Source: Micropterix aruncella
Lineage: Eukaryota > Arthropoda > Insecta > Lepidoptera > Micropterigidae
Length of the DNA: 64,000 nucleotides
Assembly: GCA_944548615.1 (NCBI GenBank)
Contig: OX155978.1
Coordinates: forward strand, 8,052,519 to 8,116,518
Direction of reading: 5' to 3'
Below the pieces are notes generated by a model. The model was not told the DNA's origin. It did no database searches and saw only the letters and a list, made by a program, of their open reading frames with translations. Positions 1-64,000 of the stretch are shown here, piece by piece (the stretch's first letter is position 1; every line of letters starts with the position of its first letter). A program made the position numbers and the translations under genes.

Positions 1-69
1 AATATCTCCTGCTTATCGCTATGGATTTGCTTTGACGGAAATCCCATTTTGTAAAGATACTTACTTGAT

Positions 70-238
70 TTTATAAATAGGTTAGAAAACGAATTTACCG
101 CGTGAATTTTGTAGCACCCGACGTTTCGGTGACGCTGCAATGTCACCGAAACGTCGGGTGCTACAAATTTCACTCGGTAAATTCGTTTTCTATCCTATTT
201 ATAATGTCAAACAACCGCGATAGTCTTCGATTTTATAA
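70..238 (+). mobile_element. Palindromic mini-element from two head-to-head PLE 3' ends
   Basis: Two arms of about 63 bp (about 71-133 and 142-204) are near-perfect reverse complements, each running from the CACCGAAACGTCGGG core out to CCTATTTATAA. Only the right arm carries the further 3' tail TGTCAAACAACCGCGATAG. The same sequence is the 3' end of the Penelope-like element at 34832-36312. Flanking TTACTTGAT (61-69) and TTACATGAT (239-247) match 8 of 9 bases and may be a target duplication. No coding capacity. Confidence 0.8.
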
Positions 239-879
239 TTACATGATGACTACGCTTTAATAAATTCAGTTAAATTTAGTTTGCAATGTCACACCGACAT
301 GGACGATGGAAAGTTTAGTAAAGGAAAATAAATGACATCAGATGATTGAATGTTGGTATATCGACATTTTAATTTAGAAACAAAAATATGGTAATGTTGC
401 CTGTGAGAAAAAAAAACTCGGTTGTGTCACCTCAAGACATTCCCGGCAAGTAGTCGACCCCCCTTGGCTAACAACCCCCCACTGCCCATTGTTTTGACAT
501 CCCCATATGTCAGAGTGCATTTCACTAGAAAATAAAAGTTTCGTTATTAGGGTGATTTTTTTAGTTCGTGAAATGTAATCCGAGTCATGTCGGGTCGTTT
601 ATTTTTGCAGTGCCTCTGCGGCGCGTCCCGATCCCTTGAATAATTCATGGAAAATTTCCGCAGCGTCGCGAAACGTTGACGGTCAAATTAATCTTGTTAA
701 TTTTTAATCGGTCTCCCAAAGTGGATAATAGGGGAACGACTGCCCGAGAGCGACAGCCTAATTCAATCAATCGACTCGCGCCCGATAATTACGCACGGCA
801 TATGCGGCACAATTCACGACGATCCTGGAAACCTCATGCTAAAATAAAGATAAATTATAACTTAACTTAACGTAGCTAC
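239..879. other. No recognised gene or element
   Basis: AT-rich sequence with a short C-rich patch (450-500) and a more GC-balanced stretch around 575-690 preceded by TTTTTGCAG. A 64-codon frame at 676-870 has no recognisable feature. I cannot assign this stretch to any family and it may be unique host DNA. Confidence 0.4.
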
Positions 880-1690
880 GAAGGTGCGAATCCTTGGATG
901 TAATTTCAAAGAAATGAGGAATATTCTGGATTCCAAAAAGCTAAAAGCTGTTTATTATGCTTTATGTGAATCGTTATTGCTTACAGCATAATTGGATGGG
1001 GAGGATGTGGTAAAACCGTGCTAGAACCATTGCAAGTTGAGCAGAAATTTATACAAAAAAAATACGTGTGGCACTCGGGGACTGCCGCGGTAAAGCTATT
1101 GCATAGCATTTTTAACAACTTATGCAATTATAATTATTTATTTATTTATTTTTTCTGATATCAGATAACTGCGCTCTATCGGAAACGTTGAAATAATTTA
1201 AACGTCTTCCGATAAAGCGCCGCGCACGTATTTTTTATTCGATAAAGCAAAAAAAACGGATTATTCGAAAAAATCGTAGATAAAAAGATAGATAATTAAA
1301 TTATCTTTAAAATGGTGTAGGTTTCATAATAATACGCCAGATAGTATTTGCGTAGTAGTCGTTTTTGTGTTCGGTCAGACCTAATTTCACAAATTAATTA
1401 CACTATGTAATATAAACAAAATCTAAAATATTTAAGCTAAGAATATTAGGAAAATGTTCTTGTTTAACATATATTTTTTTTGAATCGTAAGCAGTACTCG
1501 TTTAGACGTAATTATCAGTTTAAAATCATTAATTTTCGTTAAGAAATTTCTTCATTCGGTCGCCGCGCTGGCTAGGCCCGCGATAAAAGCTATGCAATAG
1601 CTTAAAAATATTCTCCGTAGACCATATCGCCATCCAACTTTATATCGCCATATCGTCAACTTTATATTGAAGCTAAAATCCTTGATTTTT
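880..1690 (+). pseudogene. LINE reverse-transcriptase thumb fragment, interrupted
   Basis: Translated across shifted frames, the stretch reads as the post-catalytic part of a CR1/Jockey-type LINE ORF2: KLKAVYYALCESLL, then IIGWGGCGKTVLEPLQ, then QKFIQK. After a 539-bp insertion (1065-1603) it resumes as ILRRPYRHPTLY. The motif resembles YGIIGWGGC...LQKR..I in the other LINE fragments here. It is 5'-truncated, lacks all catalytic motifs and contains frameshifts, so it is a dead fragment. It abuts the A/T-rich tail of an opposing LINE near 1690. Confidence 0.6.
1065..1603 (+). mobile_element. Unclassified 0.54-kb interspersed element E, copy 1
   Basis: Begins CGTGTGGCACTCGGGG and ends GCTATGCAATAGCTT. 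A second copy at 21555-22145 is close to identical over its length. Perfect 7-bp direct repeats AAAAATA flank it (1058-1064, 1604-1610). The host LINE frame resumes across the insertion, which supports these limits. Near each end is a GCTAT-TGC-ATAGC type hairpin, and an internal GCGCTCTATCGG stem is present. No open frame of note. Class unknown. Confidence 0.7.
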
Positions 1691-2615
1691 ATTTTATTTA
1701 TTTATTTAGTAGTAACACATCTAGTAAAAAGTTAATGTCATATTTGATCAAGATGTTAGCAAGAAATTGATGCGACATTATTTTTATGATTGACACAGTC
1801 GCCTAACTAGGCCTAGGCCTGTTCTAAGGTAGACTTTTAATGATGATATTAAGTGTGCACTGTCAACTTAATCTATAGTTAGTACTTATTTTTAAAACTA
1901 CAAATATTTACGCATATACAAATATGGATAGATACTTATATACATCTATAGATAAAATATATATCCATTTATGCACACATACACATACATATATTTATAC
2001 GAAAATAATAATAAAACCAAAATAAATAAAATTAAAACTAAAATAATATACATATATAAATCAATTACATATTGATATGACGCTCACATACCTATAATAG
2101 TAATTTAAAATTATCATGGAAAAACTAAATACTAAGTACTAAATACTATCATTCAAAATACAACAGTCAACATATTCCCTAAACCGTCCCTACCCACCTC
2201 CAACAACCAATCCGTTAGAGATTTTTTAAAAGTGGATGTGTTCTCACTACTTTTAATTGCGTCGGGAAGATTGTTATACATTCTAGGGCCAATGAACGGG
2301 AAATGGCGCTGGCCAAATGTTGTCTAAGATCTTGGCACCAACATATCACCAGTTCTTGTTGCTCTCGTCTTTCCAACTCGTTGATTATAAGGTGTCATTT
2401 TATTTTTAGTATATATTAGGGCCATGCGAACATAAAGCTGTCTTACGTCCAAAACCCCGGACTGGATGTAAAGAGTGTCTGACGGAAATCGATATGGTTT
2501 ACGTGCGATTATTTTTAAAATACATTTTTGCGCTACTTCTAGAGGGTGTAGAGTGGACCTTGTACAACCGCCCCATCCTATAATACATTTATGGCAACTT
2601 TTCTACAAACTTCCC
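1690..2615 (-). mobile_element. LINE (CR1/Jockey-like, family G) 3' part
   Basis: Read on the minus strand, it holds the C-terminus of a LINE ORF2 (about 2600 down to the stop at 2153-2155), with a TTFGQRHF-F-GPRMYNNLP motif, then a 3' UTR, and ends at an (AAATA)n tail near 1690. The 3' UTR carries the double hairpin GCCTTAGAACAGGC / GCCTAGTTAGGC (about 1800-1835). It closely matches the plus-strand copy at 47690-48388. A TAG at 2324-2326 falls where that copy has tyrosine, so this copy is dead. Truncated at its 5' end near A copy 1. Confidence 0.75.
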
Positions 2616-2624
2616 TTTAATGCT

Positions 2625-3895
2625 ATAACCTGATTCTACAACTGAAGCTGTCAACTACAACAGGCGAACCCGTCACCTCAGGAAGTTTTAATGAAATTTA
2701 TCGCTCTGTCTCCCATGAGGTGAGCGCAGAAGACTTGGGACAAATCAATACACAGTCTAGCTACGCGCACCTGCCGTAGGCGAGGCACCGGGAAAGGTAC
2801 CCAGCGGGCAGTTTTGCCCTCTGACTACCAGTTTAAAAGGATATCTCCATCTGGAATTAACCTTCAGTATATCTCCAACCTCCTGACTGGTTACATGATC
2901 GAGATCGCTTGCGCAGACCTCTCCCTTATGAAGCACGGTGTCAACCGAATCTATCGCGGACCTCGGCATCCTTTGCCCGGCTTATTCACCCGGGATCGGG
3001 TGGTCGAAAGGTCGTTTCAAGAGCAGTTGCCATAAGGTTAACAACCACCCCCGCTCTATAGGAAACATTACTGTTCCCAGACTCCCCCAGCTGTTAGTCG
3101 GAGTGCACAATCGATTGCCTGACGCCGCACGGTGCGCAAACCGTCCAGGAGCGCCCGAAGGTTGACTCCTAGGGAAGACTGACCCGCAGGCCAGCTGGCT
3201 CTCACTTCTGCGTGGAGGCCGCCGGATCGGTGTTAACCCATGAGTGTGATCGACCCTGAACGAATGGGTCCTGGTGGTCAACTTTAACAGGATTGGCCCC
3301 AGGATTGACTCCCGACGAGGCTACTCTTCCACAGTCAACAGCACAAACACACAAATTTGTATACGTATCCAATTATGATAGCCCGTTCTAAATTCCACCA
3401 CGGCGTGGCTGCTGCATCCAGGGTTAGCTTCCAAAGAAGGGACTCCTCAGCGGTCAACAGCAAAGAAACGAATTTTTGTATACGCATTTAACCCGACAAA
3501 TGACAGGCGTCCTTTTGGGGATGCAAGTTTTAATACACTGGAATGACAGGCGTCCACTTGGTCCAGTGATGACGACACGATGGAGGCCGTTTGCATTTTG
3601 TAATTTGTCGCCATTATTATCTTAATTGATTTACGAGATAAGGTTATAATGTATTATATGTCAAATTTCAATGCGATTATTTTACAGTTCTTCTTTTTAT
3701 GATCCGTATAGTGGTTTACAAGCTATGGTCGTTTTTATCAAGGTCGTCGATTTTGCGCGCGAAAAGGTCGCGCGCGAATGGGACAGCTGAATTTTTACTC
3801 CGCGAGGAGAGGGGTTAATTATGATAGCCGGTTTTATGTTCAACTATGACATGGCTGCTGAACCCAGGGATGGCTCGGTACAGAGTTCTTTAATA
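2625..3895. mobile_element. Element A copy 1 (long inverted-repeat element), left arm and centre
   Basis: Starts AACTGAAGCTGTCAACTAC (about 2639), the family A terminus, followed by GGCGAACCCGTCACCTCAGG. The left arm runs to about 3280 with family landmarks: CGGCATCCTTTGCCCGGC, AAGAGCAGTTGCC and GCCGCACGGTGCGCA. From about 3290 come subrepeats of about 115 bp (GGTCAACAGCA ... TTATGATAGCCCG ... CACCCAGGG). The right arm is missing. A TTAA-flanked element sits inside at 3492-3814. Several short open frames here are not conserved between copies and I do not call them genes. Superfamily unknown. Confidence 0.65.
3492..3814. mobile_element. Short TTAA-flanked (piggyBac-type) element inside element A
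   Basis: TTAA lies on both sides (3488-3491, 3815-3818). Left end CCCGACAAATGACAGG, right end GAGGAGAGGGG. The flanking A subrepeat reads straight through once the insert is removed (TATACGCATT | TTATGATAGCC), as in the empty site near 51230. Its 3' half resembles 53390-53540 (ATGATCCGTATAGTGGTTTA), part of another TTAA-flanked element. The terminal inverted repeat is very short or decayed. Confidence 0.6.
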
Positions 3896-4592
3896 GGAGC
3901 TTGCTTTTAAAAATGTATTTTACTTTTTCAGCCCACCAACTAACAAGCAGGGACTGTGAACGCGCAAAGTCCATCTAGAAACAGACATTATCAAATATCT
4001 GGTTGACCTTACTCAACCTCTGCAGCCCAATCCCCCGTATTGTGACGTAATAAAAAAAACAGAACAGAAATCAACGTGGATTTCGTTAAAACTCACGACT
4101 CGCATACGATAGGGAAGGACCAGTGGAATTTCCATTGGGCAAAACGACGGCGTAGGCGTATTTATAATAAGAAAAGTGCAGCCGGCTTAATTGAGTTGTC
4201 AGCGTAATTTCTCGCATGGCGAATCAACCCATTATTTGTATACGGAGGCATCGTTAAGTGGTCAGCTTAATAAATTGCTTTTTAACGGCAACGCGCAGCA
4301 TCAGCCAGGCGAGCTGACCGACCCAAAGAGGAAAAAAGGTGGGGACATATCAGACAACTTCATTGACTCCCAATTAGATAACGCTGGAATAATATGCAAA
4401 TTGCGTCGTTGCCCGCTCTCATTTAGAAAAGGAAACGAGTTCGATACAAAAGCAATGACTCTGTGTATGTAAGAGCATCGTAATCTTTTATTTCATCTCG
4501 GATAATAACATTACATCATACATTACATAATTATGTATTTCTCAAGAAAATATACAGCTATGCTTTAAACAATTTTACATAGGTGATGGTAA
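3896..4592. other. No recognised gene or element
   Basis: Mixed-composition sequence. An open frame at 4191-4472 starts only at a TTG and matches nothing I know. Nothing repeats elsewhere in the window by eye. Confidence 0.35.
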
Positions 4593-5248
4593 TGTAGGGA
4601 CTTAAGTACCTACATATAGTCAACAAAAGCATGACTAACCAATGAATTCTGTAGAAATTCATAAACGCAAATACAATCGATTCTGCACGTGCACTGCTAT
4701 TAAATTCCATCGAATTTCGGTAATTAATGCAGTCACAGGTGGTGAGTCATTAATTTCATCACTCCTTTCAGGATTGCGTCATGTATCAGGGTATATAAAC
4801 CAGTACATTTGACCAATCAATTATCATTCCTCGAGTAATCATCTCCTAGTGAGTGCTTCTGTAGCTACGCCTCTTCGTGAGGCGGTCAATGCATTAGCCA
4901 GCGTTACCACCTCATCCTTCCCTCCTTATCGAGTTGAGTAAGCTGAGGTCTGTCATTCCTGCAGACACGAACAAGTATCGAGGAGACACAGAATCTCTGA
5001 TACAAAAGGTAACCTTTCCTTCCTCGCCGCGCGCCGCGTTGATTATTCGGGAACGTTATACTGGCAATATAGTACGATACGGCATAACATTCAAATCACC
5101 GTAAATAAATTGTTAAATTGATATACCAATAATAAATAAAACCTTCTGATAACATAAATTGCATCTTATTACGGAGTAAAAGGACTTGTTGACACCCGGC
5201 TCTCACAACGAATATCTTGGAGTCAGTGAGAGTCGGCCTTCCGTCACA
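4593..5248 (+). mobile_element. Solo LTR of a Ty3/gypsy-like retrotransposon, copy 1
   Basis: A 656-bp unit starting TGTAGGG and ending CGTCACA, flanked by a perfect 4-bp repeat GTAA (4589-4592, 5249-5252). It aligns in order with the LTR at 8517-9177: the ACTTAAGTA start, CTCGAGTAATCATC, the CTTCCCTCC-TATCGAG block, AATAAATAAAACCTTCTG (poly-A signal zone) and a final CTTGGAGTC-GTGAG block. No primer site or internal sequence follows, so it is a solo LTR left by recombination between LTRs. The 4-bp duplication fits a CsRn1-like gypsy lineage. Confidence 0.75.
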
Positions 5249-5507
5249 GTAACAACGAATGTAAGGCAGTTTACTTTTTTTCAACGTATTACAATAAATG
5301 ATTAGCAATTTTAATTAATTTTATCTAAAAGTGGAGGATCGGGAGGAGTAGGGATTGAAGGGAAATAGCTTGTATTTTATACATACATAGATACACAAAT
5401 ACGAACGTATAAAATTAATACAGAAAATAAATACATTATACATAAGATTACAAAAAATAAATATTAAATTAAACTCTGTGCTCATTTTCTATTGTTCTAT
5501 ATAAATC

Positions 5508-5625
5508 TATACTAATATTATAAAGAGATAAAGTTTGTGAGTTTGTGAGGTTGTAGGGAGTAATCTGTGGATCTACTGAACCGATTTTGAAAATTCTTTT
5601 ACCAATAGAAAGCCACCGCGGTAAC
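5508..5625 (+). mobile_element. Helitron 5' terminal fragment
   Basis: Begins TCTATACTAATATTATAAAG and continues AGTTTGTGAGTTTGTGAGG ... CTACTGAACCGATTTTGAAA, the 5' end shared with the Helitrons at 39097-39964 and 45160-45901 on the other strand. It stops at about 5625 where an element A right end begins. Confidence 0.65.
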
Positions 5626-5629
5626 AATT

Positions 5630-5800
5630 GTTACCTTTCCCGGTGCCTCTGACGGGCAGGTGGCAAAGCTTGACGGTGGATTGTTTTGTCCTTGTCTTCT
5701 GCACTCATCTCACGGGAGACATAACGTACATTCCGTTAAAACTTCCTGAGGTGACGGGTTCGCCCATTGTAGTTGACAACTCTAGTTGTAGAATTGCACT
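5630..5800. mobile_element. Element A, right-terminal fragment
   Basis: Contains GGTGCCTCTGACGGGCAGG, CTCATCTCACGGGAGACA and CTTCCTGAGGTGACGGGTTC, ending GTTGACAACTCTAGTT, the right end seen in five other A copies. It separates a Helitron 5' end from an opposing Helitron-like element. Confidence 0.65.
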
Positions 5801-5834
5801 ATATTTACTAAATTTATAATTAAATTATTATTTA

Positions 5835-6052
5835 CTATCTGCGCCCAGCGGTTTCACCCGCTGATGGAAAATTGTGATAATAATGATAGAATATATCCAT
5901 ATATCTTTATAAATTATAGCCTATGTGTTATTCTGATGTGTAAGCTATATTATTAAAAAGTTTCAACAAAATCCATTCAGTAGTTTTTGCGTGAAAGAGT
6001 AACAAACATCCATACATACATACAAACTTTCGCGTTTATAATATTAGTAGGA
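5835..6052 (-). mobile_element. Short lepidopteran Helitron-like element
   Basis: On the minus strand it starts TCCTACTAATATTATAAACG, then GCGAAAGTTTGTATG and TTGTTACTCTTTCACGC, and ends GGGTGAAACCGCTGGGCGCA before ATAG. This is a very common lepidopteran short repeat. The ends fit a non-autonomous Helitron (TC start, CTAG-like end), although the 3' CTAG has become ATAG. Confidence 0.6.
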
Positions 6053-6136
6053 TAGTAGGATAGAATTTAAATTTCGAATGTCAATTTCTTAATTTTTTTT
6101 TCCTACTTGCTTGACAGTTATCGCAATATTTTAGAT

Positions 6137-6327
6137 AATTTACACTATATCTTTATAAATGTGTGATGTAATTTACACTATATCTTTATAAATGCCTATG
6201 TGTTATTCTGATGTGTAAGCTATATTATTGTAAATCTTCATCAAAATCCATTAAGTAGTATTTGCGTGAAAGAGTAACAAACATCCATATATACATACAA
6301 ACTTTCGCGTTTATAATATTAGTAGGA
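6137..6327 (-). mobile_element. Second short Helitron-like copy, 3'-incomplete
   Basis: Repeats the 5' part of the 5835-6052 element (CTACTAATATTATAAACGCG on the minus strand through the CCTATGTGTTATTCTGATG block). Its far end carries a local tandem duplication of about 32 bp containing AATTTACACTATATCTTTAT (6137-6193). Confidence 0.55.
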
Positions 6328-6769
6328 TTGTTGAGAATATTTCAAAATTTGTTGAGACTTAGAATTTAAATTTCGAATTTTGCACTTTCCTACTTGCACG
6401 AAAACTAGAAAAGAAAAATGTCGTGTCTGGTTTATCTTATATTTTCATGCAAGACGTCTTATCCTCAGTGTGTAACCATAATTCACCGACGATACACGCG
6501 TACAAAATGGACAGACGACAGCATTTATACCTCGTGCCAGAAGATATGCTAAATGTACCTACATGTGGAATATTCAGCAACAGATGGAGAATATTGCATC
6601 GTTCTTTAATGTTACTCTTGATTTTGCTGTTTTAATTATCAAAGCGTGTTGCGTATTGCATATTTTTTTTCTATTAATATATGGTTTTCATATCGATGAA
6701 ATCACTATTGATGATATTTAAAATGCAATGATAGATATTGCAGCAGAGGACGATAAAATACTAACAATA
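6328..6769. other. No recognised gene or element
   Basis: AT-rich. A 70-codon frame at 6423-6635 shows no recognisable domain. Confidence 0.35.
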
Positions 6770-6773
6770 TTAA

Positions 6774-7008
6774 CCCCTCAAATGTGAGGCATCCCTTAAG
6801 GGATGCCTTGGCAAAATGTATACAAAATGTATATAAATTTATATAAATGTAAATATAAATGTAAATGTGCGCCGCTTTATAGTAATCCGCTCTATAGTAA
6901 TGCTATAGCTCTATAGTAAACCCCGCTCTATGTAAATGTAAATGTAAATATAAATTTATATACATTTTGCCGTAGGCAACCCGAGCTAATCGCCATTCAT
7001 TTGAGGGG
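6774..7008. mobile_element. 235-bp TTAA-flanked MITE (piggyBac-type)
   Basis: TTAA on each side (6770-6773, 7009-7012), with perfect terminal inverted repeats CCCCTCAAATG / CATTTGAGGGG. Just inside is a palindrome GGCATCCCTTAAGGGATGCC, and the AT-rich interior has a second loose inverted pair around TATAAATTTATATACATTTT. TTAA duplication plus a CCC start is the piggyBac signature. Non-coding. Confidence 0.75.
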
Positions 7009-7362
7009 TTAAAAAAATATTTTCTGATTACTTTGTGTCAGAATCTGGTTACTTTCTTGGAATAAGTCTTGTAAATAAATGACAGTTTTATCATAATTTT
7101 ATACAGATTTTATTTAAAAACAATAATAATACTTAAAGTGGTTAATAAATACATAATATGAAATTTTGATTAGTATATGAGTAATGAGGTTTGAAAAATT
7201 CAAATTCTTGAAGGTGGTTTAAGAGGTTTTACTTATGCATTTTTTTTCTGCTCCTCGTATCCTGTTCTGACTTATCGTCCCCACGGAAAATATTCCGTAT
7301 TCATTACGCAAATACTGCAGCAACTAAATCGTTGTGAAAAAGTTGTCGAAGAATAAAACTTT

Positions 7363-7710
7363 TCAAGCGGGCAGGTGAATAGATTTAGCCAAAGCTAAAA
7401 CCACTTTGGACCCCAGTACCATACTGTTTTCTTCGTTATTGAAGGAGTGAAACCGGAATGTATCCTCTCCTCCATAGACCACAAAGTCGTATACGATTCC
7501 AGACACACCGGCGCGAACAAATATTTTAAAACCCCATTTCTTCGGTTTATTTTTTATGTATTGCTTTCGGCTGTCTGCTCTTGTTACTTTTTGAGGAACC
7601 ATCATCTCGTCAAAACTGAATCGCATCTCTTGTTCTACTTGTAAACAGTTCTCACGAAGCATTTGCAGCAGCGGTATAACTTTAGCTCGCTGTTCACCTT
7701 TAAGCAATCA
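7363..7710 (-). pseudogene. piggyBac transposase fragment (DDE domain piece)
   Basis: A 114-residue minus-strand frame contains SFDEMMVP, then RKQYIKNKPKKWGFKIFVRA and GIVYDFVVYGG. This is the stretch around the first catalytic aspartate of piggyBac transposases (the DEM segment followed by Q-Y-KPKKWGFK). Family proteins are about 500-600 residues, so under a quarter is here, with no downstream catalytic aspartates and no cysteine-rich C-terminus. It is a dead relic. TTAA-flanked elements are common in this window, but nothing links this piece to one of them. Confidence 0.8.
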
Positions 7711-7857
7711 TTGAAAAAGCACTTCCTTTCACAATAAATATGAATCTTAAATTCTAACCTTTCCGTTATCCCCTCCCTTTCCTTACCTTATTTTGGCAGT
7801 TTATTTATTTATTTACTTATTTATTTATTTATTTATTTGTTAATATAACAAAATATG

Positions 7858-8017
<160 letters not shown>

Positions 8018-8099
8018 CATATAATATGTCCAACTCAAAAATTTATTTATATATTTACATTTTACTTTAGATACACACACAATGTATATTATATGCTAT

Positions 8100-8275
8100 A
8101 ATTTGAAATTTAATTTTAAGCTATAATTTTGTTGCCTACTCTTCTTTTCCCACCAGCATGTTGGTTGGCTGGAAGATATTGTTGTAGTGTAGCAATAACT
8201 CCGCCATTGTACCTTATTTTTATTGTGCAATAAAGAGATTTTCATTCATTCATTCATTCATTCATTCATTCAACT
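8100..8275 (+). mobile_element. LINE 3' end with (TTCA)n tail
   Basis: Ends TTGTGCAATAAAGAGATTTT followed by (CATT)n at 8243-8272. The AATAAA-like signal just before a tetranucleotide tail is the usual shape of a non-LTR 3' terminus. No coding part remains. Confidence 0.45.
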
Positions 8276-8516
8276 TTATAGTATCGATCTCCATCGTCTT
8301 TCAAGTTATCGTTGAAATGGAGATACCGCCTCATCAGTTGAACTACGTGACTTTTGTACTACATGACTTTTGCAATGAAAAACTGTCCAAAATTTGAAGT
8401 AAACTTTAGGTTGAATGCAGCCTTAAATTTCACCATTTTACTGTAGATACCTATGCGAAATTTTCCGGGGTAGATCCTCCGTACCCCCTCTCCCTTGGAC
8501 GGAGGTATGAACACCC

Positions 8517-9177
8517 TGTAACGATCCTTAAGTATCGCACATGCCAGTCAACAAATGCATTGAATTCCAGTGAAATGCACTGACGTCAATACAGCCATTG
8601 TGCCACCTCCTGCAGCGCTGAATTAGCACGAATTTTAACTACTTTGTCAAATCAGTTACATTGAACAACATTTTTACTCGGAATATTTTGAATTGCGTCA
8701 TTTTTCGGCCTTTAAAATTCGGCTAAAATATCACCAGGGTATCATTTCTCGAATGATCACCCCCCCCCCCCCCAAGACAGCGGCGGAATCAACCCGGTAC
8801 TACTCTCACGAGTTAGGTCAACGGGTCCGACCATTTTGGGTAGGTTCCTTCCTCCCTCATATCGAGACGAGCAAGCATCAGTCTGAACTCCTACAGACTC
8901 GAGCCGTGTCGAGTACAAGATACTCTGAGCACAAACTATAATCCTTATCCATGCACCCTCGTAACTTCAGGTAGATAGCCATCGCATTCACGTCAACGCC
9001 TGACATATTCGGGTAGCTTTAACAAACTGGCAATATAAATCACTATAAGTTCCCTCTGATACAATAAATACCTTCTGGTATACATTCAATCGACTTTCAA
9101 TGCGGAGATAACCCGCAAGTTGACACCACCTCCTCACATCAAACAACTTGGAGTCTAGTGAGGGATGGCCCGTTACA
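8517..9177 (+). mobile_element. LTR of a CsRn1-like Ty3/gypsy element, followed by primer site
   Basis: A 661-bp unit with matching ends TGTAACG...CGTTACA. It aligns with the solo LTRs at 4593-5248 and, reversed, 24869-25470: TAACGATCCTTAAGTA, GTCAACAAATGCATTGAATT, a CCTTCCTCCCTCATATCGAG block, CTACAGACTCGAGCCGTG, and a poly-A zone near AATAAATACCTTCTGG. A run of C lies at about 8760-8774. The primer site follows at once, so this is a left LTR, but no gag or pol is recognisable after about 9300. Confidence 0.75.
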
Positions 9178-9178
9178 T

Positions 9179-9195
9179 TGGTGACCCCGACGTGA
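9179..9195 (+). promoter_or_regulatory. Primer-binding site (tRNA-Trp type), with degenerate second copy
   Basis: TGGTGACCCCGACGTGA directly follows the LTR. It is complementary to the 3' end of tRNA-Trp, the primer known for CsRn1-type gypsy elements. About 43 bp on, the motif recurs in changed form (TTGTTGACCCCGACTTAGA, from about 9217) with the same downstream TTTCTA-GCACCT, so the site and its flank are tandemly duplicated. Confidence 0.7.
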
Positions 9196-9892
9196 TATTT
9201 CTAAGCACCTCCCGGCTACATTGTTGACCCCGACTTAGAATTTCTACGCACCTTCGAATTACATTCAAACTCCCCATGATAGCCCCCCCCCCCCCCCGAA
9301 CGAAAATCCTGGCTACGCCACTGCATTCTACCCTGTGACGTAGTTTCTTTCTGTGTCTAAGAAAATCACTTCTGTATTCTTTTCGGATATTGAACCGAAA
9401 CGATGGAAGCTTTTTAGTGAAAAGATTTGTAGGTAAGCCCTTAGGCTGTTTGGCTTGCAAACCACGTACTAAAGGTTGGACCGAGCCACTTACTTACATG
9501 TTTCAAAGGAAACTAGTCAATATGCGATACCCTTCGTCACAAAATAATGTATAAGTTGAATGGCGCTGAACGATATAATTTATAATACGATTTTCTTGTA
9601 GTTTATTGATCTAGCTGTTTAAGTAGGTCAATTTAATATTAAATGTCCCATCACTTGACATACCTATAGAGCAGTTGTTCTCAAACTTATATCGTCTACC
9701 GCCCACTTTGAAAATCAATTATTTTTCAGCGCCCTCCATTTTTTTTTACTTCACAACATCCATAAAACCACATTAAAATTTATTACTTTAGTTCAAAATG
9801 AGTCTTTTTTACCAGTGGAAGCAATTAAAACGCAACTTTATAATATTAAGAGTATCCTTTATTCAAATTAAAACAAACATAATCAATTTTAA

Positions 9893-10515
9893 CTCTTCGG
9901 CTATGTAACAACCAATATTTGCGGCTTGCTGACGGAGCGCACAGTAATATTATTTTCTAATTCGAACGCATCCTAAAATCCATAGCAAAAATCTCACTAT
10001 TACCATAGATACATAGACGGCCGCTGGAATAATTTCGCATGTCATTTCGCGGATATTTCTGGTAAAATTCCATTGTCAAACATCATCATTTTTTTTTTTC
10101 GAGAAATCATCAAAATTTTTATTGGTTTTATGGGCTAATATCTAAATATTTTTGTAAGTTAATAAGCGAAACAAAATATTACCTTTGACAGATAATCTAA
10201 TAAAGATCACGATAGTGTTTACAATTTCCAAATAGGGTTCCGTATCTTTCCGTAAGACAAGTACAAGTTAGAAATGCCGAGTTTTTTTCACTTTTCGACT
10301 TTCTCATATTTATTCATAATTATCTCATTGTTTTACAAAATAAGATTTCAATATTATATATACGAAATTTCAATGCGATCATTTTACAGTTATTCATTTT
10401 ATAATTGCTATAGTAGTTCCACAGTTATAGTACTTTTTGTCGAGCGCGGCGATATTGCAAGAAATTCCAATAAATTGCCGCGGTCTGCCATGAAATTATG
10501 CCGCTACTCGAAGGG
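9893..10515 (+). mobile_element. piggyBac-type MITE family B, copy 1 (complete)
   Basis: Bounded by TTAA at 9889-9892 and 10516-10519. Left end CTCTTCGGCTATGTAAC, right end GCCGCTACTCGAAGGG, so the inverted termini are CYCTTCGRSTA-like and about 11 bp long. Copies occur at 17084-17742, 27597-28221 and, reversed, 40396-40986. No coding capacity. It is inserted in a hAT relic. Confidence 0.8.
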
Positions 10516-10860
10516 TTAAATTTAAAACTAACCTAATGTGAAGGATGAATCTGATGATTTTAACAAGTTTGTTGATATCAGGTTCGAATTTACTCAAAAA
10601 CAGCCGCAAGTCGCAGCGTTCGGTAACATGCAAACGATTTCTCTTTTTAGTAAGCAGCGTTGCCACAGCACTAAATCCACGATTACACAAATATGACGAT
10701 GGAAATGCTATCAAAAATCGTTGAACGATCGACCTCAATCCAGGGTATAATTGCGGGATTTGCTTTTGTAGCCAAAATTCTTGGTAGCCATTTTTTAATT
10801 TGATTTAATTTCCTTGTTCGTTGTCAGTTCTATAAGTTCTTCTTCCAGATGGGATGATAT
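10516..10860 (-). pseudogene. hAT transposase C-terminal fragment
   Basis: The minus-strand frame (10496-10738 plus upstream codons in other frames) reads FPSSYLCNRGFSAVATLLTK, then KKRNRL and CDLRLFLSKFEPDI. This matches the hAT C-terminal dimerisation region of ZBED-like families (FPSSYL-ERGFSAV-LLTKKRNRL). An expected glutamate in the (C/V)ER motif is asparagine here. The catalytic DDE core is absent. Upstream residues (LYPGL, SIIPSG) lie in broken frames. Dead fragment. Confidence 0.75.
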
Positions 10861-11044
10861 TGCTGTATTGACGTTTGAACAGGGCAGAAATAAGAACTAA
10901 ATAATCGATGTTGTGTTGTAGGTACCTAGGTTTTAATTTCAGTGAATTATAAAATATTAAGTAGATGAAATTACAATTCAGCCATAGCCCCCCTAAACCA
11001 CTTCAACACCCCCCATGTTTTTCTGGGCCCCGTCCGGATCTTCA

Positions 11045-11525
11045 CGCGGAAACGGGTAGCTTATGGTCGTTTTAAGAGCAGTCGCCATATGGTCAACAAC
11101 TACCCCCGCTCTATAGGAGACAGTACTGTTTCCAGACGCCCCCGACTGTTAGTCAGAATGCACAATCGATTGGCGCACGCCGCACGGTGCGCAAACCGTC
11201 CAGGAGCGCCAGACGATTGACTCCTGGGGGAAACTAGCCCTAAGGCTAGAGTTCTACCCGGGCTCGCACTTCCTGCGTGGAGGCCGCCGGATGAGTGTTG
11301 ACCCGTGAGTGTTACTGACCCCGAACAAATGGGTCTTCGTGGCCAACTCAACAAGGGCCCATTAGCTCCCCAATGGTTAATTGCAGACGAAGATAACCTA
11401 CCAAAACTCGTAGTCAGGGGGCGAGGCTAGCCGCTGGTTACCTTTCCAGGTGACTCGCCTTAAGGCGTTGGCCTCTGACGGGCAGGTGGCGTAACTAGAC
11501 AATGGATTGTTTGTCGTCCCAAGTA
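11045..11525. mobile_element. Element A fragment spanning the turn between its arms
   Basis: Left part follows the left-arm order (AAGAGCAGTCGCC, CTCTATAGGAGACAGTACTG, GCCGCACGGTGCGCAAACC, GGAGGCCGCCGGATG, GGGCCCATTAGCTCCC). From about 11376 the opposite-arm order begins (GGTTACCTTTCC, CGCCTTAAGGCGTTGGCC, GACGGGCAGGTGGCG). Both termini are missing. It preserves the intact CGCC-TTAA-GGCG site that is occupied by a piggyBac MITE in the copy at 16950-17905. Confidence 0.65.
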
Positions 11526-12141
11526 AAAATGCAGTCATCGGAACTGAACCAACATATGAATTTTCAACTTCATATGATAAACCGAAGAGGGTTTAGTTTT
11601 TTTAAAAGTAGAGATCTGTACTTTTATTTAAAAATGCATAACGTAGATTTAATTTGATTATTTAACATTTTACTGACAGTTTGAATATTACGATAAATAA
11701 TTTTACTACGTATCTTTTCGAATTGCCGACTACTTTAAATATTAGGCTTCTATTTTGATTATTTATATTTATAGTTTGACAGCCTAGTAGTTAATTCTTG
11801 AATATCTATGTATGTTCAGTAAAGAGTAGTAACGAAACTTACTACACAACTCAATTATTTTGACACGTCCAAGAGCGGTCTTTAGCCGTTAATTGGACAC
11901 GACGAAAATGTAATGTAATGTAAGACTGTAATGTTTGACTAAACAAACTAACAAAATAAACAAATATTTCAAGGCAAATACAAGCTTGCAATTATAAAAT
12001 GAAATAAATCGCAGAGGGTTAATCATTCCTAGTTGTGGTCAGTTTCACTTAATTAACGTTACGCGCTTCCATTAACTGGCTGCTTTGTTTTCGCCGACGA
12101 TAGCCGACACAACTTTGTCTTCGAAAAGTAACAGTTGGTTA
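11526..12141. other. No recognised gene or element
   Basis: AT-rich spacer with no repeated landmark and no convincing open frame. Confidence 0.4.
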
Positions 12142-15100
12142 TCTTATATATAAAGAGAGAAGTTCCGATTCATTCATTGACTGACTCATCAACGCCCAGC
12201 CCAAACTCTTAGACCTAGAAAGCTGAAATTTTTAACATACGTTCCTTTTAGGACGCAAACGCTCACTAAGGGCGGATTTTTCGAAATTCAACCCCTAAAG
12301 GGGTGAAAAGGGGTTTCACAGTTTGTATGGAAAACCTATATAGATGTACTTTTTAATTCGAAACTTTGAAAGACTACTCTAATAAACAAATAAGGAAATA
12401 GGTGTTTCATGTTTTTTCAAAATTCTACCCTTAAAGGGGAAAAACGAGGGTTTAAAATTTGTATGGACAAACGATTTTAGATGGACTTTTTATTTCGAAA
12501 GTTTGTAAGATTACTCTAATAAATAAATAAGGAAACACGTGTTTCATATTTTTTCAAAATTCAACCCCTAAAGTGGTGAAAAGGGGTTTCGAAATTTTTA
12601 TAGAGAGACGATATAGATGTACTTTTTAATTCGAAACTTTGTAAGATTACTCCAATAAACAAATAAGAAAACAGGTCTTTCATCTTTTTTCAATATTCAA
12701 CCCCTAAAGGGGTGAAACGAGGTTTCAAAATTTGTATGAATGAACAATATTAGATGTGCTATTTATTTCCAAACTTTGTGTGATTACTCTAATAAATAAA
12801 TAAGGTAACACGTGTATCATATTTTTTCAAAATTCAACCCCTAAAGGGGTGAAAAGGGGTTTCGAAATTTTTATAGAGAGACGATATAGATGTACTTTTT
12901 AATTCGAAACTTTGTAAGATTACTCTAATAAACAAATAAGAAAACAGGTGTTTCATGTTTTTTCAAAATTGAACCCCTAAAGGGGTGAAACGGGGTTTCA
13001 AAATTTGTATGAATGAACAATATTAGATGTGCTTTTTATTTCGAAACTTTGTGTGATTACTCTAATAAATAAATAAGGTAACACGTGTATCATATTTTTT
13101 CAAAATTCAACCCCTAAAGGGGTGAAAAGGGGTTCCAAAGTTTGTATGGAAAATCGATATAGATGTACTTTTTAATTCGAAACTTTTTAAGATTACTCTT
13201 ATAAACAAATAATCAAATAGATGTTTTATGGTTTTTCAAAATTCCTACCCTAAAGGGGTAATACGGGGGTTTAAAGTTTGTATGGATAAACGATTTTAGA
13301 TGGACTTTTTATTTCGAAAGTTTGTAAGATTAGTCTAATAAATAAATAAGGGAACACGTGTTTCATATTTTTTGAAAATTCAACCCCTAAAGGGGTGAAA
13401 AAGGGTTTCCATTTTTTTATGAAGAAACGATATAGATGTACTTTTTAATTCGAAACTTTGAAAGACTACTCTAATAAACAAATACGGAAATAGGTGTTTC
13501 ATGTTTTTTCAAAATTCTACCCTTAAAGGGGTGAAACAGGGGTTTAAAGTTTGCATGGATAAACGATTTTAGTTGGACTTTTTATTTTGAAAGTTTGTAT
13601 GATTACTTTAGTAAATAAATAAAGAAACACGTTTTTCATATTTTTTAAAAATTCAACCCTAAAGGGGTGAAAAAGCGTTTCGATTTTTTTATGAAGAAAC
13701 GATATAGATGTACTTTTTAATTCGAAACTTTGTAAGATTACTCTAATAAGCAAATAAGAAAACAGGTGTTTCATGTTTTTTCAAACTTCAACCCCTAAAG
13801 GGGTGAAACGGGGTTTCAAAATTTGTATGAATGAACAATATTAGACGTGCTTTTAATTTCGAATTCCTGTAGGAGTACTCTAATAAAAAATAACAAAATG
13901 CGTTTTTTGTGGTTTTTCCAAAATTCAACCCCTAAAGGGGTGGAAAGGGGTTATAGAATTATTATGAAGAAACGTTATTGATGGTCTGTTTAATTCGAAA
14001 CTTTGTAAGGTTACTCTATTAAACAAATAAGAAAATAGGTGTTTTTTTTTTTTATTCTACCCCTAAAGGGGTGAAACAGGGTTGCACACTTTGTATGAAT
14101 AAACAACATTAGATGTGCTTTTCATTTCGAAAATTCGAAGGATTACTCTAATATAAAAGTAAGAAAATGCGTCTTTCGTGGTTTTTCAAAATTCAACCCC
14201 TAAACGGGTGAAAAGGGGTTATACAATTTGTATGGAGAAACGATACAGATAGACTTTTTAAATCAAAACTTTGTAATATTACTCTCATAATCAAATAAAC
14301 AAATGGGTCTTTCATGGTTTTTCAAAATTTCGCCCTTAGAGGGGTAAAACGGGGTTTTAAAGTTTGTATGGATAAACGATTTTAGATGGACTTTTTATTT
14401 CGAAACTTTGTAAGGTCACTCTAATAAATAAATAAGGAAACACGTGTTTCATATTTTTTCAAAATTCCACAGCTAAAGGGGTGAAAAGGGGTTTCGAAAT
14501 TTCTATGGAAAACGATATAGATATACTTTTTAATTCGAAACTTTGTAAGATTACTCGAATAAACAAATAAGCAAATATGTCTTTTGTGTTTTTTCAAAAT
14601 TCAACCCCTAAAGGGGTGAAACGGGGTTTCAAAATTTGTATGAAAAAACGATATTAGATGAACTTTGTAGGATTACTTTAAAAACCATCTAAGCAAATAT
14701 GTGTTTCGTATTTTTTTTAAATTTCACCCCTAAAGGCGTAAAAAGGGGTGTTTAAGTTTGTATGGAGAAACGATATTAGATGGACTTTTTATTCTGAAAC
14801 TTTGTAGGATAACTCTAATAAACAAATAATTAAATACGTCTTTCGCGTTTTTTCACAATTCAACCCCTAAAGGCGTGAAAAGGGGTTTAAAATTTGTATG
14901 GAGAAACGATATTAGATGGAAATTGTATACTCTAATAAACATTTAGGCAAATACGTATTTAGTATTTTTTTCATTCAACCCCTAATGTGGCGAAAAGGGG
15001 TTTAAATGGTAATAAACAAATAAGCAAATGCATGTGTCATATTTTTCTAAAATCTACCACTTAGGGGGTGAGAAGGGGTAAATAACCCTAAAAATCAAAA

Positions 15101-15384
15101 TAGAAGTCGCACGCGACGGTTCCCGGACGTGAGAAGGCGCTAGAACCTCATTATAAATTCATCATTTGTCTCGATAACATGCGTAGCGCAAGCACCGCGA
15201 TCGTCACATCTTCACGCCTTAATTACTTAGTTGATCATCATGAAGTACATATTGACAGGAGTACCTACAGAGAAGGACGTTAGTTACCTTTATATATTAC
15301 ACGCAAAAACTTACCACTTGACTGGGAAAAAATGATCTATCTTAACCCAAATTTAACGCGTGCGAGGCCGCGGGCAACAGCTAG
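12142..15384 (+). mobile_element. Non-autonomous Helitron carrying a tandem array
   Basis: Starts TCTTATATATAAAGAGAG and ends GCCGCGGGCAACAGCTAG, with A before and T after, as expected for insertion between A and T without target duplication. The GGGCAACAGCTAG end is typical of lepidopteran Helitrons. A weak GC-rich hairpin precedes CTAG. The 5' 150 bp (CATTGACTGACTCATCAACG, AGACCTAGAAAGCTGAAATT) lead into a long tandem array (12284-15080), then about 300 bp of unique 3' sequence. No Rep or helicase is encoded, so movement would need proteins supplied in trans. Confidence 0.75.
12284..15080 (+). repeat. 22-unit tandem array, period 136-137 bp
   Basis: The dyad AACCCCTAAAGGGGT(GAAA) recurs near 12291, 12427, 12564, 12700, 12837, 12973, 13110, 13247, 13383, 13519, 13655, 13791, 13928, 14059, 14196, 14333, 14469, 14604, 14726, 14863, 14978 and 15056. 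Spacing is 136-137 bp except in the last few decayed units. Between about 12420 and 13800, units mostly alternate between AGGTGTTTCATGTTTTTTC and CACGTGTTTCATATTTTTTC types, a dimer of about 273 bp. Each unit also has TCGAAACTTTGTAAGATTAC. Confidence 0.9.
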
Positions 15385-15689
15385 TAAATAATAAAAGTGT
15401 TGTAGTTTCCGTTCGTCGCTCCGTTTCCAAATTGCCCCAAGCAATCCAGAAACTTTCCGAACGTATAATAAGGGCGATAATGGCATGCCGCTCACGAGCT
15501 CGACAAAGGGTGTGCCCGCCGGCTATTTGAACATTCCGCGCACACGAATTTGAGCCCAATTGATACGTAATTTACCACGAGAAAGGTGCCCTCTGTACAC
15601 ACACACACACACAATGTATTTATATAATTCAAATGCTAGCCGGATTTGAAAAGGGGGCTTGGAGATTGTGTCGTGTGAATATGGGACAG
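15385..15689. other. Unassigned, possibly unique host DNA
   Basis: Moderately GC-balanced sequence with a (CA)n run at about 15597-15613. Short frames on the minus strand have no recognisable domains. Confidence 0.35.
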
Positions 15690-16440
15690 TAATCTTAATA
15701 ATAAACTCTTTATTTGCAATTATGTAATTAGTATACATAAAGGCGAGCTTATTGCCACATGGAAATGTCTTACAACTAACATAAATACAGTGGTACATGC
15801 GCGCATTGTAAAAATAAAGATTCTTACATAACATACGGACAAGTGGAAGAATTTAAAACTAATAATGCCCGAGGAGAGGAAATTGGGAGAGGAAGAGGAG
15901 AGAAAAGGAATAACTGGTTACTTTTTAGAAAGGTAGTAATCCCTACAGTGAGTTTTAAACGATGGTAAAGAAGGCGAGTTTCGTATATTTGCTGGGAGAT
16001 CGTTCCAGAGTCTTGCACCATGGACACAGAAAGAATAGGAATAGAAATCACTATTATGACTCGGAATTTTTAATAAACTGTCAGAGGCTGACCGAAGTAC
16101 GAGACCGTAAGAACTTAGTGGTTCAAAAAGCTCGTGGAGATAGGATGGTGTTAATTGGGAGAGTACACGATATAGGAGAGCAAGTATATGAACTTTTCTT
16201 CTTTGGCGTACTGGCAACCACTTTAACTGTGCCCTATAGTCGGACACGTGATCATACTTACGTAGACCGAAGATGAATTGTATGCATACATTTTACAAAC
16301 GTTCATATTTGCTGAGCAGTTCCTCTGATAAATCGAGATAAGCCACATCTGCATAGTCAAGGAAAGGTAAGAGGAGAGACTGTGCAAGAGATTTTTTGTG
16401 TCCTTAGGAAGAAATCTTCTGATCTTGTTCTCCTCCATTT
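15690..16440 (-). pseudogene. LINE ORF2 C-terminal fragment and 3' end
   Basis: Reading the minus strand from about 16440: SLLLPFLDYADVAYLDLSEE, then a 109-residue frame (15918-16247) with LKWLPVRQRRKVHILALLYR, TPSYLHELFEPLSS and HGARLWNDLPANIR, the post-RT region of a CR1-like LINE. The 3' side has the GGCAATAAG(C)TCGCC motif (about 15740-15760) and AT-rich tail sequence. A relative lies at 46215-47092. RT catalytic motifs are missing and frames are broken upstream, so it is a 5'-truncated dead copy. Confidence 0.75.
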
Positions 16441-16949
16441 TCTTTTTCTTTTGGGAGTTTGTTCTAACAAAGTTCAGTACTTGCAAAGTATTTATTATAT
16501 TTTATTTTTTTAGGAAACTTACAGCGTTTATATTTACTATGAACAAAAATTGTGCAAATCTAAGGCCAATTAAAAGTTTTCACAATTTAATTAGACATAT
16601 TGTTAAAGCGCAAGAAGAAAAGTTGTAAAAAATACTGTTTCTTCGAAATAAGAGTAAATGTCGAGGAAATGACGTCCAAAGTCAAAAAAAATGATCCCTT
16701 CTTGCACAAAGGAGTATTCACATCACCCACATGTATGTTCCGCGACTTTTTGTAGTTTTTGAGTAATGATTTTGTAATGGTTTTGCGAGAATTTTCGGCC
16801 CGACAAGACTTGAATATTTTTTTAAAGATTTTCTTTTGAGATTTTTTCGACAGTTCGCCTAAACTCATTACGACTGTTACCGTCACTTAACAATAGATAA
16901 AATGTAAAACGCGCATAAATTCATATTGACTTACCGATGTAATACAACA
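16441..16949. other. No recognised gene or element
   Basis: AT-rich. A 99-codon lysine-rich minus-strand frame at 16587-16886 shows no motif I recognise and I do not call it a gene. Confidence 0.35.
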
Positions 16950-17905
16950 GGTAGAGGCCGCGCAAGCGACTTCGGTCCGGTAACCAGTCGGGAGGACGGA
17001 GGTTAATTCCAGACGAGGATATCCTGCCGAAACTGGTTTCCAGGGGGCAAGGTCGCCCACTGGGTTACCTTTCGCGTACCTCGCCCCTTTCGGCTATGTA
17101 ACGACCAAATTTGGTTGCACATCAGAACACCGTGGACTACGTAACGACCAATATTGGCGGCTTGCTTCTGGAGCGCACATTAATATTATTTTCTAATTCG
17201 AACGCATCTTAAAATCCATACCAAATATCTCATTAATACCATAGATACATAGACGGTAGCTAGAATAATTTCGCGCGTCATTTCGTGGAAATTTGTGGTA
17301 AAATTCCATTGTCAAACATATTTTTTTTTTTCGAGAAATCATCAAAATTTTTATTGGTAATTATGAGGGATTCTAAATATTTTTGTATATAAATAAGCAA
17401 AACGAAATGTTAATTTTGATAGAAAATCTAATAAAATCACGATAGTATTTACAATTTTTAAATAGGATTCCGTATTTTTCCGTAAGACAAATACAAGTTA
17501 GAAATGCCGAGTTTTTTTTACTTTTTCGATTTGCTCATATTTATTCATAATTTTCTTATTATTTTACAAAATAAGATTTCAATATTCTATATATGACATT
17601 TTAATGCGAGCATTTCACAGTTATTCTTTTTATGATTGCTATAGCTGTTCCATAGTTATAGTGCTTTTTGTCGAGCGCAGCGATATTGCAAAAAAATCCA
17701 ATAAATTACCGCGGTCTGCCATGATATTATGCCGCTACTCGATGGTGGACTTTGGAGGGTACGTGATATTGCTGGATGGTAGATTTGTTCGTTTCAAAAT
17801 CTTTCTACGCTCACTTCACGGGAGACAAAACGATCATTGTCATTAAACCTTCCTGGGGGAACTGGTTCGCACGTTGTAGTCGACGAAACGTGATCTACAG
17901 ACCGT
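16950..17905. mobile_element. Element A fragment split by a piggyBac-type MITE
   Basis: Left piece (to 17083) has GCGCAAGCGACTTCGGT, AACCAGTCGGGAGGACGG and GGTTACCTTTCGCGTACCTCGCC. Right piece (from 17743) resumes with TCTACGCTCACTTCACGGGA and CTTCCTGGGGGAACTGG, ending TGTAGTCGACGAAACG. The break falls at the CGCC-TTAA-GGCG site of other copies, which explains the TTAA-dependent insertion. The TTAA itself has decayed. Confidence 0.6.
17084..17742 (+). mobile_element. piggyBac-type MITE family B, copy 2
   Basis: CCCCTTTCGGCTATGTAACG at the left and ATGCCGCTACTCGA at the right. Colinear with copy 1 throughout, including GGAGCGCACATTAATATTAT, GAACGCATCTTAAAATCC, TTTTTGTCGAGCGCAG and GCGGTCTGCCATGA. 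Both terminal TTAA motifs have mutated. Inserted in element A. Confidence 0.75.
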
Positions 17906-18546
17906 ACTACTCGTCTTAACCCGATTGAGTATGTTTACAAAATACGGACTGCTCTATTTATTTATGACTTACTGTTTCCCGTGGCTTCGCTTCGCGTAAA
18001 GTTTAGAATCGATGTGTTAAATTAAATAGGGTGGAGTTTATTTGCCATTTTAGACCCTACCTTTAGATATATAGTGCAAGACGTCCCCCCTTAGATGCAC
18101 GCTACCTATCACGTAGACGTACGCGTCTTGTTCCTCGCCAACAGCCGGCGCCTTGGTGGGCCAACAGCCGGCGCCACCCCCTAGATATTTCGAGTTGCTT
18201 GCACGTGTTAATAATTTCAAGATATCTCTATAACTATAACATCTGAAAACTTACACTAAATGGATCAATTTATTTTGGTAAGGATTATTATTTCATTGCC
18301 AATGTCTGACAAATACTGCCTACTTATTTTTACTACTTTTTTGGGACATAAAATCAGTTATTGTAGCGTAAATATAAAGGTTGGATATAATAATATGCTA
18401 TTTATGATAGGTATTTTATATGCTATTTTATGATAGGTATTTTACAAATATTATTTGCAGACTGACAGACTGACAGACGTATTGACATATCAATGACCTA
18501 GTTTTTAGAGTAATGATTAATTTCTACATACATTGTTTATTGCCTT
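17906..18546. other. No recognised gene; short direct repeat
   Basis: Contains a duplicated 15-mer CCAACAGCCGGCGCC (about 18149 and 18171) and otherwise AT-rich unassigned sequence. Confidence 0.35.
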
Positions 18547-18639
18547 AACCCGTCGTAGGTCGCGCTTAATTTTTGTAACAAAGTTGGTCACCTGGGGTCA
18601 GCCAGTATCCCCAAAACTAAACATGTTGTTTTATAAAAT

Positions 18640-18917
18640 CTAAGACCGTTTTTTAAATATTTTATGATTCAATAAATAGTTAAGAGTATAAAAATATAAA
18701 AAAAATATAAATATTAATAGAAGAAATGTTTATATATATTTTTTTTAGTCATCAAAACTACACAGGAGCTTTTTGGCGTATTTTTTATAGGAATCTAAAA
18801 TAAAAAATATCAAACGCTTGCCTTAGTACGGGCCTAGGCCTAGTTAGGCAGCGTTGATCTAAAGAAGGACTGGGCGGAATTTTAAAAATAAATTAATAAA
18901 ATAAATAAATAAATGCT
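18640..18917 (+). mobile_element. LINE 3' UTR and tail (family G type)
   Basis: Carries GCCTTAGTACGGGCCTAGGC-type double hairpin (about 18820-18847) followed about 60 bp later by a (TAAA)n tail ending near 18917. No coding sequence. It may lie inside a larger TTAA-bounded unit: TTAACCCGTCG at 18546 and GAAGAGGGTTAA ending near 19384. Those ends are too weakly matched for me to call that unit as an element. Confidence 0.5.
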
Positions 18918-19849
18918 GTTGGCGACTTTTTTGTAGATACCTTTAAAGGCGATATTTTTGTCATATATTGATTTTACATATATCAAACCGAATCGTCAGC
19001 GCACGTCAATAAAGCAATTTTCAAGCTCATTTTTATTCCGACTTGGTTGACAAATATCGTGATTTCCTATTGAAGATTAATATTTATCATAATAAAATAT
19101 AGCCTATAGCCCTCCTCGATAAGAGAGCTTTTAATTAGGTGAAATAATTTTTGAAATCGGATGTGCATTTTCGGAGATTACCCCCCATACACAAACATTA
19201 CTTCTTTATTATATTAGTATATATGGCATCCACGTCTGTTACCAGTATCAATAACCCGAAAACGGGTTCACGAAACCGCAGGCAGCAATATTGTAAATTG
19301 ATTACTAACGGGTGGATATCGGCGCGGATATGATTTATTCCAGTTGGGGGGTCGAAACGGCCGCATTTGACCCGAAGAGGGTTAACCCTAATAGCCTAGG
19401 GTAGCTGCGACCCGGAGGCTGTTAAATTGTTTTGTTTAGGCATTGCGATAAATTGTAAACCAAAACCAAACCAAATAAATGTTGCATGATTAATTGTAAA
19501 CCAAAAGAGAAGACGATTATTTCGATAGGCGATATACGAAAAGACGAAGACGATTTGAAAGTTTTTTTTTGAAATGAAAATACTTTCTTGGTTGATGAAG
19601 ATGTCCTTGAAGAGAACTGCAATATTCAGTATTCAATTTATTCATTCAGAATATACAATAAAAGCATGAATAATTAATTAAAGCTAATTATCGCATATTA
19701 GTATTCGTCAGTTGCTAGTAATATATTAATATAGATATAAAACTATTAAGGCTGAAATATTAATTTGACAATAGCGTTGACTAAAGTCGGCTTTACACGG
19801 CGGAAAATTAAAAAAAAACGAACAGATTCTATGTACATGGGTATACATA
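18918..19849. other. Unassigned, with possible TTAA terminus
   Basis: Holds GACCCGAAGAGGGTTAA at about 19368-19384, which resembles a piggyBac-type end, and a short poly-T tract. No convincing gene. Confidence 0.3.
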
Positions 19850-20268
19850 TAAAATAAATAATTATTATAAGAATATTGTTAGTCATCTTAGGCACTCTAT
19901 ACAAAAAATAATCACACAATAGAAAGTATCAAAACAAAATTGGAAAAAATACAACGCATGTCAGGTATGCCAGTAAACATTGTAAACTTCACATTAAGTA
20001 CTCAATTCATAATATTATTATTACACAATAAAACGAAAATGAGGTACCTGAAAGTTACATATTAATGTCATTCCCATTTGAAGGAATTGACATGCTCAAA
20101 AAAATCACCTAGCTTATAGAAAGCATGTGTGGATTGCAGCTTTTGTTTTAAATCTTTTAAACGCCTTTGTTTCCATCTTTCTTGTGGAGAGTGGTAGCTG
20201 GTTAAAGAACTTATAGCTCAAATATCCAAAGGATGTTTGTGTTTGTGTAAGACAATGTGTTTGTGTAA
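19850..20268 (-). pseudogene. LINE ORF2 C-terminus and 3' UTR
   Basis: The minus-strand frame includes SFGYLSYKFFNQLPLSTRKM, then KAFKRFKTK, the WN(Q/S)LP-type end of a LINE ORF2, followed by an AT-rich 3' UTR. It starts at a (TGTTTGTG)n junction with an opposing LINE (20269 onward), so the two fragments lie head to head. Only about 40 codons remain. Confidence 0.6.
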
Positions 20269-21500
20269 GACATACACACTCTGGGGTGAGCCAGGGATCA
20301 AATCTGGGCCCAGTAGTGTTTAATTTGCTCGTGAATACATTTCCAGACGTGGTTACAAAAACCAACTGCTTTATTTTCGCGGATGACCTAAAATTATTCG
20401 CAAGAACGGGCAGTAATGAATCCTTTACATTACTGCAGGATGACAGACGCCGTTTATCTTTGGAGCATAAAACACAAGCTATACTTCAATACCAGCAAAT
20501 GTTCTATCATGACGCACTCGCGAGGTGACGCCCCGCTTGTACATAGTTATAACATTGAGGGCAAGGCACTATCACGAGTAAATCAAACAAGGGACCTAGG
20601 AATGACCTTTGACTCGCGGTTGACATACAGACAGCACATCTACACCCTAGTTGATAATTCTTACAAATTGCTAGGTTTTGTAATGAGGAGCATGAGACTG
20701 TTCAACAACACATTTGTCATGCGCCTCCTATTCGATTCCCTAATTCGGAGCGGATTAGAAGTCAACGCGGCAATATGGAGTCCTTACGAAAATAGTTACA
20801 TATCCAGGCTGGAGAGTATACAGAAACGATTTTTGAGGTTCCTTTAAACAGAATGGATATTATCCCTTTCTATATCCTACCGCATTTATTCTGGGGATGG
20901 TTGGGTACAACTCACTAAGCGTAAGAAGAGATTGTCTATTAAGAATCGGTCTGTTGTACCCGCCAATTACTACCGTGCTAGGACTCACGTATTGTTCGCG
21001 TTACCGTGAGCTAGAGCTAACATCGTTCAACACTGTTTCACGGTGCGGACGCTTCGTACCCTAAATGCACTTTGTTCGACTGAGCCAGAATTGGATATTT
21101 GGACGTTGAACTTAGCACAACTGCAAAGTAAGGTATGACATTTCTTAGCAATCAAGTAATTAGATAATTATGTAGTATGTAGTATTAAATTTTTTAAAAA
21201 GTAGTAACTAGTATAATAAGAAAGGTTAGATAAACATTAGATATATGTAAGTATAATCATTTAATATTACACTAAGGTATTTCTCTGTCTCGTTTGCTAT
21301 AGTGTAGAATAATAATCTATATATTAGAATAATAATGATAGTAATAGTAATGGAGTAGAGTAATAATAATATTATTAACAGTAGAATTATAATAATAGTC
21401 TATAGTAGAATAATAGTTATAATGTAGAATAATAGCCTAGAAAAATAATTAACTATTTGGAATCATCTGTAAGGTTACTTATGTTTTGGGAAATAAATAA
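20269..21500 (+). pseudogene. Jockey-like LINE ORF2 3' half, frameshifted
   Basis: Frame 1 (20286-20525) gives RT motif B as SQGSNLGPVVFNLLVN and motif C as CFIFADDLKLFA. After a frameshift near 20440 a second frame (20416-20847) continues: SKCSIMTHSR, RDLGMTFDSRLTYRQHIYTL, LGFVMRSMRLF and IWSPYENSYISRLESIQKRF. The C-terminal VPANY-RARTHVLFALPR block follows after a stop. Compared with the copy at 30441-32166 about 68 bp are missing near 20935. The 3' UTR ends GGGAAATAAATAAATAAATAG. Motif A and everything upstream are absent. Confidence 0.8.
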
Positions 21501-21554
21501 ATAAATAGGTTTTTTACACAGGTAAATATATTAAAATAAATAAAATAAAAAATA

Positions 21555-22145
21555 CGTGTGGCACTCGGGGACTGCCGCGGTAAAGCTATTGCATAGCATT
21601 TTTAACAACTTATGCAATTATAATTATTTATTTATTTTATTTTTTCTGATATCAGATAACTGCGCTCTATCGAAAAAAGTTGAAATTATTCCGAATCATT
21701 TGCGGCTGCGGTAGCAAATGATTCGGAATAATTTAAACGTCTTCCGATAGAGCGCCGCGCACGAATTTTTTATTCGATAAAGCAAAAAAACCGGATTATT
21801 CGAAAAAAATCGTAGATAAAAAGATAGATAATTAAATTATCCTTAAAATGGTGCAGGTTTCATAATAATACGCCAGATAGTATTTGCGTAGTAGTCGTTT
21901 TTGTGTTCGGTTAGACCTAATTTCACAAATTAATTACACTATGTAATATAAACAAAATCTAAAATATTCAAAGCTAAGAATATTAGGAAAATGTTTTTGT
22001 TTAACATATATTTTTTTCGAATCGTAAGCAGTACTCGTTTAGACGTAATTATCAGTTTACAATCATTAATTTTCGTTAAGAAATTTCTTCATTCGGTCGC
22101 CGCGCTGTCCTAGCTAGGCCCGCGATAAAAGCTATGCAATAGCTT
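21555..22145 (+). mobile_element. Unclassified element E, copy 2, with extra hairpin
   Basis: Same ends as copy 1 (CGTGTGGCACTCGGGG ... CAATAGCTT). Flanks AAAAATA (21548-21554) and AAAAACA (22146-22152) agree at 6 of 7 bases. It contains a perfect 19-bp inverted repeat, ATTATTCCGAATCATTTGC (21685-21703) and its complement (21714-21732), that is cleanly missing from copy 1. Inserted in the A-rich tail of a LINE. Confidence 0.7.
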
Positions 22146-22246
22146 AAAAACACGACTGCCGTTACTGAAAGTAAACTATTGTATTTATAATTATTTTAAT
22201 GACGGTTTTTAATGAAATTTTGTGGTTTCCGTATTTGTTCATATTG

Positions 22247-22458
22247 TGAAATCGAAGACTATCGCGGTTGTTTGACATTATAAATAGGATAGAAAACGAA
22301 TTTATCGCGTGAAATTTGTAGGACCCGACGTTTCGGTGACGTTGCAGCCGCCGTTGTCAAGGGTAAACTGGTAACAGTTTACCCTTGACAACGGCGGCTG
22401 CAACGTCACCGAAACGTCGGGTCCTACAAATTTCACGCGGTAAATTCGTTTTCTATCC
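22247..22458 (-). mobile_element. Palindromic PLE mini-element with 15-bp target duplication
   Basis: Arms (about 22283-22370 and 22375-22458) are PLE 3' ends joined head to head. The turn lies at GGGTAAACTG / CAGTTTACCC. The left side carries the long 3' tail, the right arm stops at TCTATCC. TATTTGTTCATATTG occurs directly before (22232-22246) and directly after (22459-22473), a perfect duplication showing the palindrome entered as a unit. Non-coding. Confidence 0.88.
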
Positions 22459-22594
22459 TATTTGTTCATATTGATATTTTCGGAATGTACTCAATCAGAC
22501 CTTTCATTTGACACTAATATATTAAAGAAAATATATCAAAAATAAATTAAAGAAATGGTTATCGAATCATAACAGACTAACCAAACATCAAATG

Positions 22595-23201
22595 TGTGAG
22601 AGTGGCCACCCTTCACTGGACTCCAATTGATCGTGAGCGAAGGGTGGTTCTCATCATGAAGTTTTCTCCGTGAATGAAAGTCGTGGATGTCGAAGTAGAA
22701 GCGTTTAATCAGAAGGTTGAAGTGAGTTGAGTTGAAGTCGCCAGTTCTTAACGCCTTGGTTGTCGATTCGCCGTTGTGCAGTAGTGTGGGCGTGAGGTGA
22801 AGCCGTGGCAGCGTGTCTGAAGTGTGTAGTCGAGGAGCGAGGCTTGACGATTGGAATCGCGGATAATGCAGGTACTGCTTGATAATGAAGTGTAGCGCGA
22901 TAACTGTCCACTGAGGGGACGATGTGTAGAGGTGTACTTGACCACCAAGGGAATGATATCGATCGATTGAAATGTACCACGTTTTATACCGTTAAGCGGT
23001 GACGTAAATAGCTATGAGTGGGGTGTAACATGTATATCGATTAGAAGAAATGACAGGAGTCATCGCTTGCCTGGGCATAATTTGCCAAATTTAGTTGGAA
23101 ATTAACTGCAGCTGGCTCGTGTAGGTTTGAGCGAGTCTGCGGTTTCTATTCTGTGAAATTACTTTTTTGTTGTGGGTATGTGGAGCGTCAGAGCTCCCAC
23201 A
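22595..23201 (-). mobile_element. Solo LTR of a gypsy-like element, copy 2 (distinct family)
   Basis: A 607-bp unit with ends TGTGAGAG / CTCCCACA in window orientation and a perfect 4-bp duplication AATG (22591-22594, 23202-23205). Read on the minus strand it starts TGTGGGAGCTC and ends near GGAGTCCAGTGAAGGGTGG, the same kind of end block as the other LTRs. The rest is diverged, so I treat it as a related but separate family. Minus-strand frames of 66-91 codons inside it are not genes by any evidence I see. Confidence 0.7.
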
Positions 23202-23239
23202 AATGTTAGAAATAATAGATTAATAAAATTTAGGTTCAC

Positions 23240-23806
23240 AAATTATTAACATATTTTAAAAAATGTATGTTGAGTATATTTTATAACATTGAACTAACTA
23301 CCAAAAATTATTTGACTTTGTTATTATATATTATTTTGACAATGAATTGTACTCTTTTTGACTAGATATTTTTATATTAAATCCTATATTACTTAACATA
23401 TTAAATATTAATGACCGTTTCTTTCTTTTCTCACATATAACTTTATTTGTATTATCTATTCGAATTTTATATTATATTTATGGCCGATTATATGGAATTG
23501 CATTTTATTTATTATATTATCTTTAAATATTTTTTATTATTATTATTATTTCGAAGACCACACTTTAGGGCAATTAGTGTTATTAGCTTTTTACTAAAAC
23601 TTGTATATTTGTAAGCAATCATGCAATCAAGCTTGATTGTAATATTAGAGTCCTGTTCACCCTGGAACGGGCTAGTCTCAGTTGGGTTACAATCAAATAA
23701 GCAAAAGGTTAAAGTTTTGCCATTCGATTCCTGTTTTGCGATTCGATCCAAATCAATGTTTTTAGTAATTAATTCTTAAATAAATAAATAAATAAATAAA
23801 CAAATT
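23240..23806 (+). mobile_element. LINE 3' UTR (family F), copy 1
   Basis: AT-rich sequence starting near AACATTGAACTAACTACC and ending (AAAT)n at 23778-23806. A line CCTGGAACGGGCTAGTCTCA precedes the tail, as in CR1-like LINE 3' UTRs. The first 300 bp repeat at 25550-25892. No coding part. Confidence 0.5.
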
Positions 23807-24689
23807 TAGACAAATATTTACTGGATATTTGAAGAGTTAAGTACTCTATGATACTACGGATGACCTAAGGATTCTAACAACAACACACTTCTAAATCGGA
23901 TCAAGCGTTGATAAGTTACGGTAGAATAAAGAAAAGGAATGCATACTTAGATGAATCCTGAACATATTACAATCCTTTTTTGTTGGGTTTGCAAAATAAA
24001 CATACATTATTAAGAGGCCGTACACGAAATTTTGCGCATTTCGTGAATTTACGTAATTTTGCAGACGTGTGAGCTACTTTTTTGAAAATTATTATAGAAT
24101 TTTGATTAATTGACCTTAAACCGGCGACTGTTTGTGAATTTTTGCTGTAAGAGGATTAGAATATAACATATTTACGAATCGTTTTGACATCTAAACGGTA
24201 TCACTTTTTACTCCTTTCATATAAAATTGTTGATAAAAAATTTATTAACTTTGTCAATTTTTTTAGAAAATGGGCGAAGAAATGCTTTTGATTTTGGCCT
24301 TTTAGAACTCTCGTTCATAAAATAAAAACCACAGAAATAAACTTTAGTTCAATATCAATCCATTTCCTCAAAAAAAAAATGCAAAACATTATTTAAAATT
24401 GGCAATAAAGTCTTTTAAAATAATCTAATTCTCGCGTTATGATACTCGCCTATGATACGATTCACGCTTCAAGTCAGCTAGTCCCCGCCGAGCGCTTCCA
24501 AAGGGTGGACGTATCTCTTTGGCTCCGAAAATCCTACCTACCTATAGTTATATTATACCATTGATTATAGAGGTATCACGGCCCACATCGATTTGGCCTC
24601 TTAAGAAACGATCGCTTTCGCTTTTACTTGTCATGCTTTTTTTTTTTACAGTATGGCCCCTTTTAACCGCCCCACCGCCCTCCCTTTCT
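23807..24689. other. No recognised gene or element
   Basis: Mostly AT-rich, without shared landmarks. A short GC-richer patch lies at 24485-24535. Frames at 24519-24791 overlap the start of an element A fragment and are not conserved. Confidence 0.4.
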
Positions 24690-24866
24690 AAAACCTGGGA
24701 GTCGTGTGCTTGCACTGAGGAGTCGTCACCTACAACGGGCGAACCCGCCACTCCAGGAAGGTGTAATGATAGTTGTTTTAACCTGGAGTGAACGTAGAGA
24801 ATCACAGACAAAGTAGTCCATCGTATGACTACGCCAACAGAAGGAGTCTACTACTAGGAAAGCTCA
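24690..24866. mobile_element. Element A, left-terminal fragment
   Basis: Diverged terminus (GTCGTCACCTACAACGGGCG), then AACCCGCCACTCCAGGAAGG and GGAGTGAACGTAGAGAATCA, matching the left-arm order. It ends where a solo LTR has inserted. Confidence 0.55.
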
Positions 24867-24868
24867 AA

Positions 24869-25470
24869 GTGTAAAGTGTGAGGGACCACCCCTCACATGA
24901 CTCCAGGTTTATTCGGTGTGAGGTGGTGGTGTCAACTGACGAGTTATCTCCGTAATGAAAGGCGGTTTTGAACGAAGTAGAAGGAATTTATTGATCGAAG
25001 ATTTGATATTGCCAGCTATAACGCTTTCCAAACAGTTTACGTGGACGCGAGTATATAGATGCGCGACTGCGGTTACGAGGATAAACGGATGAGGATCGTA
25101 TGTGAGCTCCTAGTATCTTGTACTGGGCACGGCTCGAGTCTGTGGGATTACAGACTGATGTTTCAAGACTCAGGGAGAATAAGGAAAGGAAACCAAAGAG
25201 CAGGATCCGTTGAGCGACCTCGTAAGAGGGGTACCGGATATGCCGTCGCAACCTTGGGGAAAGGTGATCAATCGGGGAATGATAATTTGGTTGCTTTTTC
25301 GCCGGTTTAAACAGGGCCGTGAAATGATGCAATCCGAAAATATTTCGAGTAAAAGTATTGTTTCATCGTGCTGATTCATAGCTACACGAGTCAAAATAAT
25401 AGCTGAATTGTGTCAGTGGATTTAACTGGAAGTCGATGCATTTGTTGATCGCAACTTAAGGTCCGTTACA
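24869..25470 (-). mobile_element. Solo LTR of the CsRn1-like gypsy family, copy 3
   Basis: A 602-bp unit on the minus strand running TGTAACGGACCTTAAGT ... CACACTTTACA, with a perfect 4-bp duplication AAAG (24865-24868, 25471-25474). Its start, GATCAACAAATGCATCGACT block, CAGACTCGAGCCG-GCC region and end block correspond in order to the LTR at 8517-9177. No internal region remains. Open frames of 74-114 codons inside are not conserved in the other LTRs. Confidence 0.8.
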
Positions 25471-25549
25471 AAAGCTACAGGATTGAATGTGCTTTTACAG
25501 TCTGGCTAGCGCATTAAATATCTAAACTAGTTGTATTTTATATTAATAC

Positions 25550-25892
25550 TAGAGTTATAAACAGAGATTATATTATAATTTATTTTAACATTGAACTACC
25601 AAAAAATATTTAACTTTGTTTATATATATATATATTGTTTTGACAATGAGGTGTACTGTTTTTGACTAGGTATTTTTATATCATATTTAATATTACCTAA
25701 CATATAATAAATATTATTGGCGTTTTATTTCTTTTCTTACATATAATTTTATTTCTTCTTATTATAGCCTTTTAAGTCTATTCTGTTTGGCCATTCTCTA
25801 TTTAATCGATTGTCATAATTCATTTAATGCCAATTATATAATAGAATTGCATTTTATTTTTTACATTTTTTAATATATATCTTTTTTTTTTG
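25550..25892 (+). mobile_element. LINE 3' UTR (family F), copy 2, cut off by element A
   Basis: Repeats 23270-23540: TTTAACATTGAACTACC, TTTTGACAATGAGGTGTACT, GAATTGCATTTTATTTTTTA. Ends abruptly at about 25892 where the central region of element A begins, so its tail is lost. Confidence 0.5.
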
Positions 25893-26830
25893 AGGACCAA
25901 ACTCGATGTTATCTGGCCTGCCCAACTCACGTTTCGACTCCTTTCAGGTAGCCTCCTCGAAGATGGGCTTACCCTGTCAGGGCCGCTGTGTGATTCTGCC
26001 ACGGCTGTAATCCTGCGGAGGAGCAATTAGGGAGCTAATGGGCCCTTGTTTAGTTGACCTAGAAGACCCATTCTGTTCATGGTTGGTCACACTCACGGGT
26101 CAACACCCATCCGGCGGCCTCCGCGCATGAAGTGTAAGCCTGGGTAAGACTCTGGCCTTAGGGCTAGTTTCCCTTAGGAGTCAACCTTCTGGCGCTTCTG
26201 GACGGTCTGCGCACCGTGCGGCGTAAGCCAATCGACTGTGCACTCTGACTAACAGTCAGGGGAGTCTGGAAGCAGTACTGTTTCCTATAGAGCGGGAGTG
26301 GTTGCGGACGTTAGGGCGACTGCTCTTGAAACGACCATCAGCTACCCGGTCCTTTGTGAACAGCCGGGCAAAGGATGCCGTGGTCCGCGATACGTAAACT
26401 TAAGGGAGAGGACCGCGCAAGCGAACTCGAACTCGTAAGTCGTAACCAATCGAGAGACCGGAGTAATCTGGTCGCAATTGGAAGCAAGGGCGTGAGTGTA
26501 AGCCCGCTGGGTAACACTCCTGGCTATCTCGCGGTTAAGGCGTTGGCCTTTTACGGGAATGTGGCGGAGCTTGACGGTGGACTGTTTTTGTCCAAGTCTT
26601 CTGCGCTCAATTCAAGGAGACAGAACGACTAATCGTTAAAACTTCCTGAGGTGACGGGCTCGCCCGCTGTAGTCGACAACACTAGTTGGCTGTAATCCTG
26701 CAACCGAATTATTGGAAATAACACTAGTTGGCTGTAATCCTGCAACCGAATTATTGGAAATATATTACCTGCAGGGGAATACCTCGGGCGGAAATTGGCA
26801 GTTGGTGAAGCACCGTACCAAGTAATTTAG
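25893..26830. mobile_element. Element A, centre plus complete right arm
   Basis: Order: central block (GGCCTGCCCAACTCACG, CACGGCTGTAATCCTGCGG), GGGAGCTAATGGGCCC, then the right arm (GGCCTCCGCGCATGAAG, CGCACCGTGCGGCG, CTCTTGAAACGACCATCAGC, AAAGGATGCCGTGGTCCGCG, GCGCAAGCGAACTCG, GCGGTTAAGGCGTTGGCC) and terminus CTTCCTGAGGTGACGGGC ... CAACACTAGTT. Beyond it lies another central-type piece (26690-26820, CTCGGGCGGAAATTGGCAG), so units appear to follow each other head to tail. A frame at 26375-26632 is part of the arm, not a gene. Confidence 0.7.
26678..26761 (+). repeat. Perfect 42-bp tandem duplication
   Basis: 26678-26719 and 26720-26761 are identical, each starting AACACTAGTTGGCTG. It straddles the A terminus and the following central-type sequence. 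Confidence 0.95.
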
Positions 26831-27355
26831 ATCACTAAATGGACTAAATCGTTGAGCAGCACGCTTGTAAAATACGTTGTCGCCATCTGTTATTTTTTGT
26901 GTGAATTAGTTTATTTTAATCTTTTATTTTCCCTCGTCTTAATGTTTATTCTTTATCTACTTTCTTATGGCCAAAATATAAGCTACTTAAATATAAACAT
27001 ATGTTAAATTATTACATAACAATATTTTATTATTATAAACGTTACTATGTCTCTCGACAGATGGCGTTCATTTTAAATCCGTACGAAAATGGTTGTTTGA
27101 AATACACCATCATAGTTCAGATAATTTGCGGAAATTATTTACAAATTATATACAAAAACCTTTCTTGTTTATCGCTCTTTCTAATAATGAAAACCGCATT
27201 AAAATCCGTCGAGTGGTTTAGAAGAAGAAGACGGAGAAACAGAACATGTTATGAAGTGCACTAATTTAGGCATAATCAACACAACAAGCAAGTAAGCAAA
27301 AGAGGAAGAGAATACGGCCCAACGTACAGCAAGTCGCTTATAAAAAGGTCGTAAA
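26831..27355. other. Unassigned, possibly host DNA upstream of a small reading frame
   Basis: Not repeated elsewhere in the window. An open frame at 27001-27264 lacks recognisable features. TATAAAAA occurs at 27339-27346 but only about 10 bp before the next ATG, too close to serve it as a TATA box. Confidence 0.35.
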
Positions 27356-27538
27356 ATGGTAACGATGCCATTTTACTGCTTCGTAATAACGTTAATTTTA
27401 TGTAGTCGTAATGGTGTGGCGCCTTTAGACGAGAATTTTCAACTAAATCGAGATTTTTTATTACGTCTGATCAATCTGCGACAGAGGGTTTTGGAGGCCG
27501 CAATGGACAGCCATCTTGGAATATTGTTGCAGCAGTGA
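27356..27538 (+). CDS. Small secreted-peptide-like frame (hypothetical; maybe a first exon)
   Basis: Sixty codons from the ATG at 27356 (A at -3; a second ATG three codons on). Residues 1-22 look like a signal peptide with hydrophobic core FYCFVITLILC, and cleavage is plausible after NGVA. The remaining about 38 residues include LNRDFLLRLINLRQRVLEAA, which would form a basic amphipathic helix. No cysteines and no dibasic sites. The end ...CAGCA|GTGAGA also looks like a splice donor, so the frame might continue in another exon. I do not recognise the protein. It sits in non-repeated sequence 55 bp before a piggyBac-type MITE. It could still be a chance frame. Confidence 0.3.
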   Translation: MVTMPFYCFVITLILCSRNGVAPLDENFQLNRDFLLRLINLRQRVLEAAMDSHLGILLQQ

Positions 27539-27596
27539 GAATCTCTGTTTAAATATGAAGATAAACATGTAGCATTTTCAGATTATTATAAATTAA

Positions 27597-28221
27597 ACCG
27601 TTCGGCTACGTAACGACCAAATTGGATTGCACATCAGAACATCGTTGACTACCAATATTGGCAGCTTGCTCCCGGGGCGCACAGTAATATCATTTTCTAA
27701 TTTGAACGCATTCTAAAATCCATACCAAATATCTCATTATTACCATAGATATATAGACGGTCGCTAGAATCATTTCGCGCGACATTTCGCGGATATTTCT
27801 GGTAAAATTCAATTTTCAAACATCATCATTTTTTTTTTCGGGAAATCATTAAAATTTTATTGGTTTTTTGGTTTTATGAGCTAATATCTAAATATTTTTG
27901 TATGTAAATAAGCAAAACTAAATATTACCTTTGATAGAGAATCTAATATAGATCACGATTTTTCCGTAAGACAAGTACAACTTAGAAATGCCGAGTTTTT
28001 TCACTTTTTCGAGTTTCTCATATTTATTCATAATTATCTATTTGTTTTACAAGATGAGATTTAAATACTCTATATACGAAAATTTAATGCGATCATTGCA
28101 CAGTTATTTTTTTATGATTGCTATAGTAGTTCCATAGTTATAGTACTTTTTGTCGAGCGCGGCGATATTGCAAGAAATCCAATAAATTGCCTCGGTCTGC
28201 CATGAAATTATGCCGCTACTC
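27597..28221 (+). mobile_element. piggyBac-type MITE family B, copy 3
   Basis: TTAA at 27593-27596, left end ACCGTTCGGCTACGTAACG. Colinear with copy 1 to GCCATGAAATTATGCCGCTACTC, where the last bases and right TTAA are lost at the junction with element A. About 30 bp are missing near 27958 compared with copy 1. Confidence 0.75.
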
Positions 28222-28872
28222 AGGGAGCTAATGGGCCCAGTTGTAGTTAGGCCACTAAGGCCTATGTGTTAGGGTCAACCGAACTCTAGGGTAAACAGCA
28301 TCTGGCAGCCTCCAAGCAGAAGTGCGAGCACAGTTTTCCATAGGAATCACCCTTCGGGCGCTCCTGGACGGTTTGCGCACCGTGCGCCGTCAGTCATTTG
28401 ATTGTGCATTCCGTCTGATAGCCGAGGGTGGCTTTTTTTATAGAGCGGGGGTAGTTGTTAACCTTACGGCAACTGCTCTTGAAATGACCAATCGGCTACC
28501 CGATACCGGGTGAATATCAAGGCAAAGGATGTCGTGGTTTGCGATAGATTCGGTAAACACCGAATCTCCGCGACATAAGGGAGAGGACCGCGAAAGCGAT
28601 CTCGAACCTGTAACCGGTCGGGAGACCGGAACAATCTGGTTGCAACTTGAAGTAAGGGTGCGAGTATCGGGCCGCTGATTAATTATCATGGTTATCTCGC
28701 GGTGAGGCGTTGACTTCTTACGGGCGAGTGGCGTAACTAGACAGTAGTGGATTGTTTTAGTCAGAAGTCTTGTACGCTCACCTCACGGGAGACAGATCGG
28801 TCAAATAATCCTTAAAATTTCCTGAGGTGACGGGTTCGCCCGTTGTGATTGACAGCTCTAGTTTAAGAGCCT
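28222..28872. mobile_element. Element A right arm and terminus
   Basis: Starts at the central GGGAGCTAATGGGCCC, then GGCGCTCCTGGACGGTTTGC, CTCTTGAAATGACCAATCGG, AAAGGATGTCGTGGTTTGCG, GGGAGAGGACCGCGAAAGCG, and ends CTTCCTGAGGTGACGGGTTC ... TTGACAGCTCTAGTT. Left arm absent. The frames at 28322-28513 and 28438-28689 are arm sequence. Confidence 0.7.
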
Positions 28873-29579
28873 TATTACAAAATAGCGTAGGTATTCTTTT
28901 AAAATGAGTTGAAAAAATGAACGCATTTTTTTTTGGATGTAACTATAAAAGATAGGATAAATAAATAAATAAATAAATAAATAACTATTCAACCCTGGGA
29001 GAAAACCGCGGCACTGAGCGCTCTTCTCTTGCGCAAGCAAATATATACACAATTTCTAATTGTTTTTTGCAGTGTTTTCTCCTTTCTAATGACAATAATT
29101 TATATTATGTCGTATTGCTAAAAGAGTGAACTTTAATATAGTATAAGTATTATATAAGAATCTTATTTTATTTCTGAGAAAATTAGAATGATACAGGAAG
29201 ATTTTTTTTTAATTTTGTGTAATTGTAAGTAATGTATACCTTGGATATGTGGTCAAAAAACGAAAAAATAAAGCCGTAGTGTACATCAAGAATACATGAC
29301 GGACATAAAAAAAAATAGTATACGGTTTTCGTTGTAGTGATATTACTGTATTAAGGAGCTCAAAGTTTGCCTTCCGAGCGTTTTACGAATAACGACTTTC
29401 GGAAAATGGGCTGAATAAGTAAATAATATTCGTTATATCTAAAATTAAAGGCCGCTATGGTCAACATCAAGAAATGGTCCAGGTAATTCAGTAATTAAAG
29501 TTTGTAGAAATCTCTTCATTTCTTGGAATTAGAACGCCAAAAATCCACTTTTATTGCCTTTCTGGAAAAAATATGTGAT
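28873..29579. other. No gene; LINE-type (AAAT)n tail
   Basis: (AAAT)n at about 28958-28985 suggests a plus-strand LINE 3' end whose body is not recognisable. The rest is AT-rich and unassigned. Confidence 0.4.
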
Positions 29580-29805
29580 AGGGCTCTTAATGCTATAATC
29601 ATGGTTCCTAATAGTTTCATGCAGCTTGGTTGGTGTTGGCCAAATTCTTTTTTATCTGGCATACCCAACTCACGGTTCAACTCCTATCTGGTATCCCAAG
29701 GTTCAACTCCTATCTACGCTCATCTCACGGGAGACAGAACGATCAAATATTGTTAAAACTTCCTGAGGTGCCGGTTCGCCCGTTGTGGTTGACAGCTCTA
29801 GTTTA
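29580..29805. mobile_element. Element A, internally deleted unit (tandem unit 1)
   Basis: Begins TTAATGCTATAATCATGGTT at the start of the central block and jumps after GGTTCAACTCCTATCT straight to CTCATCTCACGGGAGACAGA and the terminus TTGACAGCTCTAGTT. The phrase TCAACTCCTATCT occurs on both sides of the deletion point, which suggests loss between short repeats. Confidence 0.65.
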
Positions 29806-30440
29806 ATGCTATAATCATAGTTCCTTATAGTTTCGTGCAGCTTGGGTGGAGGTGGCCAAACTCTTTGTTTTCTGACCTACCCAACTCACGGTTCAACTCC
29901 TATTTGGTAGCCTTCTCAAAGATGGGCTTACCCTATCAGGGCCGCTGTGAGCTTGTGCCACGGCTGTATCAGAAGATCGAGGATTGGTGGGATTACATGG
30001 GGCGGAACTGGGCGGCTGAAGCATTTGCGGAAAAAATTAGGAAAGCCCCAGTCGGCGAATAACCAGGAGGGTCTAGAAACATATGTTTTCTATGATAGCA
30101 GACGGTAGTTGTCGACCTGACGTCTGCAACCCATGAATCGATCCGTCGGCCACCCGATCCCGAGTTACCATGGCGGGCAAAGGGCGTCGCGTCGCGTCCG
30201 CGAAACATTCAAACTAAAAAAACTGCCTACATCAGGTAAAGGCCGTGCAAGCGACCTCGAACCCATCACCAGACCGTGGGACGGAGTAATTCGGTCAAAT
30301 CTGGTAGTAATGGCGTGAGGTTGGCCCGCTTGGTTTCACATTCCAGTGCCTCGCGGTAAGCCGTTGGCTTTTTACGGGCGTGTTGTTAGAGCTAGACTGC
30401 GGACTGTGTTGTCCCTAAGCAGCAGCACTCTTTGTTGGTA
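29806..30440. mobile_element. Element A, tandem unit 2
   Basis: Starts TTAATGCTATAATCATAGTT immediately after the previous unit's terminus, so two A units lie head to tail. It continues through GACCTACCCAACTCACGG, CACGGCTGTATCAG, CGGCCACCCGATCCCGAG, AAGGCCGTGCAAGCGACC and GCGGTAAGCCGTTGGC, and is cut at about 30440 by a LINE. Confidence 0.65.
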
Positions 30441-32166
30441 CATTTTACAATTGATGAAACTATATCCTACGGCATTTATTCTGGGGATGGTTGGGTACAA
30501 CTCACTAAGCGTAAGAAGAGATTGGCTGTCAATCTGCCACATATATAAACTGCTTAGGGGGTTCGTTGATAATCCGACCATCCTTATAAGAATCGGTCTG
30601 TTTGTACCCGCCAATTACAACCGTGCTAGGACTCACGTATTGTTCGCGTTACCGCGAGCTAGAACTAACATCGTTCAACACTGCTGCACGGTGTGGACGC
30701 TTCGTACCCTAAATGCACTATGTTCGACTGAGCCAGAATTGGATATTTGGACGGTGAACTTAGCACAACTGCAACTGCAACGGTAATGCCATTTGTTAGC
30801 CATCGAGTAATTAGATAAATATGTAGTAACTAGTATAATAAGAAAGGTTAGATAAACATTAGATAAATGTAAGTATAATCGTTTAATATTACGCTCTAAC
30901 GTATTTCTCTGTCTCGTTTGCCATAGTGTAGAATAATAATCTATATATTAGAAAAATAATGATAGTAATAGTAATGGAGTAGAGTAATAATAATATTATT
31001 AACATGTAACAGAAATTCCTTTTTTTTGCGCTTGTGTCCCGAATTATCATTAAAGGTTACTTCTCAGGGTTTTCTATAACCTTTTAATGTTCCGAAAATG
31101 TTGTTTATTGTTGCTTTTTGAAATCATCCAAAAATTTTCCTTAACAGCTGTCAGATGACATTAATGTTGCTATTATGGAGATATATTTATTAAAAAAAAA
31201 TAAATAAATAAATAAATGAATGTCAACTAAAAATTATAATATTAATTAAAAAGAAAACCTACATAAAATTTAACTTTTATTAAAAAAAATTTGGAAGTAA
31301 ATCTACACTCTTTGTCATAGAGTAGAGACATTCGTGTTTCTGGTAGGAATGAGCTGTCAAATCCGGGGGGAAAAAGAGATTCTGGCGGACGGCTGCAGTG
31401 GAGAGGAAATCTCCGTAATCTGCCGAGAGGAGGTTATTTTTATTATGTGAAGTGTGTGTGATTTATCTGGTAAGCATTTAATTTCATTTTGGGTAGCTTT
31501 TCCAGTAGGATCCTCGAGATTTTAACGGATTTTTCTATTGATCACAGCTGTGGGCACCTCTGGTTTTTTGTATAATTACTGCTGCTATATAAGTGACGAA
31601 ATCGTCGCTAAATGTGACGGGACTTGCCTCCACGTCAAGGAATTTGCCTTCATTTCTGGAATTCTGTTATTTTTATGTGGCTGAGCACATGAGACGCACC
31701 GATAAGCGGAATTTGAAGAAAGAGTGCCTGCGGGCGATTAAACACAAATACTTTACATACTCTCGTGTTTCTTTTTGTGCTGTAGTCTTTTGTGTCTGAG
31801 GAAAAGGGTTTTCTGTTGGCAAAATTCAGTGCCGATCAATATAGCCCACTCTCTGAGATCGATTTTTTTAGGTTAACTTTTTTTTCAAAATTTCTTTCGG
31901 GTATTTTTTTTTTTAATATAATTAGTTTCCTTCTTTTTCTTTAAAAGGAGGTGGCGTCCTTTTACTTTGATTCTTTTGGGTTTTGGTAGTTTCTACCGTG
32001 TTTCTTCCAAACACGGAAATTAGTATTTTGCGGTTATAAACAGTAGAATTATAATAATAGTTTATAGTAGAATCATAGTTATAATCTAGCATAATAGCCT
32101 AGAAAAATAATTAACGATTTGGAATCATCTGTAAGGTTAATTAGGTTTTGGGAAATAAATAAATAA
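30441..32166 (+). pseudogene. Jockey-like LINE 3' end with an internal insertion
   Basis: An in-frame ORF2 tail (to the stop at about 30784) contains FILGMVGYNSLSVRRDW, IGLFVPANYNRARTHVLFAL, PRARTNIV and ELDIW, the C-terminal region that also follows the RT at 20269-21500. The 3' UTR is almost identical to that copy but is interrupted at 31003 by 1.03 kb. It resumes at 32042 and ends GGGAAATAAATAAATAAAT. 5'-truncated just before the shared TTATTCTGGGGATGG block, so no catalytic part. Confidence 0.75.
31004..32033. mobile_element. Unclassified 1.03-kb insertion in a LINE 3' UTR
   Basis: Limits are set by comparing with the uninterrupted LINE at 21360-21380. Flanks TTATTAAC (30996-31003) and TTATAAAC (32034-32041) match 7 of 8 bases, as expected of an 8-bp target duplication (hAT-like). 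Ends ATGTAACAGAAATTCC and TAGTATTTTGCGG are not obvious inverted repeats. It includes (AAAT)n at about 31200 and a 68-codon frame at 31593-31799 that I do not recognise. Confidence 0.5.
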
Positions 32167-32936
32167 ATATCTCAATCAGATATGGTTAGACAATGTCTAT
32201 ATTGTCTGTCAATAAATGCGATAGATGTCACTCATAATTGAATGCTATTATTGTTATCATTGGTTACATTATTAGTTGTTTATAATCAATCAGCCCTTTA
32301 TAAAAATACTCACTATCAATGGCCAAATAAAATGCTATTAATTTCGCCAGACAATGCTATCAGCGCCACCTTCATTTCACCGGCGCAGAAAAGTTGTCAA
32401 CACATACTATGACGTCGAGCAATTTGATACCATATTTCAATGTATTGGAATAATTCTATAAAACTAAATACTACTAAAATGTTCAAAATGTAATTCAAAA
32501 TGTAATTAATGGAGCCACGTCGACAAAGTTCACTTGGATCCACTTACCTAATAATAATATGATTAGCCTTCCTTATCAACGTCCTTAGCTATTGCGTAAT
32601 ATTTTGCCCCAATTTGTTCCCTGGGATATATATTTAGAAGCATATTCATGGTAAAGAGAGAGCTTTTAGACATTTATTACAGTAAAGGGGCGCCTTTGAA
32701 AGAAAACTCAAGTGTTATTAAATAACTACCTACCTACCTACCGATTAGCCTTGTAAATATCAAAGATGTATATTTTCTATCTTTAAATTTAATTATCATA
32801 CCAGATGTAATCATATTTTGTATGAGTCTCTACCCCCCTCCCCCCTCCCTCCGCCTCCTTGCAGACGAATTTTAAATGAAATTATTTATTTATATATTTT
32901 TGAATGAATTATTATTATTATTATATTTTACAGCTA
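32167..32936. other. No recognised gene or element
   Basis: AT-rich with a short (CCTA)n at about 32728-32744 and a C-rich patch at 32834-32853. No shared landmark. Confidence 0.4.
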
Positions 32937-33531
32937 GAGTTGCCAACTACACCGAGCGAACCCGTCACCTCAGGAAGTTTTAACGAAATGTACGTTTTAT
33001 CTCCCGTGAAGTGAACGCAGAAGACTTAGGACAAAACAGTCCACCGTCAAGCTCCGCAACATGCCCGGAAGAGGTGAACGCCTTATCCGCGAGATAACCA
33101 GGTATGTTACCCAACAGGCTTACACTCACACCCTAACTTCCAGTTGCGACTAGATTACTCTGGTCTCCCAACTGGTTACGGGTGCGAGGTCGCTTGCGCG
33201 GTCCTCTCCCTTACGAAGCGGTGATTTCAATTTTTTTTTCAATTCAATTTATTTCCAAAAAATCTTAACAGATTGTAGAAACTTAATATTTAGGTACATT
33301 TAAATTACAGTATATTAGTTCGTTTTTACAATATTTAAATTTATCACCACGTACATACAGTTAATTCATTATTGCTTTTAGGGCATCCAAATCATTTTTA
33401 AGATTTATTTACTAAAACCACAAATTAAAATAATTGATAAATATAATCAAGAAATTAAAATCAGAAAAAGTCAGAATAATTAAAAAATGCTACTTAAAAT
33501 TGTCAAAAAAATGACCAAAAAATTTGAAAAA

Positions 33532-34831
33532 TTATTTAAAATTAACAAACTCATCGATCGAGTAAAAAGCTTTGTCTAATAAGAATTCTTTAAGTAACTT
33601 TTTGAATAAGCTTTCCACTTGAATAGTTTTTAAACTTTCTGGTAGCCTGTTAAAGTAATATGGCCCTGAGTATTTTTTGTCTTGCCTTGCTGTGTTTAGT
33701 TTAATACATGGTATAAAAATGTTTAATTTATTTCTCGTATTTTTAGTATGTGTATCTGAAAACTTTTTATAATGTGTTTCTTTATTTTTAAAAAACTCAG
33801 TTAGTAACTTAAAGAGATAGAGTGAGGTTAAGGTGAGGATTCTTAGCCTTTTAAAAATGGGTCGACATGACTCTTCCCTTTTCACCTTTGCAATTATTCG
33901 CACTGCTCTCTTTTGGAGTATAAATATGGGTTCCCTATGACAAGCATAACAATTTCCCCAGATCGTAATGGCATAACTTAGGATAGCTTCAATATAGCTG
34001 AAATAAACATTTCTTGTTTGCAATTCATCCAAAGACCTTCTTACAATACTTAAAGCATAACATGCCCGACTTAACCTACTTTCGAGGTTTTCACAGTGAA
34101 AGTTCCATTTTAAAAGTTCGTCGACATGAACACCTAAAAATCTAGTACAATGAGTTTGAGGAATGGCAGTGTTATTTATTGAAAGTATTATTGGCGAACC
34201 TTTATTCCGATTTCAATGATTTGTAAAATGTATGAAGTTACTTTTAGACGCATTTAGTGTGAGGTTGTTGCTCTCAAACCAACTATTTAGTTTGAATAGA
34301 TTAATTTTAACGTTAATCAATAATTCTTCCATATCTTTACCGGCAACAATTAAACTAGTGTCGTCAGCAAACATCGTTACATTTATATCGTTGAAATACA
34401 TTGGTAAATCATTTACATATACTAAAAATAGAATAGGGCCCAAAATGGAACCCTGCGGGACTCCAAGTTTATTAGTTAAAGGGATCGAACAGTGTTTTGT
34501 AATGTTTTGATTTTGAAATTGTGTAATTTCCACTATTTGCGTCCTATTTGTTAAATATGAATCAAACCATTTTAAGCAGTCTCCCCTGACTCCATAATGA
34601 TTTAGTTTGTTTAGTAAAATATCATGCCTAACGCAATCAAATGCCTTACTCAAATCGCAAAAAATACCTAAGGTGTAGTACTTGTCCATTAGTTTGTTAT
34701 TTATATAAGATATGAAATCCTCGATAGCTTTAGTAGTGGACTTGTTTCGTCTATATCCAAATTGTCTTTCACTAAGAATATTGTTTGCATCAAAAAACGC
34801 AATTAATCTATTTTTAATTATAGTCTCTATG
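33532..34831 (-). pseudogene. LINE ORF2 reverse transcriptase, one stop, PLE insertion
   Basis: After removal of the PLE the frame reads from VIPLYKAGARTETGNFRPIA and SSFSKIIE (36325-36410) directly into TIIKNRL-FFDANNILSERQ (below 34831). RT motifs follow: A (IFCDLSKAFDCVRHDILLN), B (GVPQGSILGPILFLVYVNDL), C (TMFADDTSLIV), then RFLGVHVDELLKW and a C-terminus with NRLPESLK. A single in-frame TGA at 34211-34213 is the only stop I see, so the copy was nearly intact when the PLE arrived. It would have copied its own RNA by target-primed reverse transcription. CR1/Jockey group; exact clade not decided. Confidence 0.85.
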
Positions 34832-36312
34832 TTATAAATAGGATAGAAAACGAATTTACCGCGTGAAATTTGTAGGACCCGACGTTTCGGTGACGTTGCA
34901 GCCGCCGTTGTCTAGGGTAAACTGAAGAGCTGTCAGTCCGTTGTTTTGCGGGTAGGCCGCAAACCGCTGCTGCCACTGCGTAGGTTATAACGGTGGTGGG
35001 GGGCCGGGCTCGGAGCGCGGGAATTTTTAAAATCCGTCTTGCACACAACACTCACTGTATCCTGTTTTACGTCTTTGCGTTCGGCGTTCGGCGGCGGGAA
35101 CATTTTAAGAAGAGGGTTCCACGTAGAAGAGAGTTTGTAGCCGTCATCTCTATTGAAATTCGGAGTTCTTCTTATTTCAATGGCTTCCCGGATCATGCGA
35201 GGAAAGTAGAATTGTTCCTTGGATAGAACAATGGGATTTTGAAACTGCATCCAGTGGTTACTTCCGCTATCCAATATATGTTCGCAGATCGCCGATTTTT
35301 CTCGCTGAACGTTTTTAACAGCTTTGATGTGTTCTGTCAGTCGCGTGGCTATGGGCCGTTTCGTTTGTCCAACGTAGGCTAGACCGCAGCTGCATTCGAC
35401 TTTATACACACCCGGGGTTTGCAGTGGTATTACATCCTTTACAGGCCTCAAAAATCGAGCTATATTTTGGGTCGGTTTGAAGATCGTTTTTATATCGAAT
35501 CTGTTTAGCATCTTACTTATTCGATCTGTCACGCCCTTGACGTATGGTAAGAATGCTCTTGATCTGCTCGGTTTTTGAGTTTCGTCCGTATTAGATCGTG
35601 TGCGTGTCTCGTGATATTTTCCGTATCCATTTTTCCTAAGGACATCATTGACATGTTCCATCTCCTTCGGAAAATGCTCAGTGTCGCATAGATCGCGTGC
35701 TCGATTCACGAGCGACGTTTGCACTGAACGTAGATGGTAGGGATGATGGTGTGAGCTTGCATGCAAATATCTGTCCGTATGTGTGGGCTTCCGATATACC
35801 GTATGTCCGAGAGTATTGTCACTTCTCCTCGTCACTTTGACATCCAAAAATGGTAAGGAGCCGTCCTTCTCTACTTCATAGGTGAAACTGATTTTTGGGT
35901 GTATGGAGTTTAGATGACCCAGGAATTCTTTCACCGTTTGAATGTTGCCTTTCAGGATGCAGAAGGTATCATCCACGTAGCGAAGCCAGAGAATGGGTTT
36001 AATTTTGGAGGTTTTTATGGCTAATTCCTCAAAATATTCCATATATAGGTCACTAACTATCGGCGATACGGGGCATCCCATTGCTACTCCGTCGATTTGT
36101 TTGTAATAATCGCCGTTCCATAGAAAATAGCAGGATGTCAGGCAATGTTGAAGCATGTCGGCGTAGCTAATAGGGAGGTCCTCAGACCTTAGTTTATCTC
36201 TCACCACCGTAAGACACTCCGAAATGGGCAAATTCGTAAATAAAGATTCGACGTCAAAGCTCACCATTATTTCGTCTTCGGCCAGTTTTAAGCTTCGAGC
36301 CAGTTTTAAGCG
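34832..36312 (-). mobile_element. Penelope-like element (PLE), 5'-truncated
   Basis: A 1,481-bp insertion in the LINE RT, flanked by a perfect 12-bp duplication ATAGTCTCTATG (34820-34831, 36313-36324). It encodes RT plus GIY-YIG (34933-36312) and ends, on the minus strand, with the AACGGCGGCTGCAACGTCAC / CGAAACGTCGGGTCC / TTTCACGCGGTAAATTCG block and CCTATTTATAA. This 3' block is the one that forms the three palindromes in the window. The first part of the RT is missing. The 5' junction shows a doubled CTTAAAACTGGC. Confidence 0.9.
34933..36312 (-). CDS. PLE reverse transcriptase / GIY-YIG endonuclease, N-truncated
   Basis: Open from the element's 5' edge (36312) to the stop at 34933. Counting from the first methionine at 36267 (444 residues): RT motif A FDVESLFTNLP with its aspartate near 5; GVAMGCPVSPIVSDLYM near 60-76; LRYVDDTF near 95-102, the catalytic YVDD; LPFLDV near 128-133; then a linker and the GIY-YIG nuclease, GVYKVECSCGLAYVGQTKR near 286-304, with a later REAIEIRR. 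This order (Penelope-type RT followed by GIY-YIG) defines PLEs. The RT's amino-terminal motifs are missing, so the protein is not functional alone, but no internal stop or frameshift is seen. The methionine is internal, not a real start. Confidence 0.9.
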   Translation of the reverse strand, partial: RLKLARSLKLAEDEIMVSFDVESLFTNLPISECLTVVRDKLRSEDLPISYADMLQHCLTSCYFLWNGDYYKQIDGVAMGCPVSPIVSDLYMEYFEELAIKTSKIKPILWLRYVDDTFCILKGNIQTVKEFLGHLNSIHPKISFTYEVEKDGSLPFLDVKVTRRSDNTLGHTVYRKPTHTDRYLHASSHHHPYHLRSVQTSLVNRARDLCDTEHFPKEMEHVNDVLRKNGYGKYHETRTRSNTDETQKPSRSRAFLPYVKGVTDRISKMLNRFDIKTIFKPTQNIARFLRPVKDVIPLQTPGVYKVECSCGLAYVGQTKRPIATRLTEHIKAVKNVQREKSAICEHILDSGSNHWMQFQNPIVLSKEQFYFPRMIREAIEIRRTPNFNRDDGYKLSSTWNPLLKMFPPPNAERKDVKQDTVSVVCKTDFKNSRAPSPAPHHRYNLRSGSSGLRPTRKTTD

Positions 36313-36879
36313 ATAGTCTCTATGATTTTTGAGAAAGAAGACAAAATTGCAATTGGTCTAAAATTTCCAGTTTCAGTTCTTGCGCCTGCTTTATAGAGTG
36401 GAATCACTTTATAAAGCAAACGAAACGGTGTATTCCGAATCTATCGCAGACCACGGCATCCTTTGCCCGGCTGTTCACCCGGAATCGGACAGCCGGTGGT
36501 CGAGGACCGCGGACCGAGGACCGCGCAAGCGACCTCGCACTCGTAACCAGTCGGGAGACCGGAGTAATCTGGTCGCAACTGGAAGTAAGGGCGCGAGTGT
36601 CGGCCCGCTGGGTAACATACCTGTCTATCTCGCGGATAAAACGTTGGCCTCTTACGGGCATGTGGCAGAGCTTGACGGTTGTCTGTTTTGTCCTAAGTCT
36701 TCTGCGCTCACCTCACGGGAGATAGAACGATCATATTTAGTTAAAACTTCCTGGGGTGACAGGTTGGCCCGTTGTCGTTGACAGCTCTAGTTGCCTGTAT
36801 AAGCAGTCGCTTAAATGAAACAATTTAACTTATATGCGTAACCTTCTTAGATAACCAGAGCCTGTCGATTGCCATTGAA

Positions 36880-37444
36880 CAGATTGAATGAAAGGACATG
36901 TACACAGCGAAAGATATGAATGTGGCTACTGACTTTTTTGTTCAAACTCTTGAGGCATTAATTAAGAAAAACACTAAGACGAATCTCGGTGTGCGATGGA
37001 GGTCTACCTCCCCGTGTGCACCCCTCCCTTTGGCCCAGACTAGTCCCAAACTACTAGGATGGGAAAGAGTGGGTAAACGTGCCGGTGCACCCTGGAAACT
37101 CCGGTTAGCCACAATAGGGAGAGATCCCTGAAGTTGAAGACTTCTAGGCCAAAAGACCTCTACCCCAAGCCAAGGTATTACCCGTACCGTGCCAACAGCT
37201 GCGTGGCTGAGGGAGAGCTCAGTCTCTAATGGTTGCTTTCTGAAACCATAGCGAATCGGGAAGTAGAATAACCCTTTGACCGATAACAGGCTCTGTCGGT
37301 TTTTTGAAGACCCTTTCCTGGCTACTCGTGGGAACAAATATGGACAAAATAAAAAATAAAAATTCCCCTCAAAACTTCGACCCGCGGAGAAGCACACGAC
37401 AAAGTTGTCCGGTGCTGCTCGAAAACGTTTCAGGATGCTGAGGT
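36880..37444 (+). mobile_element. LINE 5' region (probable 5' UTR / ORF1 start)
   Basis: GC-richer, with different base use from its AT-rich neighbours. It leads directly into the ORF1 remnant. A frame from 36898 begins MYTAKDMNVATDFFVQTLEA before stopping at 37129. A 186-codon frame on the opposite strand (36942-37502) is antisense to this LINE and I do not consider it a gene. 5' limit uncertain. Confidence 0.45.
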
Positions 37445-38397
37445 CAGCAAACGTGAGTGCTAAAGAAGCCTGTGTAGAATGTCTCAAGCCCAGGAAAGAC
37501 ATTAAGAGCCTGACCCGTCAGAGCACTCCCATACATCTGACGACCTAAGGGCGTCTAAACGCACACGGTCGGACGAGGAGTCGCCAAAAGAAAACTGAAA
37601 AAAGGCTCCTAAGACATACCCTGAAGAAAGCATCAAGCCAAACTTTAGGGAGGTGGTTGGTTCTTTAAGTGTGGGAATAAAAAATGAAAGACCGATGGAA
37701 GAAAACCAAATACAATTGGTGCACCGATCACTACTGACACTCGGGCCCAAAATTTCTGGGTTTCACTCACAGGCGAGGCTGGTTCCTGATTACATGTGAA
37801 AATCAGAAGAGCTAGGATTGGCTTGTGGGAGAAATTCCAAAGCTCAAACCATGGCCCGAGGCAATGCTGTCAATCATGACGGAAAGCGAAATGCCTAAGC
37901 CACTAGTTTGCACAACGTTCTTCCCCAGCAGCGAGGCGGCGAACATAAAGGACGCCCTAAGTCTGCTGACAAACCAGAACGAAGCCATATTTCCAGAATA
38001 CTGGAAAATAATTAACAGCAGGGAGGAAAATAATGGACACCACGTGACCTTCTCAATTGACGAGCCCTCTGTGGAGACCCTTCGGAAAACCGACTACAGA
38101 GCCACCCTTGGTTTTGGAAAGATTTCCTTCAAAATCAGGGGTGAGCCCATGAATCCCCCAGGAAACAGGGCTATCCCGTCCTATTCTAACAAAGGCAAAC
38201 AAACGCTTGCTCCCAAACAGCAAAAGAAAGATCCGGTAAATTTGCCTTTTCCTGCTGACGAGAGTACAGGAGCGCCAAAGAAGGGGAGAAAACTCGGGAA
38301 TGACCAAGGCACATCCCAATCCAATCATCGACGGTCTCGTCTTCCATTGAGGAGGGAAAAGCCTGCGACAAAGGCCACAACCCCTAAGGACCATTGA
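37445..38397 (+). pseudogene. LINE ORF1 (gag-like) remnant, LOA/R1-like
   Basis: An open stretch of 190 codons (37825-38397) includes EIPKLKPWPEAMLSIM, IINSREENNGHHVTFSIDEP and YRATLGFGKISFKIRGEP, then a basic, proline-rich tail. This fits the ORF1 C-terminus of R1/LOA-group LINEs (VTFSIDE...LGFGK). Upstream, similar coding sense continues in other frames (RTRSDEESPKEN, REVVGSLSVGIKNERPMEEN, SLLTLGPK) with stops and frameshifts. ORF1 proteins bind the element's RNA. The stop TGA at 38395-38397 overlaps the start zone of ORF2. Confidence 0.65.
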
Positions 38398-38618
38398 CAA
38401 CAAACTTAGGTAACTCAACGAGGATTCTCCAGACCAACCTCCACCATGCCATCGCCGCCAGCGCAGTGGCGAAGTGTTGCTTTACCAAAGGAGAAATCGA
38501 TATCGCCCTCGTAGAGGAACCACTTAACCATCCGGGGCTTAAACGCTGCGGGAAAAATCCTCTCTTACCCTGGAGGAAAAAAACCCAGAGCATGCATGGG
38601 GTTCAAGGCCTGTTATAA
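38394..38618 (+). pseudogene. LINE ORF2 start: endonuclease N-terminal fragment
   Basis: Overlapping the ORF1 stop in another frame, this stretch reads STRILQTNLHHAIAASAVAK, then EIDIALVEEP, the amino end of the APE-type endonuclease of Jockey-superfamily LINEs (ILQ-NLHHA-AAS, then D-A--(Q/V)EP). The expected asparagine and glutamate are present. It ends near 38620 and the remaining nuclease and RT are missing, so the fragment is a rare 5' piece of a LINE, joined to a different 3' UTR at about 38640. Confidence 0.65.
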
Positions 38619-38639
38619 ACATTAACTTCCTGCATGTAT

Positions 38640-38997
38640 CTTTTTTATGATTATGTTAAGGTTAATAATTTTATATTATCAATTTCACTTTTATATTATC
38701 AATTGAATATTAAATTTTCCAGCTTGTAAGAATTTGTTTATTCTACATTACTACATTTTCTACATTCTACATAACTAAGTTTTTTATATTGGTTAATAAT
38801 ATATTTGAAATAATTTAAATGACCGTCTTAGAACAGGCTATTGCCTAGTTAGGCGACATTAAAATAGGATCACTGGCAACAGTTTCAGCATAACATGTTA
38901 TCAAATTTTCCTACTGAATTTTCGGCTATTACATTATAATGGTATATGTCCATTTACTGTAATTATAAATTACCAAATAAATAAAATAAATAAATAG
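38640..38997 (+). mobile_element. LINE 3' UTR with double hairpin and (AAAT)n tail
   Basis: CTTAGAACAGGCTATTGCCTAGTTAGGCGAC at 38827-38857 in two parts matches the family G 3' UTR hairpins. The tail AAATAAATAAAATAAATAAA ends at about 38995. It directly follows the unrelated ORF1/endonuclease fragment. Either a rearranged element or two adjacent insertions. Confidence 0.55.
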
Positions 38998-39096
38998 TCC
39001 GAGGCCTGTCATGCTCATTGCGCCCAAGACTATTTAAGGTGCGTATTTATTATTTATTTCAAAACAATTGATTGTTTAACGTGTTTTATGATGTAA

Positions 39097-39964
39097 CTAG
39101 CTGACCCGTGCCCACTTCGTTAAGCGGTAAACATTTTTACTTGTGATGAAATTATGAGTGTGGTTCGGTTAGTACTGAGTACTATGATTTATTTCCTGAC
39201 TGCCAAAAGGAGGGTTATATTTTTATTGCATATGTATATATGTATTTGCATGCCGATTTGTCTATATTACCGGGTTTTAAATGAGTGAATGAAATGGTTA
39301 TGATTGAATAAATTATGTTTATTTTAATTGTTCAAAACTTCTCTGTATACTATATTATATGTAATGTTATTATTTGGTACCATTCTTTCAGGAGTTCCAA
39401 GCCGAGATACGGTTGCGGTTCCATACCTATGTTGTATTATCTCTTTAACCATTTATGCAGTAAAAGGAAAATTATATGCAGTAAAAGGGAAAAGTCTTTT
39501 GTTTTAAACACTTGAGACGATAAATTTACTTATTTTGATAAGAATTAATAATTATGACCAATAAACATGAACTAACGATTTAAATATTTTTTTTAATATG
39601 AAAAACTACTTCTTGTGACTTAAATATAAAAGTTAGACATATGCTGTCGCTGACTTTTTTTTTGTAGGCATTATCAAACTCTACAACTTTGCTCTAAAAC
39701 TAAATCATATATCTCTCATCGTTAAGGCAGCGTTTGTAAAAAACGTTTTCATTTGACCGTTTTTTCTCCGACTTACTTTGCAAATCCGACTACTACGAAA
39801 AAGTCTTTTCATTTTTCGGATTAATATATAGCCTATAACACTAACAAATAACGTGGCTTTCTATTGGTAAAAGAATTTTCAAAAAACGGTTCAGTAGACC
39901 CAGAGATTACTACCTACAACCTCCCAAACTCACAAACTTTACCTCTTTATAATGATAGTATAGA
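39097..39964 (-). mobile_element. Helitron, non-autonomous, copy 1
   Basis: On the minus strand it starts TCTATACTATCATTATAAAG and ends GGGCACGGGTCAGCTAG (CTAG at 39097-39100). Flanking bases are A and T. It shares its whole layout with 45160-45901 (ACTTGTGATGAAATTATGAG, TTTCCTGACTGCCAAAAG, ATGCAGTAAAAGG, CGTTTTCATTTGACCG). No Rep/helicase gene. A 66-codon frame (39315-39515) is incidental. Confidence 0.75.
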
Positions 39965-39979
39965 TAATATAAAAAAACT

Positions 39980-40041
39980 ACTCCAGAGATTACTGCCTAC
40001 AACCTCACAAACTTTACCTCTTTATAATATTAGTATAGATA
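39980..40041 (-). repeat. Second copy of the Helitron 5' terminus
   Basis: About 62 bp repeat the outermost Helitron sequence (CAGAGATTACTGCCTACAAC ... TTTATAATATTAGTATAGA) just 15 bp beyond the first terminus. The two copies differ (GATAGT versus TTAGTA), so they are not a fresh duplication. Confidence 0.75.
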
Positions 40042-40395
40042 AAACTAGTTTTAATGGTATTTAAGTGCCTTTCAATAAACGATTTTTACACGACTGCCCA
40101 AAAAGAGTGTTATGTGTTTAGGATTCATATATGTATGTATTGCGTTTATTTATACCAGAATAATTTCTAAGCGCTTAAACCGATTTAGAAGTGTGTGGTA
40201 TTGCTAGAATCGTTATGTCATCTCGAGTACATAATTGCATAAATGCCAAATGAATACTTATCTAAATGTTAAAATGTCAATAAAGTAGGGTAAATATATC
40301 GTGTTAAATATCAAATGAATAGTCTGATGAAGTACATCTCGGAAAGTATTTATGTATCTATACGGATAAATACATACACCAAAAATCTTTCTTAA

Positions 40396-40986
40396 CCCTT
40401 CGAGTAGCGGCATAATTTCATGGCAGACCGCGCCAATTTATTGGAATTTCTTGCACTATCGCCGCGATCGACAAAAAGTACTATAACTATGGAACTTCTA
40501 TAGCAATCATAAGAAGAATAACTGTGCAATGATCGCATTGAAATTTCAGATATAGAACATTGAAATCTCATTTTGTAAAGCAATTAGATAATTATGAACT
40601 TAATATGAGAAAGTCGAAAAGTGGAAAAAACTACATTGTTAGATTCTCTATCAAAGTTAATATTTTGTTTTGCTTATTTACATATAAAAATATTTAGATA
40701 TTAGCTCATAAAAACCAATATTTTTTTAATGATTTTTTGAAAGAAAAATATGATGTTTGACAATGGAATTTTACCAGAAATATTAGCGAAATGACTCGCG
40801 AAATTATTCTAGCGGCTGTCTATGTATATATGGTAACAATGAAATATTTGGTATGGATTTTAGGATGCGTTCCAATTAGAAAATAATATTGCTGTGCGCT
40901 CCGGGAGCAAGCTGCAAATATTGGTCTGTACGTAATCATAGGTGTTCTGATGTGCAACCAAATTTGGTCGTTACGTAGCCGAAGGG
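40396..40986 (-). mobile_element. piggyBac-type MITE family B, copy 4
   Basis: Reverse orientation: TTAA at 40392-40395 then CCCTTCGAGTAGCGGC. The other end is GTTACGTAGCCGAAGGG, where the TTAA has become ACTTA. Colinear with copies 1-3. A 63-codon frame here (40392-40583) is also found in copies 1 and 2 as a by-product of sequence identity, not a gene. Confidence 0.8.
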
Positions 40987-41743
40987 ACTTATTATTACTT
41001 GAGCACTGAGGGCATCCGAATAAATAGTGGCGGCGCGCGATCGTTTTAAGATACCTACCGCAGGGCACAGGGCGAATTTTAATCTCTTTCAAAACGTGTT
41101 TTTCAGGGAAAAACAGTTCACTTTTTGTAAGGGCAGTCATGTTTTATATTTTTTAAAATTATTGTTTTTATTACCTTATTTTAATGCTTGAAAATAAATA
41201 TCCATTTTAAAATTTTGTTTACTTTTGATTTTTTATACTGTTAAAAACCTATTTTTTTGCAGCAAATTTCACTTATTCTCTTATACTACATCCCTATATA
41301 GGTCAGTGATTAATTTTGGAGAGCTACTATTATTACAGGTAGATGATATCGGCCATTTATAAATCTTTGCCAGTCAGGCACATTTCGCCCGAATTAAGGT
41401 AACCCTGACAGCGGGTTAGTAAAACGGTTTCCAGTTTCACTACCTCACGTACTTGTTGACATGTTTTGATCGCAACTTGGTTGTTTGCCGACCGGCTTCC
41501 CTCAAGTGGCCATTATAGTTCCCCAACTTTCGCTTCGTCCATAATCGATTAGGTGTATCAAAGGGGTCACCGGCCATGGATCGATTGAAGAAGAGGCGCC
41601 TTGATTTTAGGTCAATCGCGGTACTGGCCGGGGCGATGTTTAAGCGATATTAATGAGGGGTAGGTTATCTATCTTCCCGGACCGTCTCAGTTGCGATTTT
41701 CCTTATGAGGCACTTTCTCAAATGGACGTGTTGTTTGGCAAAG
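40987..41743. other. Unassigned, perhaps unique host DNA
   Basis: A minus-strand frame from 41140 begins MTALTKSELFFPEKHVLKEI and runs into the MITE at 40986. Only the first about 50 codons lie outside it. I cannot recognise it. The GC-richer stretch at 41390-41740 is not repeated elsewhere here. Confidence 0.3.
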
Positions 41744-41849
41744 CAGTATACGCTCAGACTGATATAAATACTCCGAAGCTAACGATCAAACTAGTTTGAC
41801 ATAAGCCTTACTTATTTTGTGTAAATACAATTTATTAGTTTCAAATATT

Positions 41850-42440
41850 ATTCAAGAGCATTACAGACGAATCCAATTCGCCCTTGAATATTAAATCTAG
41901 AGTGTAATTCTAGAAATATATGACTTACATAACTAAATTAATGCTAACATTGGACATGAAAAAAAAATAAAAATATAAAACTAAATAAAAGACAGATTAT
42001 GATAAGCATGAAATAGCAGGGAGTTTAGCTGCCAAAGGGATATACAAAAGATGTCAATTTCTGTGGGTAAGAAATTAAGAAGAGCTATAACCCTCCCCAC
42101 TGGCCTGTCTACAAAAATATTTGTACGATGGTACGGCATATTAAACAATAGATGCGATCTCCATGCTGTGTAATTTATCGGTACGTACAATTCAAGCTTA
42201 CATAGTATCTCTGGCAAATAAATAGTTCCTTGAATTAATTTATATGCAAATATAATTAGGGAAATATATCAACGCGTTTCAAGAGTATTGTATCCTACCA
42301 TTCCTAACACAAAATCGGACGGAAATAAGTAAGGATAAATTTTATTTGAATACGCTCTGCCATCTGAATGTATTTGTTTTCACTTGTACACCAGATGACC
42401 GAGTTATATTCAAGTATGCTACGGACTAAACAATTGTAAC
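41850..42440 (-). pseudogene. LINE ORF2 C-terminal fragment within the tandem array
   Basis: The minus strand from about 42440 reads LVRSILEYNSVIWCTSENKY and MAERIQIKFI, then after a frameshift a 79-codon stretch (41981-42217) with LELYVPINYTAWRSHLLFN, PYHRTNIFVD and RVIALLNFLP. This is the post-RT part of a Jockey-like LINE, related to those at 30441, 59922 and 61830. Catalytic motifs are absent. A short AT-rich 3' UTR follows. Confidence 0.7.
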
Positions 42441-42976
42441 AACTGTATTAAATATTTTGACACTGGATCCAAATTTGAGTTCCAGGAAAAAACAAACTCC
42501 ATGTCAATAATTTAAAAAGTCAAAATTTTCATTCAAAATAATTAGTAGTTCTGCGACCTACACAGTAGTTATTTCATATCAGAAAAATTTATATGATATA
42601 GCAAAAATTTTAGATAATCTTAGTAGTAGATAATTTTAGATAATCTCAATAATATATCTACAGGATACTCTTAGACTGATAATAAATACTCAGAAACTAA
42701 CGATCGGTCTAGTTTGATATACTCGTAAGTTTTTAACAGTAATATTGAAGATTTAGACATTGAATCCACATTTCAGATATGTTCCAGGAAATAGAAAACC
42801 ATACGCCAATAATTCAAAAATTAAAATTTTCATTCAAAATAACTAGTGGTTTTTTTATACCTAGTAGTTTTTTCATATCAAAGCCTCACAGATTGTAGCA
42901 AAATTTTAAAAAAATGTATTAAAGTCGAACTCAAAAATGTTACACATCAGGGATGGGTATTACTTTAGGTCCAATA

Positions 42977-44706
42977 CTATTTATTTATTTATTTATTTAT
43001 TTATAGTATTACACAAGTTCGTTTGTACAGTTTACCATATCATGTTGTATATATATATATGAGACGTTAGCAAAAAACTGATTCTCGAGGAGATAGAGTA
43101 ATGATTAAAAGTCGCCTAACTAGGCCAGGGCCTGTTCTAAGGCAGACTTTATAAAATATTGTTTAGACGTATCTAATCAAATTACTAAATAATTATTATA
43201 TTTAAAAAAAATAAAAAATTAAAATTAAAACAATAAAAATTTGTAGAAATTCTATTACTTTGATAATAATTATTAACGTGTAGAGTAAAAGTAAAAATAT
43301 ATTTGAAAGTAAAAATATATGTCTAAAATTGAAGAATAATGCTAAAATTTAATATACAAAAAATTATTATACAATATTCAACAATCCATTGATGTTTTCT
43401 CTGCCTTCTGTAATAAGCCACCTAGAAACCGGTTTTTTAAATTTGTTTTTGGTTTCAATGCGTTTAACGACATCAGGCAGGTAGTTGTACATTCTCGGTG
43501 CTATGAAGTTAAAATGTCTCTGTCCGAAAGTCGTACGAGTTCTTGGCACTATCATATCGTCATTCTTTGCAGCTCTGGTGGGTCTCACTCGTGCGTTAAT
43601 AAGTGTCATTTTGAATTTTGCGTGTATCAAGGCTATCTTAATGTACAACAGTCTTGGGTCCAAAATATTACTATCTTTATATAACTGGTTCGTAGGATAT
43701 CGATACGGCTTCCGATCGATAATTTTTAGTATACACTTTTGCGCTACTTCAAGAGGCTGGAGGATAGTTGATGCACAACCACCCCACCCGATTATGCCAT
43801 AACAAAGAATGCTTTGGCATAATGCATAATAAAATAAAATAAAATAAAATAAAAAAAATAAAATAAAAATATGTATTTTTTAGTGTTTCCGGGTCTAAAA
43901 TATTTCTCACTTCGCGGAATACGTAGGAAAGTTTTCGAACCTTACTTGTCAACATCTCAATGTGCTTTTGCCAACGCAGCATATTATCAATTATTATTCC
44001 GAGATATTTTACGTGTTCTGTCCTTTCCAGGAAAGGGCAGTTACATTGCTGTGTATTTTTACATGAGTGAATAGTTACGGTATGATATGGTGATGGTTGT
44101 CCTTTATTATTATTACTAAAAGTTATATATTTCGTTTTTTTAATATTTAGGCTAAGAAGAGATTCATCTAACCATTCACGTCCTTGATTAATACCAGCAT
44201 TGGCTGCACAGAAAGTGTCCCTCCAGGTATGCCAATCAAAGATAATGTCTGTGTCATCAGCAAAAGAAATGGTTTTCCCCACCAGATCGCATAATTTATT
44301 TATGTAAATGAGAAATAAAATAGGCCCGAGAACACTACCCTGAGGAACGCCAAATGGCAGGTCTTCCGGTTTGCTGGTTACATTATTAATGGTGATAATT
44401 TGTTTTCTATTTTGCAAATAGGTCTTAAACCAGTTGAGTGTGACATGCTGGATTCCAACTTCCCCCAACCTCCGAATGAGCTTATCGTGCGAGACCGTAT
44501 CGAATGCCTTTGCGAGATCCAAGAAAACAGCTATGCACTTTTTATCCTCATCCACATTGCAATTAATAATACGTGTCACTTCTGCGATTGCATCAGTTGT
44601 GCCAATGCCTTCTCTAAACCCAAACTGGTTATTAGATAAAAGATTGTTTTCTTTTAAATATTTCAGAACACGTTTTTTTGCGACTTTCTCTATAATTACT
44701 CTATAA
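42977..44706 (-). pseudogene. LINE (family G-like) ORF2 with complete RT core, broken
   Basis: A 329-codon frame (43749-44738; true LINE sequence starts near 44706) covers IIEKVAKKRVLKYLKENNLL, FGFREGIGTTDAIAEVTRII, motif A (AVFLDLAKAFDTVSHDKLI), motif B (GVPQGSVLGPILFLIYINKL), motif C (SFADDTDII) and KYLGIIIDNMLRWQKHIEML. At 43829-43870 an (AAAAT)n run interrupts the frame. The C-terminus resumes at 43367-43663 with RTTFGQRHFNFIAPRMYNYL. The 3' UTR carries the double hairpin (about 43110-43150) and the (TTTA)n tail begins at 42979. Flanks AATACTAT / AATAACTAT may be the target duplication. Endonuclease missing. Confidence 0.85.
43829..43870 (-). repeat. (AAAAT)n microsatellite inside the LINE reading frame
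   Basis: About eight AAAAT units with one A-rich interruption lie between codons for NTYF and ALCQSILCYGIIGWGGC. The length throws the downstream part into another frame. Confidence 0.85.
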
Positions 44707-45159
44707 TAACTATATCTACAGGATACGCTCAGACTCATTATAAATACTAAGATATTAACGGTTGGTCTAGTTTGATATAATTCCTACTTATTGTAACAGT
44801 AACGTTAAATATTTCGACATTGAATCCACATTTCAGGTATGTTCCAGGAAATGGAAAAAACCCATGCCTATAATTCAAAAACTCAAAATATTTATTTTGT
44901 TAAGGTATTTCATATCAAAAATAGACAAAGAAAATTTATAAATATTGTAGTAAAGTCGAACTCAAAAATGGTACAATTCAGGGATCGATATTAGGTCCAA
45001 TAATATATCTATAAGATATGCTCAGACTGATAATAGACACTTAGAAACTAAAGATCGAGGTAGGTTCATATAAGCCTTAATTATGGTAACAGTTGTATTT
45101 CGACATTGGATATAGAAAGTAAGTTCAGAAAATAATAACTTTCATGCAAATATATCAAA

Positions 45160-45901
45160 CTAGCTGACCCGTGCCCACTTCGTTGGGCGGTAAAACTTTT
45201 TACTTGTGATGAAATTATGAGTGTGGTTTGGTTAATACTGAGTGCTATGATTTATTTCCTGACTGCCAAAAGAAGGGTTATATTTTTACTGCATATGTAT
45301 GTATGTATTTGCATGCCAATTTGACTATATATTACCGTTATTTGTGAGTGTCTCCTTGTGAGTGTCTTATTTGTTAGTGTCTTATCTCTATATGCAGTAA
45401 AAGTGAAATTATATGCAGTAAAAGGGAAAAGTCTTTGTTTTAAACACTTGAGACGATAAATTTACTTATTTTGATATGAATTCATAATTGTTGATAATAT
45501 GACCAATAAACATGACTTAACGATTTAAATTATTTCTTTAATATAAAAAACTACTTTCTGTGACTTGAATATAAAATTTAGACATATACTGTCGCTGACT
45601 TTTTTGTAGGCATTATCAAGCTCTATCAAGCACTTCTCTAGAACTTAATCATATGTCTCTCATCGTTAAAGCAGCGTTAGTTAGAAACGTTTTCGTTCGA
45701 CCGTTTTTTCCGACTTACTTTGGAAATCCGTCTACCACAATAAAGTGTTTTCATTTTTCGGATTAATATATATATAGCCTATGACACTCACAAATAACGT
45801 GGCTTTCTGCTGGAAAGAGAATTTTCAAAATCGGTTCAGCAGATCCAGAGATTACTTCCTACAATGTCACAAACTTTACCTCTTTATAATATTAGTATAG
45901 A
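45160..45901 (-). mobile_element. Helitron, non-autonomous, copy 2
   Basis: On the minus strand it starts TCTATACTAATATTATAAAG (ending at 45901) and finishes GGGCACGGGTCAGCTAG (45160-45163), with A and T at the borders. About 742 bp, colinear with 39097-39964. It terminates the tandem array at 45159. Confidence 0.78.
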
Positions 45902-46214
45902 TGAAGAATTATATCCAATAATGCAATAGCAATTACGTGAATCATGGAAAATTCTCGATCCCGTGAAATCAGCACGTTCGATGGATGCCAACGTTAAATC
46001 CCTGAAACGGTCCATATATAACTGATGTTAACTGATGTTAACTGATGTTATGGCTATCAATACAATGCACCATACCAAAAGAAATAGTATAGAAAAATAG
46101 AATTAAGATAGGGTATTTAAACGTAAATTTTACAAAATAAAGAATCAGATATTAAAAAGAAAAGAGATGGTAGAAGGAGGGGTGAGAAGGGAGGAGGAGG
46201 GAGATGGGGAGACG
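45902..46214. other. No gene; short tandem repeat
   Basis: Contains three copies of AACTGATGTT (46021-46050) and purine-rich sequence toward 46200. Confidence 0.5.
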
Positions 46215-47092
46215 ATTGTTTGTTTGTTTGAAAACTTTATTGCACACACAAAAGAATACAATGTGGTGGGCCTATTGCCAAGTGGCAATATCTACCGACC
46301 ATACCGCCAGGGTTATTGTGACTGAAGGTTTATGTGGGCAAATTAATTTACAAGTAATAAATAAATACACTTACAAAAAAGTCATCATAGTATAAAATAT
46401 AATTCAGTGATTAGTAACGTATGCCAACTCGATATTGAAGGGAGGAGTGAAATATAAGGACAAGCAAAGGAGACGGGAGGGGAGGGGGAATTCATAAGTT
46501 GAGTAAATGTCTCTTTAAAGAATTTTTAAACCCGCTCAGGTTTTCAAGTTTTCAAGTTGTCTTATCGGTAAAGGCACGGAATTCCAGAGACGGGCCGCTT
46601 GCACTGCGAAAGACCTAGACATGAAAGTTGATGAATGCTGAGGTATAGCCAGTTATAGATTTTCCTGAGAGCGCAATGGGAGACCAGATGATAGCGGAGA
46701 GAAGAGATTATACAAATAAGTAGGACAGTTTGACTGTAGTACGCGGAAGAGTAGGGCGAGTATGTGAAATTCCCGACATCGTCTAATGGGTAGCCACTCT
46801 ATTTGCCTGCGAAAGTTTGATATGTGATCAAACTTCTTCAGGGAATAAACAAAGCGAATACACGCGTTTTGAATCCTATCTAGCTTATCGAGTAGTTCTT
46901 CATTCGCATCTAGGTAGGCCACATCAGCGTAATTAATTAGCGGTAAAAGAAAATATTGTGCCATTTGGCGTTTAATACAAAGAGGTAAGAGATTCTGAAC
47001 CCGTTTAAAAGAATGGAGACTTGCAAAGACTTTACGACTGACCTCACTTACTTGAGGATGCCAAGATTGTGTGTTTCTTATCGGTTACATTA
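46215..47092 (-). pseudogene. LINE ORF2 C-terminal fragment and 3' end
   Basis: Minus strand from about 47092: KVFASLHSFKRVQNLLPLC, then a 103-codon frame (46653-46964) with YFLLPLINYADVAYLDANEE, LDRIQNACIRFVY, IEWLPIRRCREFHILALLFR and LYNLFSPLSS. After a break, sequence for the ARLWN-type end lies at about 46560-46600. The 3' end has GGCAATAGGCCCACCACATT (about 46262-46290) and TTGTGTGTGCAATAAAG. Same family as 15690-16440. RT core missing, frames broken. Confidence 0.75.
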
Positions 47093-47144
47093 GAATTCCT
47101 GTGACGACGAATCTTAATCGGCATTTTCTTTTCTTTCTAATGTA

Positions 47145-47640
47145 ACACAAACTTGAGGGGTGTCAATTGCTATAGGCGAACCGGCCACTTCAGGGAGTTA
47201 TACTAACGATATCTTGCCATTCTCTCTCCCATGGAGTGAACGCAGACTTGGTGGACGTTCAATCCACAGTCAAACTACGCACGTAAGAAACCAGCGCCTT
47301 ACGGCGAGGCACTGGGAATTGCCACTCAGCAAGCCATCCTCGCGCCTTTACTACCAGTAGAATTTCTCCATCCTCCATTCAGGTCACAGTTTCTGTGTCG
47401 CTTGCCCTGCCTCTACCTGACGTTAGCGGTAATTCAAATTCGAATTAATTACGAATCGAGGCACCCTTTGCCTGTCAAGCTCACACAGAATCGGATGGTC
47501 AACGAATAGTTTTTAAGTATAGATGACAGCAGGTCAACATCTACCCCCGCTTCTTAGGAAACGTACGTTTCCAGACTCCTCCGGTTATTCGTCGGATCGC
47601 GCAGCCGATTCCAGTTAAGCCTGAGATTATTATATTATTA
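47145..47640. mobile_element. Element A, diverged left arm
   Basis: Terminus GGTGTCAATTGCTATAGGCG, then CCGGCCACTTCAGGGAGTTA, CCCATGGAGTGAACGCAG, GCGAGGCACTGGGAATTG, GAGGCACCCTTTGCCTGTCA and CTTCTTAGGAAACGTACGTT. Order agrees with A copy 1, but identity is lower than between most copies, so it is an older or different subfamily. Truncated at about 47640. Confidence 0.55.
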
Positions 47641-47689
47641 TGTATTATTAAATTTTAATTTACTATTTCTAAAAATAAACCGTTTGCTA

Positions 47690-48388
47690 GTTAATTTAGT
47701 TGTTTATAATTTCAATTACTAATTTTAATAAAATAAGATCTTACACAACATTTGGCCAGCGCCATTTCACGTTCATTGGCCCTAGAATGTATAACAATCT
47801 TCCCGAAGCAATTAAAAGTAGTGAGAACACATCCACTTTTAAAAAATCTCTAACCGATTGGTTGCTGGAGGTGCGTAGGGACGGTTTAGGGAATATGCTG
47901 ACTGTTGTATTTTGAATGATAGTATTTAGTACTTAGTATTTAGTTTTTTCATGATAATTTTAAATGACTATTATAGGTATGTGAGCGTTATATCAATATG
48001 TAATTGATTTATATATGTATATTATTTTAGTATTTATTTTTATTTATTTTGGTCTTATTATTGGTCTTATTGTGCATATATGGATATATATTTTATCTAT
48101 AGATGTATATAAGTATCTATCCATATTTGTATATGCGTAAATATTTGTAGTTTTATATTTGTCGATTTAAAAATAAGTACTAACTATAGTTTAAGTTGAC
48201 AGTGCACACTGAATATCGTCATTAAAAGTCTGCCTTAGAACAGGCCTAGGCCTAGTTAGGCGACTGTGTCAAACATTAAAAATAATGTCGCATCAATTTC
48301 TTGCTAACATCTTAATCAAATATGATATTAATTTTTTACTAGATGTGTTACTAAAAATAAATATATAAATAAATAAATAAATATTGTT
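47690..48388 (+). pseudogene. LINE family G: ORF2 C-terminus and full 3' UTR
   Basis: The frame ending at 47915 includes YTTFGQRHFTFIGPRMYNNL, KKSLTDWLLEVRRDG and stops after LTVVF. The 3' UTR (to about 48388) matches the reverse of 1690-2150 closely, including the double hairpin GCCTTAGAACAGGCCTAGGC (48234-48262) and a final AAATAAATAAATAAATAAAT. 5'-truncated before the RT. This copy lacks the stop codon that disrupts the one at 1690-2615. Confidence 0.8.
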
Positions 48389-48974
48389 TACTTTGAACCA
48401 TCTAGATACAGGACAGTACGGTGCTAGTTAGGTGGGCACTGAGCATTTGCTACGTTTGCGTGTTCAATTTTACGCCAGTTACTTTATAACAATGTGGCTA
48501 TGTATAAAAAAAAATATGAATAAAGTACTAAAATTAAAAAAAATAAAGAAAGAAGACTTGAAATTAAAAGAAAGAGGTAAATAAAGTTATGAGAAAGTCA
48601 CGCGCTAAAAAACTATTTTAATTGCTTTTAAATTGTAAAAAACAGCCGCGATAATCTTTGAATTGAATTTGAAAATAGAAGCAAAAGAAGAAGAAGAAGT
48701 TGTTTACGCATCTCTCGCTCTGAATTTGTCGCGGGTCTCTATCGATCGGTTCTTCTGTCTACTCGGAGCGGAAATTTGTTTCGTCCATTTAGACGGGGAA
48801 TACAAATGAGCAGTACTCCCACCTCCACCCATTCACCCTAATCACCCCCCCCCCCACCCATTTCAAACTCCCAACCCCTAAAACCACTTTTAGGGCATCT
48901 GACAACTTCCTTTCAAGCACATGTCAAGATATAAAGTCAGGGTTTTAAAAATAATGTATCTATGAACAATAATA
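48389..48974. other. Unassigned, possibly host DNA
   Basis: Contains (GAA)n at about 48680-48695 and a CCC-rich patch at 48845-48857. No recurring landmark. Confidence 0.35.
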
Positions 48975-50389
<1,415 letters not shown>

Positions 50390-51265
50390 CTCAACGATCA
50401 ATATATAGAGTTATCAACCACAACTCAGGAAGTTTTAACGATTAGGCGTTATCTCTCCCGTGAAGTGAATGCAGAAGACTTGGACAAAACCAATCCACTT
50501 CCAATTGCGACCAGATTGCTCCTGTAGGAATCTGGCCGCAATTGGAAGCGACCGGTCTCTCGATTGGTTACTTGCACGGTCCTTTCCCTTTCGAAGCGGT
50601 GAAACGGTGTATACCGAATCTATCGCGGACCACGGCATCCTTTGCCCGGCTATTCACCCAGGATCGGGTAGCCGATGGTCGTTTCAAGAGCAGTCGCCGT
50701 AAGGTCCGCAACCACCCCCGCTCAGGAAACAGTACTGCTTCCCGACTCCCCCGACTAGTTAGAGTGCACAGTCGATTGTCTTACGCCGCACGGTGCGCAG
50801 GCCGTCCAGGAGCGCCATAGGGTTGATTCCTAAGGGAAACTAGCCCTAAGGCCAGAGTCCTACCCGGGCTCGCACTTCATTCGTGGAGGCGGCCGGATGG
50901 GTGTTGACCCGTGAGTGTGACCAACCCTGAACATAATGGGTCTTCGTGGCCAACTCAGCAATGGCCCATTAGCGCCCCTCAACGATCAACAACACAGACC
51001 CCAAATTTTGTTAGTTCATTCAGTTATGATAGCCCGTTATACTCAGTCAGGCTGCTGCACCCAGGGATGGCTCACGACGAGGGAACTACTTATCGGTCAA
51101 CAGCAGAGACACAAAATTTTGTATAATTACGACAGCCCGTTCTAAGTTTCACCAATGACTGCGGCACCCAGGGTTGGCTTCCAACGAGGGAACTCACCAA
51201 CGGTCAACAGCACATATATAAAATTTTGTATACGCATTATGATAGCCCTAAGTCTGTTCCTGACA
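50390..51265. mobile_element. Element A left arm plus central subrepeats
   Basis: From a shortened terminus (AGAGTTATCAACCACAACTC) the left arm runs in family order (AGTGAATGCAGAAGACTTGG, CGAATCTATCGCGGACCACG, GGTCGTTTCAAGAGCAGTCG, GCCGCACGGTGCGCAGGCC, GGTCTTCGTGGCCAACTCAG). From about 50985 come three subrepeats of about 115 bp (CAACGATCAACAACACA, TCGGTCAACAGCAGAGACAC, ACGGTCAACAGCACATATAT, each with TATGATAGCCCG-like text). A local palindrome lies at 50498-50548. The right arm is absent. Confidence 0.7.
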
Positions 51266-52185
51266 TGGTTGTTGCACTTATAAAAAAAAGGAAGTCGGTT
51301 TTTCTTTTTGTTAAAATTTAGTCTATTATTTGTTGCTACATTAGTAAACTTTAATTTTTGATACCATATGCCTGCTTCTGCCTGCCACTTAGGTTTTTAC
51401 TTAATCAAAAATTACGACCTCACAGAAATATATTTTAAAAACTAGAAAACAAAGGAAAATTTATTGTTTTTTAAAATATGCTCGCTCCTGATTATCTATG
51501 ACTTTATATAAAAATTTGAAGAAAAATAATAACAGGTAGAATAGTTTTGTAAATTGTACATGTGTGCTGCTAGTCGAACAAAAACTTAGTGACCCTGCCT
51601 CCAAAAAAAAAATACGGTTTCTATGAACAAAAATAGCTTACCGTTTATTTTTTATTGAGATGTATTTTTTTATTTTGAGAGTGGTTAAAGTAAACATATA
51701 ACGGGAAGAAACATAACCATTAACCGACGTTATGCGGTATAAATTACCTAAAACTAAATTTAAAAAGGCAGTTCGAACCTTTAAATTCAGCAGAAGATAA
51801 AAAAACAATAAATTTAGGAAAAAAAAAACAATGACGCAGGGGGCGCAATAGGGAGCGAGGGTTCAATTGTTCTTTGAGCCTGCTATTGAAGCAAAACAAA
51901 CTCGTTGCTATCCCTATATGAAAAGAAAGTTTTTCATTTTCCTAATATATTTAGATAGAAGTCACAATAAGTGACAATTCTTTGTCATAGAATAAACAAT
52001 CCTTTTTTATGCAAATACTCAAAATGATATATGGATAAAAAGTCAACTTGTTTCAGAATATTGTAAAATTCAAATAATGCCTTATCCCCGGCTGTGATTC
52101 TATTGAAGTTTTAGTTTATAAAGCCGTAATTTAGGCAAAATTTCAAAAGTAAAAAACATTATAAAATATATATATTTTATCTTTA
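51266..52185. other. No recognised gene or element
   Basis: AT-rich, with a purine-rich patch at 51800-51850. No shared landmark found by eye. Confidence 0.4.
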
Positions 52186-52189
52186 TTAA

Positions 52190-53574
52190 ACCCCCCCAAT
52201 GTGTAACGTCCCGCTCGGGATGTAGCCTACCTACGGCAAAATGTGTAACTTCCCTTGTGGGACGCAGCGAAAAATTCCGTTTATATTCGAAATGCTGTTC
52301 TATGCGCTTCTGCGTCCGGCACAATATGGCCAAATACAACTTCAATCCAAAATTTCCGTCCGCCGATAGCGAAGAATAATTTCAAAAATTAGCGACGAGG
52401 TCGCTGCCCTCGGGACCTGTCAGTTTCGTCGACCGTATTAACTGCCCGCGACGTTGTGATCAAAATAGTGATTGTAAAGTGTTTCTGTGCGATTTCCTGC
52501 AGAAATGTGAGTAATTTGCATTCTAAACGAGTTTAGTGATTTGAGAATTAGTGATTTGAGATAGTCCCTTTGCTGTTTTTCACGTATTTTTAAGCAAAAT
52601 GCTTCGGCGAAAACATATGCGTGGCAAAAAAATGGCCGTATTTTGTTTCGTAATTTTTATGAAATATCCCGAAATATCGCGAAATATGACGTAACATTGC
52701 TTTAATTCGCTGATGAAATAGTAATTGTTTCATTTACATCGTAAGTAATCAAGCCGTGTTTTGTTCATTACGAGTTGTTTTGTAATACGCCACGAGCAAA
52801 GAAATTTGTTTTTGGAAATAGTATGGGAGTATTACCATATTTTGTGTGTGATTTTCTATAGTTTTTCTATGAAATGTGACTCTTTGTAGTCTATTAATTA
52901 GTTATTGGACATATAATAAGCATATAACGAGACAATATATTTGAAAAACTCTAACCAATTTTATATTATGGGCCTTCAAAGTTTATTACCAAGTTTCGGT
53001 CGCTAACTCTCAAAAGTTTAGATTTTTCTGTAATATCAGACAAAGCTAAAAGTTCTGGTGTGATTTCCTAAGAAGTGTGATGTAGTGGTAAAGTTATTAT
53101 AAGAGAATTTCATATAAAAAAAGACCCTAAGTGGTCAAAAATATAAAATTTTAAAAAAAAACTGAGAATACATCAATTTTTTCTTGGCTGAATAACTAAA
53201 TATTTTTGTAAGCAAATAAGTAAAACAAAATAATCTTTTTGTAAAGCATTTAATAAAGAACATAACTGTATTTACAATATTGCTGTAGTTCCGTATTTTG
53301 TGATAAAAACTTCGAAATGATCGAATAGGCGAGTTTTTTCAGTTCGCCAACTTTGTAATATTTATTCATTATTATCTTAATTATTTTACGAGATGAGGTT
53401 ATAATGTTTTATATTTCAAATTTCAGTGCGATCATTTTACAGTTCTTGTTTTTATGATCCGTATAGTGGTTTATAAGTTATGGTCGTTTATCTCAAGGCT
53501 GTCGATTCGCGCCGATTTTAACGCGCGAAACTCGCGTGAAGGTACGACCAAGTTTTTCTACACAAGTTGGGGGA
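52190..53574. mobile_element. 1.4-kb TTAA-flanked piggyBac-like element, no transposase
   Basis: TTAA at 52186-52189 and 53575-53578. Inverted ends CCCCCCCAATGTGTAAC and, reversed, CCCCCAACTTGTGTAG. A subterminal pair TGTGTAACGTCCCGC / TGTGTAACTTCCC lies on the left. The 5' part has promoter/leader-like sequence (GTGATTGTAAAGTG, then AAATGTGAGTAA, about 52460-52515). 53390-53540 resembles the small MITE at 3492-3814 and more distantly family B. No transposase frame, so an internally deleted or replaced derivative. Confidence 0.65.
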
Positions 53575-53578
53575 TTAA

Positions 53579-54281
53579 AAAATAATTAAATATCATAAAA
53601 AAATAGTTACCGTCATTTTTGTAGAACGAGGCCTAAAGTGATTAAAATATTCCTCGAAAACTCTCCTATGAGGATAGTAAATTTTGAGACATGTGCACCG
53701 GTGTTAAAAACAGTTTTAAACTAACATAGTTTAATTAACCATTCGGCTAGAAAGACGTCACGTCCCAGTTATATAGTTTAGAGAACGTTGCAGAATGTTG
53801 AAAGCCATAAAATGTGGGTCGGCGCGATGAATGATTTCAAACATTTTAAACGCTGAAAATACCAAAAGGCAATGGCAATAATCCGGACACAGCTTATAAA
53901 ACAGAATTTATTTATATATTTCAAGTATCCATGCTGGTCATTATGTTACAGAACGAAGAAAACGATTCGAAGTCAGTTTGCTATTAAAAGGATAGATAGA
54001 AAAAGATAGAAAAGAAAAAATACTAATGAATTTCAGATGATTAGCGTCGTTGTGATAAACCGCATATAATTTAATCTTTTTTTTTACGATACATCCAAGT
54101 ATAATTGAGTTCTGCCCTACTAAAGGAAACACTTAACACGTTTATTATAAGGGATTATGGGCATAATTAATGGCTTTACACCGGAGTGTCATAAATAAAT
54201 CGATTAATCTTATTGGGGTTTATATAAGTTTTATAATTGTTCGGTCGCTAAGATAGCATTATTAAATAAGACAAATTTAAC
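53579..54281. other. No recognised gene or element
   Basis: AT-rich. A 63-codon minus-strand frame at 53941-54132 has no recognised motif. Confidence 0.4.
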
Positions 54282-54289
54282 CCTTAGAT

Positions 54290-55122
54290 CAGGGGTTCCC
54301 AAACTTTTTGGTACCACGCCCCCCTCTGGTTATTTGGAGACCCCCCACGCCCCCCTACACATATCAGTATATAATTGTACGTATGGTGAAAATTAAAACA
54401 AGTATTACATGAAAAACGAATATAATTACTGATACAAAATTTACCATTGTAACACAGATACATTTTCAATTTAAGGAAGGTGAAACAATAGGCCTACCTA
54501 CTTACAAAAACAAAACATAAAATGTAATTTAGTGAGATGGGTGCGCTTGCATGTTCTGGATAAGTTGACAGATCCTGGGTTGAGTTTCAGATAAAGCACA
54601 TCGTAGGTCACTTTCGACATCAAGTTTGTTGCGGTACTTGGTTTTGATCGCCACAAGAGTTGAAAACGCTTTTTCGCACATGTATGTTGTTGAAAAAGTC
54701 AAGTACATCCGAACAGCTTTCTCTGAAACACTGGGGTAAACTTTTAAGTACTTTAACCAAAATGAGGGCTTGTCCATTTTGTCAAAATCGTATCTTGCAG
54801 CAGAGTCATTTTTTATTTCTATTCCCTCCTCTTGCAACTCTTCTGGCAGCAACTGTATGTCCATGTTGAACGGGTCGGTTGATAGTTTGTAAAACTCCTC
54901 TGACAAGTTAGGAAAGTACCTGCTGAACTCCTCCTTGAGGTTCTTCAAATGGTCAATTATCAAGTTTTTCAAAAGCGGTCCTTCAAAAACGTCCTCAAAA
55001 CATTATTATTTTTGTAATTATTTTTGTAATTTTTTTTATTTATTTCATTTGGGTGTCACGCCCCCCCTGGACTTTCTCCACGCCCCCCCAGGGGGGCGCG
55101 CCCCCCACTTTGGGAACCGCTG
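54290..55122 (-). mobile_element. hAT transposon, internally deleted, with target duplication
   Basis: Ends CAGGGGTTCCCAAACTTTTT and TTTGGGAACCGCTG are the inverted termini, followed inward by CACGCCCCCC on both sides. Flanks CCTTAGAT (54282-54289) and CTTTAGAT (55123-55130) match 7 of 8, the usual hAT duplication length. About 830 bp retain only the last part of the transposase gene (54529-54972). Confidence 0.85.
54529..54972 (-). pseudogene. hAT transposase C-terminal fragment (ZBED5-like)
   Basis: 147 residues in one frame. It contains FWLKYLKVYPSVSEKAVRMY, FSTTYMCEKAFSTLVAIKTK, YRNKLDVESDLRCALSETQP and a final MQAHPSH. This is the hAT dimerisation end as in ZBED5/FAM200-type transposases (CE-AFS, R-(R/K)L-VE-DLR-ALS). 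The methionine at 54972 is probably internal, because upstream zinc finger and catalytic residues are deleted. No stops inside, so the deletion derivative is not very old or has been kept by chance. Confidence 0.85.
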
Positions 55123-55130
55123 CTTTAGAT

Positions 55131-55779
55131 GGACATGGGCATGTTGCATGTCGGTCGTTTAAGGAATCTAAAAATATATCAGTTTTAGAATTTGTAGTTA
55201 TTTTTAGTATTTTTATGGTTCTTCCTTGGTTGGAAATATTGTACCAAAATATTGTAAAAGACACATACTATATTTTGGTAAGTTGTAATAATTAAACCTT
55301 TAGTTAACATAAGAATTATTTATGAAATGTCGCCAATATCGAATAAATATTCGTTTACATATATGAAATAAATAAAAATAAAATAAAATACAAACGGAGC
55401 TGCCATGGAATTCACCGACCGGAGTCGGGCCCATCATAATACTATTTTTACACTTCTGAGAGGTGAGCAGTGGATTCCGGACTAACGACCGGTTGTGGTA
55501 GGTTTAGGACAGCTGTCTTGCCACATGTGAGCGTTCACCTTACCACCCTTTAACTTCCCCTTCGGAGCCATAGAATTTGTGATACGCAAATCGCGGTTTT
55601 AGATATTTTTTCTAGGAAAGAGTTAATTATTTTTCTGTAGAGACAGAGGTGAAACAGAGATTTAGCTGGCATTCCACGAGCGCCAACTTCCACCGCGTGA
55701 AGGTGAACGGTGAAGCCGTTCCGGTGACGGCATTTGCGTAATTGCTGATTTATAAATATCTGAAAAGTATATAAATATC
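55131..55779. other. No gene; LINE-type tail and unassigned sequence
   Basis: A plus-strand (AAATA)n tail ends at about 55391. 55395-55760 is GC-balanced and unassigned, with no recurring landmark. Confidence 0.35.
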
Positions 55780-55965
55780 TAAAATTATTTACTTATTTTC
55801 ACCTACAATGCTATGCGCTATGCCTATTACTCGCTGGTTGAATAACAACTGTGCTATGGTATTCTTCTATGGGGTACTGCAGCGCACATGAAAGGTGTAT
55901 TCACTCTACAGAAAAGGGCCATACGTAGGATAGTGGGTGTTGGTCCACGGCAGCAATGCCGTGAA

Positions 55966-56935
55966 CACTTGCGGTCGTGCCATTTGCGTTCAGTATAATT
56001 ATCGTCCCACTTGCGGTCAATCGACATTATTAAAATAAAATAATGTTACGAGTGACCCCACTTGCGGTCAAGAAAATAACTTTATAAATCGGCAATTACT
56101 TTATTTGTCTAACGTGGTCGACAGACAATTCCCTCATTATTGAGAGGTCAAATTTATTAAATATATAGTTGATTTCGGTTGTTGAATTATTTTCCGATGC
56201 TAAGATCCACGGATGTAATATCCATTGGAATCAGTGTCTGTAGCGAAAAGTTCAAAAAATAGGACTTGTAACTGACTACAAAGATAATGAAGAAGTTAGA
56301 TTACTTATGAGAGTGTGTTCAGCTCTAGGACACTTACCTGTAGAAAATGTGGATGATGGCTGGCTGGTTATTCAAGCTCCTAACAATAATGAGAAGCTTA
56401 CGGAATTTTACGATTCGTTTATCCCGCAGTGGCTAGAACACTCAAGTATCACCAAAGAAATATGGAATTGTTATGGTAAGAAACACAGAACGAACAACGC
56501 TGTAGAAGGTTGAAATAATCGATTAAATAACATTATACAGAAAGCGCATCCCAATATTTACACTCTTGTTTCACGACTTAAAGAAGAGGCCGAATATAAT
56601 GATTCCTTATTGACCAGACAAGAGCTTAATCTAGAGGACAAGAAGAGAAAACGTACATACGTAAAAATAGATCAACGAATAACAAATATTCTGGAAAATT
56701 ACAATGTCACAAGAGAGTTAAAGAAATGTCTAAAATTAATAAATAATTAGATATATAAGTAAAATATTATACTGAATAAACTTTATGTATTTTTAAATAA
56801 AGCTATAAGAAATTATCAAATTTTCTTTGACCGCAAGTGGGGTCACTCGTAACATTATTTTCTTTTAGTAATATCGATTGACCGCAAGTGGGACGATAAT
56901 TGTTCTGACCGCAAATGGCCCGACCGCAAGTGGCA
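55966..56935 (+). mobile_element. Mutator-like (MULE) transposon relic
   Basis: Long inverted repeats of about 115 bp: left CACTTGCGGTCGTGCCATTT, right the complement of CACTTGCGGTCGGGCCATTT. Within each end the motif CCACTTGCGGTCAA occurs again twice, spaced about 40-50 bp, like binding sites for the element's transposase. A transposase remnant lies between them (56196-56750). No clear 8-10 bp target duplication could be set because the end is ambiguous at GTGCC. Inserted in a LINE. Confidence 0.78.
56196..56750 (+). pseudogene. MULE transposase C-terminal remnant with two stops
   Basis: One reading frame of about 185 codons: DAKIHGCNIHWNQCL, KVQKIGLVTDYKDNEEVRLL, ALGHLPVENVDDGWLVIQAP, LTEFYDSFIPQWLEHSSITK, EIWNCYGKKHRTNNAVEG, then NNRLNNIIQ to the stop at 56748-56750. 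The HW-Q--RKVQ--GL signature and WN-Y-----RTNN-VEG(W)N are typical of insect MULE transposases. Two in-frame stops replace expected aromatic residues: TAG at 56241-56243 and TGA at 56511-56513. The frame is otherwise open. Both DDE aspartates upstream are missing. A MULE cuts and pastes DNA; this copy cannot. Confidence 0.82.
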
Positions 56936-57398
56936 CTAATTCCCAAAAACTAGGGATTGACCGTATATCGCATTGCCAAATATATCGCAATAAGAGCTCG
57001 TCAATATTCCACGACTAAGTACATCGGCATGACACCAGGACTAAAACCGATTACCTCCAATCGATCATACCACGTACAGCCAAATTCCAGGCGACTAGTC
57101 TTTTTAAGGGCTAAAACATTTTAACAAAATGCCTGATAAATTAAAGGCGATTTAAAAAGTTGAAGTTTTCAAGAGATCCATAAGGGTGTATCTGCTTAAA
57201 ATCAACATGTATAGGAATAATGAATTTTAAAATATTTTAAATACAACATCGTACTAGCAATGTAATTTAATGAACTCATTTTTTATTGTCAATTGTTCTA
57301 TTATAGTCTTTTTTGTGCATTGAAATAAGTTTGGAGTATTTTACTGTAGATAATTGTTTGTTAAATTTAGTAACTAATTTAAAATTAATTCAATATAT

Positions 57399-57741
57399 AA
57401 AATCGAAGACTATCGCAGTTGTTTGACATTATAAATAGGATATAAAACGAATTTACCGCGTGAAATTTGTAGCACCCGACGTTTCGGTGACGTTGCAGCC
57501 GCCGTTGTCCAGGGTAGACTGAAGAGCTGTCAATCCGTTGTTTTGCGGGTAGGCCGCGTACCGCTTCCGTCACTGCGTAGGTTATAACGGTGGTGGGGGG
57601 CCGGGCTCGGAGCGCGGGAATTTTGAAAATCCGTCTTGCACACAACACTCACTGTATCCTGTTTTACGTCTTTGCGTTCGGCGTTCGGCGGCGGGAACAT
57701 TTTAAGAAGAGGGTTCCACGTAGAAGAGACGACGGTTACAA
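57399..57741 (-). mobile_element. PLE 3' fragment with a fold-back at its 5' edge
   Basis: On the minus strand it holds the last about 70 codons of the PLE protein (NPLLKMFPPPNAERK ...) and the complete 3' end through AATTTCACGCGGTAAATTCG to the long tail (AATCGAAGACTATCGCAG in window orientation). At its truncated end (57727-57741) the sequence reverses: CGACGGTTACAAACTCTCT is the complement of the PLE stretch AGAGAGTTTGTAGCCGTC, one mismatch, that should have come next. Confidence 0.8.
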
Positions 57742-57935
57742 ACTCTCTCTCCTCCGGTGAGGGAACTCCTCAACGGTCAACAGCAGAGACTCAAAATTGT
57801 GTACGCTTTCAATTATGATAGCAACTTTCAAGTTTGACCATGACATGGCTGATGTACCCTGGGTTGGCTCTAGACAAGGGAACTTCTCAACGGTTAACAG
57901 CAGACACAAAATTCGAAAAGTCCTAAAAGTCAAAA
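57742..57935. mobile_element. Element A central subrepeats, fragment
   Basis: Two units: GGGAACTCCTCAACGGTCAA ... CAATTATGATAGC ... CATGACATGGCTG, then GGGAACTTCTCAACGGTTAA. Period about 110-120 bp, as at 50985-51260. No arms attached. Confidence 0.65.
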
Positions 57936-58465
57936 AAGTCTTGACAGGAAAGTTTTTTACTTCTTCGTGCAGCTTTAAGTTTATATGACAAAAAATGCGA
58001 CTATTTTTAGAAACATTTCTTTTAACATAATACATATTTGTGTACAAGAAAGACTATAACAATCTACCAGGCCCCATTTCGACAATCTTCCCTCATTCAA
58101 GGTTTTCACCAACGTCCAATAAATGGACACTTTAACAGTTGAGATTGCGAAAAGACCATAAAGGGCGACGCAGAGCGCAATGAAGACAGATCGCCTCGGA
58201 TCGCGGGCGCCGCGTTTCTCCTCTCTGATTGGCCGATTGTGAGGGCGCACGTCCCGAGCCGCCTTTATAAATAAAAATGGCCGGTAGCCGATGAATTATT
58301 GCACCTCGTTTTTATGATATCATTATCGAGCCTTCCGCCCGCCGACTACGACGTCGTCTACCTTCGCCTTTTTATCTCGCGGACGCCGTGTTCCTCCGGC
58401 CGCGCTGCTGCGGAAGTCGACAGCGCCACAGAATAAGCAAGCGACCGCCTAACTGGAAGCGACAT
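57936..58465. other. Unassigned, CpG-rich; candidate host promoter region
   Basis: Composition changes at about 58150 to GC- and CpG-rich sequence that is not repeated in the window. See the promoter-like entry. Minus-strand frames over it are not convincing. Confidence 0.35.
58221..58290 (+). promoter_or_regulatory. Promoter-like CCAAT and TATA motifs
   Basis: An inverted CCAAT box (ATTGG, 58228-58232) is followed 34 bp later by TATAAATA (58266-58273). An ATG at 58276 opens only a five-codon frame, and it lies too near the TATA to be the coding start. No exon is recognised downstream before element A at 58466, so this is a composition-based suggestion only. Confidence 0.25.
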
Positions 58466-59921
58466 TTGCAGATGTCGACTACGACGGGCGAACTTGTCAC
58501 CTTTAGGAAGTTTTAGGGACAATAATCGTTTTCTCTACCTTGAGATGAGCGTAGAAGACTTTGACGATACAAATCTGCCGTCCAGCAAAGCCACGAACAC
58601 GCCAGGCCAACGCCTACGGCCAAAGCCTTACGGCAAGGCACTAGTAAGGTAATCCAGTAAGTCTACCTCGCCCCCTGGCTACTTTCGGACAGATTTCTCC
58701 GGCCTCCCGACTGGTCACGTGTTCGATGCGGCTTGCGTAGTCCTATCCCTTACGTAGCTGTGATTCAAAGTCTACCGAATCTACCGCTGACCGCGGCATC
58801 CTTTGACCGGCTGCTCAACCGTTATCGGGTAGCCGATTGGTCGTTTCAAGAGCAGTTGCCGTAAGGTTAACAACATTCCCCGCTCTATAGGCAACAAAGC
58901 CGTTTCCAGACGCCCCCGGTTATCATTAGGAATGTAAAGTCTATTGGCTGGCGCCGCACGGTGCGCTAACCACCCAGGAGCGCCCGAAGAACTATTCCCA
59001 GGGGAACTGACCCGCAGGCACAGAGTCTCACCCAGGCTCGCACTTCTGCCTGAAGGCTAGCAGATGGGTGTAGACCTGTGAGTTAGGCCGGCAATAAAAC
59101 ATGAGTAATAATGGCCCAACTGCACTGGGCCTGTACTTTATGGTTTCTGATGGTTCCGTGCCGCTTGGGCTCTGTCGGCTAAACTCTTTGTCATCTGGCC
59201 TGCCGAACTCACGGTTCAACTCCCATCTGGTAGCCTACTCGTAGAGGGGCTTTCCCTGTCATGGCCGCTGTGACCTTCTGCTACGGCTGTAATCCAGCAG
59301 TTACGATCAGAATTCTCGGATTCGGGGGAATAATACCTCGAGCGGAACTGGGCGGTTAGTGCACTTCGGCACTTCTGAAAACAAAACGAAGAAAACCCAG
59401 TAGGCTTACAACCAGAGGAGTCTGGCGATGTATGTTTCCTAGGACAGCGAAGGGTAGTTTTCTATCTGACATATTCAATCCTTAAATAGACGTCAGCCAC
59501 CCGATACCGAGCGAACATTTCCGGTAAAGGGCATCGCGGTCCGCAACAGGATAACCGTTTACGTCAGGTAGAAGCCGCATAAGCGACCTCGAAACCGTGA
59601 TCAGACCGGGGGACGGAGAAATCTGGCCAAATCTGGTAGTCAGGGTTGAGGCTGCCAGCTGTGTACTTCTCAGTGTCTTGTTTAAGGCGTTGGCTTCTGA
59701 CGAGCGAGTTGGCGTAGCTAGACAGTGGATTGTCTTTAAATCTCTACTCTCACTCCAAGTGGAAAGAACGATCACATATCGTTATAACTTCCTAGAGTGG
59801 TGGGTTTACCCGTTGTAGATGACACATCGAAAGTAATCACCTTATAGTTAACAAAACGATCTATATCGTTATACCATCCGAGGTGTCGGATTCGCCCTTT
59901 GTAGATGACAGCTCCAAAGTT
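58466..59921. mobile_element. Element A, longest copy with both arms
   Basis: Left arm 58466 to about 59090 (GATGTCGACTACGACGGGCG; CGCGGCATCCTTTGACCGG; GTCGTTTCAAGAGCAGTTGC; GCCGCACGGTGCGCTAACC). Centre 59100-59330 (CAACTGCACTGGGCC, GGCCTGCCGAACTCACGG, CTACGGCTGTAATCC). Right arm 59330-59830 in reverse order (CAGCCACCCGATACCGAGC, AAAGGGCATCGCGGTCCGC, GTTTAAGGCGTTGGCTTC), ending CCCGTTGTAGATGACACATC. A second copy of the terminus follows (59870-59921, GTGTCGGATTCGCCC ... GATGACAGCTCC). Arms are clearly homologous but diverged. Non-coding. Confidence 0.7.
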
Positions 59922-60910
59922 CCGGTGCGATAAGCCCTTTTCGGGCACCAAGGCCGCACTGACACTATACAACAGCTATGTCCGCAGCATTTTTGAATTC
60001 GCGTCTCCCATTTGGTCTCCGCAATATAGCGTGCACAAATCCCAACTGGAGGGGATTCAAAGACGTTTCGTCCGGTGCATAGCCCGACGCGAACATCTGG
60101 CATTTGATTCTTACCGTGATAGGCTACAGCATTTTAATATGCTGTCGCTTGAGGACCGGCGAACTGCTGCGGATATGACTGCGCTACATGACATCGTCAA
60201 TGGGACGCTGGATAGCCAATACTTTCGAGCATCGCTCTGAAGGTGCTGCAACGTAAAACCCGATCTATACAGTTATTCGAGCCCCCGAGACGACTAAATT
60301 CTAACTACACGCGCAATTCAATGCTTAACCGATTGCCACGTACGTATAATGATAAATTCACAGGGCTTGACATTTATATTAGAAACGAAATTAGCTTGAA
60401 ATCAGCAGTACGAACCGCCCTTGAAGGAGCAGCGACAACTGCCAGTAATTATTGGTTTGTAATATGTATGTATAAATATAATATAACTTATATATGTATT
60501 TCCATTTACTCATTTTGAATTTATGTTGTATAAGTATGATTTATATGTTTGCGGTTAACTCTATAACTTTTGCGGTCATTTGACATTTTTTTGTTGGTGG
60601 GGATGAGTCCTCGCCGCGTGGACTTGGACGATGAGTTCTCCCGGCAAAGTTACATTTTCGGCAAAGTTACATTGGCGGTCTACAAATGCATCGGGAGGAC
60701 TGTCGTTTATTTCCGTGCGGTATAGATCCGTTTTCTCTCAACTAATAAATATCTACGTATGTGTTTTTTGTTTCATAATTAATTTGTAAAATATTTTTCA
60801 AATAATTTCGAACGGCGTAAGTTATAATCGGCATTAGAACATGTTTTTTTTAAGAATTATGTATCTAATTATAAGTTCATGCTGTTACTTATCTAAATAA
60901 ATAAATAAAT
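59922..60910 (+). pseudogene. Jockey-like LINE ORF2 C-terminal region and 3' UTR
   Basis: Frame 59905-60240 includes AALTLYNSYVRSIFEFASPI, WSPQYSVHKSQLEGIQRRFV and LSLEDRRTAADMTALHDIVN, the post-RT region of Jockey-like LINEs. A stop at 60238-60240 and a frameshift follow. 60243-60518 continues with RRLNSNYTRNSMLNRLPRTY and ends the ORF. The 3' UTR runs to (AAAT)n at about 60895-60915. 5'-truncated at the end of element A. Relative: 61500-61805. Confidence 0.78.
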
Positions 60911-60915
60911 AAATA

Positions 60916-61272
60916 CATACTGTGGTTTGCCGCAGGTCCATGTCACATCTGTAATAGGGATATTTGTTATATTATTCGGTGCCCCTTTCTCGCCCGCTTT
61001 TATTCGCCCTGCCATACGAGTTATTTCGTACAAATTGGACTTACAATCTAATCGTGGTTGAATTCAACAGAAATGGAGGATTTCTATCTCTCCTATTTCA
61101 CCGCAGTTATGAAGTGAATTTCTCCGATAGATTTTTCCACATTTTATTTTTTGATTTGTGATATTTTCTAAGAAAACGTTCTCGATGTACACATAGAATC
61201 ACCATCACAATCATAAGCGCTACAAGTCATTATGAGTCTTGGCTTGGTCAAGAATCTTCTTCCATTCCAACC
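60916..61272. other. No recognised gene or element
   Basis: A 65-codon frame (60964-61161) without recognisable motif. Otherwise AT-rich unassigned sequence up to the PLE palindrome's target duplication. Confidence 0.4.
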
Positions 61273-61284
61273 TACAATATGATA

Positions 61285-61487
61285 TTATAAATAGGACAGA
61301 AAACGAATTTACCGCGTGAAATTTGTAGGACCCGACGTTTCGGTGACGTTGCAGCCGCCGTTGTCTAGGGTAGACAACGGCGGCTGCAACGTCACCGAAA
61401 CGTCGGGTCCTACAAATTTCACGCGGTAAATTCGTTTTCTGTCCTATTTATAATGTCAAACAACCGCGATAGTCTTCGATTTTATAT
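61285..61487 (+). mobile_element. Palindromic PLE mini-element with 12-bp target duplication
   Basis: Head-to-head PLE 3' ends turning at TTGTCTAGGGTAGACAA (about 61360-61376). Arms of about 85 bp are almost perfect. The right side carries the long tail (TGTCAAACAACCGCGATAG), the left begins at TTATAAATAGG. TACAATATGATA flanks it on both sides (61273-61284, 61488-61499), a perfect duplication of the same length as that of the large PLE. Confidence 0.9.
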
Positions 61488-61499
61488 TACAATATGATA

Positions 61500-61805
61500 G
61501 GCGTACAACCTACGATATGATGTTTCTCTACAATGTAATAAACATTATTTTTGACAATGCGTATCTGGTCGAAAAGGTATGTATTCTGGCTCCTCCTCGC
61601 ATTACTCGGAATCCGCACCTGTTTTATGTAAAGAGATATAACTCTAATTATACGAAGCATTCCCTAATAAACAGAGCTATGACAACGTATAACGATAGGT
61701 TCGGGTACATTGATATTTTTTCATCAGGTAAAAGTCACTTTAAGGAAACCTTTAAAAAGTCTTATTTATTTATTTATTTTCAGGAAAACCAACAGCTAAT
61801 TATAA
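61500..61805 (+). pseudogene. Jockey-like LINE ORF2 C-terminal tail
   Basis: The frame 61517-61810 reads FLYNVINIIFDNAYLVEKVC, PPRITRNPHLFYVKRYNSN, YTKHSLINRAMTTYNDRFG, matching the VP-R--R-F---------NRAM--YN end of the neighbouring fragment at 59922. Followed by TTATTTATTTATTTTC. Only about 85 codons and no RT motifs. Confidence 0.65.
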
Positions 61806-61829
61806 TTTAACAATGCCGGAGTAACATAA

Positions 61830-62735
61830 CAGAGAGCCAATTAAAGGTTTTCACGTTTAAATAACGTTGTAGAAACATATGTGTTCTTTCAATTAAAGCT
61901 ATCGATTAAGAATGCATCAAAAATTATTCAACAATTAATGCTAAAAAATTCACTGTTCAGCCGCTGCCTAGCTGAGTTAACACTCGTACAGAATAGATCA
62001 AAGTCAAAGCGTTTAATCATGTCATTGAAATTGTCACTTGTTCGCCACAGAAATGCATTTTGCCTATATTTGGTACCAGCATGAGGAACATGAAGAGCAG
62101 GGTTAAATCTATTGAGTTTGGAAGGAACATGGAGATTAATTTTATTTAGTAAGTCAGGACAGTTAATATTATTGGAGGTAATTTTTAGCAAAAAGGTTAA
62201 GTCCGCGGTTTCACGCCGCTTAATCAAGGGGAGGATATGAAATTTCTTGCATAAATTGAAATAGTTAGATGAGCTGTATGGGATTTTCAGACGGAAGCAG
62301 AGATATTTCATGAACTTCATTTGAATGCGCTCGATTCTGTTTATATATTTGTCATAACAAGGGTTCCATACTTGAGATGCATATTCCAAGATGCTTCTGA
62401 CAAAAGTGCAGTAAAGGATCTTGAAAGTTTTAGCACGGTGAAAGCAAGCTGCACTCCTCATAACAAAACCTAAAGCTTTGGAAGCTTTAGAAACAATAGA
62501 TTGAACGTGATTATCGAACAGTGGATGAGAATCATGAATGACACCAAGATCTTTAACCACGCTGCAACTCTGCAAGTTATGAAATTTTAATGAGTATGAG
62601 GCTAGAGTAAATATTTTTTTACGGGTGTAGGTGACAACGGTGCACTTGGATGGATTGAGGTCAATTTTATTAGAGAGACAGTAACTGTCCAATCTTGAAA
62701 GGTCCGCCTGAAGGTCGGCGACATCACCGACCGAT
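61830..62735 (-). pseudogene. Jockey-like LINE ORF2 3' third, open frame
   Basis: A 254-codon frame (61928-62692) without stops: LSNKIDLNPSKCTVVTYTRK, VKDLGVIHDSHPLFDNHVQS, LGFVMRSAACFHRAKTFKIL, FVRSILEYASQVWNPCYDKY, RIERIQMKFMKYL, KRRETADLTFLLKI and NKINLHVPSKLNRFNPALHV. It begins after RT motif C, so it has no polymerase activity. Upstream codons (VGDVADLQADLSRLDSYC) run to about 62735 where the element is truncated. The short 3' UTR ends near 61830. Confidence 0.82.
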
Positions 62736-63157
62736 TTAATTAATTAATTAATAAGTCTTATCAGTCCTTTGTCCCCCCTATTTCAACTAATGACTATTAA
62801 TCCCTTAAACGGTTTACATGAATAGTTTTTTGTAATATTTTTTAAAATATATTTTTGGTACAAAATAAACAATAATGGTTATAATCTTAACTTAAAATTT
62901 CATTCTCATTTGTTTTTTGTTCTTTCTCTTTGTCTCTCCATAAATCACTGCTAAAGAAATGTAAGTATAAATAAGGTATAATAACGGAGATATGTACTAT
63001 ACACATAGTATTAACGGTAAATAGTGTTAACATATAATTAGTCATAGTTTTATTGTTATATTTGGTATTTGTTATATAGGAGGTACGTGAAAAGCTGATT
63101 ATCAGATCGGATTGAATTAGCATGCACAAGCACTCACAAGCACATTCGCACTACAGA
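62736..63157. other. No recognised gene or element
   Basis: AT-rich, starting with (TTAA)n-like sequence at 62738-62752. An 80-codon minus-strand frame (62887-63129) has no motif. Confidence 0.4.
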
Positions 63158-63270
63158 TACACACACCCACACACACATACATACCCGCACCCTCACATAC
63201 AAACACACACATACACACACTCACACATACACGCTCTCCATCACACAAACACACACTAACATCCATACAC
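63158..63270. repeat. Imperfect (CA)n tract
   Basis: ACACACACC, ACATACATAC and CACACATACACAC blocks mixed with other bases over about 110 bp. Confidence 0.85.
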
Positions 63271-63395
63271 TCGCACCTAGCGATTTTGACTGTTACTTTT
63301 TAAATTCTTTTTGGTTTTATTTATTTTGTATTGTTAAGCATATTTTGTAATCCTTATATAGCAAATAATTTAAAACATCATTGGCTTTGTTACTG

Positions 63396-63741
<346 letters not shown>

Positions 63742-63919
63742 ATATATATTATGCTTATACGTATTTTTTTATGCTGTATGTTTTTAAGAAAAATAAAATA
63801 AAATAAAATAAAAATATAACCTATTGCTTAGGTTTTCCAGCTGATCACCAGTACATTATTACATTTTTCCTCTTCTGTAACGCTAAAAAGATACGTAATA
63901 GTTTCACATGGATATAATA

Positions 63920-64000
63920 ATAATAATAAATAAAAATTCTGTATTGACCACAACGGGTACAAAAGGCGGGCTTATTGCCATAAACGGCAATATCCAATAG
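63920..64000 (-). mobile_element. LINE 3' end running off the window
   Basis: GGCGGGCTTATTGCC (reverse: GGCAATAAGCCCGCC) preceded by (AAT)n and AAAATTCTGTATTG matches the 3' end motif of the LINEs at 15690 and 46215. The body lies beyond 64000. Confidence 0.55.

Follow-up and report, generated by a model that had tools for sequence, protein, structure and literature searches.

The insertion at positions 22232-22473 of the window (the whole 64-kb stretch of Micropterix aruncella DNA that was analysed) consists of two head-to-head ends of a Penelope-like element (PLE). Palindromes of this kind are most likely the products of two-sided target-primed reverse transcription by the element, a reading to which we assign a probability of about 0.8.

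The insert is 212 bp long and is located between perfect 15-bp direct repeats (TATTTGTTCATATTG). The two copies of the repeat, at 22232-22246 and 22459-22473 (plus strand), are identical, in agreement with the target-site duplication described by the first-pass annotation. By a rough estimate, the chance of such a repeat around the palindrome is about 1e-6. The same annotation spoke of a 212-bp palindrome. This length is correct for the insert, but the palindromic part is shorter, a 182-bp inverted repeat with a 4-nt centre. Its arms (22282-22370 and 22375-22463) are 99% complementary, and the 4 nt between them (GTAA, 22371-22374) are filler at the putative cDNA joint.

The long arm (22247-22370, with the element sense on the minus strand) is made up of the PLE leader (pLTR) and a tail. 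The aligner ends this arm at 22249, and the final 2 nt fit a tail variant, ...CGATTTCATA, by eye. The tail corresponds to the ~35 leftmost nt of the insert (22247-22281, minus strand), which have no mirror partner, and it contains the first codons of an ORF, ATG TCA AAC AAC CGC GAT AGT CTT CGA TTT (with the reading frame taken from another copy, L162). The short arm (22375-22463, plus strand) is the same leader without the tail, and its last 5 nt (TATTT) overlap with the right copy of the duplication.

Rfam matches to micro-RNA hairpins at the palindrome (mir-1803, mir-153, mir-2968 and mir-540) are all below the gathering scores, and a micro-RNA identity was rejected, as hairpin shape alone explains such sub-threshold matches. 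A chance origin of the palindrome is excluded by the perfect flanking repeats together with the many parallel cases (see below). Another imperfect inverted repeat (94 bp, 85%) is found 500 bp to the left of the insert, at 21662-21755. It does not resemble a PLE end by eye.

The arms match the end of a PLE copy with a truncated ORF (34933-36267, minus strand) in the same window. The Pfam reverse transcriptase family (PF00078) is matched by the ORF (34936-36267) with an E value of 5.1e-07 and 30 bits, compared to a cut-off of 29.6, and a single weak match is found in the PDB, to an RNA-directed DNA polymerase (E 0.0007). This reverse transcriptase is probably of the PLE type. Homologous proteins number 2,757, and where a source is named in the 120 listed it is mostly a lepidopteran, with flies, beetles, bees and lizards as the others. 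A candidate GIY-YIG motif (GVYKVECSCGLAYVGQT) is recognized by eye in the ORF and is similar in the relatives, and Pfam places no family on the C-terminal part (to E 5). No hammerhead ribozyme is present among the Rfam matches to E 5 for positions 21000-24000, a search that a diverged or protein-assisted form could escape.

The identity of the tail is seen in the tandem copy L162, where the leader is followed by ATG TCA AAC AAC CGC GAT AGT CTT CGA TTT TAT and the open frame MSNNRDSLRFYITSLYGEEVSYKV... The tail encodes MSNNRDSLRF, the start of the element's own ORF. The first-pass annotation had regarded this arm end as the full 3' tail of the element; it is formed instead by the opening codons of the ORF unit that follows, and not by the end of a 3' UTR. 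The short end adjoins the ATG, and the long end is located about ten codons into the ORF. The element thus has the pLTR arrangement, with tandem and inverted copies and an optional tail of ~30 nt inside the start of the ORF.

The best 95 of 27,892 candidates from a protein search are nearly identical copies of the ORF. The 444-residue part of the ORF is 100% identical in these 95 listed copies, some of which belong to open frames as long as 912 residues. Such identity suggests very recent movement of the element within this genome. Two inspected copies with a 910-residue open frame (C5 and C6) are each preceded by the end of another ORF. A further copy, L141, contains only part of the ORF, beside other sequence.

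Two more palindromes are found in the window, at 71-237 and 61273-61499 (arms 61280-61486). Both have the short arm on the left and the long arm on the right, and their centres are different. The former is flanked by an imperfect duplication, TTACTTGAT (61-69) and TTACATGAT (239-247), with 8 of 9 positions matching, and the latter by TACAATATGATA at 61273 and 61488.

The window also contains two 5'-truncated copies on the minus strand. The first (34820-36324) bears the ORF described above, ends at the short site (34832), and is flanked by ATAGTCTCTATG at 34820 and 36313. At its 5' junction (36310-36319), 10 nt (GCGATAGTCT) match the tail of the element by eye, 7 of them within the duplication, and these may represent a stub-like second arm. 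The second copy (57400-57749) ends at the long site, and no duplication is recognizable around it. At its 5' junction (57700-57790), ~20 nt of its own sequence are inverted, by eye a small scrap of snap-back appearance. In addition, apparent pieces of other reverse-transcriptase genes are located at 33532-34689 and 43749-44738, and the PLE copy at 34832 appears to be nested in the first of these.

A genome search for further palindromes of this end had been proposed in the first-pass annotation, and it proved productive. With a pattern in which a 17-base core (CCGAAACG) faces a second copy of itself, at least 2,068 head-to-head palindromes with exact cores are found in the 1.08-Gb genome, while the reversed control pattern gives 0. 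By centre length, there are 71 (0-30), 1,496 (31-60) and 501 (61-90) palindromes. These counts are lower bounds, as cores with any change are missed and centre lengths up to 90 are covered. The tail-to-tail arrangement has 1 match for gaps of 100-130, a range that spans an abutting short and long arm and not two abutting long arms. The core pattern gives 0 matches in viral contigs.

For a detailed comparison, 130 palindromes were fetched with patterns blind to the tail, corresponding to 50 of the 71, 50 of the 1,496 and 30 of the 501 in the three classes of centre length. They are the first listed in each class, so the sample is weighted by centre length, with the 31-60 and 61-90 classes coming from contigs C1-C2 only. 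Three of them are segmental duplicates of others, as judged by their flanks. A larger set of 140 includes 7 palindromes from a tail-containing query and the 3 in the window. These extra 10 are all long/short and are left out of the count of 130.

Nearly every palindrome has one long end, with the tail, and one short end, without it. The first-pass annotation had noted a tail on one arm only, and the unpaired segment at 22247-22281 is matched by the same arrangement in 129 of the 130 tail-blind palindromes. Among these, 127 are assigned by a fixed tail score and two (L011 and L087) by eye, where the tail is present with an internal deletion. None of the 130 is long/long and one (L062) is short/short. 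If the start for each arm were chosen independently, only about 50% would be expected to be long/short. With the segmental duplicates removed, 124 of 127 are long/short by score.

The tail score per arm is bimodal (5-12 or 17-24). In alignments to the outward reference, the long ends are at 85-92 and most of the short ends at 55-62. Two palindromes were misjudged by the aligner, L120 due to a deletion and L122 due to a double centre; both are long/short by tail score and by eye. The short arms usually share a single end point, at which the one-armed copy at 34832 ends as well. In 5 of the 130 palindromes (L043, L048, L087, L089 and L092), the short arm is truncated well before this proximal start. 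L122 has a triple arrangement, with two successive leader palindromes whose outer ends are one short and one long, within one duplication.

The ORF-bearing copies can be compared in the same manner. Among the 95 listed ORF copies there are, by eye, 10 head-to-head pairs within 6 kb, 3 tandem pairs and 0 tail-to-tail pairs, and the spacing of the tandem pairs is exactly 2,614 bases in all three. The outer ends of the kilobase-scale head-to-head pairs are tail/no tail in 9 of the 10, where the ends of C5a, C20 and C23b were judged by eye (the anchor used by the script is altered there). In the C5a and C23b pairs, the tailless arm is cut further in. The tenth pair (C30) is short/short, and a third copy is located in tandem next to it. 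Duplications around these pairs were identified in 7 cases by script and for C20 and C23b by eye, and C5a, in an AT repeat, is not judgeable. Arms of 90-125 nt and arms exceeding 1 kb therefore follow the same end rule. It has exceptions, because both L062 and the C30 pair are short/short.

Target-site duplications are expected when Penelope-like elements insert, and in 118 of the 140 palindromes the flanks contain an exact one that is 10 nt or longer, compared to 4 of 694 when the left and right flanks are taken from different loci. This bears out the suggestion of the first-pass annotation that the head-to-head ends were inserted as a unit. The duplications are 12-15 nt long in 109 of the 118 cases, and one, in an AT repeat, is 38 nt long. 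The other 22 palindromes have no exact 10-nt duplication, and some of them have imperfect ones by eye. For the 117 loci with duplications of 10-16 nt, an A-rich motif is common to the sequences upstream of both primer ends. It is located 11-16 nt from the 3' end of the primer, about where the opposite strand is cut. One activity seems to cut both target strands, because the primers of the long and short ends are alike in this context.

The inner ends of the arms are less uniform. The most common position, used by 125 of 280 arms of both types, is at a TCAGTY site, 32-35 nt upstream of the core. Inner ends at 31-36 are found for 62 of 100 arms in the 31-60 class and 47 of 60 arms in the 61-90 class, and there are further common inner stops, for example at 20 nt from the core. 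We take the TCAGTY site to resemble the arthropod initiator, and because of this likeness it would correspond to the 5' end of the RNA.

Among the 140 centres, 59 contain filler, 53 have an overlap of 0-1 nt, and 28 have an overlap of at least 2 nt. A hairpin primer (overlap ≥2 nt, loop ≥3 nt) is compatible with 16 of the 81 filler-free centres. The other 65 are incompatible with it, 53 for their overlap of 0-1 nt and 12 for a loop of less than 3 nt in spite of the overlap. Perfect loop-free centres are also observed (for example in L024 and L012). Five palindromes in different places (L024, L034, L059, L063 and L064) have one and the same perfect 20/20 centre without overlap, and L041 carries this centre with one change, which suggests that the position 20 nt from the core is a strong stop point for the polymerase.

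Identical centres can have the long and short ends swapped, as seen by eye for L010 compared to L025, and, after orientation by arm, for L089 and L096 compared to L044, L048, L082 and the third palindrome of the window. As the same centre has opposite long/short assignments, the palindromes form anew, with equal centres arising repeatedly. The deeper arm is the short one in 47 palindromes and the long one in 29 (p 0.05, borderline), with the reverse in the 61-90 class (0 versus 8). A deeper short arm would fit, weakly, with a leading and a following enzyme.

The allele at a variable site is shared between the two arms in all 47 tail-blind, non-duplicate palindromes scored by script, compared to 59% expected if they were independent. 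For all 140 loci the agreement is 57 of 57, with 47% expected, but eight of these loci had been selected for their resemblance to the window copy and inflate one allele, so that 47 of 47 is the fair figure. Of 63 eligible cases, six escaped the pattern of the script, and all six agree by eye. This concordance argues against RNAs drawn independently from separate source copies. It would be expected alike from a single RNA, from a pair of sister RNAs, and from a second arm that is copied from the first.

In the mechanism proposed here, the endonuclease would make a staggered cut in the target, leaving 3' overhangs of ~12-15 nt on both sides, and each target 3' end would prime cDNA synthesis on the element RNA near the start of the ORF, presumably simultaneously. 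One strand would start at the distal site (~ten codons into the ORF), producing the long end, and the other at the proximal site ~32 nt upstream, next to the AUG, producing the short end. Both cDNAs would then be extended toward the 5' end of the RNA. On an ordinary mRNA, this putative 5' end is reached ~90-125 nt from the starts, giving two short leader cDNAs, and leader palindromes are the expected common product because of this short distance. On a read-through RNA from tandem copies, the cDNAs could include the ORF. ORF copies would need such an RNA, and C5 and C6, each preceded by the end of another ORF, fit with this. The 3' ends of the cDNAs would be joined bluntly, by microhomology of 1-6 nt, or with filler, possibly by host end-joining, and fill-in of the overhangs would give rise to the target duplication.

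Both strands probably prime on one RNA. The simplest reason for each start being used once is that, on a single RNA, the first use occupies it. Two-sided priming with one start per strand explains the outer ends, the duplications, the allele concordance and the free choice of centre. We lean slightly toward a stricter scheme, in which PLEs integrate by obligatory two-sided priming on a single RNA, with two reverse transcriptases in file and each start tied to one strand, the leader palindromes being mRNA run-off products and the ORF copies arising via read-through. If true, this obligatory scheme would unite the tail, the inverted pLTRs, the tandem copies and the palindromes. On the other hand, the short/short cases (L062 and C30), the five short arms that are cut further in, and the 22 of 140 palindromes without an exact duplication weigh against the best explanation, and the filler in 59 of the 140 centres could hide other steps.

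A different origin of the second arm was suggested in the first-pass annotation, namely that a tail-primed cDNA folds back, primes itself and copies the first arm. Such a snap-back accounts for the identical arms and their head-to-head order, and self-priming on an antisense template has been proposed for Penelope palindromes (Arkhipova 2013, PMC3846280). It predicts, however, that the second arm carries the tail and inverted flanking sequence, rather than stopping at the proximal start. The second arm is tailless in 129 of 130 palindromes and usually ends at one fixed place, and both ends have the same target context. The centres fit a hairpin primer in 16 of 140 cases, and the 59 with filler could conceal a hairpin step, but the 65 unsuitable filler-free centres and the perfect loop-free ones do not agree with it, making snap-back an improbable source of these structures. 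A palindromic master copy, transcribed and reinserted whole with its ends kept, like a MITE or SINE, would let the long and short ends be inherited, and the 20/20 centre shared by five unlinked loci, and by L041 with one change, would be expected from it. Such a copy is nevertheless very unlikely, given the many different centres, the location of the examined recurrent ones at microhomologies or common stops, the swapped ends around the same centre, and the validity of one rule for both short (90-125 nt) and long (more than 1 kb) arms.

Some libraries are known to produce palindromes as artefacts. A later rearrangement or an assembly artefact (an inverted duplication or a chimeric read) has nonetheless hardly any probability here, in view of the 2,068 exact-core cases with many different centres and the duplications around the whole unit in 118 of 140. 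A foldback or MITE DNA transposon was also rejected, as the ends are unequal, the centres are variable, and the arms are the leader of an element that encodes a reverse transcriptase. A possible, though doubtful, alternative retains two-sided priming and involves two RNAs on an asymmetric protein dimer, with one subunit per start. It accounts for the long/short rule no less well than a single RNA, but the allele agreement in 47 of 47 palindromes (59% expected) would require that the two RNAs nearly always come from the same locus. In support of a dimer, the Anolis protein is predicted to be one (by AlphaFold2, according to its authors, PMC11167929).

Many of the features described here have counterparts in the Pen families of the rotifer Adineta vaga, for which parts of the published account (Arkhipova 2013, PMC3846280) describe head-to-head inverted pLTRs, palindromic inverted junctions, tandem copies, target duplications of 8, 9 and 10 bp, and an optional 31-bp tail on one inverted pLTR, inside the start of the ORF. 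The element in the current study is similar in its head-to-head pLTRs, short duplications, one-sided tail in the ORF start, palindromes and tandem copies. In contrast to the few copies in that account, where self-priming on an antisense template was proposed, more than 2,000 leader-only palindromes can be counted here, exactly one end is tailed in 129 of the 130 compared, and self-priming is at odds with 65 of the 81 filler-free centres.

Biochemical data are available for the Poseidon element PAc of Anolis carolinensis (Frangieh 2024, PMC11167929, in the sections consulted). Reverse transcription in vitro has two adjacent internal starts that bound the tail, and the protein cuts and extends both target strands, with a preference for AT-rich targets. 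No difference in start site is reported between the top and bottom strands, and in those sections the two starts are not linked to the strands or to inverted pLTRs. The current element is similar in having two putative starts near the ORF start that bound a tail, in the probable use of both strands, and in the preference for AT-rich targets. PAc has a hammerhead ribozyme, whereas none is found here in 21000-24000. The lack of a strand difference in what is reported for PAc does not predict an obligatory division of the starts, and it counts against a strict rule.

Here both strands would start within ~32 nt of each other, and the product is a palindrome, unlike that of L1 twin priming. The second primer of L1 initiates elsewhere within the RNA, so that the two halves are inverted and are not mirror copies. 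By the twin-priming model, one RNA would serve as template for primers on both strands of the target, giving inverted inserts within a duplication (PMC2837659). The passages on Penelope in a 2026 paper on Drosophila virilis (PMC12910113) leave the inverted structure untreated. A one-long-one-short rule, or two-sided priming as the source of inverted pLTRs, is absent from the titles and the beginnings of abstracts in a literature search that covered few subscription journals and preprints.

The genome thus holds some two thousand natural insertion products, and both ends, the priming sites and the join are usually readable in those examined. The palindromes speak for priming from both target strands, with a strict division of the two starts between them. 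The model is reduced to simple counts, and any genome that carries such elements would allow them to be made again. Moreover, the rule predicts inverted products, which is relevant to the use of these enzymes for gene insertion.
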